Assembly: GCF_016862555.1 (NCBI RefSeq)
Contig: NZ_BONE01000002.1
Coordinates: 62,001-126,000 of the forward strand
Source of the DNA: Asanoa siamensis
GTDB taxonomy: Bacteria > Actinomycetota > Actinomycetes > Mycobacteriales > Micromonosporaceae
Direction of reading: 5' to 3'
Length of the DNA stretch: 64,000 nucleotides
Shown here: positions 1 to 64,000 of the stretch, in pieces
How the letters are laid out: each line of letters begins with the position of its first letter
Numbering within the stretch: position 1 is the first letter of the stretch
The notes under the pieces: generated by a model
Seen by the model: only the letters and a program-made list of their open reading frames with translations
What the model was told of the DNA's origin: nothing
Database searches by the model: none
Program-made: the position numbers and the translations under genes

Positions 1-1
1 G

Positions 2-1087
2 TCCGGCAAGTCGGCGCTCCGCACCGACCTGCTGGCCCGGTTCCCGCGCTCGACCGACCCGGCCAGCGTCGCGCAGGCGCTCTCCGCCGCGCCGCTGTCC
101 GAGGAAGACGTCGTCGAATACAACGCGTCCAAGCCGCCGATCTCGCTGGCCGCTCTCTACCTGGAGCCGGCGCCGACGTCGCTGGACTACCCGTACGCGG
201 TGATGCCCGGCACCGACCCGATGAAGGCCAAGGCGGCCGAGGGCCTGTTCCGCGTGCTGACCGCCCCCGACTTCAAGAACCGCCTCGGCAAGCAGCACCT
301 GCGCTCCGCCGACGGCACCTGGGGCGACGGCTTCGAGGCACCGGCCGGCGCGCCGAGCCCCGCCGGCACCCCGCAGGTCAAGCCGTCGGGCGACTCCGGC
401 GGCACCGCGGCCGGCACGTCCGACCCGGCCGTCGTCGAGCGCACGCTGGCGACCTGGACCGCGGTCACGCTGCCCGGCCGGCTGCTCGCCGTCATCGACA
501 TCTCCGGCACCATGGGCGGCAAGGTCGCCAGCGCCGGCGGCAAGACCCGCATGGACCTCACCAAGGCGGCCGCCACCCGCGGTCTCGGGCTGTTCAGCGA
601 CGACTGGGCGGTCGGGCTGTGGTCCTTCTCCAGCAACCTCGGCGGGGGCCGGGACTACAAGGAGCTCGTGCCGATCCAGCCGGTGTCCAGCGGACGCTCG
701 GCCCTGCTCGGCCAGTTGACGACGCTCCAGGCCAAGAAGGGCGGCAACACGGGTCTGTACGACACGATCCTCGCCGCCTACAAGAACGTGCAGAACGGCT
801 GGCAGAACGGTCGGGTCAACTCGATCGTCATGCTCACCGACGCCATCGGCAACGACGACCCCGAGGGCGGCATCGACCACGCCGGCCTGCTCCGCGAGCT
901 CAAGAAGCTCAAGGACGACAAGAAGCCGGTGCAGCTGATCATCATCGGCCTCGGCGACAAGGTGAACCGCGGTCCGCTGGACGAGATCACCAAGGTCACC
1001 GGCGGCGGCCTGTTCGTCGCGGAGGACCCGGCGAAGATCGGTGACATCTTCCTACAGGCCATCTCGCTGCGCCCGACCAGCCGCTGA
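2..1087 (+). CDS. VWA-domain protein, C-terminal part (5' end outside window)
   Basis: The frame is open from the window edge, so the start lies upstream; 361 residues are visible. The first ~110 residues resemble the end of an extracellular solute-binding domain. A proline/glycine-rich linker follows, then a von Willebrand A domain from about visible residue 160. A metal-ion-dependent adhesion site is visible as DISGT, with the later threonine in GGNTGLYD and the aspartate in LTDAIGND. Such binding-domain/VWA fusions are usually secreted or membrane-anchored in actinomycetes; the ligand is unknown. A hairpin follows the stop. Confident in the VWA domain, less so in the N-terminal assignment. 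Confidence 0.8.
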   Translation, partial: SGKSALRTDLLARFPRSTDPASVAQALSAAPLSEEDVVEYNASKPPISLAALYLEPAPTSLDYPYAVMPGTDPMKAKAAEGLFRVLTAPDFKNRLGKQHLRSADGTWGDGFEAPAGAPSPAGTPQVKPSGDSGGTAAGTSDPAVVERTLATWTAVTLPGRLLAVIDISGTMGGKVASAGGKTRMDLTKAAATRGLGLFSDDWAVGLWSFSSNLGGGRDYKELVPIQPVSSGRSALLGQLTTLQAKKGGNTGLYDTILAAYKNVQNGWQNGRVNSIVMLTDAIGNDDPEGGIDHAGLLRELKKLKDDKKPVQLIIIGLGDKVNRGPLDEITKVTGGGLFVAEDPAKIGDIFLQAISLRPTSR

Positions 1088-1102
1088 CACGCACCGTTTG
1101 GT

Positions 1103-1133
1103 GGCAACCCGTTCGCCTGGCTAACGGGTTGCC
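1103..1133 (+). terminator. Stem-loop terminator after the VWA gene
   Basis: A perfect 11-bp inverted repeat (1103-1113 with 1123-1133) and a 9-nt loop lie 15 bases after the VWA stop codon. There is no U tract, as is common for actinobacterial terminators. Confidence 0.6.
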
Positions 1134-1245
1134 GTCAAGCAAGTGACGGTTTTCCGTCCCAGCCCCATCGGGGGACGGGTGATGGGCGAAGATGTCCAGG
1201 CACCGCTCTCCGGTGCGTCGACACCCACGAGCTGGGGAGGGCTTG

Positions 1246-2751
1246 GTGACGTCGGCGACGCTGGTTAACCCCGCTTCTACGCGCCCGGATTCCGAGCGCG
1301 GCGCCGTCAACGCGGCGTTGGTGCGGGCCCGTCAACGCGCATACGTGCGCGCCGTCATTCTGATCGACATCGCGATGATCACGTTCGCGGTGCTCGGCGG
1401 CTACTTCGTGCGGTTCGGCGAACTGTCCGGCCAGTTCGGTGGTGGAGCGCCGCGTGACTCGCGGCCGTACGCCGTCATCATGGTCGGCCTGGGCGTGGTC
1501 TGGCTGATCTCGCTCAAGCTGATGCGCAGCTACGACGCCCGCCTGCTGGGCTACGGCGTCGACGAGTTCCGCCGGGTCGCGGCGGCCACCGTCCGGCTCG
1601 CCGGCGCCATCGCGATCGTCGGCTACGTCGTCGACCTGGGCGTGGCCCGCTGGTTCCTCGTGCTCAGCTTCGCCCTCGGCCTGGTCGGCCTGGTCGTCGG
1701 CCGCTACGCAGCCCGCAAGTGGCTGCACCACGCCCGGCGCCGCGACGGTGCCTGGTCGCGCCAGGTGCTCGTGGTCGGCGACGCCGTGCACATCAACGAG
1801 CTCGTGGCCACGCTGCGCCGGGAGCCCTACGCCGGCTACCACGTGGTCGGCGCGTGCATCCCGGACGGCCTGATCGCGCCGGTGCCGCAGCGGCTCGGCG
1901 ACGTGCCGGTGGTCGGCTCGTTCCGCACGGTCCTCGAGGCGGTCGAGTCCACCGGGGTCGACACGGTCGCGGTCACCACGTCCGGCGAGCTGACCGCGAT
2001 CCGGCTGCGCCGGCTGGGCTGGCAGCTCGAGGGCACCGGCGTCGACATGGTGCTCGCACCGGCGCTGACCGACGTCGCCGGCCCGCGCATCCACACGCGA
2101 CCGGTGGCCGGGCTGCCGTTGATCCACGTCGAGGCCCCCGAGTTCCGCGGTGGCCGCAAGCTGGTCAAGGGCTTCTTCGACCGGGCGGCCGCGCTGGTCG
2201 CGCTGACGCTGGCGCTGCCGGTGCTGCTGGCGATCGCGCTCGCCATCAAGCTCGACGGCCGCGGCCCGGTGTTCTTCCGGCAGACCCGAGTGGGCCTGTC
2301 CGGCAAGGAGTTCGGCGTCTTCAAGTTCCGCACCATGGTGGTCGACGCCGAAGAGGTGCTCGAGCGGCTCAAGGCCCGCAACGAGACCGACGGGCTGATG
2401 TTCAAGATGCGCGACGACCCGCGGGTCACCCGGGTCGGCCGGTTCCTGCGGCGCTTCTCGCTCGACGAGCTGCCCCAGCTGGTCAACGTGCTGCTCGGCC
2501 AGATGAGCCTGGTCGGCCCGCGCCCACCGCTGCCCCGCGAGGTGGCCCGCTACGACGGTGACGTCGCCCGGCGGCTGCTCGTCAAGCCGGGCATCACCGG
2601 GCTCTGGCAGGTCAGCGGCCGCTCCGACCTGAGCTGGGAGGACGGCATCCGGCTCGACCTCTACTACGTCGAGAACTGGAGCCTGACCGCCGACCTGGCG
2701 ATCATGTGGAAGACGGTCGGTGCCGTGATCGCCAGTCGCGGGGCTTACTGA
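1246..2751 (+). CDS. Polyprenyl-phosphate sugar-1-phosphate transferase (WcaJ/PssY-like)
   Basis: Integral membrane enzyme expected to transfer a sugar-1-phosphate from a UDP-sugar to undecaprenyl phosphate, the first step of exopolysaccharide or glycoconjugate assembly. The N-terminal third has several hydrophobic segments, a nucleotide-binding-like middle domain follows, and the last ~190 residues form the bacterial sugar transferase domain: GPVFFRQTRVG, FKFRTM, DELPQLVNVLLG, MSLVGPRP and KPGITGLWQVSGR. GTG 1246 is chosen because GGGGAGG lies 5 bases upstream; ATG 1192 in the same frame is the alternative (519 residues). No other polysaccharide gene is nearby, so the product cannot be named. 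The 3' end overlaps the convergent phosphatase by 7 bases. Confidence 0.88.
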   Translation: MTSATLVNPASTRPDSERGAVNAALVRARQRAYVRAVILIDIAMITFAVLGGYFVRFGELSGQFGGGAPRDSRPYAVIMVGLGVVWLISLKLMRSYDARLLGYGVDEFRRVAAATVRLAGAIAIVGYVVDLGVARWFLVLSFALGLVGLVVGRYAARKWLHHARRRDGAWSRQVLVVGDAVHINELVATLRREPYAGYHVVGACIPDGLIAPVPQRLGDVPVVGSFRTVLEAVESTGVDTVAVTTSGELTAIRLRRLGWQLEGTGVDMVLAPALTDVAGPRIHTRPVAGLPLIHVEAPEFRGGRKLVKGFFDRAAALVALTLALPVLLAIALAIKLDGRGPVFFRQTRVGLSGKEFGVFKFRTMVVDAEEVLERLKARNETDGLMFKMRDDPRVTRVGRFLRRFSLDELPQLVNVLLGQMSLVGPRPPLPREVARYDGDVARRLLVKPGITGLWQVSGRSDLSWEDGIRLDLYYVENWSLTADLAIMWKTVGAVIASRGAY

Positions 2752-3881
2752 GTTTTCGGGCCCGACCAGTCGAGGCAGACGACGACCGCGTCGTCGGCCA
2801 GGTCCGACGCGACGTGCGCGCGCAGCTCGCCGAGCAGCGCGCGCACGGCGTCCAGCGGCGCCTGCCGGCCGCTGCGCCGGATGAACCGGGTCAGCGCGGT
2901 CTCGCCATACATCGTGCCGCCCTGGTTGGCGGCCTCGTAGACGCCGTCGCTCACCACGAACAGCCGGTCGCCGACCTCCAGCTCGAAGGTCTGCGGCCGA
3001 TAGATGGTGCCGTCGAACATGCCCAGCGGCAGTTGCGCCTCCAGCTCGACGTCGCTCACCTCGTCGCCGCGTAGCAACAGCAGCCGCGGTGAGCCGGCGT
3101 CGACCGCCGTGACCACGCCGGAGGCGAGGTCGAGCTCGAGCAGCAGCGCGGCCAGGGACTGCTCGCCCCGGTAGTGCGCGTAGACCGCCTGGTCGGCGAG
3201 GGCCGCCTGGTCGGCCAGCGCGAGCTCGCCGCGCCGGGCGTTGCGCAGGGCGAAGGTGGCGAGGCTGGTCAGCGTCGCCGCGGTGACGCCCTCGCCCGAG
3301 CCGTTGACCGCCGACAGCCAGAGGCGGTGCCCGTCGTCGGCCCAGTCGAAGCTGTCGCCGCGCACCGCGTACGCGGGTTCGAGCTGGCCGGCGAGCGCGA
3401 ACGAGGACCGGCTCCGGCTGCGGCCGGGCAGCAGCTCCCACTGCATCTCGGCGGCCAGGGTCAGCCGGCGGGCCCGGGCGGCCATCAGGTAGCGGTCGGT
3501 GCTGTAGCGGACCGCCTCGACCTCGTGGGCCAGGTAGGTCGACAGCCGGGCCAGCTCGGCCCGGTCCGTGTCGTCGTCCGGGACCGGCGCCAGGCGCAAC
3601 ACCCCGAGGCGGTCACCGCGCATCGTAACCGGGAGGAACAGGGCACCGTCCGCCTCGACCTCCGACTGGTGGTCGAAGCTGCGCCAGGCGGGGTGGCCGG
3701 GCCGGGTCACCCCCTCGCCCTCACCCAGCGGCAGCAACGCGGCCAGCCGGTAGTCGACCAGGAACAACTCCACGTCGGCGATGCCGTACCGCTTCGCCAG
3801 CTCGTCCCGCAGGCGGTCGACGAGCTGATCCGCCTCGGCGCTGGACAGCGCGCGTTCGACATCGACTAACCGTTCGTTCAT
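2745..3881 (-). CDS. SpoIIE-type PP2C protein phosphatase with GAF-like N-terminus
   Basis: 378 residues. The N-terminal ~150 residues look like a GAF-type sensor domain; the rest is a SpoIIE-family serine phosphatase. The metal-binding aspartates are visible in RGDSFDW and in VVSDGVYEA, with DDAVVVCLD at the end. The family usually dephosphorylates anti-sigma-factor antagonists in partner-switching cascades; no anti-sigma or antagonist gene is in the window. ATG 3881 is preceded by GAGGGGA at 7 bases. The gene is divergent from the MarR regulator with 56 bases between the start codons, so both promoters must lie close together. Confidence 0.85.
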   Translation of the reverse strand: MNERLVDVERALSSAEADQLVDRLRDELAKRYGIADVELFLVDYRLAALLPLGEGEGVTRPGHPAWRSFDHQSEVEADGALFLPVTMRGDRLGVLRLAPVPDDDTDRAELARLSTYLAHEVEAVRYSTDRYLMAARARRLTLAAEMQWELLPGRSRSRSSFALAGQLEPAYAVRGDSFDWADDGHRLWLSAVNGSGEGVTAATLTSLATFALRNARRGELALADQAALADQAVYAHYRGEQSLAALLLELDLASGVVTAVDAGSPRLLLLRGDEVSDVELEAQLPLGMFDGTIYRPQTFELEVGDRLFVVSDGVYEAANQGGTMYGETALTRFIRRSGRQAPLDAVRALLGELRAHVASDLADDAVVVCLDWSGPKTQ

Positions 3882-3937
3882 CGTTGGTCCCCTCGGCGAG
3901 GTGGCGGGGTGACCCGCCGGGGTAGTGTTTTCCCACC

Positions 3938-4408
3938 ATGGCCGATCACCATGCGTCCTCCGACGTGACCGCACAGGCCGCAGCTGTCGACAGCGCGGCC
4001 GAGGCGTTGCTGTCCGTGTGGGACGCGGCACGCGAGGGCGCCGCCGATCGCGTCTCGGGGTCGCAGTTGCGCGCGATGCTGGTGGTGGAGGAGTTCGACG
4101 GGATCAACCTGCGCGGTCTCGCGGGCAGCCTCGGCATGATCCTTTCCTCGGCCAGCCGGCTCTGCGACCGGCTCGTCGCGGCCGGCATGCTCGAACGCTT
4201 CCCGGGACGCACCGACCGCCGGGAGATCGCGCTGCACCTCACCACGACCGGCCACCGGCTGCTCGAGGAGCTGCGCGGCGAGCGGCGCAGGCAGCTCCGC
4301 GAGGTGCTGCTCCGGATGAGCCCGCCGGCCCGGCTGGCGCTGCTGCGGGGGCTGAGCGAGTTCGGCGACGCGGTGGCCCGGCCCGAGTCGGACGTGCTGA
4401 CCGCCTGA
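3938..4408 (+). CDS. MarR-family transcriptional regulator
   Basis: 156 residues with the MarR winged helix: a helical N-terminus, the recognition region LAGSLGMILSSASRLCDRLV, and the wing ERFPGRTDRREIALHLTTTG (about residues 66-110). Proteins of this family act as dimeric repressors that respond to small ligands. Divergent from the SpoIIE phosphatase gene, which is therefore its most obvious target besides itself. No convincing Shine-Dalgarno precedes ATG 3938, so a leaderless or weakly initiated message is possible. Confidence 0.85.
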   Translation: MADHHASSDVTAQAAAVDSAAEALLSVWDAAREGAADRVSGSQLRAMLVVEEFDGINLRGLAGSLGMILSSASRLCDRLVAAGMLERFPGRTDRREIALHLTTTGHRLLEELRGERRRQLREVLLRMSPPARLALLRGLSEFGDAVARPESDVLTA

Positions 4409-4412
4409 CGGG

Positions 4413-5585
4413 CTAGGCCCGGACCCACGCCGCGGGCTCCGCGAGGATGTCGCGGACGACCGCCCCGGCGGCGCCGACCGCGGCCGCGGCCGGCCCGAGC
4501 GCGGAGGCCCGCACCGTCATCGGCGACCAGGCCGAGGTGAGCACCCGCTGGGAAAGCTCCGCCTCGACCGCGGGCGCGAGCCAGGGGGCCAGCGGCCCGA
4601 AGATGCCACCGAGCACCACGGTGTCGACGTCGAGCATGTTGACCACACCGGCCAGCGCGACGCCGAGCGACCGGCCCGCGGCCGGCAGCCGCGCCTCGGC
4701 CAGCGCCGCCTCGGCACGCAGCCGCGCGAGCCCCGCCTCACCGGGCGGCAGGTCGCGCAGCAGCGCCTCCTGCCCGGCGTACTGCTCGAGGCAGCCGCTC
4801 GCCCCGCACCGGCAGCGCGGACCGTCGGGCCGCACGCAGACGTGCCCCAGCTCGCCGCTCCAGCCGCGGGCGCCGCGGAACAGGTCGCGGTGCAGCACGA
4901 TGCCCGCGCCGATGCCGATCTCACCGGAGACGTAGACGAAGCTGTCGAGCCCCTGCCCGTCGGCGTGCAACTCCGCGATCGCCGCGAGGTTGGCCTCGTT
5001 GTCGACGATCAGCGGGAGGTCGCCGAGCGGGCCGGCGGCCAGGGTGCCGGCGGCGTCGACGTCGTGCCAGGCGAGGTTCGGCGCGCGGTGCACGAGGCCG
5101 ACGCCGGAGACCAGCCCGGGCACGGCGAGCGCGGCGCCGGCCACCGTCCGGCCGGCCGCTGCCGCCTCGGCCCGCAGCTCGGCACCGAGGTCGGCCACGG
5201 CGGCGAGCACCCCCGCCGGGTCGAGCCGGCGCTGGTCGCCGTGCACGATCGCCCGGTGCTGGACGGTGCCGGTGAGGTCGACGACGCAGCCCGCCAGGTA
5301 GTCGACGTTGATCTCGAGGCCTAGCCCGGCCGGGCCGTACCCGTGCAGGACCAGCCCGGCCGCCGGTCGCCCGGCGCCGGCCCGCGGCGCGGGACCCACC
5401 TCGGCGAGCAGGCCCCCGCCGACCAGATCGTCGACGAGCGCGGAGACGGTGGCCCTGGTCAGGCCGGTGCTGGCGGCCAGGTCGGCGCGCGACGGCGGAC
5501 GGCTCGCGGCGGCGACGTGGCGCAGCACGAGGGCCAGGTTGTGGGCCCGCACGCTGGCCTGCCGCACCGGAGATCTGCCGTCCAT
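4413..5585 (-). CDS. xylR: ROK-family transcriptional repressor, probable xylose regulator
   Basis: 390 residues. An N-terminal winged helix ([20 protein letters not shown], about residues 32-51) is followed by a ROK sugar-kinase-like domain with the sugar-site segment [12 protein letters not shown] and the zinc motif CRCGASGC followed by LEQ. It is transcribed away from xylA-xylB, the standard arrangement for the actinobacterial xylose repressor, and probably releases DNA on binding xylose. The gene symbol rests on this context. Its ATG lies only 4 bases from the -35 element of the xylA promoter, so the two promoters overlap. Only 4 bases separate its stop from that of the convergent MarR gene. 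Confidence 0.87.
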
Positions 5586-5589
5586 GGCC

Positions 5590-5640
5590 TTGACACTGCC
5601 ACGGCGGAGTCAAATAATTCAACCGCTAAACAAATTACGC
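5590..5640 (+). promoter_or_regulatory. xylA promoter and probable ROK operator
   Basis: TTGACA (5590-5595), a 17-base spacer and AATAAT (5613-5618) make a near-consensus sigma70 promoter, unusually good for this GC-rich genome. The AT-rich block after it holds CTAAACAAATT (5626-5636), which resembles half of the operators bound by ROK-type xylose repressors. A bound repressor there would cover the expected transcription start at about 5625. The other half-site is not obvious. Confidence 0.65.
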
Positions 5641-5661
5641 ATCCTCTGGAGGAGGCCCAGC

Positions 5662-6849
5662 ATGGCTGCCGAACCCACCCGCGCCGATAAGTTCTCGTTC
5701 GGTCTCTGGACCGTGGGCTGGCAGGCCCGCGACCCGTTCGGCGACGCCACCCGGCCGCCGCTCGACCCGGCCGAGTCCGTGCACAAGCTCGCCGAGCTGG
5801 GCGCCTACGGTGTGACCTTCCACGACGACGACGTCATCCCGTTCGGGGCCGACGACAGCAGCCGGGCGGAGCACATCTCCCGGTTCCGCAAGGCCCTCGA
5901 CGAGACCGGCATCGTGGTGCCGATGGTGACCACCAACCTGTTCACCCACCCGGTGTTCAAGGACGGCGGCTTCACCAGCAACGACCGCGACGTCCGCCGG
6001 TTCGCGCTGCGCAAGGTCATGCGCAACATGGAGCTGGCCGCCGAGCTGGGCGCGCAGACCTACGTGATGTGGGGCGGCCGCGAGGGCTCCGAATACGACC
6101 TGGCCAAGGACGTGCAGGCGGCCCTCGACCGCTACCGCGAGGGCGTCGACTTCCTCGCGCAATATTCGATCGATCGCGGCTTCGGCCTGCGCTTCGCGCT
6201 CGAGCCCAAGCCCAACGAGCCGCGCGGCGACATTCTGCTGCCGACCGTCGGCCACGCGCTGGCGTTCATCTCGAGCCTCGACCACCACGAGCTGGTCGGC
6301 CTCAACCCCGAGGTCGGGCACGAGCAGATGGCCGGCCTCAACTACGCGCACGGCATCGCCCAGGCGCTCTGGCACGGCAAGCTCTTCCACCTCGACCTGA
6401 ACGGCCAGCGCGGCATCAAGTACGACCAGGACCTGGTCTTCGGCCACGGCGACCTGATCAACGCGTTCGCCCTGGTCGACCTGATCGAGCACGGCGCGCC
6501 CGGTGGCGGCCCGGCCTACGAGGGTCCGCGGCACTTCGACTACAAGCCCTCGCGTACGGAGGACTTCGACGGCGTGTGGGCCTCGGCGGCCGCCAACATG
6601 CGGATGTACCTGCTGCTCAAGGAGCGGGCGCAGGCGTTCCGGGCCGACCCGGAGGTGCAGGAGGCGCTGGCCGCCAGCAAGGTGGGCGAGCTGCGCGAGA
6701 GCACGCTGGGCGCCGGTGAGACAAGTGCCGACTTCCTCGCCGACCGCGGTTCGTACGAGGATTACGACGCCGAGGGTGCCGGTGCCAAGGGCTTCGGCTT
6801 CGTCCGCCTCAACCAGCTCGCCGTCGAGCACGTGCTCGGCGCCCGTTAA
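5662..6849 (+). CDS. xylA: Xylose isomerase
   Basis: 395 residues, the normal length for the actinobacterial class I enzyme, which converts D-xylose to D-xylulose (and D-glucose to D-fructose). The TIM-barrel signature residues are present: VTFHDDD with the catalytic histidine near residue 54, [10 protein letters not shown] and NPEVGHEQM as metal ligands, and [12 protein letters not shown] 5662 has a strong Shine-Dalgarno (GGAGGAGG) 6 bases upstream. First gene of a two-gene operon with xylB; the promoter is at 5590-5618 and the divergent ROK gene is the likely regulator. Confidence 0.97.
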
Positions 6850-6861
6850 GGAGACATGACC

Positions 6862-8265
6862 ATGCCGCTGGTCGCCGGCATCGACTCGTCCACGCAGTCG
6901 TGCAAGGTGGTGGTCCGCGACGCCGAGACCGGCGCGCTGGTCCGCGAGGGGCGCGCCACGCATCCGGAGGGCACCGAGGTGCACCCGGACGCGTGGTGGC
7001 GCGCCCTGACCGAGGCCAGCCGCCAGGCCGGCGGTCTCGACGACGTGGCCGCGGTCGCCGTCGGCGGCCAGCAGCACGGGATGGTCTGTCTCGACGCGTC
7101 GGGCGAGGTGGTCCGCCCGGCGCTGCTCTGGAACGACACCCGCTCGGCCCAGGCCGCCTCGGACCTGACGGCCGAGCTGGGCGGGCCCAAGGCCTGGGCC
7201 GACGCGGTCGGCTCGGTGCCGGTCGCCAGCTTCACGATCACCAAGCTGCGCTGGCTGGCCGAGCACGAGCCCGACAACGCCGACCGCACCGCCGCCGTCT
7301 GCCTGCCGCACGACTGGCTGACCTGGAAGCTCGGCGGCACCGGCGCCATCGCCGACCTGCGCACCGACCGCGGCGACGCGAGCGGCACCGGCTACTGGTC
7401 GCCGGCCACCGGGGTCTACCGCAACGACCTGCTCTCCCTGGCCTTCGGGCGGGAGCCGCACCTGCCGACGGTGCTCGCGCCGACCGGCCGGGCCGGCACG
7501 ATGCCCGGTGGTGCCGTGCTCGGCCCGGGCACCGGCGACAACGCGGCGGCGGCGCTCGGCGTCGGCGCGCAGCCGGGCGACGTGGTCGTCTCGATCGGCA
7601 CCTCGGGCACCGTGTTCAGCGTCGCCGACCTGCCCGCGGCCGACCCGAGCGGCATCGTCGCCGGATTCGCCGACGCGACCGGGCGGTTCCTGCCGCTGGT
7701 CTGCACGCTCAACGCGGCGCGCGTGCTCGACGCGGCCGCCGAGCTGCTCGGCGTCACCCACAGCCGGCTGGCGGAGCTGGCCGGCCAGGCGCCCGCCGGT
7801 GCCGACGGGCTGGTCATGGTGCCCTACCTCGAGGGGGAGCGCACCCCGAACCGGCCGCTGGCCACCGGGGCCGTCCACGGGCTGACCCTGAAGACCTCGA
7901 CGCCGGCGCACTTCGCCCGGGCCGCGGTCGAGGGCATGCTCTGCGCGCTCGCCGACGGCCTCGACGCGCTGATCGCCGAGGGCGCCGCGGTCAACCGCGT
8001 CATCCTGATCGGCGGCGGTGCCCGCAGCGAGGCGGTGCGGCGGATCGCGCCGGAGGTCTTCGGCTGCGGCGTGGTCGTGCCCGAGCCGGGCGAATACGTC
8101 GCCGACGGCGCCGCGCGCCAGGCCGCCTGGGTGGCCTCCGACCAGTCCGCGCCGCCCGCGTGGGCGACCGGCCGGGTCGAGACCTACGACGCGCGGCCGG
8201 TGGCGGCGATCCGCGAGCAGTACGCCGCGGTTCGCGAGCTCGTACACGACCGACACAACTCGTAA
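6862..8265 (+). CDS. xylB: Xylulokinase
   Basis: 467 residues of the FGGY carbohydrate kinase family, phosphorylating D-xylulose to D-xylulose-5-phosphate for the pentose phosphate pathway. The N-terminal phosphate-binding segment [15 protein letters not shown], the FGGY-type catalytic region around [13 protein letters not shown] (near residue 222) and [10 protein letters not shown] are visible. AAGGAG (6848-6853) overlaps the xylA stop and stands 8 bases before ATG 6862, so that start is preferred over ATG 6856, which would leave only 2 bases. Co-transcribed with xylA. Confidence 0.95.
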
Positions 8266-8296
8266 CACTGGCCCCACCGCGATACGGTCGGACGCG

Positions 8297-11200
8297 ATGG
8301 ATCCGGCCGACGCGGCACACGAGATCCGCGAGCGCGCCGTAGCGCTCGCGGAATATCTCCTCGCCGTCCGCGCCCTGCTCGACAAGCCGGTGCGCACGGT
8401 CCCCGCCGCCGACGCCTTCTGGCACGACGACCTGCCCAGCCACCCGGCGGTCGAGCTCGGTCCGCGGCAACCGGGCGCCGGCTGGCTGCGGGTCGGCCGG
8501 CCCGGCCCGCCGGCGCCGCCGTCGATCCCGACACCGTTGCTGCGCCACCTGGTCTGGGACCTCACGCCCGACCACCCGCCGACCATCGCCGACACCGACG
8601 AGACGCGCACGGCGGTGTTCGCGGGCTGGTTGGAGGACGCGTGGCGCCCGTGGGCGCGGGCCCACCGCGCCGCCGAGGCCGCCCGGGCGCTGCACGACCG
8701 CCTCTACGACCTGCGCTACCGCCTCGACGTCGACTCGGCCCGGGTCGAGCTCGTCTGGGGGCACGCGATCCTCGACGCGCCGGTCGGTGGGGAGGCTGTG
8801 CGATATCCACTGCTCGCCACGCCCGTCGCGATCGACTACGACCCGGAAACCACCACGGTCACCGTGCACCCGCAGGGCCCCGCCCGCCTCCAGGCCGACG
8901 CGCTCGGCGGCCTCGACAACCGCCGGGTCGGCGACCTGCTCGATCTCGCCGCCCCGGGCGGTTACGTCGAGATCGACCCGTGGGACGCGGCCGCGCGGCA
9001 GGAGTTCGCCGGTCGCGCGCTGCGCCGGCTGGGCTTCGACCCGCTGCTCCGGTTCGGCGCCGAGCCGCCCGAGGGTCCGCACGTGCACGACACCGGCGTG
9101 CTGTTCCTGCGCCCCCGCCAGCGGATGGTCCGCCGCTTCCTGGAGGCCGAGCGCGACCGGCTCTCCACACCGGGCGGCGGTGGGGTCGGCGCGCTCGCGG
9201 GCATCCTCGCCCACGAGCCGACCGCGCTGGTGATGCCCGACGACGACCCGGACGCCTGGACGCGCACCGGCGACCGGCTGCTCATGCCGATGGCGACCAA
9301 CGACCCCCAGGAGTCCATCGCGGCGCGGCTGGCGGCGCACCGGACGGTCGCGGTGCAGGGCCCACCGGGCACCGGCAAGACCCACACGATCCGCAACCTG
9401 ATCTGTCACCTGGTCGCGCACGGCAAGCGGGTGCTGGTGCTGGCGCAGAAGGAGGACCCGCTGCGGGTCCTCCGCGACGGCCTGCCGGCCGAGATCCAGC
9501 CGTTGTGCCTGGCCGTGCTCGGCCGCTCCGCCGACCAGCTCGTGCAGCTCCAGATCGCCGCCCGCGAGCTGTCGGACCGCGCGGCGACCCTGGACCGCGA
9601 CGCCGCGGCCGGCGACCTCGCCCGGATCACCGACGAGATCGACGTGGCCCAGACCCGGTTCGCCGCGGCCCGCGACGAGCTGCTCGCGGTCGCCGAACGC
9701 GAGACGGCGACCTATCTGATCGGAGGCGTGCCCTCCTCGCCGGCCGAGGTCGGCGACTGGCTGCGCCGCACGGACGCCGACGGCCTGGTGCCCGACGCGG
9801 TGCCGCCGGGCACGCCCCCGCCGCTCACGGCGGGGGAGTTCGGCCTGCTCGGCGACCTGGCCCGCACTGTCTCGGTCGAAGACCGCGCGCACGCCCTGGC
9901 CGACCTGCCCGCCGACGGCCAGTTGCCGTCCGGCGAGGCGGTCGCGCTGCGGCGCTCCGCGCTCGACGACGCGTCCAAAGTGGTCGAGCAGGCCCGCGAC
10001 CGCGGCGTCGACGTCGACGGCGCCCGCCGCCTCGGCCCGGAGGGCGTGGCCGAGCTGGCCGCGGCCCTGCGCGCGGCGGCGGAGACGCTGGCCCGGCGCG
10101 AGGGGAGCTGGACCGACCGGCTGGGCCGGCTGATCCGCGAACCGAGCTGGCAGTCGGTCTGGAACGAGCAGGTCGTGGCCAGCCGCCATCTGCTGACCGA
10201 GCTGGGGCGGCGCACGGCGGCGCTGTCGGGTCACCGGGTGGAGATCGCCGCCGAGCACGCGGCCCAACCGCGGCGGCTGCTGGCGCACCTGGCGCAGATC
10301 CGCGAGCGCTTCGCGGCGGGCAAGCCGGTCCGCCGCCTGACGCACGCCGACCTCGCCAAGGTGATCGCGGCCTGCCAGATCGACGGCGAACAGCCCCGCA
10401 CCCGCGAGGACATCGACCTCCTGACGGCCACGATCGAACGCGACCAGCTCCGCGCCCAGCTCACCGCCCGCTGGACGGAGTGGTGCGCCCGCCTGGACGC
10501 GCCCCTGACCACGTCCGACGCGGGTGGCGGGGTCGAGCCGGAGCTGTGGGCCGGGCGGTTGCTGGCCGAGGCCCTCGACGCGCTCGACTGGGAGAGCCGT
10601 CGCTGGCCCGCGCTGCGTACCAACCTCGCCGTGCTCGTCCCCGCCTGCCCCCGGGCCGTCGACGCCGCCACCCTCGCCGACCTGGCCGCGCTCGCCGAAG
10701 CCGCGACCGCCGTGTTCACCGTCGATCGGATCGAGGCCGAGCAGGAGGCCATGACCGGCTGGCTCCGCCAGGCCGTCGCCGCGCCCGGTGCGCCGCCCGT
10801 GCTGCGGGCCCTGGCCGCCGCCTGGGCCGCCGAGGACGCCGTCGGCTGGGACGCCGCGTTGGCCGAGATCCGGCGACTGTGGACCGTCCGTCCCGACGCC
10901 ACCCGGTACGCCGCCCTGCACGCCCGCCTCGCCGCCGTCGCGCCGCGGTGGGCCGGTGTCTACGACCGCGGCGTCGCACCCGACAGCGGTGAGGCGGCCC
11001 TGCGCGCCTGGGCGTGGCGGCAGGCGCAGACCTGGTTCGACGCGGTCGCCGGCACCCACGGCGTCGGCGACGACGAGCTCGGCCGGCGCCTGGAACGCGC
11101 CCGTGACCAGGAGCGCCGGCTCACCGGCGAGATGGTGGTCGGGTCCGCCTGGCTCGAGGTCGCCCGTACCCTCGACGACCGCCGCAAGGCGGCCCTCGCC

Positions 11201-12568
11201 GACTGGGCCGCCGCGCTCCGCAAGATCGGCAAGGGCACCGGCAAGACGGCCGCGCACTGGCAGGCCGCGGCGCAGCGGGCGATGGCCGAGGCCGCCACCG
11301 CCGTACCCGTCTGGATCATGTCGGTGGATCGTGCCCTGGAGCAGTTCCCGGGCGCCGGCCCGCTCTTCGACGTGGTGGTCGTCGACGAGGCGTCGCAGGC
11401 CGACATCTTCGCGCTGCCGGTCCTCGCGCTGGCCCACCGCGCCGTCGTCGTCGGCGACGACCAGCAGATCGGCCCGCAGCTCGTCGGCCTGCCGGCCGAG
11501 CGGGTCAACGCGCTGATCGGCACCCACCTGACGCCGGCCGGGGTGCCGTCGGCGGTGCACTTCGACACCGAGAGCAGCCTCTACGACCACGCGGTGCGCC
11601 GCTCACCGCAGCGGATCCTGCTCACCGAGCACTTCCGCAGCGTGCCGGCGATCATCGGCTTCTCCAGCGACACCTACTACGACGGCAAGATCCAGCCGCT
11701 GCGCGCGGACCGCCCGGCCGGTCTCGGCGCCGCCGTCACCGCCGTCCACGTCCCGGACGGGCGCCGCGAACCCCTGCCGGAGTACGGCGACGTCAACGTC
11801 GCCGAGGCCGAGGCGCTGGTGGCCCGGGTGGTCGCGATCGTCGCCGAACCGGCCTACCGGGGCCGCACGCTCGGCGTGGTCAGCCTGCTCTCCACCAGTG
11901 GCCAGGCCGACTACCTGCAGCACCGGCTCCGCGCGGAGCTCGGCCCCGACGAGCTGGAGCGCCGCCGGCTGCGGGTCGGCGACGCGTACACGTTCCAGGG
12001 CGACGAGCGCGACGTCGTGCTCGTGTCCACGGTGGTGGCGAGCGCGGACGGCGCGATCGGCGCGTTCACCAAGCGCGACTACCACCGCCGGGTCAACGTC
12101 GCCGCCTCCCGGGCCCGCGACCAGCTTTTCGTCTTCCACTCGGTGGCCCCGGGCGAGCTCAACCCGGACGACGCCCGGGCGCTGCTGCTGTCGTGGGCGA
12201 CCCGGCCCGATCCCGTCCCGGAGCCGGCCGACGCCCGGGTGCTGGACACCGAGTTCACCCGCGAGGTGTGGCGCCGGCTGACCGCCGCCGGGTTGAGCCC
12301 GGTGCCGCGGTTCCGGCTCGGCGCATACCAGATCGATTTCGTCGTCAACGGTCCCGACGGGCGCCGGCTGGCCATCGCCTGCGACGACCGCTACCGCGGC
12401 ACGGCGGCCTTCGCGGCGGAGCTGCGCCGCCAGGCGGTGCTCGAACGGGTCGGCAACTGCGTCTTCGTCCGGCTGCGGGCGAGCCTCTTCCACCGCGACC
12501 CCGACCGGGCGATGACCGCGGTCTGGGCGCGCGCCGAGGAGCTGGGCCTGCGCCCCGTTCAGTCCTGA
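8297..12568 (+). CDS. Large superfamily 1 helicase (AAA_11/AAA_12, UPF1-like) with degenerate C-terminal nuclease-like domain
   Basis: 1,423 residues. The N-terminal ~340 residues match nothing I recognise. Walker A GPPGTGKT is near residue 355. A helical, partly coiled-coil insertion of about 650 residues precedes VVVDEASQADIF (about 1026), GDDQQIGPQL (about 1052), the HFRSVPAII motif (about 1110), TFQGDERDVV (about 1231) and NVAASRARD (about 1265). The last ~105 residues resemble the Vsr/PD-(D/E)XK-like domain that ends many such helicases, but the usual ECDGD motif reads ACDDR here. Related helicases act in nucleic-acid metabolism or phage defence; no partner gene is present. The 3' end overlaps the convergent small gene by 10 bases. 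Confidence 0.85.
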   Translation: MDPADAAHEIRERAVALAEYLLAVRALLDKPVRTVPAADAFWHDDLPSHPAVELGPRQPGAGWLRVGRPGPPAPPSIPTPLLRHLVWDLTPDHPPTIADTDETRTAVFAGWLEDAWRPWARAHRAAEAARALHDRLYDLRYRLDVDSARVELVWGHAILDAPVGGEAVRYPLLATPVAIDYDPETTTVTVHPQGPARLQADALGGLDNRRVGDLLDLAAPGGYVEIDPWDAAARQEFAGRALRRLGFDPLLRFGAEPPEGPHVHDTGVLFLRPRQRMVRRFLEAERDRLSTPGGGGVGALAGILAHEPTALVMPDDDPDAWTRTGDRLLMPMATNDPQESIAARLAAHRTVAVQGPPGTGKTHTIRNLICHLVAHGKRVLVLAQKEDPLRVLRDGLPAEIQPLCLAVLGRSADQLVQLQIAARELSDRAATLDRDAAAGDLARITDEIDVAQTRFAAARDELLAVAERETATYLIGGVPSSPAEVGDWLRRTDADGLVPDAVPPGTPPPLTAGEFGLLGDLARTVSVEDRAHALADLPADGQLPSGEAVALRRSALDDASKVVEQARDRGVDVDGARRLGPEGVAELAAALRAAAETLARREGSWTDRLGRLIREPSWQSVWNEQVVASRHLLTELGRRTAALSGHRVEIAAEHAAQPRRLLAHLAQIRERFAAGKPVRRLTHADLAKVIAACQIDGEQPRTREDIDLLTATIERDQLRAQLTARWTEWCARLDAPLTTSDAGGGVEPELWAGRLLAEALDALDWESRRWPALRTNLAVLVPACPRAVDAATLADLAALAEAATAVFTVDRIEAEQEAMTGWLRQAVAAPGAPPVLRALAAAWAAEDAVGWDAALAEIRRLWTVRPDATRYAALHARLAAVAPRWAGVYDRGVAPDSGEAALRAWAWRQAQTWFDAVAGTHGVGDDELGRRLERARDQERRLTGEMVVGSAWLEVARTLDDRRKAALADWAAALRKIGKGTGKTAAHWQAAAQRAMAEAATAVPVWIMSVDRALEQFPGAGPLFDVVVVDEASQADIFALPVLALAHRAVVVGDDQQIGPQLVGLPAERVNALIGTHLTPAGVPSAVHFDTESSLYDHAVRRSPQRILLTEHFRSVPAIIGFSSDTYYDGKIQPLRADRPAGLGAAVTAVHVPDGRREPLPEYGDVNVAEAEALVARVVAIVAEPAYRGRTLGVVSLLSTSGQADYLQHRLRAELGPDELERRRLRVGDAYTFQGDERDVVLVSTVVASADGAIGAFTKRDYHRRVNVAASRARDQLFVFHSVAPGELNPDDARALLLSWATRPDPVPEPADARVLDTEFTREVWRRLTAAGLSPVPRFRLGAYQIDFVVNGPDGRRLAIACDDRYRGTAAFAAELRRQAVLERVGNCVFVRLRASLFHRDPDRAMTAVWARAEELGLRPVQS

Positions 12569-12933
12569 GCCGTCGAGAGCAGCGCGGTGAGCAGCGTCGC
12601 CTCCTCCCGGGTGCCGCTGATCTCCGTGTCGATCAGGCGGCGGAACGCGGGGTCGAGCCGTTCGCCGTCGCCCAGCGCCTGGTCGATTTCGAGCAGCGCG
12701 TTGCGCATCGCGACCCGGGCGGCGTGCACCTCGGAGATCGCGGTGTCGAGGTGGCCCGCCGGCGGGGGATTGGCCGACGTCACCAGGACGCCTGGACGAC
12801 GTACGCCGTGTGTGTCGTGGTTGTCGCCAGCGTGTGAGGCTGCGGGGGAGGAAGCGCGGAGCGCGCGGCGCCAGCGTCGGAGCAGAGGAGGATATTTGCC
12901 AACGCTTTCGCGTAGCGACTGTTGGCGGGACAT
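12559..12933 (-). CDS. Small protein of unknown function
   Basis: 124 residues if translation starts at ATG 12933, which has AGGAG 6 bases upstream. The C-terminal 74 residues, from GTG 12783, show the strong third-position G/C bias of the neighbours and are helical and charged (a DTAISEVHAARVAMRN-type helix). The 50 residues before that have ordinary composition and many arginines. So either the true start is GTG 12783, which lacks a Shine-Dalgarno, or the N-terminus is poorly conserved coding sequence. No family recognised. It converges on and overlaps the helicase gene by 10 bases. Confidence 0.5.
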   Translation of the reverse strand: MSRQQSLRESVGKYPPLLRRWRRALRASSPAASHAGDNHDTHGVRRPGVLVTSANPPPAGHLDTAISEVHAARVAMRNALLEIDQALGDGERLDPAFRRLIDTEISGTREEATLLTALLSTAQD

Positions 12934-12961
12934 GTGGGCTCCTGGGGCAGTCGGACAGGTG

Positions 12962-12992
12962 GCGGCTGCTCCGACACCACCGGAGCAGCCGC
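12962..12992 (+). terminator. Perfect 12-bp stem-loop, likely terminator
   Basis: Arms 12962-12973 and 12981-12992 with a 7-nt loop are followed on the plus strand by the T-rich TCTGTCTTTGT. It could stop transcripts leaving the helicase gene 400 bases upstream. On the minus strand it would lie in the leader of the small gene at 12559-12933, just ahead of its Shine-Dalgarno, without a U tract. The rest of the gap up to 13292 has lower GC and no gene that I can support. Confidence 0.5.
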
Positions 12993-13280
12993 TCTGTCTT
13001 TGTACTCCCATCGACACAGCCATACGGGGCGCGCGAACGACCGGTCTATGGGCAACCGCAAAGCGTGCTTGCGCCAGCGATGCTCTCGGTAGCCATTCAC
13101 AGAACGTTACGTGGCACCGTCCCTGAAAAATACGGATTTACCGGCAACAGCTCCGGTAGCTAAGGTGACGCAGATCACAGTTTAGCGCGGCAGCGGTTCC
13201 GCAGCGTGACCAGCGCTCCCAGCGGCAAATGGCCAGTGCCTATCGTCAATGCGACACTTTTCGTATCAGTCCGGCCACGT

Positions 13281-13286
13281 TACGTT
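13281..13286 (+). promoter_or_regulatory. Possible -10 element of a leaderless LysR message
   Basis: TACGTT (fits TANNNT) ends 6 bases before GTG 13293, and no Shine-Dalgarno precedes that start. This spacing suits a transcript that begins at the start codon. No good -35 is visible, so the call is tentative. Confidence 0.3.
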
Positions 13287-13292
13287 TAGCGG

Positions 13293-14381
13293 GTGTCAAA
13301 ACAGCGCCCTAAACCGCTGGACGAGTGGGACTTCCGGGCGTTCATCGCTATCGCCGAGGAGCGTTCCTACGAGGACGCCGCGCGCCGGATGGCCGGCTTC
13401 CACGGCGGTTACAGTCGCCAATCCGTGCAACACCGGATCGCCAAGATCGAGAGCTGTGTCGGCGAGCCGCTGCTGCGCCGCAACGTCGACCGCCGCTACC
13501 TGCTGACTCCGGCCGGCGAGCGGGTCCTGCTGATCGCCCGGCAGGTCGTCGCCCTGCACGAGCGGATCGGCGCCGGCGCGGCCCGGCCCCACGTGTGGAC
13601 GCTGGCCTGCGGGCCCCACCACACCCAGTTCGTCGCGCTCGCCGAGGACCGGCTGCGCGCGACCGACGGTGGCGACAACCTGCGGGTCGAATTCCTGGCG
13701 CAGCACAACCGGGCCGAGCACCAGTTCTTCGGCGACCCGGTCGACCGCCTGCTGCGCAACGAGTTCCACCTGATCATCGGCCCGCCGGTGCGCCGCCCCG
13801 GGCTGCGCTCGACCCGCCTCTACGAGGCCCGCCTCGAGGCGATGATCGACCGCGACTACCCCGGCGACCGCCTGCCGCTGGCCGAGCTGGTCAGCGACTA
13901 CGAGGCGTTCCTGCAGCCGCGCGACGTCCGGGCCCGCCGGGTGCTCGAGGAGGCGATCGTGGCGGCCGGCATCCCCGACCCGGACCCGGCCGAACGGGTG
14001 GCGATGGAGACCTACGAGACCGCCACCAGCGTGATCCGGTTGCGCACCGAGCGCCGCCGACCACCCGGCCAGGGCCGCGGCCGCGTCCTGGTGGTCTCGT
14101 CCGACGTCGCCCTGCCGTTCAAGGCCGGCATGATGTTCGGCGGCGGCGACGCCGACAGGTTCAAGTGGGTCCCGATCGACCACGACTCGGCGCCGCTGCG
14201 CCTGGAGATCTGCGTGACGATCCGCGACGCCCACCAGGCGGCGCTGCGTCCGGTGATCGAGGCGCTCCGCGCGGGCGTCCACGAACTCGACCGCACGCCG
14301 CACCGGATCTCCGGCACACCCGCCACACGCGCCACACCGATCCCGACCCAACGCACCCAGGCACGCCAGGCGCGAACCTAG
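13293..14381 (+). CDS. LysR-like transcriptional regulator
   Basis: 362 residues. The N-terminal winged helix (residues 10-75; DFRAFIAIAEERSYEDAA then SVQHRIAKIE and LLRRN) is LysR-like but carries a short insertion (AGFHGGYSRQ) before the recognition helix. The rest fits a substrate-binding-like effector domain, and the last ~25 residues are a low-complexity Thr/Ala/Pro/Arg tail. The target is unknown; the MFS gene 35 bases downstream on the same strand is the obvious candidate. The GTG start has no clear ribosome-binding site. Confidence 0.72.
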   Translation: MSKQRPKPLDEWDFRAFIAIAEERSYEDAARRMAGFHGGYSRQSVQHRIAKIESCVGEPLLRRNVDRRYLLTPAGERVLLIARQVVALHERIGAGAARPHVWTLACGPHHTQFVALAEDRLRATDGGDNLRVEFLAQHNRAEHQFFGDPVDRLLRNEFHLIIGPPVRRPGLRSTRLYEARLEAMIDRDYPGDRLPLAELVSDYEAFLQPRDVRARRVLEEAIVAAGIPDPDPAERVAMETYETATSVIRLRTERRRPPGQGRGRVLVVSSDVALPFKAGMMFGGGDADRFKWVPIDHDSAPLRLEICVTIRDAHQAALRPVIEALRAGVHELDRTPHRISGTPATRATPIPTQRTQARQART

Positions 14382-14416
14382 ATCCATTGGCCCGCCACCC
14401 GATGTAGCCTCCCGGC

Positions 14417-15859
14417 ATGACCACCACCGGCGGCCGGGTGCACCGGATCTACAGCGTCGTGGTGTTCATCGTCCTGGCGTCGCTCGACAACGTCGCGGTC
14501 GGCCTGGTGCCGCCGCTCTACGGCTCGATCGCCGACTCGTACGACGTGCCGCTGGGCCTGATCGGCACCGTGACCGCGACGTCGTTCCTGATCAGCGCCG
14601 TCGCCTCGGTGGCCTGGGCCTATTACGGCGACCGCGGCAACCGCAAGCCGCTGCTCATGATCGGCACACTGCTGTGGGCGGCGGGCATGGCGGGCAGCGC
14701 ACTCGCCGGCACGTACCTCCTCTTCTTCGTCTCGATGGTCGCCGGCGCCGTCGGCCTGGGCGCCGTGAGTTCCGTCGGCTTCTCGGTGGTCAGCGACCTG
14801 ATCAAGCCGAAACGCCGCGGCCTGGTGATGAGCCTGTGGGGCCTGTCGCAGGGCATCGGCACGTTCCTGGGCACGTTGCTCGGCGGCGTCCTGGGCGCGG
14901 CCGACTGGCGCCGCCCGTTCCTGGTGCTCAGCGCGGTCGGGCTGGTGGCCACGGTCGCGTACTTCTTCACCTACGACATCCGCCGCGGCCAGAGCGACCC
15001 GGAACTGGCCGAGGCGATCGCGGAGGGCCACGAGTACGACTACCGGATCAGCATGAAGAGCCTGCCCGCGATCGGGCACCGGCGTACGAACGTGTGGCTG
15101 ATCCTGCAGGGGTTGCCCGCCCAGATCGCGTTCGGCTCGCTGGTCTGGCTCCCCGTGTTGTTCCGGGAGCGCGCGATCGACCAGGGCTACCCGACGGAGA
15201 CGGCGATCGTGGTCGGCAGCGTCTTCGCGACCCTGTTCCAGCTTGGCGGCGCCCTCTCGATCCTCGGCGGCCTCCTCGGCGACAAACTCCAACGCCGCAC
15301 CCTGCGCGGCCGCGCCCTCGTCGCATCGGTTGGCATCCTGGCCGCCGTACCCCTGTATCTGGTCCTGTTCTTCCTACCGTTCAAGATCGACGTGCCTCCC
15401 GACGCGGGCAGCGGGCAGATCGTCGGCTCGGCGCTGGCGAGCGTCTTCACGGAGCCCTCGGTCGGCCTCACTCTGCTGATCGCGATCGTCGCCCTGGCCC
15501 TGACCTCGGCGAACTCGCCGAACTGGTACGCCCTGATCGCGGACGTCAACCCACCCGAATACCGCGGCACGGTCTACAGCCTGGGCAACCTCACCAACGG
15601 CGTAGGCCGCGCGGCCGGCAACGGCCTGATCCCTCTCGCGTTCGCTGGTCTGGCCTCGACGTACGCGTCGCCTTTGAACTATTCGGTGGGGTTGGCGGCA
15701 TTCCAGCTCTTCTTCATCCCGACGGGGGTCATGTACTGGCTCGCCTCCCGTAGCTCCGCCCGTGACATCACGGGGTTGCATTCGCTGTTGGAGAAGCGTG
15801 CGGAGGAGACGGCTAGCAGCCCGATCACGGATCCTCGGGACAATGAGATGAAGCGCTGA
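14417..15859 (+). CDS. MFS transporter
   Basis: 480 residues with about 12 hydrophobic segments. The MFS loop 2-3 signature appears as YYGDRGNRKPLL, and PKRRGLVMSLWGLSQGIGTF fits the fifth helix region. Overall it resembles the Spinster-like branch of the superfamily. The substrate cannot be read from sequence. The hydrophilic C-terminal tail (about 30 residues) is cytoplasmic. It probably forms a unit with the LysR gene before it. Downstream lies a 1.36-kb gene-free spacer. Confidence 0.85.
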   Translation: MTTTGGRVHRIYSVVVFIVLASLDNVAVGLVPPLYGSIADSYDVPLGLIGTVTATSFLISAVASVAWAYYGDRGNRKPLLMIGTLLWAAGMAGSALAGTYLLFFVSMVAGAVGLGAVSSVGFSVVSDLIKPKRRGLVMSLWGLSQGIGTFLGTLLGGVLGAADWRRPFLVLSAVGLVATVAYFFTYDIRRGQSDPELAEAIAEGHEYDYRISMKSLPAIGHRRTNVWLILQGLPAQIAFGSLVWLPVLFRERAIDQGYPTETAIVVGSVFATLFQLGGALSILGGLLGDKLQRRTLRGRALVASVGILAAVPLYLVLFFLPFKIDVPPDAGSGQIVGSALASVFTEPSVGLTLLIAIVALALTSANSPNWYALIADVNPPEYRGTVYSLGNLTNGVGRAAGNGLIPLAFAGLASTYASPLNYSVGLAAFQLFFIPTGVMYWLASRSSARDITGLHSLLEKRAEETASSPITDPRDNEMKR

Positions 15860-15960
15860 GGTCTTTGGCTCGGGTCCGCCTGGGTGACGACCGTTGCTCC
15901 CGCCAGACACCGCTCCGCTGCCAGGCCCGCGGCGGGTCACGGCAACGCCGCTCGGCCTCC

Positions 15961-16298
15961 GGCCAGCCGCGCGCGTTCATGCGGCCCCATGCCCCGCACG
16001 CGCAGCCTCGCGCGTCACGCCCACGACCACGCGGCCCGTCGCACATCACGCTGGCGCCGCTCGGACTTACGCGCCGCGCCCGGCGCGGCCCGAGCGTTCG
16101 CCGGCCACGCCCGCGTTCGCGCGGCCTCCGGCCAGCCGCGCGCGTTCACGCGGCCCCATGCCCCGCAAGCGCAGCCTCGCGCGCCACGCCCACGACCACG
16201 CGGGCCGTCGGACGTCACGCCGGGGCCGCCCGGACTTGCGCGCCGTGCCCGGCGCGGCCCGAGCGTTTGCCGGCCACGCCTGCGTTCGCGCGGCCTTT
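15961..16298. repeat. Tandem duplication of a 169-bp GC-rich unit
   Basis: Copy 1 (15961-16129) and copy 2 (16130-16298) align without gaps and differ at 14 positions by eye count. The period is not a multiple of three, so a frame through the array is not kept and the long open frames here are composition artefacts. There are no spacer/repeat features of a CRISPR and no terminal inverted repeats. It lies between the convergent MFS and GH13 genes. The bases from 15860 to 15960 hold no gene and share the same composition. Confidence 0.8.
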
Positions 16299-16300
16299 AG

Positions 16301-16579
16301 GCCCGGCCCGCACGCCATCGTGCGGCACGCACGGCCGCCCGGCCGTCACACGTCCACCGCGCCGCCCGGACGCGCCGCAGCGCGGCCCGGCGTTCCGCCG
16401 GCGACGCGTGCTTCACGCGGCGCTTCGGCCCGGCCCGCGCGGCATCGTGGGCCACGCATGGCCGCCGGGCGGTCACAGGTCACCCGCGCCGTCCGGACTT
16501 CACGCGCCGCAGCGGGGTCCGGCGTTCCGCCGGCGACGCGTGCTTCACGCGGCGCTTCGGCCCGGCCCGCGCGGCATCG
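16301..16579. repeat. Degenerate tandem repeats of about 130 bp
   Basis: A second unit type follows the 169-bp duplication. The segment 16371-16502 is repeated from 16503 to about 16579 (132-bp period), and a more diverged copy of its later half begins at 16301 (offset about 127). The copies share CGTTCCGCCGGCGACGCG and GCCCGGCCCG-type blocks. Shorter echoes with ATCGCACGTCA-like motifs run on to about 16680. No coding sense is kept across the whole array. Confidence 0.7.
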
Positions 16580-17222
16580 CACGTGATGCCCATGGCTGCC
16601 CGGCAATGCACGTCACGCCCGCGCTGCCCGGCCATCGCACGTCAGGCCCGCCGCCGCCCGGCGGTTGCAGGTCAGGCCCGACGTCGCCTCGCCTTCGGCG
16701 GACACGCGCGCGTTACGCGGCCTCCCGGCCGCCGCTCGCGCGGCATCGGTCGGCACGCCCGCGTTCGGGTGACCGACGGGCCACCGCGCCCGTGGCGGCG
16801 CGGCCTGAGATGGCGGGTGATGATCGACATCGGGCTATCGGTTCCATGCTTGTTGGGACCAGGATTGGCCCCGAAGGTTCACCCCATCGTCTGAAGACGG
16901 CGCGGCGAGTTCGACGCGGGCCCGAGCGCAGCACCGGGCCTTCGGGGCGAGGGTGATGCGCGAAGGCGGCCTGGGGCGTGGAGCGCGAGGCCAGGCGGAC
17001 CTGTGCGCTCCAGGCTGTATGGCGGGGAATGAAGCCGCGTAACGCGGGCGCGGCCGCGCCGAGGTTGGGCAACGCCGGGCGTGGTGGGCGGCGCCGGACG
17101 TGACGCGCGAAAGCGCGGCGGCCCCGGGGCTGACGCCGCGCGGACACCGCCGCGGCTTCCCTAAACGCCCGCGCGGCCCCGGGCATCAACGCCCGAGGCC
17201 CCGTGGAGCGCGCAACCAAGCG
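16580..17222. other. Gene-free remainder of the GC-rich spacer
   Basis: No frame here has homology that I recognise or a ribosome-binding site. A 13-bp segment, CGCGTTACGCGGC (about 16708-16720), recurs inverted near 17034-17046, and GCCCCGAAGG (16868-16877) recurs inverted at 16939-16948, so long-range pairing is possible. The part around 16800-16900 has somewhat lower GC and may be the remnant of older sequence. It ends against the stop codon of the GH13 gene. Confidence 0.5.
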
Positions 17223-18830
17223 TCAGGTCAGCCGCGCCCAGACCGTGACGTCCGTGGGCACCTCGCGGCCCGCGACCGGCTCGCTCGACAGCAGGATCTC
17301 CGCCCCCGCCGGCAGCTCCGCCGGCACCGGGCCGAAGTTGGTCAAGACCAGCAGGTCGCCGTTGGTGAAGGAGAGCACCTCGCCCGGCGTCGGCACCCAG
17401 GTCAGCTCCCCGTGGCCCAGGGCGTGGGCCCGGCGGAGGCGGAGCGCCGCCACGTAGAGCTCGTAGGTCGAACCCGGCACCCCGACCTGGCGGTCCAACG
17501 CCAGCTCCCCGAAGGCCGCCGGCTGGGGAAGCCAGGAGCGGTCCGTCGGACCGAAACCGTACGACGGCGCGTCCGCCTCCCACGGGATCGGGACCCGGCA
17601 GCCGTCGCGGCCCACCGACGCGCCGTCCGTGCGGAACCAGGTCGGGTCCTGGCGCGCCTCGGCCGGCAGCGTCGTGTGTTCCGGCAGGCCGAGTTCCTCG
17701 CCCTGATAAAGGTAAGCCGAGCCGGGCAGGGCCAGCATCAGCAGCGTGGCCGCGCGGGCGCGGCGGAGGCCCAGGCCGGCATCCGGCTGCGGGTCGCCCG
17801 CCGCGATGCCGTTCGGGCGTGGCGTGCCGACCGGCAGGCCCAGGCGGGACGCGTGCCGCACCACGTCGTGGTTCGACAGCACCCACGTCGTGGGCGCGCC
17901 GACCGCGGCACTCGCCGCCAGCGAGCGCGAGATCACCGAGTGCTGGTCCGCCGGCGTCCAGGAGGCTTCCAGATACTCGAAATTGAAAGCCTGGTGCATC
18001 TCGTCCGGCCGCACATAAGCAGCGAGCCGCTCGGCCGGCTGCACCCACGCCTCGGCCACCAGGATCCGCTCACCCTCGTACGAGTCGAGGATCTTGCGCC
18101 AGCGGCGGTAGATCTCGTGCACGCCGTCCTGGTCCCACATCGGCGGCCGTGGGGCACCCTCGGCGCCCGGGCCCGTCAGCGGCATCATCGGCAGGTGCCA
18201 GTCGGCCAGGTCGGCCTGCTTCACCAGACCGTGCGCCACGTCGACCCGGAACCCGTCGACGCCCCGGTCCAGCCAGAACCGCAGGATGTCCTCGAACTCC
18301 GCCCGCACCTCCGGGTTGTCCCAGTTCAGGTCCGGCTGGCCGGCGTCGAACAGGTGCAGGTACCACTGGCCATCCGGCAGCCGCGTCCAGGCGTCACCAC
18401 CGAAGACGCTCTGCCAGCTGTTCGGGGGGCCGTCGCCGCGCCCGTCGCGGAAGACGTAACGGTCCCGCTCGCGGCTCCCCGGCGCCGCGGCCAGCGCCTC
18501 CTGGAACCACACATGCTGGGACGACGTGTGGTTCGGCACCAGGTCGACGATCACCCGCAGCCCCCGGGCATGCGCCGAGGCGATCAGCTCGTCGGCGTCC
18601 GCGAGCCGCCCGAAGAGCGGGTCCACGGAGCGGTAGTCGGCCACGTCATATCCCGCGTCCGCCTGGGGCGACGGGTAGAACGGCGACAGCCACACCGCGT
18701 CCACGCCGAGCGCGGCCAGGTGGTCGAGGCGTCCGATGATGCCCGGCAGGTCGCCGATGCCGTCCCCGTCGGAGTCGGCGAACGACCGCGGGTAGATCTG
18801 ATAGATGACGGCGTCGCGCCACCACTTCAC
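17223..18830 (-). CDS. GH13 alpha-glucosidase (oligo-1,6-glucosidase-like)
   Basis: 535 residues, cytoplasmic (no signal peptide). The alpha-amylase family regions are complete: VIYQIYPRSFADSDGDGIGD, DLVPNHTS (about residue 96), DGFRVDVAH with the nucleophile Asp near 197, LVAEAW with the acid/base Glu near 260, and SNHD with the third Asp near 322. It should hydrolyse imported alpha-glucosides to glucose. GTG 18830 has GGAG 6 bases upstream; an ATG-like extension to 18944 would run into the LacI gene. Last gene of the minus-strand transporter operon, 40 bases after the LacI gene. Confidence 0.92.
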   Translation of the reverse strand: MKWWRDAVIYQIYPRSFADSDGDGIGDLPGIIGRLDHLAALGVDAVWLSPFYPSPQADAGYDVADYRSVDPLFGRLADADELIASAHARGLRVIVDLVPNHTSSQHVWFQEALAAAPGSRERDRYVFRDGRGDGPPNSWQSVFGGDAWTRLPDGQWYLHLFDAGQPDLNWDNPEVRAEFEDILRFWLDRGVDGFRVDVAHGLVKQADLADWHLPMMPLTGPGAEGAPRPPMWDQDGVHEIYRRWRKILDSYEGERILVAEAWVQPAERLAAYVRPDEMHQAFNFEYLEASWTPADQHSVISRSLAASAAVGAPTTWVLSNHDVVRHASRLGLPVGTPRPNGIAAGDPQPDAGLGLRRARAATLLMLALPGSAYLYQGEELGLPEHTTLPAEARQDPTWFRTDGASVGRDGCRVPIPWEADAPSYGFGPTDRSWLPQPAAFGELALDRQVGVPGSTYELYVAALRLRRAHALGHGELTWVPTPGEVLSFTNGDLLVLTNFGPVPAELPAGAEILLSSEPVAGREVPTDVTVWARLT

Positions 18831-18870
18831 GGGGTGCTCCAAACAATCTCGTACGGGGAATGCGAAAGCT

Positions 18871-19893
18871 CTAGTGTGCCCGCGGCGCCGCCGTCGAATC
18901 GCGGACGACCAGGCGGGTGGGCAGCACCACGGAGCGGTCACCATAGCCGCTCACGTCGCCGCGCAGCGGGCCGAGCAGTGTTTCCGCCGCGATCCGGCCC
19001 TGGTCGGCCGCCGGCTGCGCGATCGTGGTGAGCCCGACCACACCGGATACGTCGTGGTCGTCGACGCCGATCACGCTGACGTCGTCGGGCACCCGCAGGC
19101 CGGCCGAGCGCAGCGTGGCGATCGCACCCATCGCCATCTCGTCCGACGCCGCGAAGATCGCGGTCGGTGGGTCGCCACGCCCCAGCAGTTCCGCGGTCGC
19201 CTTGCTGCCGCCCGCGATCGTGAACGTCGCCTCCACGTCCAGCGCCGGATCAGGCTCGACCCCGTGCGCCCGCAGCCGCCGCTGGTAGCCCAGCCGGCGG
19301 TCGAGATGCGTGGAGATCGCCAACTCGTCGGTCGGGTCGCCGGAGATGTGCGCGATCCGCCGGTGCCCCAACGCGAGCAGATGATCGGTCGCCAGACACG
19401 CGGTCTCGACGTCGTCGATGCGTACGCTCGGCCAACCGGGCACCGCCGTCCCGGCGCTGACGGTCACGCCGGGCAGCGCCAGCCCGGCGACGGCGGCGAA
19501 GTCCCGCCCGGCCAGCGGCGTCGCCACCAGCATCAGCGCGTCGACCCGCTTGTGCAGGGTGCTCGTGTAGAGCAGCCGCTGCCGGGCGTGCTCGCTGCCG
19601 CCGAGGTTGAACAGCAGCAGGTCGTAGCCTGCCCGGTGCAGCCGCTCCTCCGCGGCCTCGACGACGGTGCTGAAGAACCACGGCGTGATCCGGGGTACGA
19701 CCACCGCCACCGCCCGGGTCTTTCCACCCGCCAGTCGCGAGGCGCTGGGCGACGCGATGTAACCCAGCTGGGCGGCCGCCTCCAGCACCCGCTCCCGGGT
19801 GGTCTGCGAGACCGTGGGCAGGCCGCGCAGTGCCCGGGACACGGTGGCGGTGGAGACGCCCGCCAGCCGGGCCACGTCGTCGATCCTCGTCAT
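18871..19893 (-). CDS. LacI-family repressor of the alpha-glucoside operon
   Basis: 340 residues. Helix-turn-helix and hinge helix occupy residues 2-58 (TRIDDVARLAGVSTATVSRA, SASRLAGGKT); the rest is a periplasmic-binding-protein-like effector domain. It lies inside the operon, between the second permease and the glucosidase. The perfect palindrome at 23468-23481 upstream of the binding-protein gene is its probable site, so the repressor would control its own synthesis with the whole operon. The inducer is presumably the transported alpha-glucoside. Confidence 0.9.
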   Translation of the reverse strand: MTRIDDVARLAGVSTATVSRALRGLPTVSQTTRERVLEAAAQLGYIASPSASRLAGGKTRAVAVVVPRITPWFFSTVVEAAEERLHRAGYDLLLFNLGGSEHARQRLLYTSTLHKRVDALMLVATPLAGRDFAAVAGLALPGVTVSAGTAVPGWPSVRIDDVETACLATDHLLALGHRRIAHISGDPTDELAISTHLDRRLGYQRRLRAHGVEPDPALDVEATFTIAGGSKATAELLGRGDPPTAIFAASDEMAMGAIATLRSAGLRVPDDVSVIGVDDHDVSGVVGLTTIAQPAADQGRIAAETLLGPLRGDVSGYGDRSVVLPTRLVVRDSTAAPRAH

Positions 19894-19937
19894 GGTCCGT
19901 CACCTCACGCGTGCGGAAGGACGGTCACCGGCAAGAA

Positions 19938-20903
19938 TCAGCCCTTGACGCTGCCGGTCAGCAGCCCTCGGACGAAGTACCGCTGCAGGGACAGGAACAC
20001 GATCATTGGCACGACGATCGAGACGAACGCGCCCGCCGTCAACCGTTGCCACTCACCGCCCCGGGTGCCGGCCAGTTCGGCCAGCCGTACGGTCAGTGGT
20101 GCGACTTCTCGACCGCCACCCGCGAAGATCAGCGCGACCAGCAGGTCGTTCCAGACCCAGAGGAACTGGAAGATCGCCAGGGACGCCAGCGCCGGGGTGA
20201 TCAGCGGCAGCACCACGCTCCGGAAGATCTTCGAGTGGCCGGCCCCGTCGACCCGGGCCGCCTCCATCAGCTCGCCCGGTAGCTGCGAGATGAAGTTGTG
20301 CAGCAGGAACACCGCGAACGGCAGCGCGAAGCAAGTGTGCGCGAACCACACCTGGACGAACTTCCCCTCGTTGTCGAGGTCCCAGGCGGGCAGCAGCGTG
20401 ATGCCGCCCAGGGAGACACCGCGGGAGAAGAAGCTCAGCAGCGGCACCAGCGCCATCTGCAGCGGCACGATCTGCAGCGCGAAGACGCCGATGTAGAGCC
20501 AGTCCCGGCCCCGGAAGTTGATCCAGGACAATGCGTACGCGGCGAGGGCGGCGAACGCGATCGGGAACAGCACCGACGGGATCGTGATGACGATCGAGTT
20601 CACGAAGAAGTTCGCGAGCTGCCCGGACGAGGACGACCGTCCGAACAGGACCTGATTGTAGTTGTCCAGGGTCAGCTGCGGGTTCGTGAAGAACGTCCAC
20701 CAGCCGGTCTGCTTGATGTCGTCTTCCGGCCGGAACGACGAGAGGAACAGGCCGAAGGTCGGCACGGTCCAGATCAGGGCGATGATGATCGAAACAGCAG
20801 TCGCGGTACGGCTGTTGAGGCGCTTGCGCACCCGCCCGGCCATGGTCCGGGGCGGCTGTTCCGCGGTCGCCTGGCCGGCGAGCACGGGCGTTGTGGTGGT
20901 CAT
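19938..20903 (-). CDS. Sugar ABC transporter permease, MalG/AglG type
   Basis: 321 residues with about six membrane helices after a cytoplasmic N-terminus. The EAA loop that contacts the ATPase reads EAARVDGAGHSKIFRSVVLP. The start ATG 20903 lies 2 bases after the upstream permease's stop, and its Shine-Dalgarno GGGAGGG is inside that gene's end, so the two are translationally coupled. Together they form the membrane channel for an alpha-glucoside. No ATPase gene is in the cluster; as usual in actinomycetes a shared MsiK-type ATPase elsewhere probably energises it. Confidence 0.93.
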   Translation of the reverse strand: MTTTTPVLAGQATAEQPPRTMAGRVRKRLNSRTATAVSIIIALIWTVPTFGLFLSSFRPEDDIKQTGWWTFFTNPQLTLDNYNQVLFGRSSSSGQLANFFVNSIVITIPSVLFPIAFAALAAYALSWINFRGRDWLYIGVFALQIVPLQMALVPLLSFFSRGVSLGGITLLPAWDLDNEGKFVQVWFAHTCFALPFAVFLLHNFISQLPGELMEAARVDGAGHSKIFRSVVLPLITPALASLAIFQFLWVWNDLLVALIFAGGGREVAPLTVRLAELAGTRGGEWQRLTAGAFVSIVVPMIVFLSLQRYFVRGLLTGSVKG

Positions 20904-20905
20904 GT

Positions 20906-21961
20906 TCAGCCCTCCCGCTGGCGACGCAGGTTGCGGATCTGGAAGATGACGATCGGGATGACCAGCACGAACAAGACGACGGCCAAGGCCGAGCCGTGCC
21001 CGGCCTCCTGGTAGCGGAAGGCCTGGTTGTACATCTCGAGCGCTACGACGTTGGTGTCGAAGTTGCCGTTGGTCATCGTCCGGACGATGTCGAAGATCTT
21101 CATCGTGCCGATGGTGATCGTGACGACGACGACGATCAGCGCGGGCCGGATGCTCGGCAGCGTGACCCGCCAGAACATCTGCCACGGCGTCACGCCGTCG
21201 AGGCGGGCGGCCTCGACGATGTCTGAGGGGATCGCCTTGATGGCCGCGGACAGGATGACCATCGCGAACCCGGCCTGGATCCAGACCATGACGACGATCA
21301 GCAGGAAGGTGTTGAGCGGCGGGCGGTCGATGTTCAACCACTGCTGTGGCGTCCCGCCCACGCTTACCCAGAGCCAGTTGAGCAGGCCGATCTGGTCGCC
21401 CTCGCCGCGGTACGCGTAGACGAAGCGCCAGATGATGCCCGCGCCGACGAACGAGATCGCCATCGGCAGGAAGATCAGCGACTTGGCGACCGCCTCGAAC
21501 CGGGCCCGGTCGACCATCACCGCGTAGAGCAGGCCGACCGACGTGGCCAGCAGCGGCACCAGGATCACCCAGCCGGCGGTGTTCAGCAGGACGCGGACGA
21601 TGTCGTTCTCTTGGAAGATCCAGCCGTAGTTGTCCAGGCCCACGAACGCCGACCCGTTGCCGTTGAACAGCGACAGGATGATCGTGCGGATCGCCGGGAT
21701 CACCAGGCCGATGAGCAGCAGCAGGAGGGCCGGAAGCAGGAAGGCGAGGCCGAGCAGGCCTTCGCGGTGCTTGCGGGCGCGCCGGGCGACCGGTGCGTCA
21801 CCGCCGCCGAGCGAAGCGGCGACCAGGGCTGCCTCACGGCGCCGCGCGAAGTAGTTGGGTACGACGTCGAGCAGGAGCAGCAGTCCACCGACCACCACCA
21901 CGAACCCGATCACGCCGTACAGCAACATCGTCAGCTTCAGCGCGAAGTCTTCGAACTCCAT
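20906..21961 (-). CDS. Sugar ABC transporter permease, MalF/AglF type
   Basis: 351 residues. The EAA motif reads EAARLDGVTPWQMFWRVTLP. Besides the normal six-helix permease region there is an extra N-terminal hydrophobic segment (about residues 10-33) and a charged cytoplasmic stretch before the first standard helix (about 75-95). That extension fits AglF-like rather than MalF-like proteins. It is separated from the binding-protein gene by 86 bases containing a strong hairpin. Confidence 0.92.
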   Translation of the reverse strand: MEFEDFALKLTMLLYGVIGFVVVVGGLLLLLDVVPNYFARRREAALVAASLGGGDAPVARRARKHREGLLGLAFLLPALLLLLIGLVIPAIRTIILSLFNGNGSAFVGLDNYGWIFQENDIVRVLLNTAGWVILVPLLATSVGLLYAVMVDRARFEAVAKSLIFLPMAISFVGAGIIWRFVYAYRGEGDQIGLLNWLWVSVGGTPQQWLNIDRPPLNTFLLIVVMVWIQAGFAMVILSAAIKAIPSDIVEAARLDGVTPWQMFWRVTLPSIRPALIVVVVTITIGTMKIFDIVRTMTNGNFDTNVVALEMYNQAFRYQEAGHGSALAVVLFVLVIPIVIFQIRNLRRQREG

Positions 21962-22009
21962 CCGCCCTCCAGGATGCGAGCGTTGTGCGTTGGGGGTGTT
22001 GAAGCGAAG

Positions 22010-22039
22010 CGGTGGCCGGCCCTGCCGGGCCGGCCACCG
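22010..22039 (-). promoter_or_regulatory. Intercistronic stem-loop between binding protein and permease genes
   Basis: A perfect 12-bp stem (22010-22021 with 22028-22039) and a 6-nt loop start 8 bases after the stop of the binding-protein gene. Placed here it can protect the upstream message or attenuate the downstream one, giving more binding protein than permease. There is no U tract, so full termination is unlikely. Confidence 0.6.
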
Positions 22040-22047
22040 TCATCGGC

Positions 22048-23394
22048 TTACTTGGGCCAGGAGCCCTCGATGCCGTTGAGCACCTCAGCGGTGCTCTTGC
22101 CGTTGATCCAGTCGACCATGCCCTTCCAGAACGTCCCGGCGCCGACAGCGGCGGGCATCAGGTCGGAGCCGTCGAACCGGAACACCGCGCTCTGGTCCTG
22201 GAGGATTTCCACGGCCAGCTTGTCGATCGGGTTCTCGACGTTGGCGATGTCGAGCTTCTTGTTGGCCGAGACCCAGTTGCCGAGCTTGGCCCGGTTGTTG
22301 GCGCCCTCGGCGGAAGCCAGGTAGGTCTGGACCTTCTGGACCTCGGGACGGTCGGCGAACGCGACGGTGAACTCGCCACCGCCGAGGACCGGCTTGCCCT
22401 TGGCCGGGTCGACCGGCGGCAGGTAGAAGGCGAAGGTGTCGCCGTCCTCGGCCACCTTGGTGCCCTCAGGCCACTGGTTGGCGTAGAACGACGCCATCCG
22501 GTACATCGCGCACTTGTTCTCCAGGATCGGCGTGCCCGCCTCCTGGAACGAGGTGGTGGTGATGCTCTTGACGTCACCGAAGCCGCCGTTGACGTACTTC
22601 GGGTCCTTCAGGATCTTGCCCACCCGGTCGACCGCCGAGGTGACCTTGGGGTCGTTGAACGGGATCGTGTGCTCGACCCACTGGTCGTAGACGTCGGCGC
22701 CCGCGTCGCGGAGCATGACGTCCTCGATCCAGTCGGTGGCCGGCCAGCCGGTCGCGTCGCCGGACTCGATGCCCGCGCACCACGGCTTGATGTTGGCCGC
22801 CGCGATGGTGTCGCTGAGCGCCATCATCTCGTCCCAGGTGGTCGGGACCTTCCAGCCCTTCTCGGCGAAGAGCTTCGGCGAGTACCAGACGAACGACTTG
22901 ACGTTGGAGCCCATGGGGGCGCCGTAGAACTTGCCGCCGACGGTGGCGTAGTCCAGCCACTCCTTGGCGTAGTTCTCCTCGGCCATCTTCTTGGTGTCGG
23001 CCGAGGCCTCCTTGAGCTTGCCGGCGTCGGCGAAGCGCTTCAGCAGGCCGGGCTGCGGGATGAACGCGATGTCGGGGGCGTTGCCGCCGTCGACCCGCAC
23101 CGGCAGCTGGGCCTCGAACTCGCCGCTGCCCTCGTATTCGATGGTGATGCCGGTGCAGTCCTCGAACTTCTTCCAGGAGTCCTCGAGGAGGTCGGCCTCG
23201 GCGTCACGGATGGATGCGTAGATCGAAACGGTGGTGCCGTCATTGCCCGTGTAGGCGTCGTACGCGGCGCAGTCAGCAGAAGTGCTGCCGCCGCTGTCGC
23301 CACCGTCGTCGCTGCTGCAGGCAGCGGCGCTGAGAGCCAGCGCCAGGGTGGTGGCGAGCACGAAGGCTTGGCGAGGTCTGGTAGAGACCGCCAT
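22048..23394 (-). CDS. Sugar ABC transporter substrate-binding lipoprotein (AglE-like)
   Basis: 448 residues, family 1 extracellular solute-binding protein. A signal peptide ends in LALSAAAC with the lipidated cysteine near residue 26, followed by an Asp/Ser/Gly linker, so the protein is anchored outside the membrane. ATG 23394 has AAGGAGG upstream and is chosen over longer frames that would start in the promoter region. First gene of the operon with two permeases, LacI and GH13; the ligand is inferred to be an alpha-glucoside from the glucosidase. Confidence 0.92.
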   Translation of the reverse strand: MAVSTRPRQAFVLATTLALALSAAACSSDDGGDSGGSTSADCAAYDAYTGNDGTTVSIYASIRDAEADLLEDSWKKFEDCTGITIEYEGSGEFEAQLPVRVDGGNAPDIAFIPQPGLLKRFADAGKLKEASADTKKMAEENYAKEWLDYATVGGKFYGAPMGSNVKSFVWYSPKLFAEKGWKVPTTWDEMMALSDTIAAANIKPWCAGIESGDATGWPATDWIEDVMLRDAGADVYDQWVEHTIPFNDPKVTSAVDRVGKILKDPKYVNGGFGDVKSITTTSFQEAGTPILENKCAMYRMASFYANQWPEGTKVAEDGDTFAFYLPPVDPAKGKPVLGGGEFTVAFADRPEVQKVQTYLASAEGANNRAKLGNWVSANKKLDIANVENPIDKLAVEILQDQSAVFRFDGSDLMPAAVGAGTFWKGMVDWINGKSTAEVLNGIEGSWPK

Positions 23395-23467
23395 GCCGTC
23401 CTCCTTCCTTGCCGGCGGTCGCGGGCGCGCTGGCCCGGTGCCGGTATCGAATGTGGGCGTGTTCACA

Positions 23468-23481
23468 TGCAAGCGCTTGCA
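23468..23481. promoter_or_regulatory. LacI-type operator palindrome
   Basis: TGCAAGCGCTTGCA is a perfect 14-bp palindrome with the central CG typical of LacI/GalR-family operators. It stands 74 bases upstream of the binding-protein start and is the probable target of the LacI protein encoded inside the operon. Confidence 0.75.
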
Positions 23482-23574
23482 CGGAAGTCCGTCCAGATCG
23501 TGGAAGGCACGACGATGTAACAATCGAGAAACCTACAGAGAGAAATGCACCGTTGTGACCTCGACAAATACGGC

Positions 23575-23605
23575 ATGCCCGCCTGGAAACGCTCCAGGCG
23601 GGCAT
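23575..23605 (-). terminator. Terminator of the MHYT gene
   Basis: A perfect 13-bp stem (23575-23587 with 23593-23605) and a 5-nt loop lie 44 bases after the MHYT stop codon. On the minus strand it is followed by a short T-rich stretch, TATTTGT. Confidence 0.7.
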
Positions 23606-23648
23606 TTCGGCTGGTCGATATTTACAACGGACGTCTCGCTGACCTGCG

Positions 23649-24473
23649 CTACAAGGTCTCGCCGCCGGGACGCAACGCGACGGTGAACGGGGTCTCGGCG
23701 TGCCGGCCGCCGGTGCTCGGCGGGCCGGGCGGTGCCGCGAACTCCTCCTCGGTCATCGCCTTGAGTCCGCTGAACGCCATGCCGATGAGCGCCGCGGAGG
23801 TGATCAGGACGATGGGCACGAGCAGTTGCATCGGATTGACGCCCTGCACGTGGTGGATGCCCGACTCGTGCAGCCGGACCTGGATCGCGGCCATGCCCGT
23901 GTAGTGCATGCCGCACACCGCCAGCGCCATCACCACCGAGGCGAGGACGATCCGGCTCCAACTGCCGACCGTGACGGTGAACCAGAGCGCCACCGTCGCC
24001 GCCACGACGGCCACGCCGACGGATGCCAGGACCAGCCGCGGGTTGTAGCTGATCTCGCCGTAGACCCGCATGGCGAGCATGCCGGTGTAGTGCATGCCGA
24101 CGACACCGAGCCCGGTCACGACACCGCCGCCGATGATCCGCAGCGCGCGGCGCCGGCCGAAGCCGACGATGAACAGCCCGAGGCCCACGGTGATCACCGA
24201 GAGCGCCAGGCTCGACATGGTCAGGTAGGGGTCGAAGCGCAGGGGGCTGGCCGGCACGGCGAACCCGAGGATCGCCATGAAGTGCATCAGCCAGATGCCG
24301 GCGCCGCCGATCGCGATCGAGGCGAGCACGAGCCACCGGGCCCGGCGGGCCCGCTGCCGGGTCTGCCGCGCCCGCGCGGTGCAGACGAGTCCGAGCAGCG
24401 AGCCGATGAACGACAGCAGGAACGCGGCCACCGGGTTGAAGGCGCCGTGTGCGAAGTGATGAATCTCGGCCAC
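23649..24473 (-). CDS. MHYT-domain integral membrane sensor
   Basis: 274 residues with about seven membrane helices. The family motif appears as GMHYTGM twice (about residues 124 and 193) and in the weaker form WLMHFMA (about 62), which together may bind a metal ion and sense a gas or redox signal. Unlike many family members there is no attached GGDEF, EAL or kinase domain; only a short hydrophilic tail follows. GTG start. No partner is obvious; a strong terminator isolates the gene from the transporter operon. Confidence 0.88.
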   Translation of the reverse strand: MAEIHHFAHGAFNPVAAFLLSFIGSLLGLVCTARARQTRQRARRARWLVLASIAIGGAGIWLMHFMAILGFAVPASPLRFDPYLTMSSLALSVITVGLGLFIVGFGRRRALRIIGGGVVTGLGVVGMHYTGMLAMRVYGEISYNPRLVLASVGVAVVAATVALWFTVTVGSWSRIVLASVVMALAVCGMHYTGMAAIQVRLHESGIHHVQGVNPMQLLVPIVLITSAALIGMAFSGLKAMTEEEFAAPPGPPSTGGRHAETPFTVALRPGGETL

Positions 24474-24564
24474 CCGGCAATCCCCGCACGGGCCCTGCGA
24501 AAACTAACGCACAGAGTGTCCGGCTAATCACGCGCAGCCGAACACCTGCCGGTACGACGGAACG

Positions 24565-24620
24565 CCGTCAGGGTCGTCACCTCGGTCGACGGATGGTGAC
24601 CGAGATGACGACCCTGACGG
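24565..24620 (-). terminator. Very strong stem-loop, 23 bp with one mismatch
   Basis: Arms 24565-24587 and 24598-24620 with a 10-nt loop. It lies about 58 bases after the stop codon of the 48-residue membrane protein on the minus strand and about 90 bases upstream of the MHYT start. It most likely terminates the nucleotidyltransferase-phosphoesterase operon. Confidence 0.65.
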
Positions 24621-24677
24621 GATCGGAGGGATCGGGGGTGCGGGCGGGACCAGTTCACGGGCCCGCGGGCCGTGGCG

Positions 24678-24824
24678 TCATGTATTGAAGATGCTGACGC
24701 CGCCGGGGCCGACCAGCAGGCCGACGATGATGAGGACGATGCCCCAGAGGATCTGCCGCCGCAGCAGCGCGAAGATGCCGGCGATGACGAGGATCGCGGC
24801 GAGGATGAACAGGAGTAGCGTCAT
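24678..24824 (-). CDS. 48-residue hydrophobic membrane protein
   Basis: A complete short frame: ATG 24824 to TGA 24678. The product is almost wholly hydrophobic with two likely membrane helices separated by LLRRQ, and it ends in VGPGGVSIFNT, a tail I associate with a widespread but unnamed actinobacterial small protein. It follows the phosphoesterase stop by 6 bases on the same strand, so it is probably the last gene of that operon. Function unknown. Confidence 0.68.
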   Translation of the reverse strand: MTLLLFILAAILVIAGIFALLRRQILWGIVLIIVGLLVGPGGVSIFNT

Positions 24825-24830
24825 GGCTGA

Positions 24831-25577
24831 TCAATTACCCGAGGCCGTCGGAACGGAAACGTGCTCGGGCGCGAGGTTGAACACGCTGTAAGCCTGTTTG
24901 ATGACGGGATGCGCGACGTTGCGCACCCGGACGCCGCCGGGCGTGCGGCCCCGCTCGGTGCCGTGGTGCGCGTGCCCGTGCAAGGCCAGCGCGGTCGGCG
25001 CCGAGTCGATCGCCTGAGCGAGCAGATAGGACCCGAGGAACGGGTAGATCTCCAACGGCTCCCCGGCCAACGTGTCGGGCACGGGGGAGTAGTGGGTCAG
25101 CGCCACCCGCACGTCGCAGTCGAGGTCGCGCAGGGCCGCGCCGAGCCGTTCGGCGACCGTGCCCGTGGTGCGCACGAACGCCTTCATCTCGGGCTCGCCG
25201 AACTCGCTCGCGCACCGGCCGGCGAAGCCGCCGCCGAAGCCTTTCACGCCGGCCACGCCCAGCCGTGTCCCACCCACGTCGACCACCGTGCTGTCGCCCT
25301 CGAGCACCGTGATGCCGGCGTCGGTCAACGCGGCCACCACGCCCGGCACCTCGTCACAGTGGTGGTCGTGGTTGCCGAGCACGGCGATCACGGGTACGCC
25401 GAGCCCGCCGAACTCCGTGGCCACGCACTTGGCCTCCGCCTCGGTGCCGTGCCGGGTCAGGTCGCCGGCGAGGAGCAGCATGTCGGCCTTGTCCGGCAGT
25501 TCCTCCAGCGCGGGCCGGAACCGGCCCAGCACGTCGCGGTCGATGTGCACGTCGCCGACGGCAGCGATCCTGATCAC
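24831..25577 (-). CDS. Calcineurin-like metallophosphoesterase
   Basis: 248 residues with all metal-ligand blocks of the class III phosphoesterases: GDVHID, AGDLTRHG, GNHDHH and GHAHHG. Cytoplasmic, no signal peptide. It should hydrolyse a phosphomono- or phosphodiester; the substrate is unknown. GTG 25577 overlaps the stop of the BON gene (GTGA) and has GGAGGAG 6 bases upstream. Third gene of a coupled set with a nucleotidyltransferase and a BON-domain protein, which hints at a small nucleotide made and removed by neighbours. Confidence 0.88.
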   Translation of the reverse strand: MIRIAAVGDVHIDRDVLGRFRPALEELPDKADMLLLAGDLTRHGTEAEAKCVATEFGGLGVPVIAVLGNHDHHCDEVPGVVAALTDAGITVLEGDSTVVDVGGTRLGVAGVKGFGGGFAGRCASEFGEPEMKAFVRTTGTVAERLGAALRDLDCDVRVALTHYSPVPDTLAGEPLEIYPFLGSYLLAQAIDSAPTALALHGHAHHGTERGRTPGGVRVRNVAHPVIKQAYSVFNLAPEHVSVPTASGN

Positions 25578-25816
25578 GCGAGCTCCTCCGCCTCGGTCGG
25601 CGCGGCCGCGCGGGTCACCCCGATGTCGGCCGCGATCTCGATGCCCGGGAACCGTTCGTGGACCAGGCGCACGATCTCGTCGCGGCGGTGCGGGCTCTCC
25701 ACCTCGCCGCAGAGCACCAGGCCGGCGTCCGACCGGACGACGGTGATGCCCTGTTCCGCGACACCGAGATCCTCGGCCAGGGCGCGCTGCACCTCGGCCT
25801 CCGTGTAGTCGTTCAT
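25574..25816 (-). CDS. Small BON-domain protein
   Basis: 80 residues. The pattern EAEVQRALAEDLGV, then ITVVRSDAGLVLCGEVES and HRRDEIVRLVHERFPGIEI, matches a single BON fold (alpha-beta-beta-alpha-beta, with the conserved glycine of LCGEV). There is no signal peptide, so it is cytoplasmic, unlike the periplasmic OsmY-type proteins. BON domains often bind membranes or act as adaptors. It overlaps both neighbours by 4 bases. Confidence 0.75.
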   Translation of the reverse strand: MNDYTEAEVQRALAEDLGVAEQGITVVRSDAGLVLCGEVESPHRRDEIVRLVHERFPGIEIAADIGVTRAAAPTEAEELA

Positions 25817-26391
25817 GAGTCCCTCCGGTAACCGGGGTACGGCACGACGTCGAGGCGGTCGAGCAACACCAGGAACGCCTCCGCGTACGGCGACTGCGCG
25901 GTCTCCTTGCGCACCCGGTCCCAGTCGATCTGCTCGCGCAGCGACCGGGCCAGCGGCAGGCCCCGGGCGAAGTCGCAGTAGTGCTGCGAGAAGCTGAGCA
26001 GCTTGTGCACCATCAGCCCGGTCGCCGAGAGCACCGGCATCTGGATCGCGTCGACCGTCCGGGTGACGGTGTCGCCGAACGTCTCGTCGGTCACCGGGCT
26101 CTCGATCGGCCGGTGGATGAGGTCGACCAGGCGGCCGTCCTCGTCGTAGACCTTGACCAGCCAGTCCTCCGGCGGCCGCTCGGCGGTGAAGCCCGCCTCC
26201 ACCAGCGTGGCCAGCGCCCGCTCCGCGTCCTCCTCCTTGATCAGGAAGTCCACGTCGTGGTCGCTGGAGTGCCCGCCGTGCGCGTACACCGCGAAGCTTC
26301 CGGCCAGTGCGAACGGAATCTCCGACTGCTTGAGGACGGCGGCGACCCGCTTGAGGGTCACCAGCAGCGAATCGTCCCCGTGCGATGCCAT
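25813..26391 (-). CDS. Nucleotidyltransferase family protein
   Basis: 192 residues. The polymerase-beta-type NTase core is visible: LAGSFAVYAHGG, then SDHDVDFLI with the two metal-binding aspartates (about residue 48), and the third acidic position in GRLVDLI. This is the arrangement of aminoglycoside-adenylyltransferase-like and MNT-type enzymes. It is the first gene of the coupled operon with BON and phosphoesterase genes and ends in ATGA overlap with the BON gene. The acceptor molecule cannot be predicted; an antibiotic, a protein or a nucleotide are all possible. Confidence 0.8.
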   Translation of the reverse strand: MASHGDDSLLVTLKRVAAVLKQSEIPFALAGSFAVYAHGGHSSDHDVDFLIKEEDAERALATLVEAGFTAERPPEDWLVKVYDEDGRLVDLIHRPIESPVTDETFGDTVTRTVDAIQMPVLSATGLMVHKLLSFSQHYCDFARGLPLARSLREQIDWDRVRKETAQSPYAEAFLVLLDRLDVVPYPGYRRDS

Positions 26392-26527
26392 ATCGCCTCT
26401 CCCGTCGTGTCAGGAACCATCCCCGTACCCGTGGGTCCACGGGCTCACACCTGTAACGAGTGGTGATTTAGCCTGGTTCATCCCGTTGATGCGCTCCGCG
26501 TGCCCCGGCCCGCTAGCGTTGTGCGGC

Positions 26528-27205
26528 ATGGCGGGTGACGGGACGCGGGGGCGGTTGCGCACGGTCGCGCTGATCGGCATCGACGGGTCCGGCAAGACGA
26601 CCCAGGCCAACCGGGTGGCGGTCGTGCTCGCCGACGCGGGCCTGCCGGCCAGCTACCGGCAGAACGCGGGCGGGCGGGCCTGGTTCGGCCACTTCGCCCG
26701 CCGGTTCGGCCTGGCGGACGGGCCGGCCCTCTTCGGTCGCGGCGGCATGCTGCTGGTCGAGTCGGTGCTGCGCTGGCTCGCGATCGCCCGCACCCACCTG
26801 CGCTCGGCGTTCGCCCGCGACCTCGCGGTGATGGACCGCCACGCGGTGGACCAGTACGTGAGCATCCGCGCGCACGCCGGCGGGCGGGGCGAGCGGTTCG
26901 CCCGGCTGGCCTACGGCCTGTTCGCGGCGCCGGACGTCACCGTGCTGCTGGCCATCGACCCGCGCGACGCGTACCGGCGGATCGAGGAGCGCGGCACCGA
27001 CCACGAGAGCCTGGAATACCTGGCGACGGCCGACGCGGCGTTCCGCTCGCTGCCCGAGTCGCCGGGCTTCCTGGTGGTCGACGCGGGCGGCGCCCCGGAC
27101 GAGGTGACGACCGCGGTGCTGGCCGCGCTGCGCCCGTGGCTGCCGCCGCTGCGCCTGCCGCCGGACCTGGACCCGGAGCTCAGGCCCGTCCGTACACCGG
27201 AATAG
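26528..27205 (+). CDS. dTMP-kinase-like P-loop protein
   Basis: 225 residues. The Walker A motif reads GIDGSGKTT near residue 17, and VMDRHAVDQY carries the DR pair of thymidylate kinases. The lid region is poorly conserved and the sequence diverges from housekeeping Tmk, so the substrate could be another nucleotide or a sugar. Divergent from the nucleotidyltransferase operon (136 bases between starts). The 3' end overlaps the convergent SDR gene by 26 bases, an unusually long overlap. Confidence 0.75.
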   Translation: MAGDGTRGRLRTVALIGIDGSGKTTQANRVAVVLADAGLPASYRQNAGGRAWFGHFARRFGLADGPALFGRGGMLLVESVLRWLAIARTHLRSAFARDLAVMDRHAVDQYVSIRAHAGGRGERFARLAYGLFAAPDVTVLLAIDPRDAYRRIEERGTDHESLEYLATADAAFRSLPESPGFLVVDAGGAPDEVTTAVLAALRPWLPPLRLPPDLDPELRPVRTPE

Positions 27206-27860
27206 CGGCCCCGCTGGTCGGCGCCGACTCGTCGCTCGCCAGGAACTTGATCACCGCCGCGATCTCCGCCGGCGGCACCCACTTGCCGAAGTCGGCGTCG
27301 GGCTGCTCGCGCCGGTTCTGCGGTGTGTCGATGACGCTCGGCAGCACCGTGTTGCAGCGCACGCCGCGCTGCTTGTAGTCGGCCGCGACACCGTTGGAGA
27401 ACGCCAGCACGGCGGCCTTCGACAGGGCGTAGGCGCTGCCCGTGGCGAACGGCGCCAGCGCCGCGCGGGCCGACAGGCAGACCACCGCGCCACCCTCGCG
27501 GAGCAGGTGCGGAAGGGCGTACGAGGTGACCAGGAAGGTGGGCCGGACGTTGATCGCCAGCAGCCGCTCGACCTCCTCGACGGGCGTCTCGTGCACGAGC
27601 GTGCCGCCGCCGTACCCGCCGACGAGGTTGACCACCGCGCGCAGGGGCGCGGCGTCGTCGGAGGCCGCCGCGTCGACCGCCGCCCGGACCGACGCGGAGT
27701 CGGTGAGGTCCGCGGCCACCTCCATGACGCCGGCGCGGTCGGTCTTCATCGGGCTGCGCACCGGGGCGACCACGCGCCAGCCGGAGTTGACGAACTCGTC
27801 GACGACGGCGCCGCCGAGCCCGCCGTGCGCACCGGTGACCAGGACCGTCCGACCGTTCAT
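27180..27860 (-). CDS. SDR-family oxidoreductase
   Basis: 226 residues, a classical short-chain dehydrogenase/reductase. The cofactor motif is TGAHGGLGG near the N-terminus, and the catalytic set Ser, YALSK (Tyr/Lys) is present around residue 145. The substrate is unknown. Divergent from the epimerase-like gene at 27935, with 74 bases between the starts. Confidence 0.87.
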   Translation of the reverse strand: MNGRTVLVTGAHGGLGGAVVDEFVNSGWRVVAPVRSPMKTDRAGVMEVAADLTDSASVRAAVDAAASDDAAPLRAVVNLVGGYGGGTLVHETPVEEVERLLAINVRPTFLVTSYALPHLLREGGAVVCLSARAALAPFATGSAYALSKAAVLAFSNGVAADYKQRGVRCNTVLPSVIDTPQNRREQPDADFGKWVPPAEIAAVIKFLASDESAPTSGAAIPVYGRA

Positions 27861-27934
27861 GCGTTCACCGTAACCGTTCCGCTGTCAGTGAAAGCCCCTG
27901 TCGCGCACGCGCCACGCCCCCGCATCATCGGGCG

Positions 27935-28948
27935 ATGCGACTTCTCGTACTCGGTGGAACGGCTTTCCTCGGCCGCGCGGTGGCCCGGCTCGCGCGGGCG
28001 GACGGCCACGACGTGACCTGCCTGGCCCGCGGCGAATCTGGCGGCACGGTCGACGGCGTGCGGTTCGTGACGGGTGACCGGGACCGGCCCGACGGTCTGT
28101 CCGCAGTGGATGGTGAGACGTTCGACGCGGTGGTCGACGTCACGATCCGGCCCAGTCACGCCCGGCACGCGGCGGCGGCGTTGGCCGGCCGGGTCGGCCA
28201 CTACTCGTTCGTCTCGACCTGCAACGTCTACCCCGACGACGCCACGCCGGGGCAGCGCGCCGACACCGCCAAGCTGCACGATCCCGCCCCGCCCGAGGTG
28301 GACAACCCGCGCGACGGGCAGATGGACATGTACGGGCCGTGCAAGGTGGCCGCCGAGAACGCGATCCGCGACGGCATCGGCGCCGACCGGGTGTTCCTCC
28401 TGCGGGCCGGCCTGATCGTCGGCCCCGAGGACCGCAGCGACCGCTTCCCGTACTGGATCGCCCGGATGCGCCGCGGTGGCGAGGTGCTCGCGCCGGGCGA
28501 CCCCGACGACCTCGTGCAGTTCAGCGACGTCGACGACCTCGCCGCGTGGCTGCTGCTCGCCGGCACGACGGGCCTCGCCGGTGCCTACGACGGTGCCTGC
28601 GTGCCGATGCCGAGGTCGCGCTTCCTCGAGGAGATGCGCGCCGCGCTGGCACCCGAGGACACCACGCTCACCTGGGTCGCGCAGGAGTTCCTGGTGGAGC
28701 ACGACGTGCGGCCGTGGTCGGGGGAGCGGGCGCTGCCGCTCTGGCTGCCCTTGCCCGAATACGCCGGCTTCATGACCAGGGACACCGCCCGCTCGGCGGA
28801 GGCCGGTCTGACGGCCCGTCCGATTGCCGACACGGCCCTGCGTACGGCCGACTGGATGGAAGCGTTTCCGCAGGACGTCAAGGCCGGCGGGTTGGCCGCC
28901 GCGGACGAGGCGATCGTCCTGCGGGACTGGCACGCCCGGTCGGCCTGA
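27935..28948 (+). CDS. NAD-dependent epimerase/dehydratase family protein
   Basis: 337 residues of the extended SDR type. The Rossmann motif is GGTAFLGRAV at the N-terminus. The catalytic tyrosine appears in MYGPCK, where Tyr and Lys stand three residues apart, near residue 133. It is closest in pattern to isoflavone-reductase-like or nucleotide-sugar epimerase proteins annotated only generally. It stands alone between a divergent SDR gene and the murR promoter. Confidence 0.82.
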   Translation: MRLLVLGGTAFLGRAVARLARADGHDVTCLARGESGGTVDGVRFVTGDRDRPDGLSAVDGETFDAVVDVTIRPSHARHAAAALAGRVGHYSFVSTCNVYPDDATPGQRADTAKLHDPAPPEVDNPRDGQMDMYGPCKVAAENAIRDGIGADRVFLLRAGLIVGPEDRSDRFPYWIARMRRGGEVLAPGDPDDLVQFSDVDDLAAWLLLAGTTGLAGAYDGACVPMPRSRFLEEMRAALAPEDTTLTWVAQEFLVEHDVRPWSGERALPLWLPLPEYAGFMTRDTARSAEAGLTARPIADTALRTADWMEAFPQDVKAGGLAAADEAIVLRDWHARSA

Positions 28949-28965
28949 CCCGGCACCGCGGGTAG

Positions 28966-28998
28966 TTGACGGCGCTCGGCGCGTGAAAGTAAGTTTCA
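28966..28998 (+). promoter_or_regulatory. murR-murQ promoter with overlapping operator dyad
   Basis: TTGACG (28966-28971), an 18-base spacer and TAAGTT (28990-28995) form a good promoter whose start would fall at about 29002, the G of the murR GTG, predicting a leaderless message. TGAAA (28984-28988) and TTTCA (28994-28998) form a dyad around the -10, as expected for a site bound by a MurR/RpiR-type repressor. Confidence 0.65.
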
Positions 28999-29001
28999 TG
29001 C

Positions 29002-29907
29002 GTGGCGAAGACAGCGAAGGTTTCTGCGATGCCCGAGCCGGGCCTGATCGTCCAGATCAGCGGCCTGCTCCCGGCGCTGTCTCCGGCCGAGCAGCGGGTG
29101 GCCCGGCTCGTCGTCGCCGATCCGGCCGACGCGGCCCGGCGGACCATCACCGACCTGGCGACGGCGGCCGAGACCTCCGAGGCGACGGTCATCCGGTTCT
29201 GCCGGTCCGTCGGCCTCGAAGGCTACCCGCAGCTACGGATCCGGCTCGCCGCCGAGGCCGCCCGCCGGGTCGAGCCGCCGGACGCCCGGGTCGTCGGCGG
29301 CGACATCCCGCCGGGCGCCGACTTCGCCCAGATCATCGCCACGATCGCGTTCAACGACGCCCGGGCCGTCGAGGAGACCGCGCAGCAACTCGACCCCGAG
29401 GTCTGCGAGGCGGTCGTCGAGGCGCTCAACGCCGCGACCCGGATCGAGATCTACGGGGCCGGCGCGAGCGGTTTCGTCGCCTCCGACTTCCAGCAGAAGC
29501 TGCACCGGATCGGCCGCACCGCCTACTACTGGCCCGACGTGCACGCCGCGCTGACCTCGGTGGCGCTGCTCGGCAAGGGCGACGTCGCGATCGGCATCTC
29601 GCACACCGGCACCACCGGTGACGTGCTCGACGTGCTCGACGTCGCCCGGTCCCGCGGCGCGACCACGGTCGCGCTCACCAACTTCCCGCGGTCGCCGATC
29701 GCCGACGTCGCCGACCACGTGCTGACCACGGCGGCCCGCGAGACCACCTACCGCTCCGGCGCCACCGCCAGCCGGCTGGCGCAACTCACCGTCGTCGACT
29801 GCCTGTTCGTCGGGGTCGCGGCGCGCAACCGGGCCAAGGCCAGAAAGGCGCTGGAGGTCACCGCGGAGGCGGTGCGGTCCCGCCGGGTCGCGCGGCGGCG
29901 CGGGTGA
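29002..29907 (+). CDS. murR: MurR/RpiR-family regulator with SIS domain
   Basis: 301 residues. The N-terminal RpiR helix-turn-helix lies at about residues 15-90 (LSPAEQRVARLVVADP, SEATVIRFCRSVGLEGYPQ). The SIS sugar-phosphate isomerase-like domain follows with YGAGASGFVA and GISHTGTTGDVLD, which bind a phosphosugar. It overlaps murQ by 4 bases, so the effector is probably N-acetylmuramic acid 6-phosphate. The symbol is given from that context. There is no Shine-Dalgarno, in keeping with leaderless translation. Confidence 0.88.
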   Translation: MAKTAKVSAMPEPGLIVQISGLLPALSPAEQRVARLVVADPADAARRTITDLATAAETSEATVIRFCRSVGLEGYPQLRIRLAAEAARRVEPPDARVVGGDIPPGADFAQIIATIAFNDARAVEETAQQLDPEVCEAVVEALNAATRIEIYGAGASGFVASDFQQKLHRIGRTAYYWPDVHAALTSVALLGKGDVAIGISHTGTTGDVLDVLDVARSRGATTVALTNFPRSPIADVADHVLTTAARETTYRSGATASRLAQLTVVDCLFVGVAARNRAKARKALEVTAEAVRSRRVARRRG

Positions 29908-30815
29908 GCGGTCCCGAGGTGGTGCGCGTCGCGGCACCGACCGAGCGGCGCAACCCGGCATCGCTCGACCTCGACCTGCTGCCGACCCGCGACGTCCTGC
30001 AGCTGATCAACGACGCCGACCGGACCGTGCCCGGTGTGGTGGCCGACGTCCTCGACCCCGTCGTGGTCGCCGTCGACCTGGCGGTCGAGGCGCTGCGTTC
30101 CGGCGGCCGGGTGCACTACTTCGGCGCCGGCACGTCGGGCCGCGTCGGCGTGGTCGACGCCGCCGAGCTGCCGCCGACCTTCGGCTCGCCGGTCGGCTGG
30201 TTCTGCCCGCACCTGGCCGGCGGCCGCGACGCCATGTGGGGCGCCGTCGAGGACGCCGAGGACGACGTCGCGGCCGGCGCCACGGAGGCCGGCGACTGCG
30301 TCCGGGCCGGCGATCTCGTGGTGGGCCTGGCCGCCTCCGGGCGTACGCCCTATGTGCTCGGTGCGTTGCGCGCGGCCCGGGCACTCGGCGCGCGCACCGC
30401 GCTGGTGGCCGCCGACCCGCACGCCGCCGCCCGCGCCGAGGTCGACGTGTTCGTCGGCCTCGACACCGGCCCCGAGGTGGTCACCGGCTCGACCCGGATG
30501 AAGGCCGCGAGCGCGCAGAAACTGGTGCTGCACGCGTTCTCGACGACGGTGATGGTGCGCCTCGGCCGGGTCTACTCGAACCTGATGATCGACATGTCGG
30601 CCACCAACGCCAAGCTGCGCGGCCGGATGATCTCGATCCTGATGGAGGCGACCGGCTGTCCGGAAGCCGACTGCACCCGGGCGCTGACCGCCGCCGACGG
30701 CGATCTCAAGACCGCGCTGGTGTCCCTCGTCTCAGGCGCCGCGGTGACGGAAGCCCGTGCCGCCCTGGCGCGTTCACATCAACAGGTCCGGGAAGCACTC
30801 GCGCTCCTGACCTGA
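29904..30815 (+). CDS. murQ: N-acetylmuramic acid 6-phosphate etherase
   Basis: 303 residues, the usual length. MurQ cleaves the D-lactyl ether of MurNAc-6-phosphate to give GlcNAc-6-phosphate, part of cell-wall recycling. Signature blocks are present: FGAGTSGRVGVVDAAELPPT, GLAASGRTPYVLGAL, GPEVVTGSTRMKAASAQK and SNLMIDMSATNAKL. The GTG start overlaps the murR stop (GTGA). No MurNAc transporter gene is adjacent, so the sugar may be supplied by other uptake or by internal turnover. Confidence 0.95.
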   Translation: MSGPEVVRVAAPTERRNPASLDLDLLPTRDVLQLINDADRTVPGVVADVLDPVVVAVDLAVEALRSGGRVHYFGAGTSGRVGVVDAAELPPTFGSPVGWFCPHLAGGRDAMWGAVEDAEDDVAAGATEAGDCVRAGDLVVGLAASGRTPYVLGALRAARALGARTALVAADPHAAARAEVDVFVGLDTGPEVVTGSTRMKAASAQKLVLHAFSTTVMVRLGRVYSNLMIDMSATNAKLRGRMISILMEATGCPEADCTRALTAADGDLKTALVSLVSGAAVTEARAALARSHQQVREALALLT

Positions 30816-31157
30816 GGTTTCCGGCGTGATGATGCAGTGAACCGTGGCGCTCTGTGGTGCGTATCACTACACAGTGATGCGAATCCCAGCGGAGCAGTGG
30901 TCTACGTCGCTGCGGGAGAACAGCCGGAAATGGTGTGATAAATAGGGCGCGCGGACGGCCAATGGCGGCAGGCTCGCGGCGCGATTCTCAGAACCCTGAG
31001 AGTTGGCCGAGTGAATATGACACTCACTCTCAGGAACCACTCAGGCATTCGTGACAGTTTCGACTCGCAAGACGGAATCCCCGGAGCGTCTCAACTGTTG
31101 TGTAGGTGTCAGCACCGATGAGGCACCTCACGAGTTACCGGGGAGGGGCAGGTCGGT
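30816..31157. other. Regulatory-looking gap before the sigma factor gene
   Basis: 342 bases of lower GC without a gene. ATCACT and AGTGAT form a small hairpin near 30860-30880, possibly the murQ terminator. A nested dyad lies at 30995-31034: CCTGAGAGT pairs with ACTCTCAGG outside, GAGTG (31009-31013) with CACTC (31021-31025) inside. The CTCAG/AACC pattern also recurs as a direct repeat near 30987 and 31029. These are probable protein-binding sites in the sigma gene promoter. Confidence 0.5.
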
Positions 31158-32144
31158 GTGAAGCACGAGAACGTTGGGGTAACCGAGGGGACAGTGGGCA
31201 ACGTGGAGAACAACATCGTGATGCGCACGGACGAGGTCGCCGAGGAGCGCGACCTGGTCGGCGTCTACCTGCACGAGATCTCCCGCACGCCGTTGCTCGA
31301 CGCGGCCCGGGAGGTCGAGCTCTCCAAGTCGATCGAGGCCGGTCTCTACGCGGAGCACCTGCTCGATGTGGACAAGATTCCCGATGGTGTGCAGCGCGAC
31401 GAGCTCGAGCGGCTGGTCGTCGAGGGTGACCGGGCCAAGGACCTGTTCATCCGTGCCAACCTGCGGCTCGTCGTGTCGATCGCGCGGCGCTACGTGCGGT
31501 CCGGCATGCCGATGCTCGACCTGATCCAGGAGGGCAACACCGGCCTGGTGCGCGCCGTCGAGAAGTTCGACTACGAGCGCGGTTTCAAGTTCTCCACCTA
31601 CGCCACCTGGTGGATCCGCCAGGCCATCAGCCGCGCGATCGCCCAGCAGGAGCGCACGGTGCGCTTGCCGGTGCACCTCGTGGAAGACGTCAACCGCATG
31701 CGCAACGTCGCCCGCCAGCTCACCCGTGAGCTCGGCTCCGACCCCGAGCCCGAGCAGATCGCGGCCGCCCTCGGCGTCCCGGTCGAGCGCGTGCACGAGC
31801 TGGTCCGCTGGTCGCAGGACACGGTGTCCCTGGACACCCCGGTCGGCGACGACGGCGACACCAACCTCGGCGACCTGGTCGCCGACAACGACGCGCCGTC
31901 TCCCGAGGACGTGGTGCTCTCCACCCTTGAGCGCCAGCGCATCGAGAGCCTGCTCAACCACCTCGACGACCGGTCGGCCGGCATCATGCGGGCCCGCTAC
32001 GGCCTCGAGGACGGGCGCGAGCACTCGCTCACCGAGGTGGCGTCGCGGTTCTCGCTCTCCCGCGAGCGGATCCGCCAGCTCGAGATCCAGGCCCTCGGCC
32101 GGCTCCGCGAGCTGGCCCGGGCAGAGGGCCTGCAGGCGGCCTGA
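31158..32144 (+). CDS. Group 2 RNA polymerase sigma factor (SigB/HrdB-like)
   Basis: 328 residues. Region 1.2 is present (DLVGVYLHEISRTPLL), region 1.1 is lacking. Region 2 is near-canonical (RLVVSIARRYVRSGMPMLDL, FSTYATWWIRQAI), region 3 follows, and region 4 has the -35-binding helix SLSRERIRQLEIQALGRLR. The absence of region 1.1 and the size make it a non-essential primary-like sigma factor as in mycobacterial SigB, usually linked to stress and stationary phase. GTG start with GGGGAGGGG some 10 bases upstream. A terminator follows. Confidence 0.92.
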   Translation: MKHENVGVTEGTVGNVENNIVMRTDEVAEERDLVGVYLHEISRTPLLDAAREVELSKSIEAGLYAEHLLDVDKIPDGVQRDELERLVVEGDRAKDLFIRANLRLVVSIARRYVRSGMPMLDLIQEGNTGLVRAVEKFDYERGFKFSTYATWWIRQAISRAIAQQERTVRLPVHLVEDVNRMRNVARQLTRELGSDPEPEQIAAALGVPVERVHELVRWSQDTVSLDTPVGDDGDTNLGDLVADNDAPSPEDVVLSTLERQRIESLLNHLDDRSAGIMRARYGLEDGREHSLTEVASRFSLSRERIRQLEIQALGRLRELARAEGLQAA

Positions 32145-32156
32145 CCGAAACCGACA

Positions 32157-32194
32157 ACGGCCCGGCGTCCCCATCCGGGGCGCCGGCCGTTTTC
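32157..32194 (+). terminator. Terminator of the sigma factor gene
   Basis: A GC-rich stem of 14 pairs with two bulged bases (32157-32172 with 32177-32190) and an ATCC loop ends in TTTT. It lies 13 bases after the stop codon, and the convergent gene's stop is 13 bases after it. Confidence 0.8.
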
Positions 32195-32202
32195 GTCGCC
32201 GC

Positions 32203-32667
32203 TCAGGCCGTGCGGGTGATGGTCAGGTCGAGCCCCTTGTCGGGGTCGTAGGTCCAGGACGCCTGGAAGCCCGGCCATGCGCCGTCGCGCTTCCCGTCGC
32301 TGGTGCGCGTGGAGAACATCCGCTGCTTGATGTTCTCGGGCACCCGGGCCTCCTCGAGGATGCACTCGAGCCCGGTCAGGCTGACGCCGTCGCGGTCCTT
32401 CTCGCCGGCGTTGTCGACGTGCAGGGTCGCCCCGCCGTCCTCGACGCGCGTCCCGGTCGAGGACTCGTCGCACACCTGTTGCGTCCGCTGCAGGAGGTCG
32501 GCCGGCGGTGACTCCGGCTCGCCGCCGCTGGGCGTCAGCGCGATCGCCGCGGCGCCGAGGGCGACCAGCATGAGCGCCGCCCCACCACCGATCACGATCG
32601 CGGTCCTTCTCGTCCGCCGGGTCGACGCGGACGGCTCGTCGTGCGGTGTCTGTGCGGTCTCGAACAC
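32203..32667 (-). CDS. Small membrane-anchored protein of unknown function
   Basis: 154 residues: a short charged cytoplasmic N-terminus (TRRTRRT), one membrane helix at about residues 22-44 and a soluble extracellular domain of about 105 residues with two cysteines (VCDES, LECILEE) that could form a disulfide. No family recognised. GTG 32667 has GAGGGGG upstream. Same direction as the NlpC/P60 gene before it, but a stem-loop lies between the two. Confidence 0.68.
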   Translation of the reverse strand: MFETAQTPHDEPSASTRRTRRTAIVIGGGAALMLVALGAAAIALTPSGGEPESPPADLLQRTQQVCDESSTGTRVEDGGATLHVDNAGEKDRDGVSLTGLECILEEARVPENIKQRMFSTRTSDGKRDGAWPGFQASWTYDPDKGLDLTITRTA

Positions 32668-32714
32668 GGTGGCCCCCTCGTTCGCGCAACGAACGAGCAG
32701 GTCAGCGGGTTACG

Positions 32715-32743
32715 CGGGGGCGGACCGAACCGGTCCGCCCCCG
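32715..32743 (-). terminator. Terminator of the NlpC/P60 gene
   Basis: A perfect 13-bp stem (32715-32727 with 32731-32743) with a 3-nt loop starts 11 bases after the NlpC/P60 stop on the minus strand. There is no U tract. Confidence 0.7.
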
Positions 32744-32754
32744 TTGGGGCCGAA

Positions 32755-33711
32755 TCAGCGCACGCGGCCGTAGCCGTACGGCGACATCATGTCGACCGAC
32801 GCCAGCTTCACGGACTCGCCGAAGGTCGGCGCGTGGATCACCTGGCCACCACCGACGTAGAGCGCCACGTGCCCCAGCCCGGAGTAGAAGACCAGGTCGC
32901 CCGCCGCCAGTTGGCTCCGGGAGATGTGCGCGACCTTGTCCCACTGCATCGCGGCGTTGTGCGGCAGCGACTTCCCGGCCGCCTTCCAGGCCGCGAGGGT
33001 CAGGCCCGAGCAGTCGTAGCCGTTCGGCCCCTCGGCCGCCCAGACGTACGGGGTGCCGATCGCGTTGTACGCGTAGCGCACCGCCACACCGGCCTTGCCC
33101 GACACCGACGGGATCTTCCCGCTGTAGCCCGACCCGCTCGAGGTCGCCGACCCGTACGCCGCCTTGCGGAGGTCGTACAACTTGTCGAGGTCGGCCTCGA
33201 TCTTCTTCTTGCGGGCCTGCAGCTCCTTGGCCTGCGCGTCCTGCTGTGACCGCGCCGTCGCCAGCCGCTGCTGGTCGGTGCTGAGCTGCTCGCGGGTCGC
33301 CTGGAACGCGTCGATCTGCGTCTGCCGCTCCCGGGCCAACGCGTCCAGCGCCGACATCCGGTCGAGCAGGCCGTCGCTGCCGCCCAGCAGGGCGCCGGCG
33401 GTGCCGAGACGACCGGTCTGGTACGCGGCGACGGCGATGTCACCGACGTCGGACTGGGCCTCGTCGAGCTGCTTCTGCAGCGGGCCCAGCCGGTCGGCGA
33501 CCTGGCCCGCCTCCTTCTTCGTTGCCTTCGTCTCCTCGTTGAGCTTGTTGTAGGCCTCGACGACCTTCTCCAGCTCCGCGGACGACTTGTTGATTTTCGC
33601 GGTGAGCTCGCTGGCCGACGGTTCGGCCGACGCCATGCCCGCGGGCAGGGCGACGACGACCGCCATGGTGACCAGCACGAGCGCACGCAGCGACATCCGT
33701 GCTGACGACAA
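32755..33711 (-). CDS. Secreted NlpC/P60 peptidoglycan endopeptidase
   Basis: 318 residues from TTG 33711. A signal peptide (hydrophobic core LVLVTMAVVVALPAG) ends at ASA-E. A long coiled coil (about residues 35-170) resembles the RipA-type autoinhibitory region, and the NlpC/P60 domain carries YDCSGL (catalytic Cys near 234), GHVALYVGGG (His near 280) and HAP. It should cleave stem-peptide bonds during cell separation or resuscitation. TTG 33711 is chosen because AAGAAGGG lies 7 bases upstream; ATG 33696 is the alternative. A ydaO-type riboswitch precedes it. Confidence 0.92.
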   Translation of the reverse strand: MSSARMSLRALVLVTMAVVVALPAGMASAEPSASELTAKINKSSAELEKVVEAYNKLNEETKATKKEAGQVADRLGPLQKQLDEAQSDVGDIAVAAYQTGRLGTAGALLGGSDGLLDRMSALDALARERQTQIDAFQATREQLSTDQQRLATARSQQDAQAKELQARKKKIEADLDKLYDLRKAAYGSATSSGSGYSGKIPSVSGKAGVAVRYAYNAIGTPYVWAAEGPNGYDCSGLTLAAWKAAGKSLPHNAAMQWDKVAHISRSQLAAGDLVFYSGLGHVALYVGGGQVIHAPTFGESVKLASVDMMSPYGYGRVR

Positions 33712-33724
33712 GGGCAGACCCTTC

Positions 33725-33860
33725 TTCCGCTCGCCGCCTACCGGGTTAGCTGTCGGGTTCGGGCGGGAAGAAGGCCCTACCGCGCGGTGCGGATTCACCC
33801 CAGTACTCGGGTGGGTCCCCGATTCGCCGTGAGGCCCAGTCGTCGAGACGCACCCGGGGG
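33725..33860 (-). promoter_or_regulatory. ydaO-type c-di-AMP riboswitch
   Basis: On the minus strand, just upstream of the NlpC/P60 gene, the leader has the conserved blocks of the ydaO/yuaA class in order: CGGGGACCCA, GGGGTGAATCC, CGCGGTAGGG, CCGAACCCGACAGCTAACC and CGGTAGGCGGCGAG. Known actinobacterial examples stand before the same kinds of cell-wall hydrolase and switch expression off when c-di-AMP is high. The 3' limit is well placed; the 5' limit is approximate. Confidence 0.85.
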
Positions 33861-34177
33861 AACCGGGCACGGCGCGGGCCGGCGATTCGGCGGCACCGGC
33901 GCGGTGCCACCCGGGGGGATGGCTTGGGGACCACACCGGCCGCCTCACCGTAACCCCGCACCCCACCAGCACAAAGGGTCGCAGGGGTGAACTGCGCCGG
34001 TATCGCCTGAATGATCCGCCGTGGAAGCGGGACAGCTCACTCCCCCGGGCAAAGAAATTTCATTGGCAGTGCAAAAATCTTGGAAGCGGCTCTAGCGACG
34101 CGGGTTACTACGTAGTTAAATGTGTTTCACCTTGTGACGCACACCACATCAGACCGCACATAAGTGGGGCGCCCCCG
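33861..34177. other. Leader and promoter gap between the NlpC/P60 and liv operons
   Basis: The first half is GC-rich and is probably untranslated leader of the riboswitch transcript. The second half, from about 34040, is AT-rich, with a 10-bp palindrome ACTACGTAGT at 34107-34116 followed by TTAAATG. This half probably carries the transporter promoter and a regulator site. No gene seen. Confidence 0.45.
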
Positions 34178-34972
34178 TTGCTGCAAGTCCGAAATCTCGA
34201 GGTCGTCTACGACGACGTGATGCTTGTGTTACGCGGTGTCTCGCTCGACCTCCCGAGCGGCGCCGTCGTCGCTCTGCTCGGTGCCAACGGAGCGGGCAAG
34301 ACGACACTGCTGCGCGCCCTGACCGGACTGCTCGACGTCCACGACGGCGCGGTGACGAAAGGCTCGGTCACCCTCGACGGCGACCCGATCCAGGGCCTGC
34401 GCCCGGCCGCCATCGTGCGGCGGGGCATCAGCCAGGTCATGGAGGGCCGCCGGATCTTCGGTGAGCTGAGCGTGGAGGACAACCTCCGCGTCGGTGGCCA
34501 CACCAACGCCGGCGCCGTCGGCGAGCGGCTCGACCACGTCTACGGCCTCTTCCCGGTGCTCAAGGAGCGCCGCCGGAAGCTGGCCGGCTACCTGTCCGGA
34601 GGTGAGCAGCAGATGCTCGCGATGGGGCGGGCGCTGATGGCGAAACCTCGCTACCTGCTGCTCGACGAGCCGAGCCTCGGCCTCGCGCCGCGCCTGGTCG
34701 ACCAGGTCCGCGAGATCATCGTCGAGATCAACAAGTCGGGCACGGCGGTCCTGCTGGTCGAGCAGAACGCCGCGATGGCCCTCTCGGTCGCGAGCCACGG
34801 CTACGTGCTGGAGACCGGCAAAGTGGTGCTCGACAAGCCCGCCGACCGCCTGCTCGCCGACGACGACGTCCGCGAGTTCTACCTCGGCCTCGGCGCCGCC
34901 GACGCGGGCGCGGCCCGCCGCTCGTTCCGCGACGTCAAGCACTACAAACGGCGCAAGCGGTGGTTGTCATGA
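34178..34972 (+). CDS. livF: Branched-chain-type ABC transporter ATPase (LivF-like)
   Basis: 264 residues. Walker A GANGAGKTT, the signature LSGGEQQMLAMGRAL and Walker B YLLLDEPSLGLAP are intact. The size and GRRIFGELSVEDNL fit LivF. A basic C-terminal tail (KHYKRRKRW) extends beyond the family norm. The start is TTG 34178 without a clear Shine-Dalgarno. First gene of livF-livG-ligase-livH-livM-livK. Confidence 0.9.
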   Translation: MLQVRNLEVVYDDVMLVLRGVSLDLPSGAVVALLGANGAGKTTLLRALTGLLDVHDGAVTKGSVTLDGDPIQGLRPAAIVRRGISQVMEGRRIFGELSVEDNLRVGGHTNAGAVGERLDHVYGLFPVLKERRRKLAGYLSGGEQQMLAMGRALMAKPRYLLLDEPSLGLAPRLVDQVREIIVEINKSGTAVLLVEQNAAMALSVASHGYVLETGKVVLDKPADRLLADDDVREFYLGLGAADAGAARRSFRDVKHYKRRKRWLS

Positions 34973-35042
34973 GCGAGCGCAGCGAGCGCGGCCAGCTCAG
35001 TGACCGTCGTTCGCGCTCCGCCGACCGAAGGGAGGCGGCGGC

Positions 35043-35819
35043 GTGAGCGATGACATTCTCGTTTTCGACGACGTACACCTGAGTTTTGCCGGTGTGAAGG
35101 CGATCGACGGCATCAGTTTCACCGTCGGCGAGCGCGAGCTGTTCGCCATCATCGGGCCCAACGGTGCCGGCAAGACCTCGATCTTCAACGTGCTCTCGGG
35201 CGTCTACCGCCCGCAGCGCGGCCGGGTCCTCTTCGACGGCACCGACCTGATCGGGCGCCGCCCGCACCAGATCGCGGCGCGCGGCATGGCCCGCACCTTC
35301 CAGAACGTGGAGCTGTTCGCCAACCTCACCGTCCTCGACAACCTGATGCTCGGGCGACACCACCACATCGGGTACGGGACGCTGGCGGCCCTGGCCTGGC
35401 TGGGCAAGGCCCGGCGGGCCGAGGTGGCGGCGCGCGAGCGGGTCGAGGACATCATCGACTTCCTGGAGCTCGAGCAGTGGCGCCGCCTGCCGGTCGGCCT
35501 GCTGCCCTACGGCGTGCAGAAGCGGGTCGAGCTCGGCCGGGCCCTGGCGATGGAGCCCAAGCTGCTCCTCCTCGACGAGCCGGTCGGCGGCATGAACGTC
35601 GAGGAGACCGAGGACATGGCCCGCTACATCCTCGACATCCGCGACGAGCTGGACATCCCGATGGTGCTCGTCGAGCACGACATGGGCCTCGTGATGGACC
35701 TGGCCGACCGGGTCATGGTCGTCGACTTCGGCCACCCGGTGGCCACCGGGGTCCCCGGCGAGATCCAGCACGACCCCGACGTGATCCGTGCCTATCTGGG
35801 AGAGGTGGAACGGGCGTGA
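35043..35819 (+). CDS. livG: Branched-chain-type ABC transporter ATPase (LivG-like)
   Basis: 258 residues. Walker A GPNGAGKTS, Q-loop ARTFQNVELF, a modified signature LPYGVQKRVELGRAL (YG instead of SG) and Walker B LLLLDEPVGGMN are present. GTG 35043 has GGGAGG about 9 bases upstream. The 70-base gap after livF holds the GAGCGCAGCGAGCG motif that is scattered widely in this group of genomes. The end overlaps the ligase start by 4 bases. Confidence 0.9.
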   Translation: MSDDILVFDDVHLSFAGVKAIDGISFTVGERELFAIIGPNGAGKTSIFNVLSGVYRPQRGRVLFDGTDLIGRRPHQIAARGMARTFQNVELFANLTVLDNLMLGRHHHIGYGTLAALAWLGKARRAEVAARERVEDIIDFLELEQWRRLPVGLLPYGVQKRVELGRALAMEPKLLLLDEPVGGMNVEETEDMARYILDIRDELDIPMVLVEHDMGLVMDLADRVMVVDFGHPVATGVPGEIQHDPDVIRAYLGEVERA

Positions 35820-37699
35820 CGCTGGCACCGACGCGCACCGACACGGTGACGACGATCGCGTCCCGGATCCGCGACCGGGCAGCCGGGACACCGGACGGCG
35901 TCGCCATGCGCGAGAAGCACCACGGCATCTGGCGGCAATACACCTGGAGCGACTACTGGGACCAGGCCCTGACCGTGGCGCACGGGCTGCTCGCCCTCGG
36001 CGTGCGGCCGGGCGACCGGGTCGCGGTGCACGCCGACAACCGGCCCGAGTGGCTGTTCACCGACATCGCCACCGTGGCGGTGCGGGCCACCACGGTCGGG
36101 CTCTACCCGACCAACCCGGCGCCCGAGGTCGGCTACCTGCTCTCGCACTCCGGTGCCCGGGTGCTCGTCGCCGAAGACCAGGAGCAGGTCGACAAGGCGC
36201 TCGAGGTGATCGGCGACTGCCCCGACCTGGAGCGGGTGATCTACCTCGAGCCGCGCGGCATCCGGCACCGCTACGACCACCCGGCGCTGCTCGCCTGGAG
36301 CGACCTGCTGGCGCTGGGCCGGGAGCACCGGGCCGCGCACGCCGACGCGGTCGCTGACCTGATGGCCACCGCGACGCCCGACGACATCGCCACGCTGATC
36401 TACACGTCGGGCACGACCGGCCCGCCGAAGGGCGCCATGCTGTCGGTGGCCAATGTGGACTTCGCGGTACGCACGATCAGCGCCGGCCGCGGCTTCTCCG
36501 GCGCGCCGCCCGGCCCCCGCGACCTGCTGGTCTCCTATCTGCCGCTGTGCCACGTCGCCGAGCGGATCTTCACGATCTGGTTCAACGCGGGCGCCGGCAT
36601 CCAGGTCAACTTCGCCGAGTCGATCGCGACCGTGCAGGCCAACCTGCGCGAGGTGCAGCCGACGATCCTGTTCGGCGTGCCCCGGATCTGGGAGAAGATG
36701 CTGGCCACGGTCCAGATCAAGCTGGCCAACGCGTCGCCGGTCAAGCGGCTCAACGCCCGGCTGTGGCTGCGGGTGGCCGACCGGATCGGTGCCACGCTCG
36801 TGCGCACCGGCGGCACGCACACCGCCGGCACCCGGCTGGCGTACGCGATCGGTTGGCTCTTCTTCTATCGCTCCCTGCGCGAACGGGTCGGCATCGGCCG
36901 GGTCCGGTTCGCGGCCTCCGGCGCCGCCCCGATCGCCCCCGACGTGCTGCGCTTCTTCATGGGCATCGGCGTCCCGATGTACGAGGTCTACGGCATGACC
37001 GAGAGCTCGGCCATCGCGACCGGCAACCGGCCCAACCGGATCCGCCTCGGCACGGTCGGCGAGCCCGAGGAGAGCACCGAGCTGCGGCTCGACCCGGCCA
37101 CCGGCGAGATCCAGATCCGGCACGACGGCGTGTTCGTCGGCTACTTCAACGACCCGGCCGCGACGGCCCGCGCCAAGACCGAGGACGGCTGGCTGCGCAC
37201 CGGCGACGTGGGGGAGTGGGAGGCCGGGACCGACGGCACGGCCGCGACGCACCTGCGGATCACCGACCGGGCCAAGGACATCATGATCACGTCGGGCGGC
37301 AAGAACATCGCGCCCAGCGAGATCGAGAACGCGCTCAAGGCATCTCCTTACGTCAAAGAGGCGATCCTGATCGGTGACCGCAAGCCGTTCCTGGCCGCGC
37401 TGATCGGCATCGAGCTCGACACGGTCGGCGAGTGGGCGCAGCGCCGCGGCATCGGCTACACGACCTACCGCGACCTGTCCGACAAGAGCGAGGTGCGCGC
37501 GCTGGTGCAGTCGGTCGTCGACGACGTCAACCGCCGGCACGCGCCGGTCGAGCAGGTCCGCGAGTTCCGGATGCTGCCCAAGGAGCTCGACCACGAGGAC
37601 GGCGAGCTGACCGCCACGCAGAAGGTGCGCCGCTCCGCGGTGGCCGAGCTCTTCGGCGACCTGGTCGACGACATCTACCAGGCCAAGGCCGCCGCATGA
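35816..37699 (+). CDS. Long-chain acyl-CoA synthetase (AMP-forming) within the liv operon
   Basis: 627 residues, FadD15-like. The AMP-binding motif LIYTSGTTGPPKG lies at about residue 198, YGMTESS and the adenylate-forming TGDVGEW follow, and GGKNIAPSEIE belongs to the C-terminal lid. It activates a carboxylic acid to its CoA thioester. GTG 35816 overlaps the livG stop and the stop overlaps livH, so it is coupled on both sides. That strongly suggests it acts on the transported substrate, which would then be a fatty, aromatic or steroid acid rather than an amino acid. Confidence 0.9.
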   Translation: MTLAPTRTDTVTTIASRIRDRAAGTPDGVAMREKHHGIWRQYTWSDYWDQALTVAHGLLALGVRPGDRVAVHADNRPEWLFTDIATVAVRATTVGLYPTNPAPEVGYLLSHSGARVLVAEDQEQVDKALEVIGDCPDLERVIYLEPRGIRHRYDHPALLAWSDLLALGREHRAAHADAVADLMATATPDDIATLIYTSGTTGPPKGAMLSVANVDFAVRTISAGRGFSGAPPGPRDLLVSYLPLCHVAERIFTIWFNAGAGIQVNFAESIATVQANLREVQPTILFGVPRIWEKMLATVQIKLANASPVKRLNARLWLRVADRIGATLVRTGGTHTAGTRLAYAIGWLFFYRSLRERVGIGRVRFAASGAAPIAPDVLRFFMGIGVPMYEVYGMTESSAIATGNRPNRIRLGTVGEPEESTELRLDPATGEIQIRHDGVFVGYFNDPAATARAKTEDGWLRTGDVGEWEAGTDGTAATHLRITDRAKDIMITSGGKNIAPSEIENALKASPYVKEAILIGDRKPFLAALIGIELDTVGEWAQRRGIGYTTYRDLSDKSEVRALVQSVVDDVNRRHAPVEQVREFRMLPKELDHEDGELTATQKVRRSAVAELFGDLVDDIYQAKAAA

Positions 37700-38580
37700 C
37701 CGTATTGGTGGAGGGCGTCCTGCGGGGCGTCGGGATCGGCAGCGTGTACGCGTTGCTGGCGCTCGGGTTCGTCATCATCTACAAGGCGACCCGGGTGATC
37801 AGCTTCGCCCAGCCCGCGCTCATGCTCGCCGGTGTCGTGCTGGTCAGCCACCTCGCGTCGCCGCTCGGCTTCTGGGGCGCGCTGCCGGTCGCGGCACTGC
37901 TCACCGCGCTGCTCGGGCTCGGCATCGAGCGCGGCGCGGTGCGCCCGATGATCGGCCGGCCGGCGTTCGTGGTCGCGATCATCACGCTCGGCGTCGACGT
38001 GGCCATCCGGGTGGTGGTCAACGTCTTCATCGGCCTCGACGTGCGCAACGTGCACGACCCCTGGGGCCTGTCCACAGTGGTCATCGGCGACGTGCACATC
38101 GCCCAGCGGCACATCGCCGCCTTCCTGACCGCGGCCCTGCTGGTCGGCGCGCTGTTCGCGTTCTTCCGGTTCAGCCGGATGGGGCTCGCGATGCGGGCCG
38201 CCGCCGACGACCAGGAGGCGGCGCTGGCCCAGGGCGTCTCGGTGGGCGCGGTGTTCGCGCTGAGCTGGGCGCTGGCCGGCGCGCTGGCCGCGGTCGGTGG
38301 CACGTTCGCCGCCGCCGGTGGCAGCTTCGACGGCACGCTCTGGCTGACCGCGCTCGTCGCCCTGCCGGTCATCATCCTCGGCGGGCTCGACTCGCTGCCC
38401 GGCGCGGTGGTCGGCGGGCTCGCCGTCGGCGTCGCGCAGGAGGTGGTCGCCACCTACCAGAACGACATGCCCTGGCTGGGCGGCAACGTCTCGGTGATCA
38501 CGCCGTACGTGCTGATGCTGTTGGTCCTGCTCGTCCGCCCGTACGGGCTGTTCGGCACCCGGGAGGTCGAGCGGGTATGA
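37696..38580 (+). CDS. livH: Branched-chain-type ABC transporter permease (LivH-like)
   Basis: 294 residues, about eight membrane helices. Typical LivH segments are GIGSVYALLALGFVIIYKAT, SRMGLAMRAAADDQEAA and LGGLDSLPGAVVGGL. ATG 37696 overlaps the ligase stop (ATGA) and the end overlaps livM in the same way. Confidence 0.93.
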   Translation: MTVLVEGVLRGVGIGSVYALLALGFVIIYKATRVISFAQPALMLAGVVLVSHLASPLGFWGALPVAALLTALLGLGIERGAVRPMIGRPAFVVAIITLGVDVAIRVVVNVFIGLDVRNVHDPWGLSTVVIGDVHIAQRHIAAFLTAALLVGALFAFFRFSRMGLAMRAAADDQEAALAQGVSVGAVFALSWALAGALAAVGGTFAAAGGSFDGTLWLTALVALPVIILGGLDSLPGAVVGGLAVGVAQEVVATYQNDMPWLGGNVSVITPYVLMLLVLLVRPYGLFGTREVERV

Positions 38581-39698
38581 CGGTCGCCACCAAGGCCCCG
38601 CGCGGAAGGCCGCTGCTCTACACGTCGTACCCCCGTGAGATGGGGCTGTTCCCGACGACCACCCGCAAGGTGGCGTTCGGCGTGCTGCTCGCGGTCACCG
38701 CCGTGCTGCCCTTCATGCTGGCCGACGCGGAGCTCCAACTGCTCGCCACGTGCTGCATCGCGGCGATCGGCGCGATCGGGCTGGGGCTGGTCACCGGGTA
38801 CGCGGGCCAGGTCTCGCTCGGGCACGCGTTCTTCCTCGGCATCGGGGCCTACACCGCCTCGGTGATCAGCGGTGATCCCGACGGTCGTACCCTCGGCCTC
38901 GGGGTGACCAACATCCTGGTCTGGCTGCCCGTCGCCGGCCTGGTCGCCGGGCTGTTCGGCGTGATCGTCGCGCCGCTGGCCACCCGGCTGCGCGGTCTCT
39001 ACCTGGCGATCGTGACGCTCGGCCTGGTCTTCATCGGCGCGCACATCTTCAACGAGTGGTCGAGCCTGACCGGCGGTGTGGGCGTCGGTCGGCCGGCGCC
39101 CACGCTGGAGATCTTCGGCTACCCGCTCGGCACCACCACGGCCTCGGCGACCCGCGACCAGAAGCTGTTCTGGCTGATGGCCGGGCTGCTGGTGGTGTTC
39201 GCGCTGGCGGCCCGCAATCTCGCCCGTTCGCGGGTCGGCCGGGCGTTCACGGCGATCCGCGACCGCGACATCGCGGCCGGCGTGATCGGCGTCAACCTGG
39301 CCCGCTACAAGACGATCGCGTTCGCCGTGTCGTCCTTCTACGCCGGTTGCGCGGGCGCGCTGCTGTTCACGGTGACCGGGTTCGTCGAACCCACCTCGTT
39401 CAGCCTGCTGCTTTCGGTGCAGTACATCGCGATGGTGTTGATCGGCGGCGCCGGCACCATCTCCGGTGCGATCGCGGGAGCGTTCTTCATCACCCTGCTG
39501 CCGCGGATCATCCGCGAGCTGCAGGCGGTGTTCCCGTTCATCAGCACGGACGCCAACGAGGTGCCCAACGTCCTGCAGGTCGAGTCGATCCTCTACGGCG
39601 TCCTGATCATCGTGTTCCTGATTTTCGAACCGCGCGGGCTCTTCGGCCTGTGGGTCCGCGCGCGCAACTACTGGAAGTCCTGGCCCTTCTCCTACTAA
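38577..39698 (+). CDS. livM: Branched-chain-type ABC transporter permease (LivM-like)
   Basis: 373 residues, with a longer N-terminus than LivH and about ten helices. LVTGYAGQVSLGHAFFLGIG, SRVGRAFTAIRDRDIAAGVI and LIGGAGTISGAIAGAFF are the family signature segments. It is coupled to livH by a 4-base overlap and followed 9 bases later by the binding protein. Confidence 0.93.
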   Translation: MTVATKAPRGRPLLYTSYPREMGLFPTTTRKVAFGVLLAVTAVLPFMLADAELQLLATCCIAAIGAIGLGLVTGYAGQVSLGHAFFLGIGAYTASVISGDPDGRTLGLGVTNILVWLPVAGLVAGLFGVIVAPLATRLRGLYLAIVTLGLVFIGAHIFNEWSSLTGGVGVGRPAPTLEIFGYPLGTTTASATRDQKLFWLMAGLLVVFALAARNLARSRVGRAFTAIRDRDIAAGVIGVNLARYKTIAFAVSSFYAGCAGALLFTVTGFVEPTSFSLLLSVQYIAMVLIGGAGTISGAIAGAFFITLLPRIIRELQAVFPFISTDANEVPNVLQVESILYGVLIIVFLIFEPRGLFGLWVRARNYWKSWPFSY

Positions 39699-39707
39699 GA
39701 GGTGCGC

Positions 39708-40991
39708 ATGAAGCGACTGGCATCCGGTGCCGCGGTCGTTCTCCTCGCGGTCGCCCTCGGCGGCTGCCGCGGAAGCGACACGGAGACCGGTGAGTCCGGC
39801 GTCAAGACCGACGTCGGTGTGACGGCCGAGCCCTGCCCCGAGGCCGTCAACAAAGACAAGGGCTGCATCTATCTCGGCATCATCTCCGACCTCACCGAGG
39901 GTCCGTTCCGGGCGCTCGCGGTGCCGATCACCGACGCGCAGAAGGCGTTCTGGAAGCGCGTGAACCAGAACGGCGGCATCGGCGACTACGAGGTCGACGT
40001 CACCAAATACGTCCGCGACAACAAATACAACCCGCAGGTGACCAACCAGGTCTACCAGGAGATCAAGCCCAACATCCTGGCGCTGGCGCAGACCCTCGGC
40101 TCGCCGACGACCGCGGCCATCCTGCCCGACATGAAGACCAGCAACGTGGTCGGTTCGCCGGCGGCGTGGACGTCCGCGTACGCGTTCGAAGACGTGATCA
40201 TCGAGTCCGGCGCCAACTACTGCGTCGAGTCGATGAACGCGCTGGACTACGCCAACGAGGTCTACAAGCCCAAGAAGGTCATGGCGGTGCACCTGGCCGG
40301 TGACTACGGCGACGATGCCGCGGCCGGTGCCAAGATCGCGTCGGAGAAGCTGGGCTTCACGTTCAGCGCCGTCAAGACCGACACGGGCACCGACAAGCAG
40401 GCGGGCGCGATCGGCGCGATCCTGCAGCAGCAGCCCGACGTCGTCATCCTGACGATGGGCCCGGCCGACGCGGCCGCGGTCGTGGGCGGCGCGGCGGCGC
40501 GCGGCTTCAAGGGCCGCTTCATCGGCACCAGCCCGACCTGGAACCCGGCGCTGCTGCAGAGCCCGGCCGGGCCGGCATTGACCGCCCTGTACGAGCAGAG
40601 CGGCCCGTGGGGGTCGTGGGGCACCGACTCGCCGGGGCACAAGGCGATGCGTGACGCGCTGACCGGCAAGACGCCGTCCGACGGCTACACCTCCGGCTGG
40701 ATCTGGTCCTACCCGGTGAAGGCGGCGCTGGAGAAGGCGGCGGCCAACGGCGACCTGACCCGGGCCGGCGTGGTGGCGGCGGTCAAGCAACTCACCACCG
40801 TCGACTACGAGGGCATGCTGCCCACCGGTGCGGGCAACTTCGCCGGCGGACCGAGCGGCACGTTCAAGCAGACCCAGATCTCCAAGGTGGACGCGACGGC
40901 GCCGACCGGCGTCACCAAGGTCCGGGACCTCTTCGAAGGCCCGACCGCGAAGGCGTTCACGCTCGACAAGCCCTGCTTCGAACAGCTCTGA
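39708..40991 (+). CDS. livK: Branched-chain-type substrate-binding lipoprotein (LivK-like)
   Basis: 427 residues. The signal peptide ends in the lipobox LGGC with the modified cysteine at residue 20. The body is a type I periplasmic-binding fold with AVPITDAQKAFWKRVNQNGG near the N-terminus. ATG 39708 has AAGAGG upstream; the in-frame GTG 39702 is less likely. Here the binding protein comes last in the operon, the reverse of the sugar system at 22-23 kb. A strong terminator follows. Confidence 0.92.
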   Translation: MKRLASGAAVVLLAVALGGCRGSDTETGESGVKTDVGVTAEPCPEAVNKDKGCIYLGIISDLTEGPFRALAVPITDAQKAFWKRVNQNGGIGDYEVDVTKYVRDNKYNPQVTNQVYQEIKPNILALAQTLGSPTTAAILPDMKTSNVVGSPAAWTSAYAFEDVIIESGANYCVESMNALDYANEVYKPKKVMAVHLAGDYGDDAAAGAKIASEKLGFTFSAVKTDTGTDKQAGAIGAILQQQPDVVILTMGPADAAAVVGGAAARGFKGRFIGTSPTWNPALLQSPAGPALTALYEQSGPWGSWGTDSPGHKAMRDALTGKTPSDGYTSGWIWSYPVKAALEKAAANGDLTRAGVVAAVKQLTTVDYEGMLPTGAGNFAGGPSGTFKQTQISKVDATAPTGVTKVRDLFEGPTAKAFTLDKPCFEQL

Positions 40992-41005
40992 TCCTGTTCC
41001 ACCCG

Positions 41006-41040
41006 GCGGCCGCCACGTCCTCGGACGTGGCGGCCGCTTT
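41006..41040 (+). terminator. Terminator of the liv operon
   Basis: A perfect 14-bp stem (41006-41019 with 41024-41037) and a CTCG loop are followed by TTTGTCGCATTTT. It starts 15 bases after the livK stop. The remaining gap to 41324 shows no gene; a small CCAGG/CCTGG hairpin near 41083-41097 is the only structure that I see there. Confidence 0.88.
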
Positions 41041-41324
41041 GTCGCATTTTCCGAGTCCTGCCGGCCGGGGCGATGGGCGAAACCAGGCGCAACCTGGGTA
41101 AAGACCCGGCTACACCGCCGGCCGCCGCATCCCGAAGTGACAGGTGGCCGATTGCGGTACTTCCCTCAAGTAGCTCGCGTTTCGCACAATGGCTGTAGAG
41201 CTTCCGCCGCGGTCAGGGCGGGCTCTCCGCGGATCAGCGCGACCTGCCTTCGCACGGTTTCGGAAGGCCGATCGGGAACGGCACGTCACCACAGCCCGCA
41301 CCACGGAGTTGCTGGAGGCACCCC

Positions 41325-41822
41325 GTGAACGCAACCCGACCGCAGCCCATCGGCTCGGCCAGCCCATCGCCCACCCCGCTCTACCGGCAGCCCGGCATCC
41401 TCGTCACCAGCGAGTCGTTCGTCGTGGCCGGGCGGCGGTTCCCGGTCCGCGACCTGTCCAACCTGCGCACCGCCCGCGGCCCGCACGACCGGCTGACCAT
41501 GCGCTCCGTGCTGATCACCGGCGCGGTGCTGGGCAGCGTGGGCGTGGCACTCAGCTTCAGCGGCGCGAGCCTGAGCCCGACGGCCTTCCTGATGCTGGGC
41601 GCGGCGGCGTTCGTGCCGATCGCCCTGGTCTCCTTCGGCCACCGGATGCGGCCGCGGGCCTACGAGCTGTGGGGCGACTACCGCGGCATGACCGTGTTGC
41701 TGTTCAGCTCCGACGAGGAGCGCGAATACGGCCAGGTCACTCGGGCCCTGCTCCGCGCACAGGAGGTCGACCGGATGGGCGGCCTCGCCTCACCACCCCT
41801 GGTCAACATCTACCCCTGGTAG
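41325..41822 (+). CDS. DUF6232-family membrane protein
   Basis: 165 residues. A soluble N-terminal segment contains ILVTSESFVVAGRRFPVRDL, followed by two hydrophobic helices (about residues 62-80 and 86-104), then a C-terminal part with YELWGDYRGMTVLLFSS. This is the pattern of DUF6232 proteins, which have no known role. GTG 41325 has GGAGG upstream. It converges on the HTH gene, with a shared terminator between them. Confidence 0.75.
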   Translation: MNATRPQPIGSASPSPTPLYRQPGILVTSESFVVAGRRFPVRDLSNLRTARGPHDRLTMRSVLITGAVLGSVGVALSFSGASLSPTAFLMLGAAAFVPIALVSFGHRMRPRAYELWGDYRGMTVLLFSSDEEREYGQVTRALLRAQEVDRMGGLASPPLVNIYPW

Positions 41823-41863
41823 GACTTTCCGGATAGAGAGCGCCCGCACGGCGGGCGGGCGCG

Positions 41864-41899
41864 GGTCGCCGGCGAACTCCCTAGAGTTCGCCGGCGACC
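41864..41899. terminator. Bidirectional terminator, perfect 16-bp stem
   Basis: Arms 41864-41879 and 41884-41899 with a CCTA loop lie between two convergent genes, with TTCTTCT on the plus side. On the minus strand one arm is made of codons that repeat the C-terminus of the HTH gene (see 41881-41907). Confidence 0.8.
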
Positions 41900-41907
41900 T
41901 TCTTCTC
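41881..41907 (-). pseudogene. Duplicated C-terminal tail of an HTH-DUF5753 gene
   Basis: Read on the minus strand these bases give EKKVAGEL and a TAG stop. This is almost the tail of the intact gene 22 bases upstream, which ends EKVAGEL and TGA. The frame is shifted by one base relative to the gene. It looks like the remnant of a tandem duplication, or of a paralogue's end kept because it supplies the terminator stem. Confidence 0.55.
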
Positions 41908-41929
41908 CGGCGTCTGCGGCGTTCCGCGA

Positions 41930-42790
41930 TCAGAGCTCGCCCGCGACCTTTTCGATGAACGACAGCGAGTCGGTGGGGGAGAGGGCGATCGAGCTGAGCC
42001 ACTTGAACTCGGAGTGGTAGGGCGCCGTCTCCATCGGACGTTCGATGAAGTTTTCCAGCAGCGCGCTCTCCAGGTAGACCACGTCCTGGTCTGCCTCGTC
42101 GGGGAACTGCAGGATGACGAACGAGCCCGCCGCCGTCATGGCGCCCGCCGAGAACGGGACCACCTGGATCGTGATCGTGGGGGCCGCGGCCAGGGCGACC
42201 AGGTGGTCGAGCTGCTCCCGGTGCACGTCGGCGCCGCCGATCGCGCGGCGGAGGACCGCCTCGTCGAGGATGATGTCGAACTCCGGCGGCTCGTCGCGGC
42301 CGAGGATCTCGTGCTTGCGGCGCATGCGGACGTCGACCCGGGTGTCGAGCTCGTCGGGCCGGATCTGGCCGGGGGTGCGGTTGGTGACCACCGCCCGCGC
42401 GTATTCGCGGGTCTGTGCGAGGCCTGGGACCACACTGGACTGGAAGCAGCGCATCGCCGACGCCTCGGCCTCGAGGCCGATGTATTGGGCGTAGTGGGCC
42501 GGGATCGACGAGCGGGAGTCCTGCCACCACGGCTTCTGGCGGGCGACCCGGGCGAGCGAGATGAGCTCCTCGGCCTCGGGTGTGCCGTCGATGCGGTAAA
42601 GGGTGAGCAGCGCGCGGACGTCGTTGGTGGAGATGCTGACCCGGCCCGTCTCGATGCGGATCAGCTTGCTCAGCGACCAGTCCATCGCCTCGGCGACGAA
42701 CTCCTGGGTCAGTTCGGCTTTTTCGCGGGCGGCCCGCAGTGCCGTGCGCAGTCGACGCCGGCTGGCGGTGGGCCCTTGGACCGTCGTCAC
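41930..42790 (-). CDS. HTH (XRE-like) regulator with DUF5753 domain
   Basis: 286 residues. The N-terminal helix-turn-helix is at about residues 12-70 (LTQEFVAEAMDWSLSKLIRI), the DUF5753 domain follows (PAHYAQYIGLEAEASAMRCF, VVPGLAQTREYARAV, IQVVPFSAGAMTAAGSF). Such proteins control development or secondary metabolism in actinomycetes, as WhiJ-type regulators, and usually pair with a DUF397 protein. A DUF397 gene lies 175 bases upstream on the same strand. GTG start. Its C-terminal codons are duplicated just downstream. Confidence 0.88.
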   Translation of the reverse strand: MTTVQGPTASRRRLRTALRAAREKAELTQEFVAEAMDWSLSKLIRIETGRVSISTNDVRALLTLYRIDGTPEAEELISLARVARQKPWWQDSRSSIPAHYAQYIGLEAEASAMRCFQSSVVPGLAQTREYARAVVTNRTPGQIRPDELDTRVDVRMRRKHEILGRDEPPEFDIILDEAVLRRAIGGADVHREQLDHLVALAAAPTITIQVVPFSAGAMTAAGSFVILQFPDEADQDVVYLESALLENFIERPMETAPYHSEFKWLSSIALSPTDSLSFIEKVAGEL

Positions 42791-42965
42791 GCCCGCCTCC
42801 GGTCGGGAGATGTCAGCTCAGGTTGGCCAAGTGGCACGTTGCGAATTGCCAGGTTGCACCTTGCCCAAGACTACACCCGTCGATGGATTTTTCGGAGCCG
42901 CCGCGCACGTCGTGCGAGGCACGCCGGCCTGGACCGGACCGGCGTGCCGTGTCACAGAGGATCGT

Positions 42966-43169
42966 TCAGCGGGGAAGGTCGAACTCGCCGGCCGCCACAC
43001 CGGCGATGAAGCCGCGCCACGTCGTCGCGTCGAAGGTCAGCCGGACGTCGGGGGCGGTGGAGTTGCGCAGGATCGCACCGTCACCGAGCGTAGCGACTTC
43101 GGCGCAGTTGACCGCTTCGCAGCGTGAGCTTTTACGAAAGACGGGCATGGTGTTCGTGCTGTCGGACAT
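42966..43169 (-). CDS. DUF397-domain protein
   Basis: 67 residues, nearly all one DUF397 domain: FRKSSRCEAVNCAEVA, then a beta-rich middle and LTFDATTWRGFIAGVAAGEFDL. These small proteins are thought to be partners or inhibitors of HTH-DUF5753 regulators. Here it precedes its presumed partner rather than following it. Confidence 0.88.
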   Translation of the reverse strand: MSDSTNTMPVFRKSSRCEAVNCAEVATLGDGAILRNSTAPDVRLTFDATTWRGFIAGVAAGEFDLPR

Positions 43170-43352
43170 TGAGATCTCCGCAGGCTCGGGGCTTGATTAA
43201 GGCACCAAAAGAGCGCGGCCTGTGAGTGCCCACATAGGGCCGCGCCAGGATAGGAACCTAGCGGCCCAGCGTCCACAATGGAAGTAGAATCGCTCGAATG
43301 GCGCAAACTCTTTGCGGGCTGCCTTGCAAGATCACGGAACATGAAAGGTGAA

Positions 43353-43380
43353 TCACCGTGAGTGATCGCGCTCACGGTGA
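43353..43380. promoter_or_regulatory. 10-bp perfect dyad, probable regulator site
   Basis: TCACCGTGAG (43353-43362) and CTCACGGTGA (43371-43380) flank an 8-base centre; GTGA/TCAC elements continue outward on both sides. It lies between two divergent DUF397 genes, near an HTH-DUF5753 gene. A second, GC-rich hairpin (GCGCGGCC at 43213-43220 with 43238-43245) is nearby. Confidence 0.55.
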
Positions 43381-43424
43381 CAGTCACTCTTCGCAGCGTG
43401 ACTGAGGTGTGCGACATTGTATTG

Positions 43425-43709
43425 ATGGGCATAACTCTCGCCTGGCGCCGCAGCAGTCACTGCGAATCAAACCAGTGCGTCGACGTGGCGGTTACGGCCG
43501 CCGGCGTGCTCGTTCGGGGGAACGCGGGCGGCCCGGTCTTGCGCTTTCCCCCGGAAGCGTGGCGTGCGCTCTGTGCCGCCCTGAAGGCGTCAGGAGGTGA
43601 CGGCGACCGGTTCGTCGGCGTCGCTCGACGCCGGCCGGACCCAGCCGGCCACCTTGCGCTCGGCCCAGAAGGACACGAACGGGATCGTGCCCGCCAGCAT
43701 GACCAGTAG
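43425..43709 (+). CDS. DUF397-like protein with run-on 3' end
   Basis: 94 residues from ATG 43425. The first ~55 are DUF397: WRRSSHCESNQCVDVAVT, then GGPVLRFPPEAWRALCAALK. After that the frame has no stop of its own and reads antisense through 120 bases of the DUF3817 gene, giving an arginine-rich tail. A normal DUF397 protein would end near 43590. It may have lost its stop codon or be a decaying copy. The start is uncertain (GTG 43407 is possible) and no good Shine-Dalgarno is present. Confidence 0.5.
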   Translation: MGITLAWRRSSHCESNQCVDVAVTAAGVLVRGNAGGPVLRFPPEAWRALCAALKASGGDGDRFVGVARRRPDPAGHLALGPEGHERDRARQHDQ

Positions 43710-43922
43710 CATCCGCCCGATCGACCAGTGCACCCGCCGGCCGAGGTCGAAGACGGCGATCAGATAGACCATGTAGAGGAACCCGTGCGCCGGGCCGACG
43801 GTCTCGACGACCGTGGCGTTGTCGCCGACGTATTTCAACGGCATCCCGATCACCGTGAGAACGATGAGCACGACGCCGACGACGTACGCGATGATCCGGT
43901 ACCGGGTCAGGGCTGCGCGCAT
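43590..43922 (-). CDS. DUF3817-family membrane protein
   Basis: 110 residues with three likely membrane helices (YRIIAYVVGVVLIVLTVIG, FLYMVYLIAVF, MLLVMLAGTIPFVSFW). GPAHGFLYMVYL is the conserved family block. The role is unknown. It follows the two-helix membrane gene at 43946 on the same strand by 23 bases, a pairing I recall from other actinomycetes. Confidence 0.82.
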   Translation of the reverse strand: MRAALTRYRIIAYVVGVVLIVLTVIGMPLKYVGDNATVVETVGPAHGFLYMVYLIAVFDLGRRVHWSIGRMLLVMLAGTIPFVSFWAERKVAGWVRPASSDADEPVAVTS

Positions 43923-43945
43923 GGTGCGGGGGGATCCTTCCGTGA

Positions 43946-44413
43946 TCAGGCCCGACGGCCCGGGTATTCGGACGCCTTGGCGCCCGGGTTGGCATTGAGC
44001 CACGCGAGGTAGTCGTTGTATTCGTCGAGCGCCGGGTCGGGCACGGCCTGACCGGCACCGGCCATGGCCTGCCGCGGCACGAGGACCGGCCGCCGGAAGC
44101 CGGACCCGATCTTGGGAGCCTTGGTGCCCAGCACGGGCGGCAGCGCGGGCGCCGCCACCTCGTCCGCGGGCGCCGCCTGCGCGGCGGGGGAGGCCAGCGC
44201 GGCGGGGGAGACCAGCGCGTCCCGGATCTCCCGGTACCACAGGAAACCGACGAAGGCGGCGAACACCGGCCACTCGAACGCGTACGCCCAGCTCAGCGCG
44301 TTGCCCGCGGTGGCCCGCGACACCTGCCACCAGCCCAGCCAGAGGAAACCGCCGATCAGTGCGATCGCCAGCACATGCTTCGCGAGCATCGGTGGGGTGG
44401 CCAGGCGCCTCAT
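43946..44413 (-). CDS. Two-helix membrane protein of unknown function
   Basis: 155 residues from ATG 44413 (TTG 44419 is an alternative). Two hydrophobic helices stand near the N-terminus, the first ending in LGWWQVSRATAGNALSW, the second WPVFAAFVGFLWYREIRDAL; then an Ala/Pro-rich cytoplasmic region and a C-terminal DEYNDYLAWLNANPG. Homologues are often labelled transcriptional regulator without good reason. The LGxWQxxR pattern recalls SURF1 but the rest does not fit. Confidence 0.68.
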   Translation of the reverse strand: MRRLATPPMLAKHVLAIALIGGFLWLGWWQVSRATAGNALSWAYAFEWPVFAAFVGFLWYREIRDALVSPAALASPAAQAAPADEVAAPALPPVLGTKAPKIGSGFRRPVLVPRQAMAGAGQAVPDPALDEYNDYLAWLNANPGAKASEYPGRRA

Positions 44414-44512
44414 GTCCAACGAGGGTACCGGCGCCCGCTGAAGACTCCGACAGCGCGTCGTAGTCGAAGCGAATCTTGGTTACCGGGCGCCGGAAATGGG
44501 CAGTATCGAACC

Positions 44513-44785
44513 ATGACCGAATCCTTTGGGCGCTCCCCTGAGTCCGACGTGACGGTGTCGGTGGTCGGCGAGGACGTCGGGGTCGACCCGAGCGAACTCT
44601 CCGACGACGACCTCATCCGGGAGCTGCACAGCCTGCACCGGACCCGGCTCGACACGCTCCGGCACGGCTCGGACCCGGCGCTCGCCAACCACCTGCGGCG
44701 CACCGCGGAGCTGGAGACCGAGTACCTGGCCCGGAACCCGGGCCGCGAGGTCGACCCGCACCGCCTCCGCGACGGGGCACAGTGA
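44513..44785 (+). CDS. DUF6158-family protein
   Basis: 90 residues, acidic and helical: DPSELSDDDLIRELHSLHRT, LRHGSDPALANHLRRTAELE and EYLARNP are the family pattern. Function unknown. Its stop overlaps the GTG of the next gene by 4 bases. Confidence 0.8.
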   Translation: MTESFGRSPESDVTVSVVGEDVGVDPSELSDDDLIRELHSLHRTRLDTLRHGSDPALANHLRRTAELETEYLARNPGREVDPHRLRDGAQ

Positions 44786-44982
44786 CCATGGCCGAGCGAG
44801 AGCCGCTGGGCCGGGCACCCGGCGACACCGATCCGGCCGACACCGGCGAGGGCGACGACTTCGCCGTCGAGCACGAGGACACCGCGGTCGACGAGTCGAT
44901 CACCGAGGGCCGGGACCGCGGCGAGTCCGAGAGCCCGCACGGCTGGTCGGGCCTGGAGGAGCACGACCGCTCCGGCAACTGA
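44782..44982 (+). CDS. Small acidic protein of unknown function
   Basis: 66 residues, highly charged and probably disordered (DTDPADTGEGDDFAVEHEDT). Starts at GTG 44782 inside the DUF6158 stop or at ATG 44788. Translationally coupled to the DUF6158 gene, so the two probably work together. No recognised family. Confidence 0.6.
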   Translation: MTMAEREPLGRAPGDTDPADTGEGDDFAVEHEDTAVDESITEGRDRGESESPHGWSGLEEHDRSGN

Positions 44983-45168
44983 TCCGCCGATCCGCGCACA
45001 TCGCCCCGGGCGGCGTCCTAGCGTGGGATTCGTCGGGGTCGACATCGATCCCGCCAATCTGCAGAGCTGGCCCGCCGAGTCGGGGTTTGACTGTTTGTCA
45101 CGGTTAGAGGGCGGAACGCGCCCTTCGCTCCCTCCCAGTGAGCCTGAAACGGGGAGAGGAGCCTCCGC

Positions 45169-46374
45169 ATGTCCGCCACCGCCGAGATCCGGCCGTTCAC
45201 CGTCACCATTCCCGCCCGGGACCTGGAGGACCTGCGCGACCGGATCGACAACACGCGCTGGCCCGAGCGGGAGACCGTGCCCGACCTGACCCAGGGCGTG
45301 CAGCTCGAGACCATGCAGGAGCTGGCGCGGTACTGGACGTCGGACTACGACCTGCGCCGGGTCGAGGCGCGGCTCAACGAGCTTCCCCAGTTCATGACCG
45401 AGATCGACGGCCTGGACATCCACTTCATCCACGTGCGGTCCCGGCACGAGAACGCCATGCCGCTGATCCTCACCCACGGCTGGCCGGGCTCCGTCGTCGA
45501 GTTCCTGCAGACCATCGACCTGCTGACCGACCCGGAGACGCACGGCGCCGACGCCGCGGACGCCTTCCACGTGGTGGTGCCCTCGATTCCCGGGTACGGG
45601 TTCTCCGGCCGACCCGACAGCACCGGCTGGGGCCCCGACCACATCGCCCGGGCGTGGGCCGTGCTGATGACCCGCCTCGGCTACGACCGGTACGCGGCGC
45701 AGGGTGGCGACTGGGGCGCGATCATCACGGACCTGATGGGCGCGCAGGCACCGGACGGGCTGATCGGCATCCACTCCAACATGCCCGGCACGGTGCCGGC
45801 CGACGTCTTCCGGGTGATGACGCAGAACGTGCTCGGCTCCGGCGAGCCCAAGCCGACCGACCTCTCGGCCGCGGAGAGCCGGGCCTACGACCAGCTCAGC
45901 TACCTCTACACCAAGGGCATCGGGTACGCGCTGGAGATGGCGCTGCACCCGCAGACGCTGTACGGCCTGGCCGACTCGCCCGTCGCGCTGGCCGCCTGGA
46001 TGATCGACCACGACCGGCAGAGCTACGAGGACATCTCGGCGGCGTTCGTGCAGAAGGAGCCCGTCGGCATGCTCACCCGCGACGAGGTGCTCGACAACGT
46101 CACGCTGGCCTGGCTCACCAACACCGGCATCTCGTCGGCCCGGCTCTACTGGGAGAGCGCCGTCGGCTTCTTCGACGTCAAGGGCGTCCGCACGCCGGCC
46201 GCGGTCAGCGTCTTCCCGCACGAGCTGTACCAGGCTCCGCGGTCGTGGACCGACCAGGCGTACCCGAATCTGGTCTATTTCCACGAGGTCGACGCGGGCA
46301 ACCACTTCGCGGCCTGGCAGGAGCCCGAGCTGTTCGCGGGCGAGGTCCGCGACGGGCTGCGGCCGCTGCGATGA
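45169..46374 (+). CDS. Epoxide hydrolase (alpha/beta fold, EHN type)
   Basis: 401 residues. The EHN N-terminal domain (PFTVTIPARDLEDLRDRIDN) precedes an alpha/beta-hydrolase with THGWPGSVVEFLQ (oxyanion HGxP), QGGDWGA carrying the nucleophilic Asp near residue 180, and AGNHFAAW with the catalytic His near 377. It should open epoxides to diols; the substrate is unknown. ATG 45169 has GGAGAGGAG upstream. Coupled by ATGA to a thioredoxin-like gene. Confidence 0.9.
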   Translation: MSATAEIRPFTVTIPARDLEDLRDRIDNTRWPERETVPDLTQGVQLETMQELARYWTSDYDLRRVEARLNELPQFMTEIDGLDIHFIHVRSRHENAMPLILTHGWPGSVVEFLQTIDLLTDPETHGADAADAFHVVVPSIPGYGFSGRPDSTGWGPDHIARAWAVLMTRLGYDRYAAQGGDWGAIITDLMGAQAPDGLIGIHSNMPGTVPADVFRVMTQNVLGSGEPKPTDLSAAESRAYDQLSYLYTKGIGYALEMALHPQTLYGLADSPVALAAWMIDHDRQSYEDISAAFVQKEPVGMLTRDEVLDNVTLAWLTNTGISSARLYWESAVGFFDVKGVRTPAAVSVFPHELYQAPRSWTDQAYPNLVYFHEVDAGNHFAAWQEPELFAGEVRDGLRPLR

Positions 46375-47315
46375 CGACCGCCCTTCCTGCTCTCGCCGGG
46401 GCGTCGGCGTGGCTCAACTCCGAGCCGCTGACCCCCGGCGAGCTGCGCGACCGCGTCGTCCTCGTCGACTTCTGGACGCTGACCTGCATCAACTGGCTGC
46501 GCACCCAGCCCTACGTGCGGGCCTGGTCCCAGGCGTACGCCGATGACGGGCTGGTGGTCCTCGGCGTGCACACGCCGGAGTTCACCTTCGAGCACGACCT
46601 CGACCTGGTCCGCCGGGCGACGGCGGAGCGGGGGATCGGCTATCCGGTCGCGGTCGACAACGACTACGCGGTCTGGACCGCGTTCGACAACCACTTCTGG
46701 CCGGCGCTCTACTTCGCCGACACGACCGGCGCCATCCGCGACCACCACTTCGGCGAGGGCCGGTACGAGGAGTCCGAGCGGTCGATCCAGCGGCTGCTCG
46801 GCGTCGACCGCGCGCTGGTCGCCCCCGAGGTGATGGGCGGCGGGGTCGAGGCGGAGGCCGACTGGGACACGCTGCGCACGCCGGAGACCTACCTGGGCTA
46901 CGCGCGCGGCGGCGGGTTCGCCTCGGCCGGGCCGGCGCCCGACCAGCGCCGCGACTACGCGTTCCCGGGCTACCTGCCGGCCAACCAGTGGGGTCTGGAC
47001 GGCGAGTGGACGATCGGGCGGGAGAAGATCACGCTGGACGGCGCCACGGGCAGCATCGCCTTCCGGTTCCAGGCGCGCGACGCCCACCTGGTGCTGGCGA
47101 ACCCGACCGGCCGGCCGATCCCGTTCCAGGTCTTCCTGGAGGGTGCCGAGCCGGGGCCGGCGCACGGCGTCGACGTCAGCCCCGAGGGCGTGGGGACGCT
47201 CCGGGAGGGCCGGCTCTACCAACTCGTGCGCCAGCCCGACGTGGTCGCCGAGCGGATCCTGGAGATCACGTTCGACGAGCCGGGCGCCGAGGCCTACGCC
47301 TTCACGTTCGGCTGA
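46371..47315 (+). CDS. Thioredoxin-fold redoxin with a lone cysteine, DipZ C-terminal-like
   Basis: 314 residues. The N-terminal half is an AhpC/TSA- or TlpA-like redoxin domain with VVLVDFWTLTCINWLRTQPY near residue 40; the usual CxxC is reduced to CINW, a single cysteine. The C-terminal half is a beta-rich domain like that of DipZ proteins (WGLDGEWTIGREKITLDGAT). There is no signal peptide. It may act as a peroxidase or sulfur carrier rather than a disulfide reductase. Co-expressed with the epoxide hydrolase by a 4-base overlap. Confidence 0.8.
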   Translation: MTTALPALAGASAWLNSEPLTPGELRDRVVLVDFWTLTCINWLRTQPYVRAWSQAYADDGLVVLGVHTPEFTFEHDLDLVRRATAERGIGYPVAVDNDYAVWTAFDNHFWPALYFADTTGAIRDHHFGEGRYEESERSIQRLLGVDRALVAPEVMGGGVEAEADWDTLRTPETYLGYARGGGFASAGPAPDQRRDYAFPGYLPANQWGLDGEWTIGREKITLDGATGSIAFRFQARDAHLVLANPTGRPIPFQVFLEGAEPGPAHGVDVSPEGVGTLREGRLYQLVRQPDVVAERILEITFDEPGAEAYAFTFG

Positions 47316-47331
47316 GGCCCCGGCGCGGGGG

Positions 47332-49785
47332 CTAGTTGCCGAAGATCTGGTCGATGACGTCCCGGCCGGGGCCGTCGTTGGCCGGCGGGTCGTTGTCGTC
47401 CTGGTCGTCGTCGGGCCCGTCGGTCGGGTCCGCCGGCGGCGGTGAGCCACCGCTGATCTTCAGGGTGACGATCGCGCCCTCGGCGCTGCGGCCGGTCGGG
47501 TCGGTGTAGGCGACCGTGCCCTCCGGGCAGTTCGACGGCACCGGGATGCTGTCGACCTTGACGTTGAAGCCGGCCTCCGTCAGGCGGCTGCGGGCCGAGT
47601 CGACCGAGTCGCAGGACACGCTCGGGATCGACTTCTGGTTGCCGTACGCGGTGTCCTTGGACGGCGCCGGGAAGTTGACGCTGGGCTTGCCCTTCATGGC
47701 GTCGGCCAGCGTCTGGTACACGGCCGGGTTGATCTTGCCGTGGTCCATGTTCTCCGGCGTCTCCGGATAGTCCGGGTCGGCCATGATCCCGGCGACCGCG
47801 AGCGTCGTCGTGGTCACCACCAGGGAGGCGGTGCGGTCGCTGTCGGTGGTGCCGGTCTTGCCCGCGACCGGGTGGTCGACCACGTCGCGCACGCCGCCCG
47901 CGGTCGAGCCGCGGCACTTGCCGAACGCGGACTGGTCGCCGACCGGGCAGCGGGCGACGTCGATCGCGCCGCGGGCCACCTCGGTGGGCACCGCCTGGTC
48001 GCAGCGCGGCGCACCGGCGTCGACCTTGGCGCCCTCGAAGTCGACGATCTGCTCGACCGGGGTCGGCTCGCAGTGCTTGCCGTCCGCGGCCAGCGTCGCG
48101 TACGCGTTGGCCAGGTCCAGCGGCGTCGTCGCCGAGACGCCCAGGGTGAACGAGCCCCAGGTGTCGGCCGCCTCCTTGTCGGCCGCGTGCTCGGCCTCCG
48201 TCGGCGCCAGGAACTTGATGCCCAGCGCCTTCGCCGCCTGGATCGTGTTGTACGCGCCGGCCTGCTCCTCGAGCGGCACGAAGTAGGTGTTCACCGAGCG
48301 CCCGAACGCGCTCCACATGTCGTGCCGGCCGGCCATGCCCGCGTTGTCGTTGGTCGGGCAGTAGCGCGGCACGTCGGAGCAACTGCCGGGCTCGCCCTGC
48401 GGCGCGTAGTAGCCCGACCGGTAGACCTGCGGCGCGTTGATCTCGGTCGCCATCGGCATGCCCTTGAGCAGCGCGGCCACCACGGGGAAGATCTTGAACG
48501 TCGAGCCCGCCTGGTAGCCGTGCACCCCGCCGCCGCCCGTGATCAGCGGGTTGGTGGTCACCGGGTACGTACCGCGTACGCCCCGCTGGGCTTCCTTCGG
48601 GTTGCTGTGCGGCTTGTTCTTCGGGTTGCCGGGGTTGTCGATGCCGAAGATCCGGTTGGTGGCCAGGGCCCGGACGCGGCCGGTGCCGGGCTCCACCGCG
48701 GCCACCATCAGCGCTTCCTTGCGGTCGACGGCGAGTTGCTCGGTGACGTTCTTCTGGGCGGCCTTCTGCACCGTCGGGTCGAGCGAGGTGACGACCCGGT
48801 AGCCGCCGCCGCGCAGCCGCCGCTCACGGTCGTACGTGCTGCTGCCGAACGCCTCCTGCGCCAACCACCAGCGCTGGAAGTAGTCGCAGAAGAAGCCGTA
48901 GTCGTTGGGCTTCGTGGCGGTGCAGCCGTTGTTCGGGGACTTGCCGACGAACTTGAGCTGCACGGCCTTCGCCGCGGTGGCCTGCGCCGTGGTGATCGCG
49001 CCGGTCTTGACCATCTGGTCGAGCACCCAGTCGCGCCGCTCCAGGGTCTGCGGCCGCTGCCCCTCGTCCATCGGGTCGTAGACGCTCGGCGCCCGGATCA
49101 CGCCGGCGAGCAGGGCCGACTCAGACAGGGAGAGCTTGTCCGGCGTCTTGCCGAAGTAATAGGAGGACGCCGCGTAGATGCCGTACGTGCTGTGCCCGAA
49201 CGGGGCCATGTTCAGGTAGCGCTCGATGACACCGTTCTTGCCGAGCTCCTTGTCGAGCGCCAGGGCCTGCCGGCTCTCCTTGATCTTGCGGCTGGTGCTC
49301 TTCTCGGTCGCCTCGACCACCTGCTGCGGGTCGGTCGCGGCGTAGGTGGCGAGCATCCGGACGAGCTGCATGTCGAGCGTCGAGCCGCCCTGCTGGGCGC
49401 CGGTCGTCTTGTTGACCACCACGGCCCGCGCGAGGCCGCGCACGTCCACGCCATTGTGCCGGTAGAACGACTGGTCCTCGGCCGCGACCAGGGCCTGCGG
49501 CATCGTCGGCGCGATCGCCGCGAGCTGCACGTCCTTGCGGTTCTCGTCGAAGAACGTGGCGAGCTGGGTCCTGCCGTCCCGGGCGAACACCTGGGTGGCC
49601 TGCGGCGCCTGCTTCACGGTGAAGCTCGCGGGCAGCGCGTCGAAGGAGACGGCACCCGCCTTCGCGATGAGCCCGGACGCGGCGGCGAGGGGGAAGGCGG
49701 CGGCGGCCACGATCACGCCGGAGAGCACACCGACCGCGGCCAGCGTGGCGACATTGCGAAACCGGCTGTTTTCGTGCGCGCGCAT
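47332..49785 (-). CDS. Class A penicillin-binding protein with PASTA domain
   Basis: 817 residues. A membrane anchor at about residues 12-40 is followed by a GT51 transglycosylase domain (AAEDQSFYRHNGVD, catalytic Glu near 103; QQGGSTLDMQLVR). The transpeptidase domain has AGSTFKIF (active Ser near 427), SVN and KTGT (near 643). A PASTA domain (about 690-770) and an acidic Asp/Pro tail end it. It polymerises and cross-links peptidoglycan outside the membrane. ATG 49785 is chosen because the membrane anchor starts soon after it and GGGGGT lies upstream. Confidence 0.94.
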   Translation of the reverse strand: MRAHENSRFRNVATLAAVGVLSGVIVAAAAFPLAAASGLIAKAGAVSFDALPASFTVKQAPQATQVFARDGRTQLATFFDENRKDVQLAAIAPTMPQALVAAEDQSFYRHNGVDVRGLARAVVVNKTTGAQQGGSTLDMQLVRMLATYAATDPQQVVEATEKSTSRKIKESRQALALDKELGKNGVIERYLNMAPFGHSTYGIYAASSYYFGKTPDKLSLSESALLAGVIRAPSVYDPMDEGQRPQTLERRDWVLDQMVKTGAITTAQATAAKAVQLKFVGKSPNNGCTATKPNDYGFFCDYFQRWWLAQEAFGSSTYDRERRLRGGGYRVVTSLDPTVQKAAQKNVTEQLAVDRKEALMVAAVEPGTGRVRALATNRIFGIDNPGNPKNKPHSNPKEAQRGVRGTYPVTTNPLITGGGGVHGYQAGSTFKIFPVVAALLKGMPMATEINAPQVYRSGYYAPQGEPGSCSDVPRYCPTNDNAGMAGRHDMWSAFGRSVNTYFVPLEEQAGAYNTIQAAKALGIKFLAPTEAEHAADKEAADTWGSFTLGVSATTPLDLANAYATLAADGKHCEPTPVEQIVDFEGAKVDAGAPRCDQAVPTEVARGAIDVARCPVGDQSAFGKCRGSTAGGVRDVVDHPVAGKTGTTDSDRTASLVVTTTTLAVAGIMADPDYPETPENMDHGKINPAVYQTLADAMKGKPSVNFPAPSKDTAYGNQKSIPSVSCDSVDSARSRLTEAGFNVKVDSIPVPSNCPEGTVAYTDPTGRSAEGAIVTLKISGGSPPPADPTDGPDDDQDDNDPPANDGPGRDVIDQIFGN

Positions 49786-49936
49786 AGGACCCCCGGGCTG
49801 TTTGGCGTGTATTGGACCAGACGCGTCAATCGGCCTCCCGGTTGCGGGTCGGGATGCGTGAATCAAGTCACCCTCGCCACGACACGCGGCATAGCCTCCC
49901 TATAAAAGGGGCAAATGCCAGATATAGGGAGCGGGG

Positions 49937-50335
49937 ATGGACCTGGACGAGATCACCAAACTGGCGCAGAACGAGCGGGTACGCCGGCTCCTGCTCAGCG
50001 TGCTCACCCGGGCCGGTGCCGGTCTCGACCTGAACCGCCTCCTCGACCAGCTCCAACAGGGCGGCCTGCAGCAGCAGGTGCAGTCCTGGGTCGCCGCCGG
50101 GCCCAACCGCGAGATCACCGACGCCCAGATCCGGGACGCGCTCGGCGCGGCCAACCTCGACGCGGCCGCCGGTGACGCCGGCCTGTCGCCCGAGCAGGCC
50201 GCCACCACGCTCGCCGAGGTGCTGCCCCAGCTCGTCGACCGGGCCAGCCCGGGCGGTGCCCTGCCCGACGCCAGCACGCTCGAGGACGCCTTCGGCCAGC
50301 TCCTGCTGGGCGACGCGAGGGAGGACCACCCATGA
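49937..50335 (+). CDS. YidB-like (DUF937-type) protein
   Basis: 132 residues, mostly helical with glutamine-rich repeats (LDQLQQGGLQQQVQSWVAAG) and the ITDAQIRDALG motif of YidB-like proteins. Function unknown, possibly surface- or stress-related. A TATAAA at 49901-49906 may be its -10, and AGGGAG precedes ATG 49937. It overlaps the GlsB-like gene by 4 bases. Confidence 0.78.
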   Translation: MDLDEITKLAQNERVRRLLLSVLTRAGAGLDLNRLLDQLQQGGLQQQVQSWVAAGPNREITDAQIRDALGAANLDAAAGDAGLSPEQAATTLAEVLPQLVDRASPGGALPDASTLEDAFGQLLLGDAREDHP

Positions 50336-50616
50336 TCAGCACACTGCTCTGGGCGCTCATCGGCGGCGCCGTCATCGGCGTCCTGGCCCGGGTGATCCTG
50401 CCCGGTCGTCAGTACCTCTCGATCTGGGCCACGATCGGCGTCGGCTTCGTGGCCGCGCTCGTCGGCGGCGTGATCGCGGACTTCCTGGGCGTGGGCGAGA
50501 CCCGCGGCATCGACTGGATCCGCCACGGCATCCAGATCGGCCTGGCGATCCTGTTCGTCTGGATCTTCAGCCGGCTGGCCGCCCGCGACGTCGCCAAACG
50601 GTCAATCGAGCGGTAG
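50332..50616 (+). CDS. GlsB/YeaQ/YmgE-family stress membrane protein
   Basis: 94 residues with three likely membrane helices. The family pattern is GGAVIGVLARVILPG, then SIWATIGVGFVAALVGGVIADFLG. Such proteins are induced by acid or envelope stress. The start overlaps the YidB-like stop and the last 15 bases overlap the convergent phosphatase gene. Confidence 0.88.
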   Translation: MISTLLWALIGGAVIGVLARVILPGRQYLSIWATIGVGFVAALVGGVIADFLGVGETRGIDWIRHGIQIGLAILFVWIFSRLAARDVAKRSIER

Positions 50617-51999
50617 CTCGTCGAACAGCACCACGGGCCCGTCGGGCTCGCGGGTGTCGAAGCGGTACGAGCGGACCACGGCGGCGGCCGAGTCGAGCAC
50701 CGAGAACACGGTCACGTCGTTGTCGGCCACGTAGGGCAGCGGCTCGCCCGCCGGCCCGGTCAGCGGCGCGCGCGTGGGCACGATCGGCTCCAGCCCGCCC
50801 GGGTCGCCGCGGTGCGGGTACGCGCCGTACGAGTTGCCGACGTTCGAGCTCTCCAGCCAGTTGACCCCGTTGTCGTCCCGGAACCGGTTCCACAGGTGGG
50901 AGTGGCCGTTGACGACGAGGTCGACCCCGGCCGCCCCGAACAGCGGCGCCAGGTCGCGCAGCACGATGTCGTCGGGGTACGCGTAGCCGTCCGCGGTCGC
51001 CACCGGGTCGGTGTAGGCCGGCAGCACGTGCGCGCCCAGGCCGTGACTCGCGTGGTGGAACAGCACCACCCGGAACCGGGCTTCCCGGGCCGCGGGCGAC
51101 GCGAGCTCACCGGCCAGCCACTCGTGCTGCGGCGACCCCGCGTCGATCCGCTCGAACAGGAACTGCCCGCCCATCGGGTCGCCGACCCGGTCGGCCGGCT
51201 CCCGGTAGGTCGTCACCGCGTCGCGCCACGCCCGGGTGACGAACAGCGCCACCACGAACACGTCGCCGACGGTCCGCGACCACCAGCGCGGGCCGTCCGG
51301 GCCGGCCGGCACCGGGAACAGCGCCTCGTAGGAGGCCGTGTCCCAGGCGTCGGGCGCCGGGTCGTCGAAGAGGTCCTGCGGCGTGCGGTGCCGGGCCCGG
51401 CGGCCCATCACCTCGTGGTTGCCGATCGCCGGGAACAGCGGGGCGTGCTGCAGCAGCGGCGCGCCCCGGTAGTGCCGGCCCGCGATCACCGTGTCGGCCC
51501 GCCCGGTCAGGCTCGCGAAGAAACCCCGCCCGGTCGGGTGCGCGAACCAGTCGGCGGCGCGGTCCGGCACACCCACCATGTCGCCGGCGAACAGCACGCC
51601 GTCGAGCTCGACACCGACCGTCTCGGCCACCTTCGCCAGGTTGGCGGGGGTCATCGGCCACATCTGGTGGTCGCTGGAGAGCAGCAGCCGCACCGGCGCG
51701 CCCGGGGCGACCGCGGGCGCCAGGCTGTAGTCGGGTGACTCGGCGACGCGGCCGTCGGCGAAGAACGAGACGACGCGGTACGGGGTGCGGCCCGCCCCGA
51801 GCCCGTCCACGTACGCCCAGTGGCGGTGCACGGTCGCGCGTACACCCTGGTCGTCGTGGAGGGTGACCAGCGTGGAGCTGGTCGCTTCGACGCGCCGCCC
51901 GCCCGGCAGGAGCACCGCGCCGGTCGCCGGCTCGTCGGTGTGCCAGAGGACGTGCACCCCGTCCGGGGACGGGTCGAGGAGGTACGGCTCGCTGTGCAC
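50602..51999 (-). CDS. Metallophosphoesterase, purple-acid-phosphatase-like
   Basis: 465 residues. The N-terminal ~90 residues form a fibronectin-like beta domain; the rest is a calcineurin-like phosphoesterase with SSDHQMW, FAGDMVGVPDR, AIGNHEVMGR, LFHHASHG and VNGHSHLWNR. No signal peptide is visible, so it seems cytoplasmic, unusual for the purple acid phosphatase group. GTG start; only 41 bases separate it from the divergent M16 gene. Confidence 0.82.
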   Translation of the reverse strand: MHSEPYLLDPSPDGVHVLWHTDEPATGAVLLPGGRRVEATSSTLVTLHDDQGVRATVHRHWAYVDGLGAGRTPYRVVSFFADGRVAESPDYSLAPAVAPGAPVRLLLSSDHQMWPMTPANLAKVAETVGVELDGVLFAGDMVGVPDRAADWFAHPTGRGFFASLTGRADTVIAGRHYRGAPLLQHAPLFPAIGNHEVMGRRARHRTPQDLFDDPAPDAWDTASYEALFPVPAGPDGPRWWSRTVGDVFVVALFVTRAWRDAVTTYREPADRVGDPMGGQFLFERIDAGSPQHEWLAGELASPAAREARFRVVLFHHASHGLGAHVLPAYTDPVATADGYAYPDDIVLRDLAPLFGAAGVDLVVNGHSHLWNRFRDDNGVNWLESSNVGNSYGAYPHRGDPGGLEPIVPTRAPLTGPAGEPLPYVADNDVTVFSVLDSAAAVVRSYRFDTREPDGPVVLFDELPLD

Positions 52000-52040
52000 C
52001 GCACAAGTATCCCGGTCCGCTGATCGGATAACGTCACTCC

Positions 52041-53333
52041 ATGTCCGAGACGGGTTATCCCTGGCCGATCGAGACCACCCGGCTCGCCAACGGCCTGCGC
52101 GTCGTGGTCTCGCCGGACCGCACGGCGCCGGTCGTGGCGGTCAACCTCTGGTACGACGTCGGGTCGCGGCACGAGCCCGAGGGGCAGACCGGCTTCGCCC
52201 ACCTGTTCGAGCACCTGATGTTCGAGGGCTCGGTCAACGTGCCCAAGACCGAGCACATGCGACTCGTCCAGGGCAACGGCGGCTCGCTGAACGCGACGAC
52301 CAACCCTGACCGGACCAACTACTTCGAGACGCTGCCGGCCGAGCACCTGGAGCTGGCGCTCTGGCTCGAGGCCGACCGGATGGGCGGGCTGGTGCCCGCG
52401 CTGGTCCAGGAGACGCTCGACAACCAGCGCGACGTGGTCAAGAACGAACGGCGGCAGCGGTACGAGAACGTGCCCTACGGCGACGCCTGGCTGCGGCTGC
52501 TCCCGCTGCTCTACCCGGAGGGGCATCCCTACCACCACCCGACGATCGGGTCGATGGCCGACCTCAACGCGGCCGAGCTCGGCACGTTTCAGGCGTTCCA
52601 CCGCTCCTACTACGCCCCCGACAACGCGGTGCTGACGGTGGCCGGCGACGCCGAGCCCGCCGAGGTGTTCGCGCTGGCGGAGAAATACTTCGGCAAGCTG
52701 GCCGCCGGCGGTGCGCGGCCCGCGGCGCCGATCGGCTCCCTGGACAGCTGGGCGGGCCCGGTCTCGTCGGTGGTCGCGGCCGAGGTGCCGGCGCCGCGCG
52801 TCTACCTGGCGCACCGGACCTACCCCTACGGCACGCCGGAGTACGACGCGCTCACCGTGCTCGCGACGATCCTCGGCCAGGGCCGGGGCAGCCGCCTCTA
52901 CCGGCTGCTGGCCGACGGCGCGCGGCTGGCCCAGCCCGACACCGTCTCCGCCTACGGCGTCGACCTCGCGTACGCGCCCGCGCCACTGATCGCCTCCGCG
53001 ACCGCCCGCCCGGGCGTCACCGCGGCCCGGCTCGGCGCGGCGCTGGCGGAGGTGGTCGACGACCTCGTCGCCGGCGGCGTCACCGACGCGGAGCTGACCC
53101 GCGCCAAGGCGCTGCTGGAGACCGAGTGGTGGATCGGGGTCGCCACCGTGGACGGCCGAGCCGACCTGCTCAGCCGCTACGCCACCCTGTTCGGCGACCC
53201 GGCCCGGGTCGGCACGCGGCTGCCCGGCTGGCGTGCCGTGACCGCCGACGCGGTGGCCGAGGTGGCCCGCGCGGTGCTCCGCCCCGAGGACCGCGTGACG
53301 CTCGTCTACGAGCCGATGGAGGCAGTGGCATGA
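52041..53333 (+). CDS. M16 metallopeptidase, catalytic partner
   Basis: 430 residues. The inverted zinc motif HLFEH (His 54, Glu 57, His 58) is intact, with the downstream glutamate in the ETLDNQRDVVKNERRQRYEN region (about 118-137). Pitrilysin-type peptidases of this half-size class work as heterodimers with a second, non-catalytic chain, encoded here by the next gene. The ATGA overlap ensures equal synthesis. No signal peptide. Confidence 0.92.
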   Translation: MSETGYPWPIETTRLANGLRVVVSPDRTAPVVAVNLWYDVGSRHEPEGQTGFAHLFEHLMFEGSVNVPKTEHMRLVQGNGGSLNATTNPDRTNYFETLPAEHLELALWLEADRMGGLVPALVQETLDNQRDVVKNERRQRYENVPYGDAWLRLLPLLYPEGHPYHHPTIGSMADLNAAELGTFQAFHRSYYAPDNAVLTVAGDAEPAEVFALAEKYFGKLAAGGARPAAPIGSLDSWAGPVSSVVAAEVPAPRVYLAHRTYPYGTPEYDALTVLATILGQGRGSRLYRLLADGARLAQPDTVSAYGVDLAYAPAPLIASATARPGVTAARLGAALAEVVDDLVAGGVTDAELTRAKALLETEWWIGVATVDGRADLLSRYATLFGDPARVGTRLPGWRAVTADAVAEVARAVLRPEDRVTLVYEPMEAVA

Positions 53334-54679
53334 CCCAGCTCATCGCGCAGCGCCCGGAGCCGGGCACGCCCCGGCCCTACCGCTTCCCGACGGTGGTCCG
53401 GCGCGACGTCGCCGGTGGCCAGGTGGTCGCGGCCGACCTGCCGGGCCACAACCTGGCCGTGGCGTCGCTGCTGCTCGACGCGGGCGGCGGCCGGGAGACG
53501 ACGGGCGTCGAGGGCGTCGCCGAGGTGCTGGCCAAGGCCCTCGAGGAGGGCACGACGGCGCGCTCGGCCGCCGACTACGCGGTCGCGCTCGAGTCGCTCG
53601 GCACCGACCTGTCGCTCTCGGTCGACTGGGACTCGTTCTCGGCCACCGTCCAGGTGCCGGTCGCGGCCCTGCCCGCGGCGGTCGAGCTGCTCGCCGAGGC
53701 GGTGCGCCGACCCAAGCTCGACCCGGCCGACGTGACCCGGGTCCGCGACGACGAGGCCGAGTCGCTGCGGCTCTACTGGGCCAACCCCGGCCCGCGGGCC
53801 GACGCGGTGCTGCGCGCCGACCTGTTCGGCGGCGAGGTGCGGCACGGCCGCCCGCTCTCCGGCGACCCGCGCTCGGTGGCCGGGCTCTCCGTCGACGACG
53901 TGCTCGGCTTCCACCGCTCCTGGTTCGCCGCACCCGGCACGCTGCTGGTGGTCGGCGACCTGTCCCGCATCGACCTCGACGCGCTGGGCCGCGCGGCCTT
54001 CGCGGGCGCGACCGAGGCCGCCGCGCTGGCCGGCGAGCCGTTCCCGGTCGGCGCGCGGGCGTCCCGGCGGATCGTGATCGTCGACCGCCCGGGTTCGGTG
54101 CAGTCGACGCTGCGGCTCGGCCACACGGCGCCGCACCGGTCGCACCCCGACTACGTGCCGATGACACTCGGCGCGATCGTGCTCGGCGGCGCGTTCACGT
54201 CACGCCTCAACCACCTGCTGCGCGAGGTGAAGGGCTACACCTACGGCATCCGGTCCGAATACGGCCTGTCCCGCCGCTTCGGCCGGTTCGTGGTCAGCGC
54301 GGGGGTCCAGACCGCGGTGACGGCACCGGCACTGGTCGACGCGGTCGGCGAGATCGCCCGCACCCAGGCGGAGGGCGTCACGGAGCCGGAGCTGGCGGTG
54401 GCTCGCGACTGGCGGGCGGGCCAGCTCTCGGTGGGCCTCCAGTCACCGCGGGCCTACGCGGGGGCGCTGGCGACGCTGGTCGTGCACGACCTGCCCGACG
54501 ACTACCACGCCCGGTTGCGCGAGTCGCTGCTGCACGCGACGGTGGAGGAGGTCTCGGCGGCGACCGCGGCCCACCTCAACCCGACCGGCATCACCCTGGT
54601 CATCGAGGGCGACGCGGAAAAGATCCAGAACGACCTGGCAGCGACCGACCTCGGCGAGGTCACGGTGACGGCGGTCTAG
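53330..54679 (+). CDS. M16 peptidase-like partner subunit without zinc site
   Basis: 449 residues of the same fold as the preceding protein. Where the zinc motif should stand it reads VAEVLAKALEEG, so it cannot bind zinc. The R/Y pair that grips substrate in partner chains may be in LREVKGYTYGI (about residue 300). Probably forms a heterodimer with the upstream protein. Followed by a GC-rich gene-free spacer. Confidence 0.9.
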   Translation: MTQLIAQRPEPGTPRPYRFPTVVRRDVAGGQVVAADLPGHNLAVASLLLDAGGGRETTGVEGVAEVLAKALEEGTTARSAADYAVALESLGTDLSLSVDWDSFSATVQVPVAALPAAVELLAEAVRRPKLDPADVTRVRDDEAESLRLYWANPGPRADAVLRADLFGGEVRHGRPLSGDPRSVAGLSVDDVLGFHRSWFAAPGTLLVVGDLSRIDLDALGRAAFAGATEAAALAGEPFPVGARASRRIVIVDRPGSVQSTLRLGHTAPHRSHPDYVPMTLGAIVLGGAFTSRLNHLLREVKGYTYGIRSEYGLSRRFGRFVVSAGVQTAVTAPALVDAVGEIARTQAEGVTEPELAVARDWRAGQLSVGLQSPRAYAGALATLVVHDLPDDYHARLRESLLHATVEEVSAATAAHLNPTGITLVIEGDAEKIQNDLAATDLGEVTVTAV

Positions 54680-54903
54680 GAGCGCGGCGGGCCGTCTCGC
54701 GGCGCGTGGCGTGCGGTATCAGCGGCCCGCGGCGGGATCGGCGGCGCGCGGCGTGGGAGATCAGCGGCGCACGGCGGCCACCGCATGGCGGCGCCCGCCG
54801 GGCCTTGGCCACGGCGGTGCCTGCCGGGCTTCGGCCAATGCGCGTCGGCGTCCGGGCCTCGGCCGGCCGCGTGGCGGCCGAGGTCCGGCGGGCTGTCGTC
54901 GTG
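54680..54903. repeat. Short GC-rich degenerate repeat spacer
   Basis: 224 bases of GCGGCGCGCGGCGTG-like and ATCAGCGGC-like blocks (ATCAGCGGC recurs at about 54717 and 54760) with no gene. It has the same character as the 15.9-17.2 kb spacer and the same position, between the ends of two convergent genes. Confidence 0.55.
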
Positions 54904-56746
<1,843 letters not shown>

Positions 56747-56753
56747 CGAGGGT

Positions 56754-57653
56754 TTATACCTCCGGCTCGGGAGCCAGGCGACGCAATACCTCGGCGAAGT
56801 CGATCGGCGGGTGCCCGGCGATCCGCTCGACGCGGTCGGACACCTCTGCCAGGTCGCCGTGGGCGATGGCGGTGTAGGTGCTGACCCACCCGTCGACCTG
56901 CCAGGCGGGCGCGCCGTAGTGGGCCCGCGACGCGTACGCCTCCTGGAGGGTCTCCTGCTCGTAGCGGTAGGGCCGGTTGAGCACCGCCGTCATCGTGGCG
57001 GCCGCTTCCTCCAGCGTGATCGCGAACGGCCCCGTCAGGTCGTAGGTCTGCCCGGCGTGCCGCCCCGGCTCGCCGAGCACCGCGACGGCCACGTCGGCGA
57101 CGTCGTCCCGGGCGACCGCGGCCACCCGCCCCTCGCCGGCGGGGCCGCGGATGACCCCGTCGACCGCCAGGCTCGGCAGGAAGTCGAGGTAGAGGTTGTC
57201 GCGCAGGATCGTGTGCGACAGGCCGCTGGCGTGCAGGTGCTGCTCGGTCGCGTAGTGGTGGTGGGCCAGGGTGAACGTCGAGTCCGGTGCCGCGCTGACG
57301 AACGACGTGTAGACCAGGTGCTTCACGCCCGCCGCGATGGCCGCGTCGACGAAGGTGAGGTGCCTCGTCACCCGGTCGGCCTCCTCGGCCGCCGACACCA
57401 TGAACACCGTGTCCACACCGGACAGTGCCGCCCGGAGGGCGTCGGCGTCGCCGTAGTCGGCCACCGCGGCGGTCGCGCCCGGCAGCTTCGGCGCCCTGTC
57501 GGCGGCGCGGACCAGCAGCCGTTGCGGAACGCCCGCGTCGGCCAGCCGCCGCGCGACCCGCCCGCCCAGCTCGCCCGTCGACCCCGTCACGGCGAGGACG
57601 CCGGGGCCCGGCGCGTGGCTGCGCCCGGCCTCCCGGGCCGGCGTGGTGCTCAT
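56754..57653 (-). CDS. NmrA-like NAD(P)-binding protein
   Basis: 299 residues from ATG 57653. The cofactor loop is VTGSTGELGGRVARRL (about residues 21-36). There is no catalytic YxxxK, as in the NmrA/HSCARG and QOR2-like atypical SDR branch. It may be a quinone reductase or redox-sensing regulator. ATG overlaps the TfoX-like stop (ATGA). Confidence 0.82.
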   Translation of the reverse strand: MSTTPAREAGRSHAPGPGVLAVTGSTGELGGRVARRLADAGVPQRLLVRAADRAPKLPGATAAVADYGDADALRAALSGVDTVFMVSAAEEADRVTRHLTFVDAAIAAGVKHLVYTSFVSAAPDSTFTLAHHHYATEQHLHASGLSHTILRDNLYLDFLPSLAVDGVIRGPAGEGRVAAVARDDVADVAVAVLGEPGRHAGQTYDLTGPFAITLEEAAATMTAVLNRPYRYEQETLQEAYASRAHYGAPAWQVDGWVSTYTAIAHGDLAEVSDRVERIAGHPPIDFAEVLRRLAPEPEV

Positions 57654-57985
57654 TTCGGTGGGAGCGTGCGCGCGTACGCGACGCCCCGCTCGACCCAGGC
57701 GCGCAGATCTTTCTCGTCGGCCAGCCCGTCCGTGCCGACCACCACCCAACCGGCCGGCCGGCGCCCGCCACCCATCTCGAACGGCGTCACGTGCGGCTTG
57801 CCCAGCGCCGCGTCGGTGGCGTCGCGGCCGACCCGCACCAGCAGGCCGTCGCCGCGGACGCCGCAGGCCATGTTGCCGCCCACCATGAAGATCAGACTGC
57901 CGAACATCCGGCGCTCGTCGACGTCGGGGCCGCCACCGACCAGCTCCCGGACCTGCGCGACCAGGTGATCATCAACTGCCATCAT
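57650..57985 (-). CDS. TfoX/Sxy N-terminal-domain protein
   Basis: 111 residues. The pattern DERRMFGSLIFMVGGNMACG, RVGRDATDAAL and MGGGRRPAGWVVV matches the TfoX N-terminal domain, here as a stand-alone protein. Its role in actinomycetes is unknown; the competence function known in gammaproteobacteria should not be assumed. Two adjacent ATGs (57985, 57982) are possible starts. Coupled to the NmrA-like gene. Confidence 0.82.
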   Translation of the reverse strand: MMAVDDHLVAQVRELVGGGPDVDERRMFGSLIFMVGGNMACGVRGDGLLVRVGRDATDAALGKPHVTPFEMGGGRRPAGWVVVGTDGLADEKDLRAWVERGVAYARTLPPK

Positions 57986-58055
57986 CCGATCGTGCCACGC
58001 ACCCGCGTGGCGGTCAGGCCGGAACGGAATCGGCCCCCGGATCGTCAGAACGGGT

Positions 58056-58946
58056 ATGCGACGTTCGACCTGGGCCTTCGTGGCCGCCGCGCCCCTCCTG
58101 CTGCTCGCCTCGGCCTGTGGCACCCAGCCCGCCGCCGACGCCGCGCCGCCCAACCGCCCCGCGGCCGACGCGCTCGGTGCCGACGAGGTGGCGCTGCGGG
58201 TCGTCCACACCGGCGGCTTCGTGACGCCGCAGTCGATCCCGGCCCGGGTGCCCGCACTGTCGATCTACGGCGACGGCCGGGTGATCACCCAGGGCCCGGT
58301 CCCGGCCATCTATCCCGGTCCCGCGCTGCCCAACCTGCAGCAGTCCCGGATCTCCGCCGAAGACGTCGACGCGCTGGTGAAGCGCGCGCTCGACGCCGGT
58401 GTCGGCGCGGGCACAGACCTGGGCCAGCCCGGTGTCGCCGACGCGTCCACGACCCGGTTCCTGGTGACGACGGGCGCGGGGGTGCGCACGACGGACGCGT
58501 ACGCGCTGGAGCTGCCCGACCACGGCGGCCTGCTCACCGCGCCGCAGAAGGCCGCCCGCAAGGAGCTCTCCGACCTGCTGGCCGCCCTGCAGGACCTGCC
58601 GACGACGCTCGGTGCCGGCGCGGTCAGGGACGAGGGCGCCTACCCGACCAAGGCGGTCGCGGGCATCGCCACTCCCTACGTCGCGCCGGAGAACGTCGCC
58701 GAGCTGGGCGGCCCGCCGGCGCCGGTCGACTGGCCGGGCCCGGCGCTGCCCGGCGACCGCCTCAACCCCACCGTCGACGTCGGCTGCGTGACCGCGACCG
58801 GTGCCGAGGCGACGGCGGTGCTCACCGCGGCCGGCACGGCCAACGCGATGACCCCGTGGGTGTCGGGCGGCAAGCAGTGGTCGGTGCTGCTACGACCGTT
58901 GCTGCCCGACGAGAGCGGCTGCGCGGACCTGGCGAAACAGTCATAG
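58056..58946 (+). CDS. Lipoprotein of unknown function
   Basis: 296 residues. The signal peptide MRRSTWAFVAAAPLLLLASA ends before Cys 21, the lipobox being LASAC. The mature part has no recognised domain, but LRVVHTGGFVTPQS, IYGDGRVITQGP and the later pattern recur in other actinobacterial lipoproteins of unknown role. It stands alone. Confidence 0.75.
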   Translation: MRRSTWAFVAAAPLLLLASACGTQPAADAAPPNRPAADALGADEVALRVVHTGGFVTPQSIPARVPALSIYGDGRVITQGPVPAIYPGPALPNLQQSRISAEDVDALVKRALDAGVGAGTDLGQPGVADASTTRFLVTTGAGVRTTDAYALELPDHGGLLTAPQKAARKELSDLLAALQDLPTTLGAGAVRDEGAYPTKAVAGIATPYVAPENVAELGGPPAPVDWPGPALPGDRLNPTVDVGCVTATGAEATAVLTAAGTANAMTPWVSGGKQWSVLLRPLLPDESGCADLAKQS

Positions 58947-58980
58947 GCGTACGCGGCCTGCGATCCTAGCCGTTGATAAA

Positions 58981-59625
58981 GTGTCGAACGTGGACTTTCT
59001 GGACGCGATCAAGGCCGCCACCCGCGAGGTGGGCCAGCAGAACCTGCCCGAGGGCCCGGCCCGGTCGGTGGTCCTGCGGCGCAGCTTCCCCGCGCCGGCG
59101 GACGACGTCTGGGACGCGCTGACCGATCCCGACCGGATCGGCCGTTGGTTCCTCCCGGTCAGCGGCGACCTCACGGTCGGGGGGCTCTACCAGATCGAGG
59201 GCAACGCGGGCGGCCGGATCCTGCGCTGCGAGCGGCCGACCGAGCTGGTGGTCACCTGGATCTTCGGTGCCGACATCGCGACGACGACCGGCAGCGAGGT
59301 GCACCTGACCCTGTCGCCGGAGCCCGACGGCGGCACCGAGTTGCTGCTGCGGCACATCGCGGTGGTCGACCCGGCGCTCTGGGCGCAATATGGCCCAGGT
59401 GCCACCGGCGTCGGCTGGGACCTGTCGTTCCTGGGCCTCGGCCTGCACCTGGCCGGCGGCTCGCTCGACGAGGCCGAAGGGTGGGAGGAGTCGGCGGAGG
59501 CCCGGGCGTGCATGGTCGCCAGCGCGGAGAGCTGGGGCGCCGCGCAACTCGCCGACGGCGCCACGCCCGACGAGGTCACCGCGGCGGTCGCCAACACGAT
59601 CGCCTTCTACGCCCCGGAAGACTGA
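58981..59625 (+). CDS. SRPBCC-family (AHSA1-like) protein
   Basis: 214 residues. VVLRRSFPAPADDVWDALTD, IGRWFLPVSGDLTVGG and YQIEGNAGGRI are the START/AHSA1 pattern, an open hydrophobic cup that binds lipids or protein clients. The C-terminal ~65 residues are an added helical region. GTG start; no adjacent ArsR-type regulator, which often accompanies this family. Confidence 0.85.
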   Translation: MSNVDFLDAIKAATREVGQQNLPEGPARSVVLRRSFPAPADDVWDALTDPDRIGRWFLPVSGDLTVGGLYQIEGNAGGRILRCERPTELVVTWIFGADIATTTGSEVHLTLSPEPDGGTELLLRHIAVVDPALWAQYGPGATGVGWDLSFLGLGLHLAGGSLDEAEGWEESAEARACMVASAESWGAAQLADGATPDEVTAAVANTIAFYAPED

Positions 59626-59637
59626 GCGAGACGGGGC

Positions 59638-60210
59638 CTAGTCGGGAGTCGGGCGGGGGATGCGGGCGTCGACCACGGGGGCGAGCCGGGTCGCGACCTC
59701 GCAGGCCCGTTCGCCCAGCGGCAGTCGCTCGACCGTGAGGCCCACCTGGACGGCGCGGTCGGGGCGCACGGCGAAGAGGCGCTCGCAGGTGGCCTCGCCG
59801 AGCCGGGTGCCCTCGCGCTGCAGCACGCCGTCGGGGGCCGCGGCGAACGGTGACATCCGGCCCGCGGTGAACAGGCCGCGCCCTTCCACCTCCTCCAGCG
59901 CCTGCTCGGCCACCTCGAGCGAGGCGGGCAGGAAGCTGACCGAGACGCTGTCGACGTACGCGCCGGCGCCGTCCCGCGGCTGGGCCTCGCGGTAGAGGCA
60001 CATCGTCGTCTCCGCACCACCCGCGAGACCCGGTGCGGACGTCAGCGCGCCCGGGCCGAGGCCGAGGCTCTCCCGTTCGGCGTCGCGGAGGAACTCGCAC
60101 GGGCTCGCCAGGCTGGCGAGGTCGGGCGGTGGTGGCGGCTCGCGCCGCGGCGACGAACACCCGGCCAGCGCCAGCAGGACGCAGCAGGACATCGACATCC
60201 ATCTCCGCAT
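59638..60210 (-). CDS. DUF3558-like lipoprotein
   Basis: 190 residues. The signal peptide ends in LAGC (Cys 18) followed by a Pro-rich linker. The body with SPCEFLRDAERESLGLGPG, a second Cys in TMCLYRE and a third in TCERLF resembles DUF3558 domains, secreted proteins of actinomycetes with unknown function. Only 12 bases separate its stop from the convergent SRPBCC gene. Confidence 0.72.
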   Translation of the reverse strand: MRRWMSMSCCVLLALAGCSSPRREPPPPPDLASLASPCEFLRDAERESLGLGPGALTSAPGLAGGAETTMCLYREAQPRDGAGAYVDSVSVSFLPASLEVAEQALEEVEGRGLFTAGRMSPFAAAPDGVLQREGTRLGEATCERLFAVRPDRAVQVGLTVERLPLGERACEVATRLAPVVDARIPRPTPD

Positions 60211-60253
60211 GGCTCAACTGTAGCCACGCGGGAGCCGGACCCGGGGGCGCGCG

Positions 60254-60499
60254 TCAGGCCGCGGTGGCCCCGAACGGAGGGCGGTCGTCCCGTGCGTCGG
60301 ACCAGACTCCGCTGTGGTCGATGCGCCGCTGCGCCTCGCCGAGGTCGATGTCGTAGAGGTCGCACAACGCGCGGGCGGACGGCAGCATCTGCAGGCCGCC
60401 GTCGCGGAGCCGGCGCAGCACCGCGGTTTCGTCGGCGCCGTCACGGATCTCGGCGGAGGCCTGCTGGACGAGGTCGGCATAGCCGGTAGGGAGCGGCAT
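60254..60499 (-). CDS. Small protein of unknown function
   Basis: 81 residues from ATG 60499, helical: YADLVQQASAEIRDGADETA and ARALCDLYDIDLGEAQRRID. A longer in-frame reading to 60832 would run antisense to the HTH gene and is not supported. It is divergent from the HTH-DUF5753 gene and shares its upstream region, so it may belong to the same regulatory unit. Confidence 0.58.
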   Translation of the reverse strand: MPLPTGYADLVQQASAEIRDGADETAVLRRLRDGGLQMLPSARALCDLYDIDLGEAQRRIDHSGVWSDARDDRPPFGATAA

Positions 60500-60662
60500 G
60501 AGCGCAGTATCCCCCGATAGGGTGGCGCGGCTGTACCCCGTACCTCTGAATCGATCTTTTGGAATTGATCCTTCGGATGGTGTAACTGGACTGGTACGGC
60601 CGGTAAGGTGTCGGGCGTTGACATGAGGCGTCGCGACGGCGCATCGCATGGGAGGTCGTGAA

Positions 60663-61475
60663 GTGCCGGTCACTGGCCAGCGGGTGGTTCGGCGTGCCCT
60701 GGGGCGACGGCTGACCAAACTGCGTGTCGCCAACGGCAAGTCACGACGCGAGGTCGCCGAGGCCAAGCTCGGCATCTCGGAGCCGACGCTGCACCGCATC
60801 GAGACGGGCAAGGTCCCGGTCACCGGTGCCAACGTGCGCGCGCTGTGCTGGCTCTACGGCGCCGACCAGAGCGTCACGGACGCGCTCGCCGAGCTCGCCC
60901 TCGGCACGTCGCGCGAGGAGTGGTGGGACGGCAGCCCGGTCATCCCCGACTGGTTCAAGCTCTACGTCGGCCTCGAGGCCAGCGCGTCGAAGATCTGCAC
61001 CTACGACGGCGAGATCATCCCGGGTGAGTTGCAGACCGAGCAGTACGCCGTGGCGGTGTTCGGCGCCGAGCAGCCGCGCGACGACGAGGCCGTGCACCGG
61101 CACGTGAAGCTACGGATGCAGCGCCAGCGCGCGCTGCTGGCCCGGGCGCCGCGGCTCGTGACCGTGCTGGGCGAGGGCGCGCTGACCCGGCCGGTCGGCG
61201 GCAAGACCGTCCTCGACGGGCAGATCGAGCACCTGCGCCGCACGGCCAAGCGCGACAACGTCGAGATCCGGGTGCTGCCGTTCACGGTCGGCGCGCACGC
61301 CGCGATGGCCGGCGCGTTCCGCATCCTCGACTTCGACGACCCCGACGATCCCGACGTGGTCTATCTCGAGTCCCACGTGGGCGCCCTCTATCTCGAAGAG
61401 GAACACGAGGTGGCCGAATACCGCCGCGTCTTCGACCTCGTGATGAAGGCATCGGTCGCGCTCGAGAACTTCTAA
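60663..61475 (+). CDS. HTH regulator with DUF5753 domain (second locus)
   Basis: 270 residues. Helix-turn-helix at about residues 8-60 (SRREVAEAKLGISEPTLHRI), then DUF5753 (WFKLYVGLEASASKICTYDG, IIPGELQTEQYAVAV, IRVLPFTVGAHAAMAGAF). GTG 60663 has GGGAGG 7 bases upstream and is preferred over ATG 60648. It is followed by a methyltransferase gene, with a short dyad between them, and a DUF397 gene converges from the other side. Confidence 0.88.
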   Translation: MPVTGQRVVRRALGRRLTKLRVANGKSRREVAEAKLGISEPTLHRIETGKVPVTGANVRALCWLYGADQSVTDALAELALGTSREEWWDGSPVIPDWFKLYVGLEASASKICTYDGEIIPGELQTEQYAVAVFGAEQPRDDEAVHRHVKLRMQRQRALLARAPRLVTVLGEGALTRPVGGKTVLDGQIEHLRRTAKRDNVEIRVLPFTVGAHAAMAGAFRILDFDDPDDPDVVYLESHVGALYLEEEHEVAEYRRVFDLVMKASVALENF

Positions 61476-61494
61476 CCCCTGGGGCGACATCAGG

Positions 61495-61517
61495 GGTCCA
61501 CTCGTGCATAGTGGACC
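61495..61517. promoter_or_regulatory. 8-bp dyad before the methyltransferase gene
   Basis: GGTCCACT (61495-61502) and AGTGGACC (61510-61517) flank a 7-base centre in the 78-base gap between the HTH and methyltransferase genes. It may be a binding site for the HTH protein. A 6-bp repeat, ACCCCT/AGGGGT, overlaps its left side. Confidence 0.45.
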
Positions 61518-61553
61518 TTGACAGTTGTCGACCTTGAACCCTGGGGAGGGCTC

Positions 61554-62360
61554 GTGGCTGGTGTCGCGAACGACAAGCCGGCGACCGCGGCGCGCATCTA
61601 CGACTACCACCTCGGTGGCACGCACAACTTCCCGGCCGACCGCGCCGCGGCGCAGGCGATCACCGAGATGTTCCCGTTCGTGCCGCTGCTGGCCCGCAAC
61701 AACCGGGCGTTCCTGGGCCGGGCCGTGCGCTACCTGGCGAGCCAGGGCATCACGCAATTCATCGACGTCGGCTCCGGCATCCCGACCGAGGGCAACGTCC
61801 ACGAGATCGCCCAGGAGATCGTCTCCGAGGCCCGCGTCGTCTACGTCGACATCGACCCGATCGCCGTCTCGGAGAGCCTGGACCTGTTGGCCGGCAACGA
61901 CAACGCGACCGCGATCCGGGCCGACCTGCGGGACCCGCAGGCCATTCTCGACAACGCCCAGCTCCGGAAGATCATCGACTTCGACCAGCCGGTCGGGCTG
62001 CTGATGGTGGCGGTGCTGCACTTCGTCGCCGACGACGCCGACGCGAGCCGCTCGGTGACCGAGTTGCTGCGGCCGCTGGTGCCCGGCAGCCACCTCGTCA
62101 TCTCGCACGGCTCCGCCGAGGGCATGCAGCGCGACCTGACCAACCTCGACAGTGCGCAGGACGTCTACAAGCGCGACACGGCCACGCCGTTCGTGCTGCG
62201 CGACCGCGCTCAGGTGGGTTCCTACTTCGAGGGTCTCGACCTGGTCGAGCCCGGCGTCGTCTGGCTGCCCGAGTGGCGTCCGGCCGCCGGCGACCCGCAG
62301 GACTTCACCGACCGGCCGACCGAGAGCGGTGGCCTCTGCGCCGTGGGCGTGGTGCGTTAG
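61554..62360 (+). CDS. SAM-dependent methyltransferase (DUF574 type)
   Basis: 268 residues. ARIYDYHLGGTHNFPADR at the N-terminus and FIDVGSGIPTEGNVHEIAQ (motif I, about residue 70) are the signature of the actinobacterial DUF574 methyltransferases; VVYVDIDPIAV is motif II. The substrate is unknown. These genes often sit near HTH-DUF5753/DUF397 pairs. GTG 61554 with GGGGAGGG upstream is chosen over TTG 61518. The last two bases of its TAG stop lie in the MITE-like element that follows. Confidence 0.88.
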   Translation: MAGVANDKPATAARIYDYHLGGTHNFPADRAAAQAITEMFPFVPLLARNNRAFLGRAVRYLASQGITQFIDVGSGIPTEGNVHEIAQEIVSEARVVYVDIDPIAVSESLDLLAGNDNATAIRADLRDPQAILDNAQLRKIIDFDQPVGLLMVAVLHFVADDADASRSVTELLRPLVPGSHLVISHGSAEGMQRDLTNLDSAQDVYKRDTATPFVLRDRAQVGSYFEGLDLVEPGVVWLPEWRPAAGDPQDFTDRPTESGGLCAVGVVR

Positions 62361-62522
62361 GGCCTGTCCTGCCGATCAACGCGGCCTGCGACGGGCCCAG
62401 CCGCCGCCTGGCGGCGTCCCGGGATCACCGAGATACAACACCGGTATCCCGGCAATCCCGGGCCACCACCAGACGACGCCTGGACTCCGTCTCGGCTCAC
62501 GCTGATCGGCAGGACAGGCCCT
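62359..62522. mobile_element. MITE-like element with 20-bp perfect terminal inverted repeats
   Basis: Bases 62359-62378 and 62503-62522 are exact inverted copies (AGGGCCTGTCCTGCCGATCA and complement) enclosing 124 bases without a gene. The size and lack of coding fit a miniature inverted-repeat transposable element moved by a transposase elsewhere. No clear target duplication is seen (flanks GCGTT and TGTCG). No second copy is in this window. Confidence 0.72.
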
Positions 62523-62539
62523 TGTCGCTCGAAACGTTC

Positions 62540-62580
62540 GCGCCGGGCCGGTTTCCACCGGCCCGGCGCTTTGTCTTTGT
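62540..62580 (+). terminator. Strong intrinsic terminator
   Basis: A perfect 13-bp stem (62540-62552 with 62557-62569), a TTCC loop and the T-rich tail TTTGTCTTTGT. It points with the methyltransferase gene, whose stop is 180 bases away because the MITE-like element lies between. It also separates that gene from the convergent DUF397 gene. Confidence 0.85.
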
Positions 62581-62588
62581 GGGGCTGC

Positions 62589-62798
62589 TCAGTCGGTCAG
62601 GAGGCCGTCGAACTCACCGCGCTTGGCTCCGAAGAGGAACGAGTCCCATTCCTCGGTGGTGAACCGCACCAGGCCACCTGAGCGGTTCTTGCTGTTGCGC
62701 ACCTCGATCCAACCGTCGTCGTGGCGGCGCGCTTCCACGCAGCTGCCACCGTTGCCCGTCGAGCGGCTGGACATGATCCATCCCGTGCTGTCCGGCAT
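62589..62798 (-). CDS. DUF397-domain protein (second locus)
   Basis: 69 residues: GGSCVEARRHDDGWIEVRNS and RFTTEEWDSFLFGAKRGEFD are the DUF397 pattern. ATG 62798 has AGAAGGGA 8 bases upstream. Probable partner of the HTH-DUF5753 protein at 60663, although it lies on the other strand and beyond the methyltransferase gene. Confidence 0.88.
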   Translation of the reverse strand: MPDSTGWIMSSRSTGNGGSCVEARRHDDGWIEVRNSKNRSGGLVRFTTEEWDSFLFGAKRGEFDGLLTD

Positions 62799-63180
62799 GG
62801 GGTTGTCCCTTCTGGTCATGTGACGTGGAAACTGGCGCCAGCCATGGTTTCCGGCGAACCGAACACATCGGACACCCGCCCGGCCAGAATCCAAAAGTTG
62901 CTCTCGGTAGTCGAAGATCGGCACCGTGTGCCTATTTCGAGCTTCCATGGCAGCACTTGCTCCTGGTAGAGACCGATATTGGGCGTACGGCCTGCGGCTT
63001 GCTTCTTTCACCATGAAACCGTGGCGTACATAGCGTAACTGAAACTCGCGCCGATGGATGACCTCAGGATGCCAAAGATCGCCGTGAAATCTTGCACGCC
63101 GATCAGCTGGCTGCGATGCTCATCCACACAACCCCTCCCGCGAGCCCCCCAAGCACAGAACCGCGACGGAGATGATCCAC
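62799..63180. other. Gap of lower GC, no gene seen
   Basis: 382 bases. It should contain the promoters of the DUF397 gene and of the small gene at 63181. A 10-bp palindrome CTGGCGCCAG lies near 62833. The open frames through it lack coding bias and ribosome-binding sites. Confidence 0.45.
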
Positions 63181-63453
63181 ATGGCCGCGCCGCTGCTCGA
63201 TCCCTACCTCCGCACGGAACCCGCGACTGTCCCGAACGCCGGCTTCCAGCCGGGCAGCTGGGTCTGGGTGCACACATTGGGCAGTTGGCGACCCGGGATC
63301 GTGCTGCACTCCTCGCCGCACGCGGCGACCGTCCGCTACCGGCCGGCCCAGGGGCGCGGCACCAGCGTCGACACCGTGACGACCCACTCGCTGGCCGCGC
63401 GCAAGGACGAGGACCCGCTCCTCGACGCCGCGCCGCTCGGCGCCCCGCACTGA
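63181..63453 (+). CDS. Small protein of unknown function
   Basis: 90 residues from ATG 63181 (GGAG 9 bases upstream; ATG 63172 would sit on the GGAG). The middle, PGSWVWVHTLGSWRPGIVLH, then ATVRYRP, suggests a small SH3-like beta barrel. No family recognised. It precedes the large nucleotidyltransferase gene by 73 bases and may be co-transcribed. Confidence 0.65.
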   Translation: MAAPLLDPYLRTEPATVPNAGFQPGSWVWVHTLGSWRPGIVLHSSPHAATVRYRPAQGRGTSVDTVTTHSLAARKDEDPLLDAAPLGAPH

Positions 63454-63526
63454 CCACACCTTCGTCCACAATGGATTAGATGCGCCGGGGCGCGCGAAGG
63501 TTGCCTCAACGGGGAAGATTTTCTCA

Positions 63527-64000
63527 GTGTCCGTCCTGCTCATGGGTGTCATCGGGTCCACCGCCTACGGCCTGGCGGGCCCGCACTCCGACGTCGACCG
63601 GCTGGGCGTCTTCGCGGTGCCGACGGCCGAGCTGCACGGCCTCGAGCGGCCCGCCGAGAGCACGGTGAGCCACGAGCCCGACGTGACGCTGCACGAGGCG
63701 GCCAAGTTCTGCCGGCTGGCGCTGGCCGGCAACCCGACCGTCACCGAGCTGCTCTGGCTGCCGGACCGCCTCTACGAGACGCGCGCGCCGCTGGGCGACG
63801 AGCTGATCGCCCTGCGCCACGCCTTCCTCTCCGCCCGGCGCGTCCGCGAGGCCTACCTCGGCTACGCGACCAAACAGTTCCGCCTGCTGGCCAACCGCAC
63901 CGGCGACTACGACCCCCGCGTTGCCAAGCACGCCCGGCACCTGATGCGCCTGTGCCACCAGGGGCTGCACACCTACCGCACCGGCGAGGTCCGGGTCGAG
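63527..64000 (+). CDS. Nucleotidyltransferase-domain protein (3' end outside window)
   Basis: 158 residues visible from GTG 63527, with GGGGAAG about 10 bases upstream. VLLMGVIGSTAYGLAGPHSD, then VDRLGVFAVP, is the GS-x-SDxD NTase core of the YcgL/COG3541 type, followed by the helical region AAKFCRLALAGNPTVTELLW and VREAYLGYATKQFRLL. These proteins are found widely, often near phages or RNA repair genes, and their acceptor is not known. The frame is open to the window edge. Confidence 0.8.
   Translation, partial: MSVLLMGVIGSTAYGLAGPHSDVDRLGVFAVPTAELHGLERPAESTVSHEPDVTLHEAAKFCRLALAGNPTVTELLWLPDRLYETRAPLGDELIALRHAFLSARRVREAYLGYATKQFRLLANRTGDYDPRVAKHARHLMRLCHQGLHTYRTGEVRVE

Follow-up and report, generated by a model that had tools for sequence, protein, structure and literature searches.

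We believe with considerable confidence that the feature at positions 62360-62521 of the window (the whole 64-kb stretch of DNA that was analysed) is a non-autonomous miniature element of the IS5 family, IS427-type, which probably duplicates TA on insertion and remakes the stop codon that it hits. It belongs to a dispersed MITE family of Asanoa and other Micromonosporaceae, and its place at a stop codon is a common trait of that family, not a quirk of the window copy. This assessment draws on a repeated family, empty sites, an IS with like ends, an enrichment at stop codons, an unchanged C-terminus and end changes that are mostly matched; the window copy was presumably mobilised in trans, with duplication of TA. 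Much more tentatively, we propose that transposition copies one end of the element onto the other, that the ends of about 19 bp are thereby replaced pairwise at several times the rate of the core, and that one conserved core can change over among IS5-family transposases whose ends and stop targets differ (TA/TAG and TNA/TGA); taken as a whole, this second proposal may well turn out to be wrong.

The features concerned are the following, in coordinates of the window.

60648-61475, plus strand: HTH-DUF5753 regulator (open reading frame, domain match)
61518-62360, plus strand: S-adenosyl methyltransferase (PF04672; open reading frame, domain match), ending in a TAG that the element completes, its start codon being uncertain
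62358-62359, no strand: left TA of the presumed target duplication, forming the TAG stop with G62360 (from the TA flanks of the genus copies)
62359-62378, no strand: left end, 20 bp, perfect inverted repeat, 19/20 to both ends of IS L235
62360-62521, no strand: mobile element proper, 162 bp, IS5/IS427-type MITE (inverted repeat; 15 places in its own genome; missing in four orthologues)
62384-62497, plus strand: core, conserved and imperfectly palindromic (alignments; 112 bp identical to L105 of another species)
62397-62411, plus strand: core direct repeat 1, CCAGCCGCCGCCTGG (sequence)
62432-62448, plus strand: hairpin tip GATAC-AACACCG-GTATC, strongly conserved (alignments)
62469-62483, plus strand: core direct repeat 2, CCAGACGACGCCTGG (sequence)
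62503-62522, no strand: right end, 20 bp, perfect inverted repeat, 19/20 to both ends of IS L235
62522-62523, no strand: place of the right TA, reading TT in the window copy (sequence against the family pattern)
62540-62569, plus strand: intrinsic-terminator-like hairpin with 13-bp perfect arms, a similar one being present in three of four element-free orthologues
62589-63014, minus strand: DUF397 gene, convergent (domain match); a mechanical open reading frame whose true start is probably shorter

The earlier note described 164 bp bounded by perfect 20-bp inverted repeats, and this is exact: the first 20 bases of 62359-62522 are the reverse complement of the last 20. It is the sole perfect inverted repeat in the window whose arms measure at least 18 bp and stand no more than 200 bp apart (with the same limit on the gap there are two at arms of at least 16 bp, and four at 14 bp or more). 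These 164 bp consist of the 162-bp mobile part and the adjoining A and T. They contain no transposase gene, and the open reading frames that run across them are mechanical only. The same note let the element supply both the A and the G of the methyltransferase's stop codon. The TAG is indeed found at 62358-62360, but only its G is certainly owned by the element; the A is probably half of a TA target duplication, because most copies in the genus have a flanking TA. By a loose test TA stands on at least one side of 93 of 98 copies (on both sides in 56, on the left only in 21, on the right only in 16, on neither in 5), and the window copy has TA on its left and TT on its right.

A BLAST search with the 164 bases, which the earlier note had suggested, returned multiple dispersed copies: matches at 15 places in the element's own genome, fragments included, and in 22 of 61 genomes, among them all six of the genus Asanoa, each with 14-26 matches (both strands counted). 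A covariance model built from ten of the own copies has matches in 19 of 37 genomes. A 23-base string from the core occurs in 111 stretches of a species-level genome collection, and the 80 of these listed come from Asanoa, Micromonospora, Rugosimonospora, Virgisporangium, Longispora, Catenuloplanes, Verrucosispora, Micromonosporaceae strain KJ-029, a Micromonosporaceae MAG and one Streptomyces. Together with the empty orthologous sites and the IS5-family elements of like ends in congeners, these copies bear out the description of the element as MITE-like. The genus counts that follow are based on the fetched part of the covariance-model matches, with 98 full or nearly full copies for the stop codons and 85 copies of exactly 172 aligned bases for the pairs. 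Fragments and deleted copies were left out (e.g. L007, L010-L012, L015, L091-L094, L103, L112, L126, L127, L132, L353, L380, L383-L385). One of them, L093:1061-1152, is an internally deleted copy of 92 bp with perfect ends, and is possibly still mobile.

At the window locus, four genus genomes, G001-G004, have orthologues of the methyltransferase (81-88% identical). All four lack the element and stop at the same codon position as the window gene, but with TGA; the residue before it is Arg in G001, G002 and G004 and Pro in G003. The sixth genus genome, G005, has a best match of 73% and was left out of the orthologue comparison. After the orthologue stop there is a hairpin, which resembles that of the window in three genomes (G001, G002, G004) and is of another kind in G003; all four element-free loci have the DUF397 gene in its expected place. 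The window element is a real insertion, which swapped the stop codon and made the protein neither longer nor shorter, since the orthologues without it stop at the same codon. Literally, then, the protein does now end at the element, but it did not acquire a changed end. The strong hairpin that the earlier note called a terminator is there at 62540, and a terminator-like hairpin is older than the insertion, because element-free orthologues carry one; insertion between the last sense codon and this hairpin was the right reading. The HTH-DUF5753/DUF397 setting is also as described, with the regulator upstream of the methyltransferase and the DUF397 gene downstream. The competing idea of a structured RNA or terminator that stays at a fixed position and has no other copies falls, given that copies exist and that presence or absence differs among species at this same locus. 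As a separate observation, the orthologous locus of A. ishikariensis (L058) holds, about 60 bp past the methyltransferase stop, a 16-base remnant, TTAGGGCCTGTCCTAG, which coincides with the stop of the neighbouring DUF397 gene; the alignment has CTCAG there in A. hainanensis (L057). To judge from these letters, the family has apparently visited this locus twice, and the stub left behind again gives TAG.

Concerning the target, the commonest pair of flanks among the genus copies is TTAG on the left with CTAG on the right (18 copies), followed by CTAG with CTAG (13). As TTAG...CTAG is the commonest pair, we favour a duplication of TA over one of four bases, and a four-base YTAR duplication is disfavoured on the same ground. 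Insertion with zero duplication was raised by empty sites with a gap of zero, but the added length (164 = 162 + TA) suits TA. Such sites, reading CT^AG, are found in all five orthologues of the L134 locus, in two of five for L119 and in three of four for L122; the site of L120 is empty in four genomes and reads GGCTAGACG. Elsewhere the empty relatives have TGA (4/4 for L001, 4/5 for L118, 4/4 for L135), and under a YTAR target either a change of stop before the insertion or later decay of the flank must be assumed for them. Searches for empty sites of L085, L125 and L113 found none, L114 had no orthologous match, and junctions are ambiguous at several loci (e.g. L086, L087, L088, L105, L107, L108, L110, L111).

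Some details of the flanks may be recorded here. At L134, L122, L116 and L001 the base before the TA of the left flank is T, while the empty relatives have C, a shift from CTAG or CTGA to TTAG. The copies L009:1474-1645 (in G000) and L120:1023-1194 (in G005) occupy the same site with different end classes; both are preceded by GGCTT, the four empties having GGCTA, an extra change that the two sites share. L008:1474-1644 (in G000) and L102:1085-1256 (in G002) likewise share one orthologous site, with different classes and in opposite orientation.

All six genus genomes have matches to PF13340 (DUF4096), and several of these genes lie within elements of about 0.9-1.0 kb that have MITE-type ends and CTAG or TA borders. 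The best candidate for a partner is IS L235 in G005, 930 bp counting the CTAG at each side, with PF13340 and PF01609 in two overlapping open reading frames, both of which exceed the NCBIfam cut-off for IS5 (NF033580). Its ends agree with those of the window element at 19 of 20 positions on each side and with those of the MITE copy L125 at 20 of 20. The search of the own draft genome found no IS with exactly the 20-bp ends of the window element, such as the earlier note proposed to look for; the nearest one found is L235 of the congener, with its single mismatch. In the own genome, an end-like site (L018, two mismatches) lies near a PF13340 gene (L236), and no paired second end was found for it. 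The ends of IS L241, L243 and L255 resemble other MITE end classes, and in L246, L253 and L255 the left and right ends of the IS differ at position 4. L235 has the IS5/IS427 traits, a DDE transposase in two overlapping frames and CTAG at both sides. We take the partner IS to be of the IS427 group, the profile itself placing it above the IS5 cut-off. The group name leans on an excerpt of PMC4133298. Derivation of the core from an IS was considered and rejected: the core of L001 has no BLAST match to the IS loci, the whole L001 element has matches of 20-29 bp only, nearly all at the IS ends, and the weak matches of 20-67 bp obtained with L134 and L370 are unconvincing.

To describe the relation to genes, the 180 bases beside each side of the 98 copies were scored with the codon frequencies of the window's own genes. 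A coding frame runs towards the element on 84 of the 196 sides, and its stop is made at the junction in 68 of the 84; a separate count gives 68 junction stops and one frame ending exactly there, with TAG in 59 of the 68. At least one gene is ended at the junction by 55 of the 98 copies, and two convergent genes by 13. The background, scored in the same way, comprises 464 kb (the window and a further 20 stretches, each of 20 kb, taken from G003 and G005) and the sites in it that lie outside family copies; leaving out the sites in two partial copies and in the window copy changed its YTAR count from 54/297 to 52/293. Against these 52 of 293 YTAR sites at a stop, the 55 of 98 give a Fisher p of 1.5e-12, and against CTAG sites (37 of 145 at a stop) a p of 2e-6; among the CTAG sites that no coding frame runs through, 37 of 126 are at a stop. 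The excess over the CTAG background is real but moderate. Choice of target together with loss of harmful insertions may suffice for it, because TA followed by the first G of the element is always TAG. Outside the genus, 30 copies of the TA class have a stop at the junction on 13 of 18 gene-facing sides. Family copies stand next to genes in both orientations.

In our opinion, the events were most probably as follows. An IS5/DUF4096 transposase would act on the ends of about 20 bp and insert the element at YTAR, most often CTAG, with duplication of the TA. Many of the harmless CTAG sites in these GC-rich genomes are stop codons, including CTAG common to two convergent genes. The duplicated TA and the first G of the element then remake TAG on one side or both, and the insertion would be tolerated; at the window locus, the methyltransferase received another stop codon and its protein stayed unaltered. 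If so, this is a clear case of a near-harmless DNA parasite, one that hits genes at their stop codons and restores these, on both strands at once where genes converge.

The ends are not the same throughout the family. Strain KJ-029 and some Micromonospora carry the same core with ends AGAGACTGTCGGGAAACC (class E), and a 1026-bp IS5-family element in KJ-029 has class-E ends with one mismatch in 18. This second class duplicates TNA, often a TGA stop: a perfect 3-bp duplication borders 9 of 12 class-E copies (TGA/TGA in five, TCA/TCA in four), and of 7 gene-facing sides, 6 have a gene that ends on the duplicated TGA. Three of the copies, L452, L502 and L544, have a common flank at contig ends and are perhaps not independent; without them the counts are 6/9 for duplications and 5/5 for stops. 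One core thus occurs with two or more IS5-type end classes, which differ in the stop codon that they use. There are, besides, elements related by their core with other ends, e.g. AAGAGGTCCTAACTC, TAGTGCGGTGTCCAGG and GAGGGTGTTTGAGA, carried by Longispora L451, L510 and L483, by L445, L481 and L473, by L498 and L434, and by L406-L432 of G040; these are possibly further end classes with other targets.

Within the genus the two ends change together, and the core does not follow this rule. At mirror positions 4-19 of the 85 copies, 1321 of 1360 cells are Watson-Crick pairs and 2 are G-U, each position showing two to four types of pair. Changes at paired positions were counted on a nearest-neighbour tree with edges of at most 12 differences, and the counts are not dated events. 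On this tree the ratio of matched to single changes is 40:3 at positions 1-10, 27:12 at 11-19, 2:32 at 20-25, 4:20 at 26-40, 0:24 at 41-60 and 0:33 at 61-75, which gives 67 matched and 15 single changes for the outer 19 bp or so against none matched and 57 single at positions 41-75. On a tree built from the core alone, with edges of at most 3 core differences, the ends show 100 matched changes, 24 single and 1 other; in 2000 trials with shuffling the matched changes averaged 8.8 and never exceeded 19. Single comparisons illustrate the same: the window copy and L105 (G003) are identical over 112 bp of core and their ends differ by two matched and no single changes, and L125 differs from L110 by one core base and seven matched end pairs. 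Per site, the ends change about 6 times (edges of at most 8 core differences) to 20 times (edges of at most 1) as fast as the core, the latter figure being inflated, as its edges were picked for small core distance. In 89 copies from outside the genus, for which the end register that gave the best complementarity was used, a choice that leans towards pairing, positions 1-17 have 178 matched, 56 single and 20 other changes, and positions 18-24 have 32, 62 and 36 (edges of at most 20 differences); G-U accounts for 12 of 1513 end pairs. The rarity of G-U and the limit at position 19-20 point to the ends as such, i.e. to transposition, as the seat of the pairing.

Resident copies allow some comparison. 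Four of these 89 copies (L455, L472, L490 and L497) are one orthologous insertion in four Micromonospora species; they have 0-4 differences overall at a usable flank identity of 93-99%, and their outer 19+19 bases are unchanged. At positions 4-20, the orthologous copies L135 and L336 differ by one matched end change and by no single one; the remaining seven differences between them lie further in and occur at about the rate of the flanks (94-96% identical). It is therefore not evident that copies which stay in place undergo the fast paired change, and this fits a link to transposition without proving it.

We consider it most likely that one end would be copied onto the other around transposition, whether by fold-back, through an end-to-end junction or by TIR-TIR conversion, and that further spread would be limited to copies whose matched ends a resident transposase accepts. 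Several other explanations have to be weighed against this. In the first, the transposase would be a filter and nothing would be copied: only identical-ended copies move, and shifts in IS specificity select new pairs. MITE end classes do resemble the ends of different IS of the genus (L235, L241, L243, L255), and the second class matches another IS5 element in KJ-029. However, each step would need two independent mutations, and recognition alone may not demand pairing, because the IS with unlike ends at position 4 (L246, L253, L255) seemingly tolerate the mismatch, whereas the MITEs are paired there in 83 of 85 copies. We find this account doubtful, though it deserves a serious hearing.

It is also rather unlikely, in our opinion, that the end pairs are merely old marks of lineages whose cores were homogenised by recombination or horizontal spread, with no special process at the ends. 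Cores 0-1 mismatch apart do occur with different ends, within genomes and between them, resident ends can be stable, and a portion of PMC3004938 describes IS copies, and likewise TIRs, that recombine with one another. Nevertheless, this account requires that the tracts of conversion end close to position 19-20 at either side of the element, and that they do so in many copies and in several genera, and the good pairing of the old ends would still need a reason.

Correction of the whole hairpin (as a quasipalindrome) during replication of a resident copy, unrelated to transposition, seems improbable. The L135/L336 pair with its one matched change is what it would predict, but it should be at least as strong near the tip, and matched changes nearly end at 19-20; the paired positions of the core change singly, and the four-species Micromonospora set shows no change in its outer bases. 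It is disfavoured by the limit at 19-20, as is selection on RNA, which the near absence of G-U also speaks against. A conserved structured RNA or bidirectional terminator at gene ends, kept complementary by such selection, we regard as very improbable: its predicted hairpin is very stable, copies are often at gene 3' ends and compensatory pairs are plentiful, but G-U pairs, the usual intermediates, are nearly missing inside and outside the genus, the core, which is the inner stem, has no covariation, presence varies between species at the same locus, copies lie beside genes in both orientations, and Rfam returned eight weak matches for 61400-63200, none at gathering score.

Part of this picture is already known, as far as the excerpts cited here go: bacterial MITEs with TA ends, the liking of IS5 for CTAG, and an IS that takes its stop from a TA target. 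RUP of Streptococcus pneumoniae, Correia (NEMIS) and ERIC appear in an excerpt of PMC2229807 as bacterial MITEs with TA at the termini, the ends of RUP matching a resident IS630. Like the window family, as described there, they are short, multi-copy, inverted-repeat elements with TA termini; the window family differs in its IS5-family partner, its preference for stop codons, its actinomycete hosts and ends that vary in matched pairs round a constant core. A section of PMC4133298 describes the IS427 group of the IS5 family, with a two-ORF transposase and duplication of TA on insertion, and ISPsp10, whose stop codon is taken from the TA target; that section names two ISs, and by our own reading the IS5/IS427 member is ISPsp10. 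The window element differs from ISPsp10/IS427, so described, in having no transposase. IS5 of E. coli is reported in part of PMC5493358 to use PyTAPu, most commonly CTAG, and to duplicate four bases; the window family is alike in its CTAG target, but a duplication of TA fits it better. REPINs of Pseudomonas, according to a passage of PMC3116915, are non-autonomous hairpins with compensatory changes, in which the ends are conserved and the spacer varies. The window family, set against that passage, has compensating ends and a core that does not compensate; its ends vary and its core is conserved. For ISWpi1 of Wolbachia, PMC3004938 states in the portion cited above that TIR-TIR gene conversion can make two ends identical; that case concerns a few inverted IS copies, whereas here the pattern is family-wide in a 162-bp element. 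Among the matches listed from the open-access literature, as excerpted there, no account was found of the family, of its stop-codon habit or of paired change of MITE ends.

The paired changes are an indication, in numbers, that a miniature transposon's two ends evolve non-independently, and they make directly testable how ends stay compatible with changing transposases. The family is a convenient system, with its length of 162 bp, single-contig genomes and many near-identical copies, and the four-species Micromonospora insertion is a ready set for timing resident change. Finally, in the window itself, an RlaP-like (PF10127) gene of nucleotidyltransferase type lies at 63524-64000 and runs off the window end.
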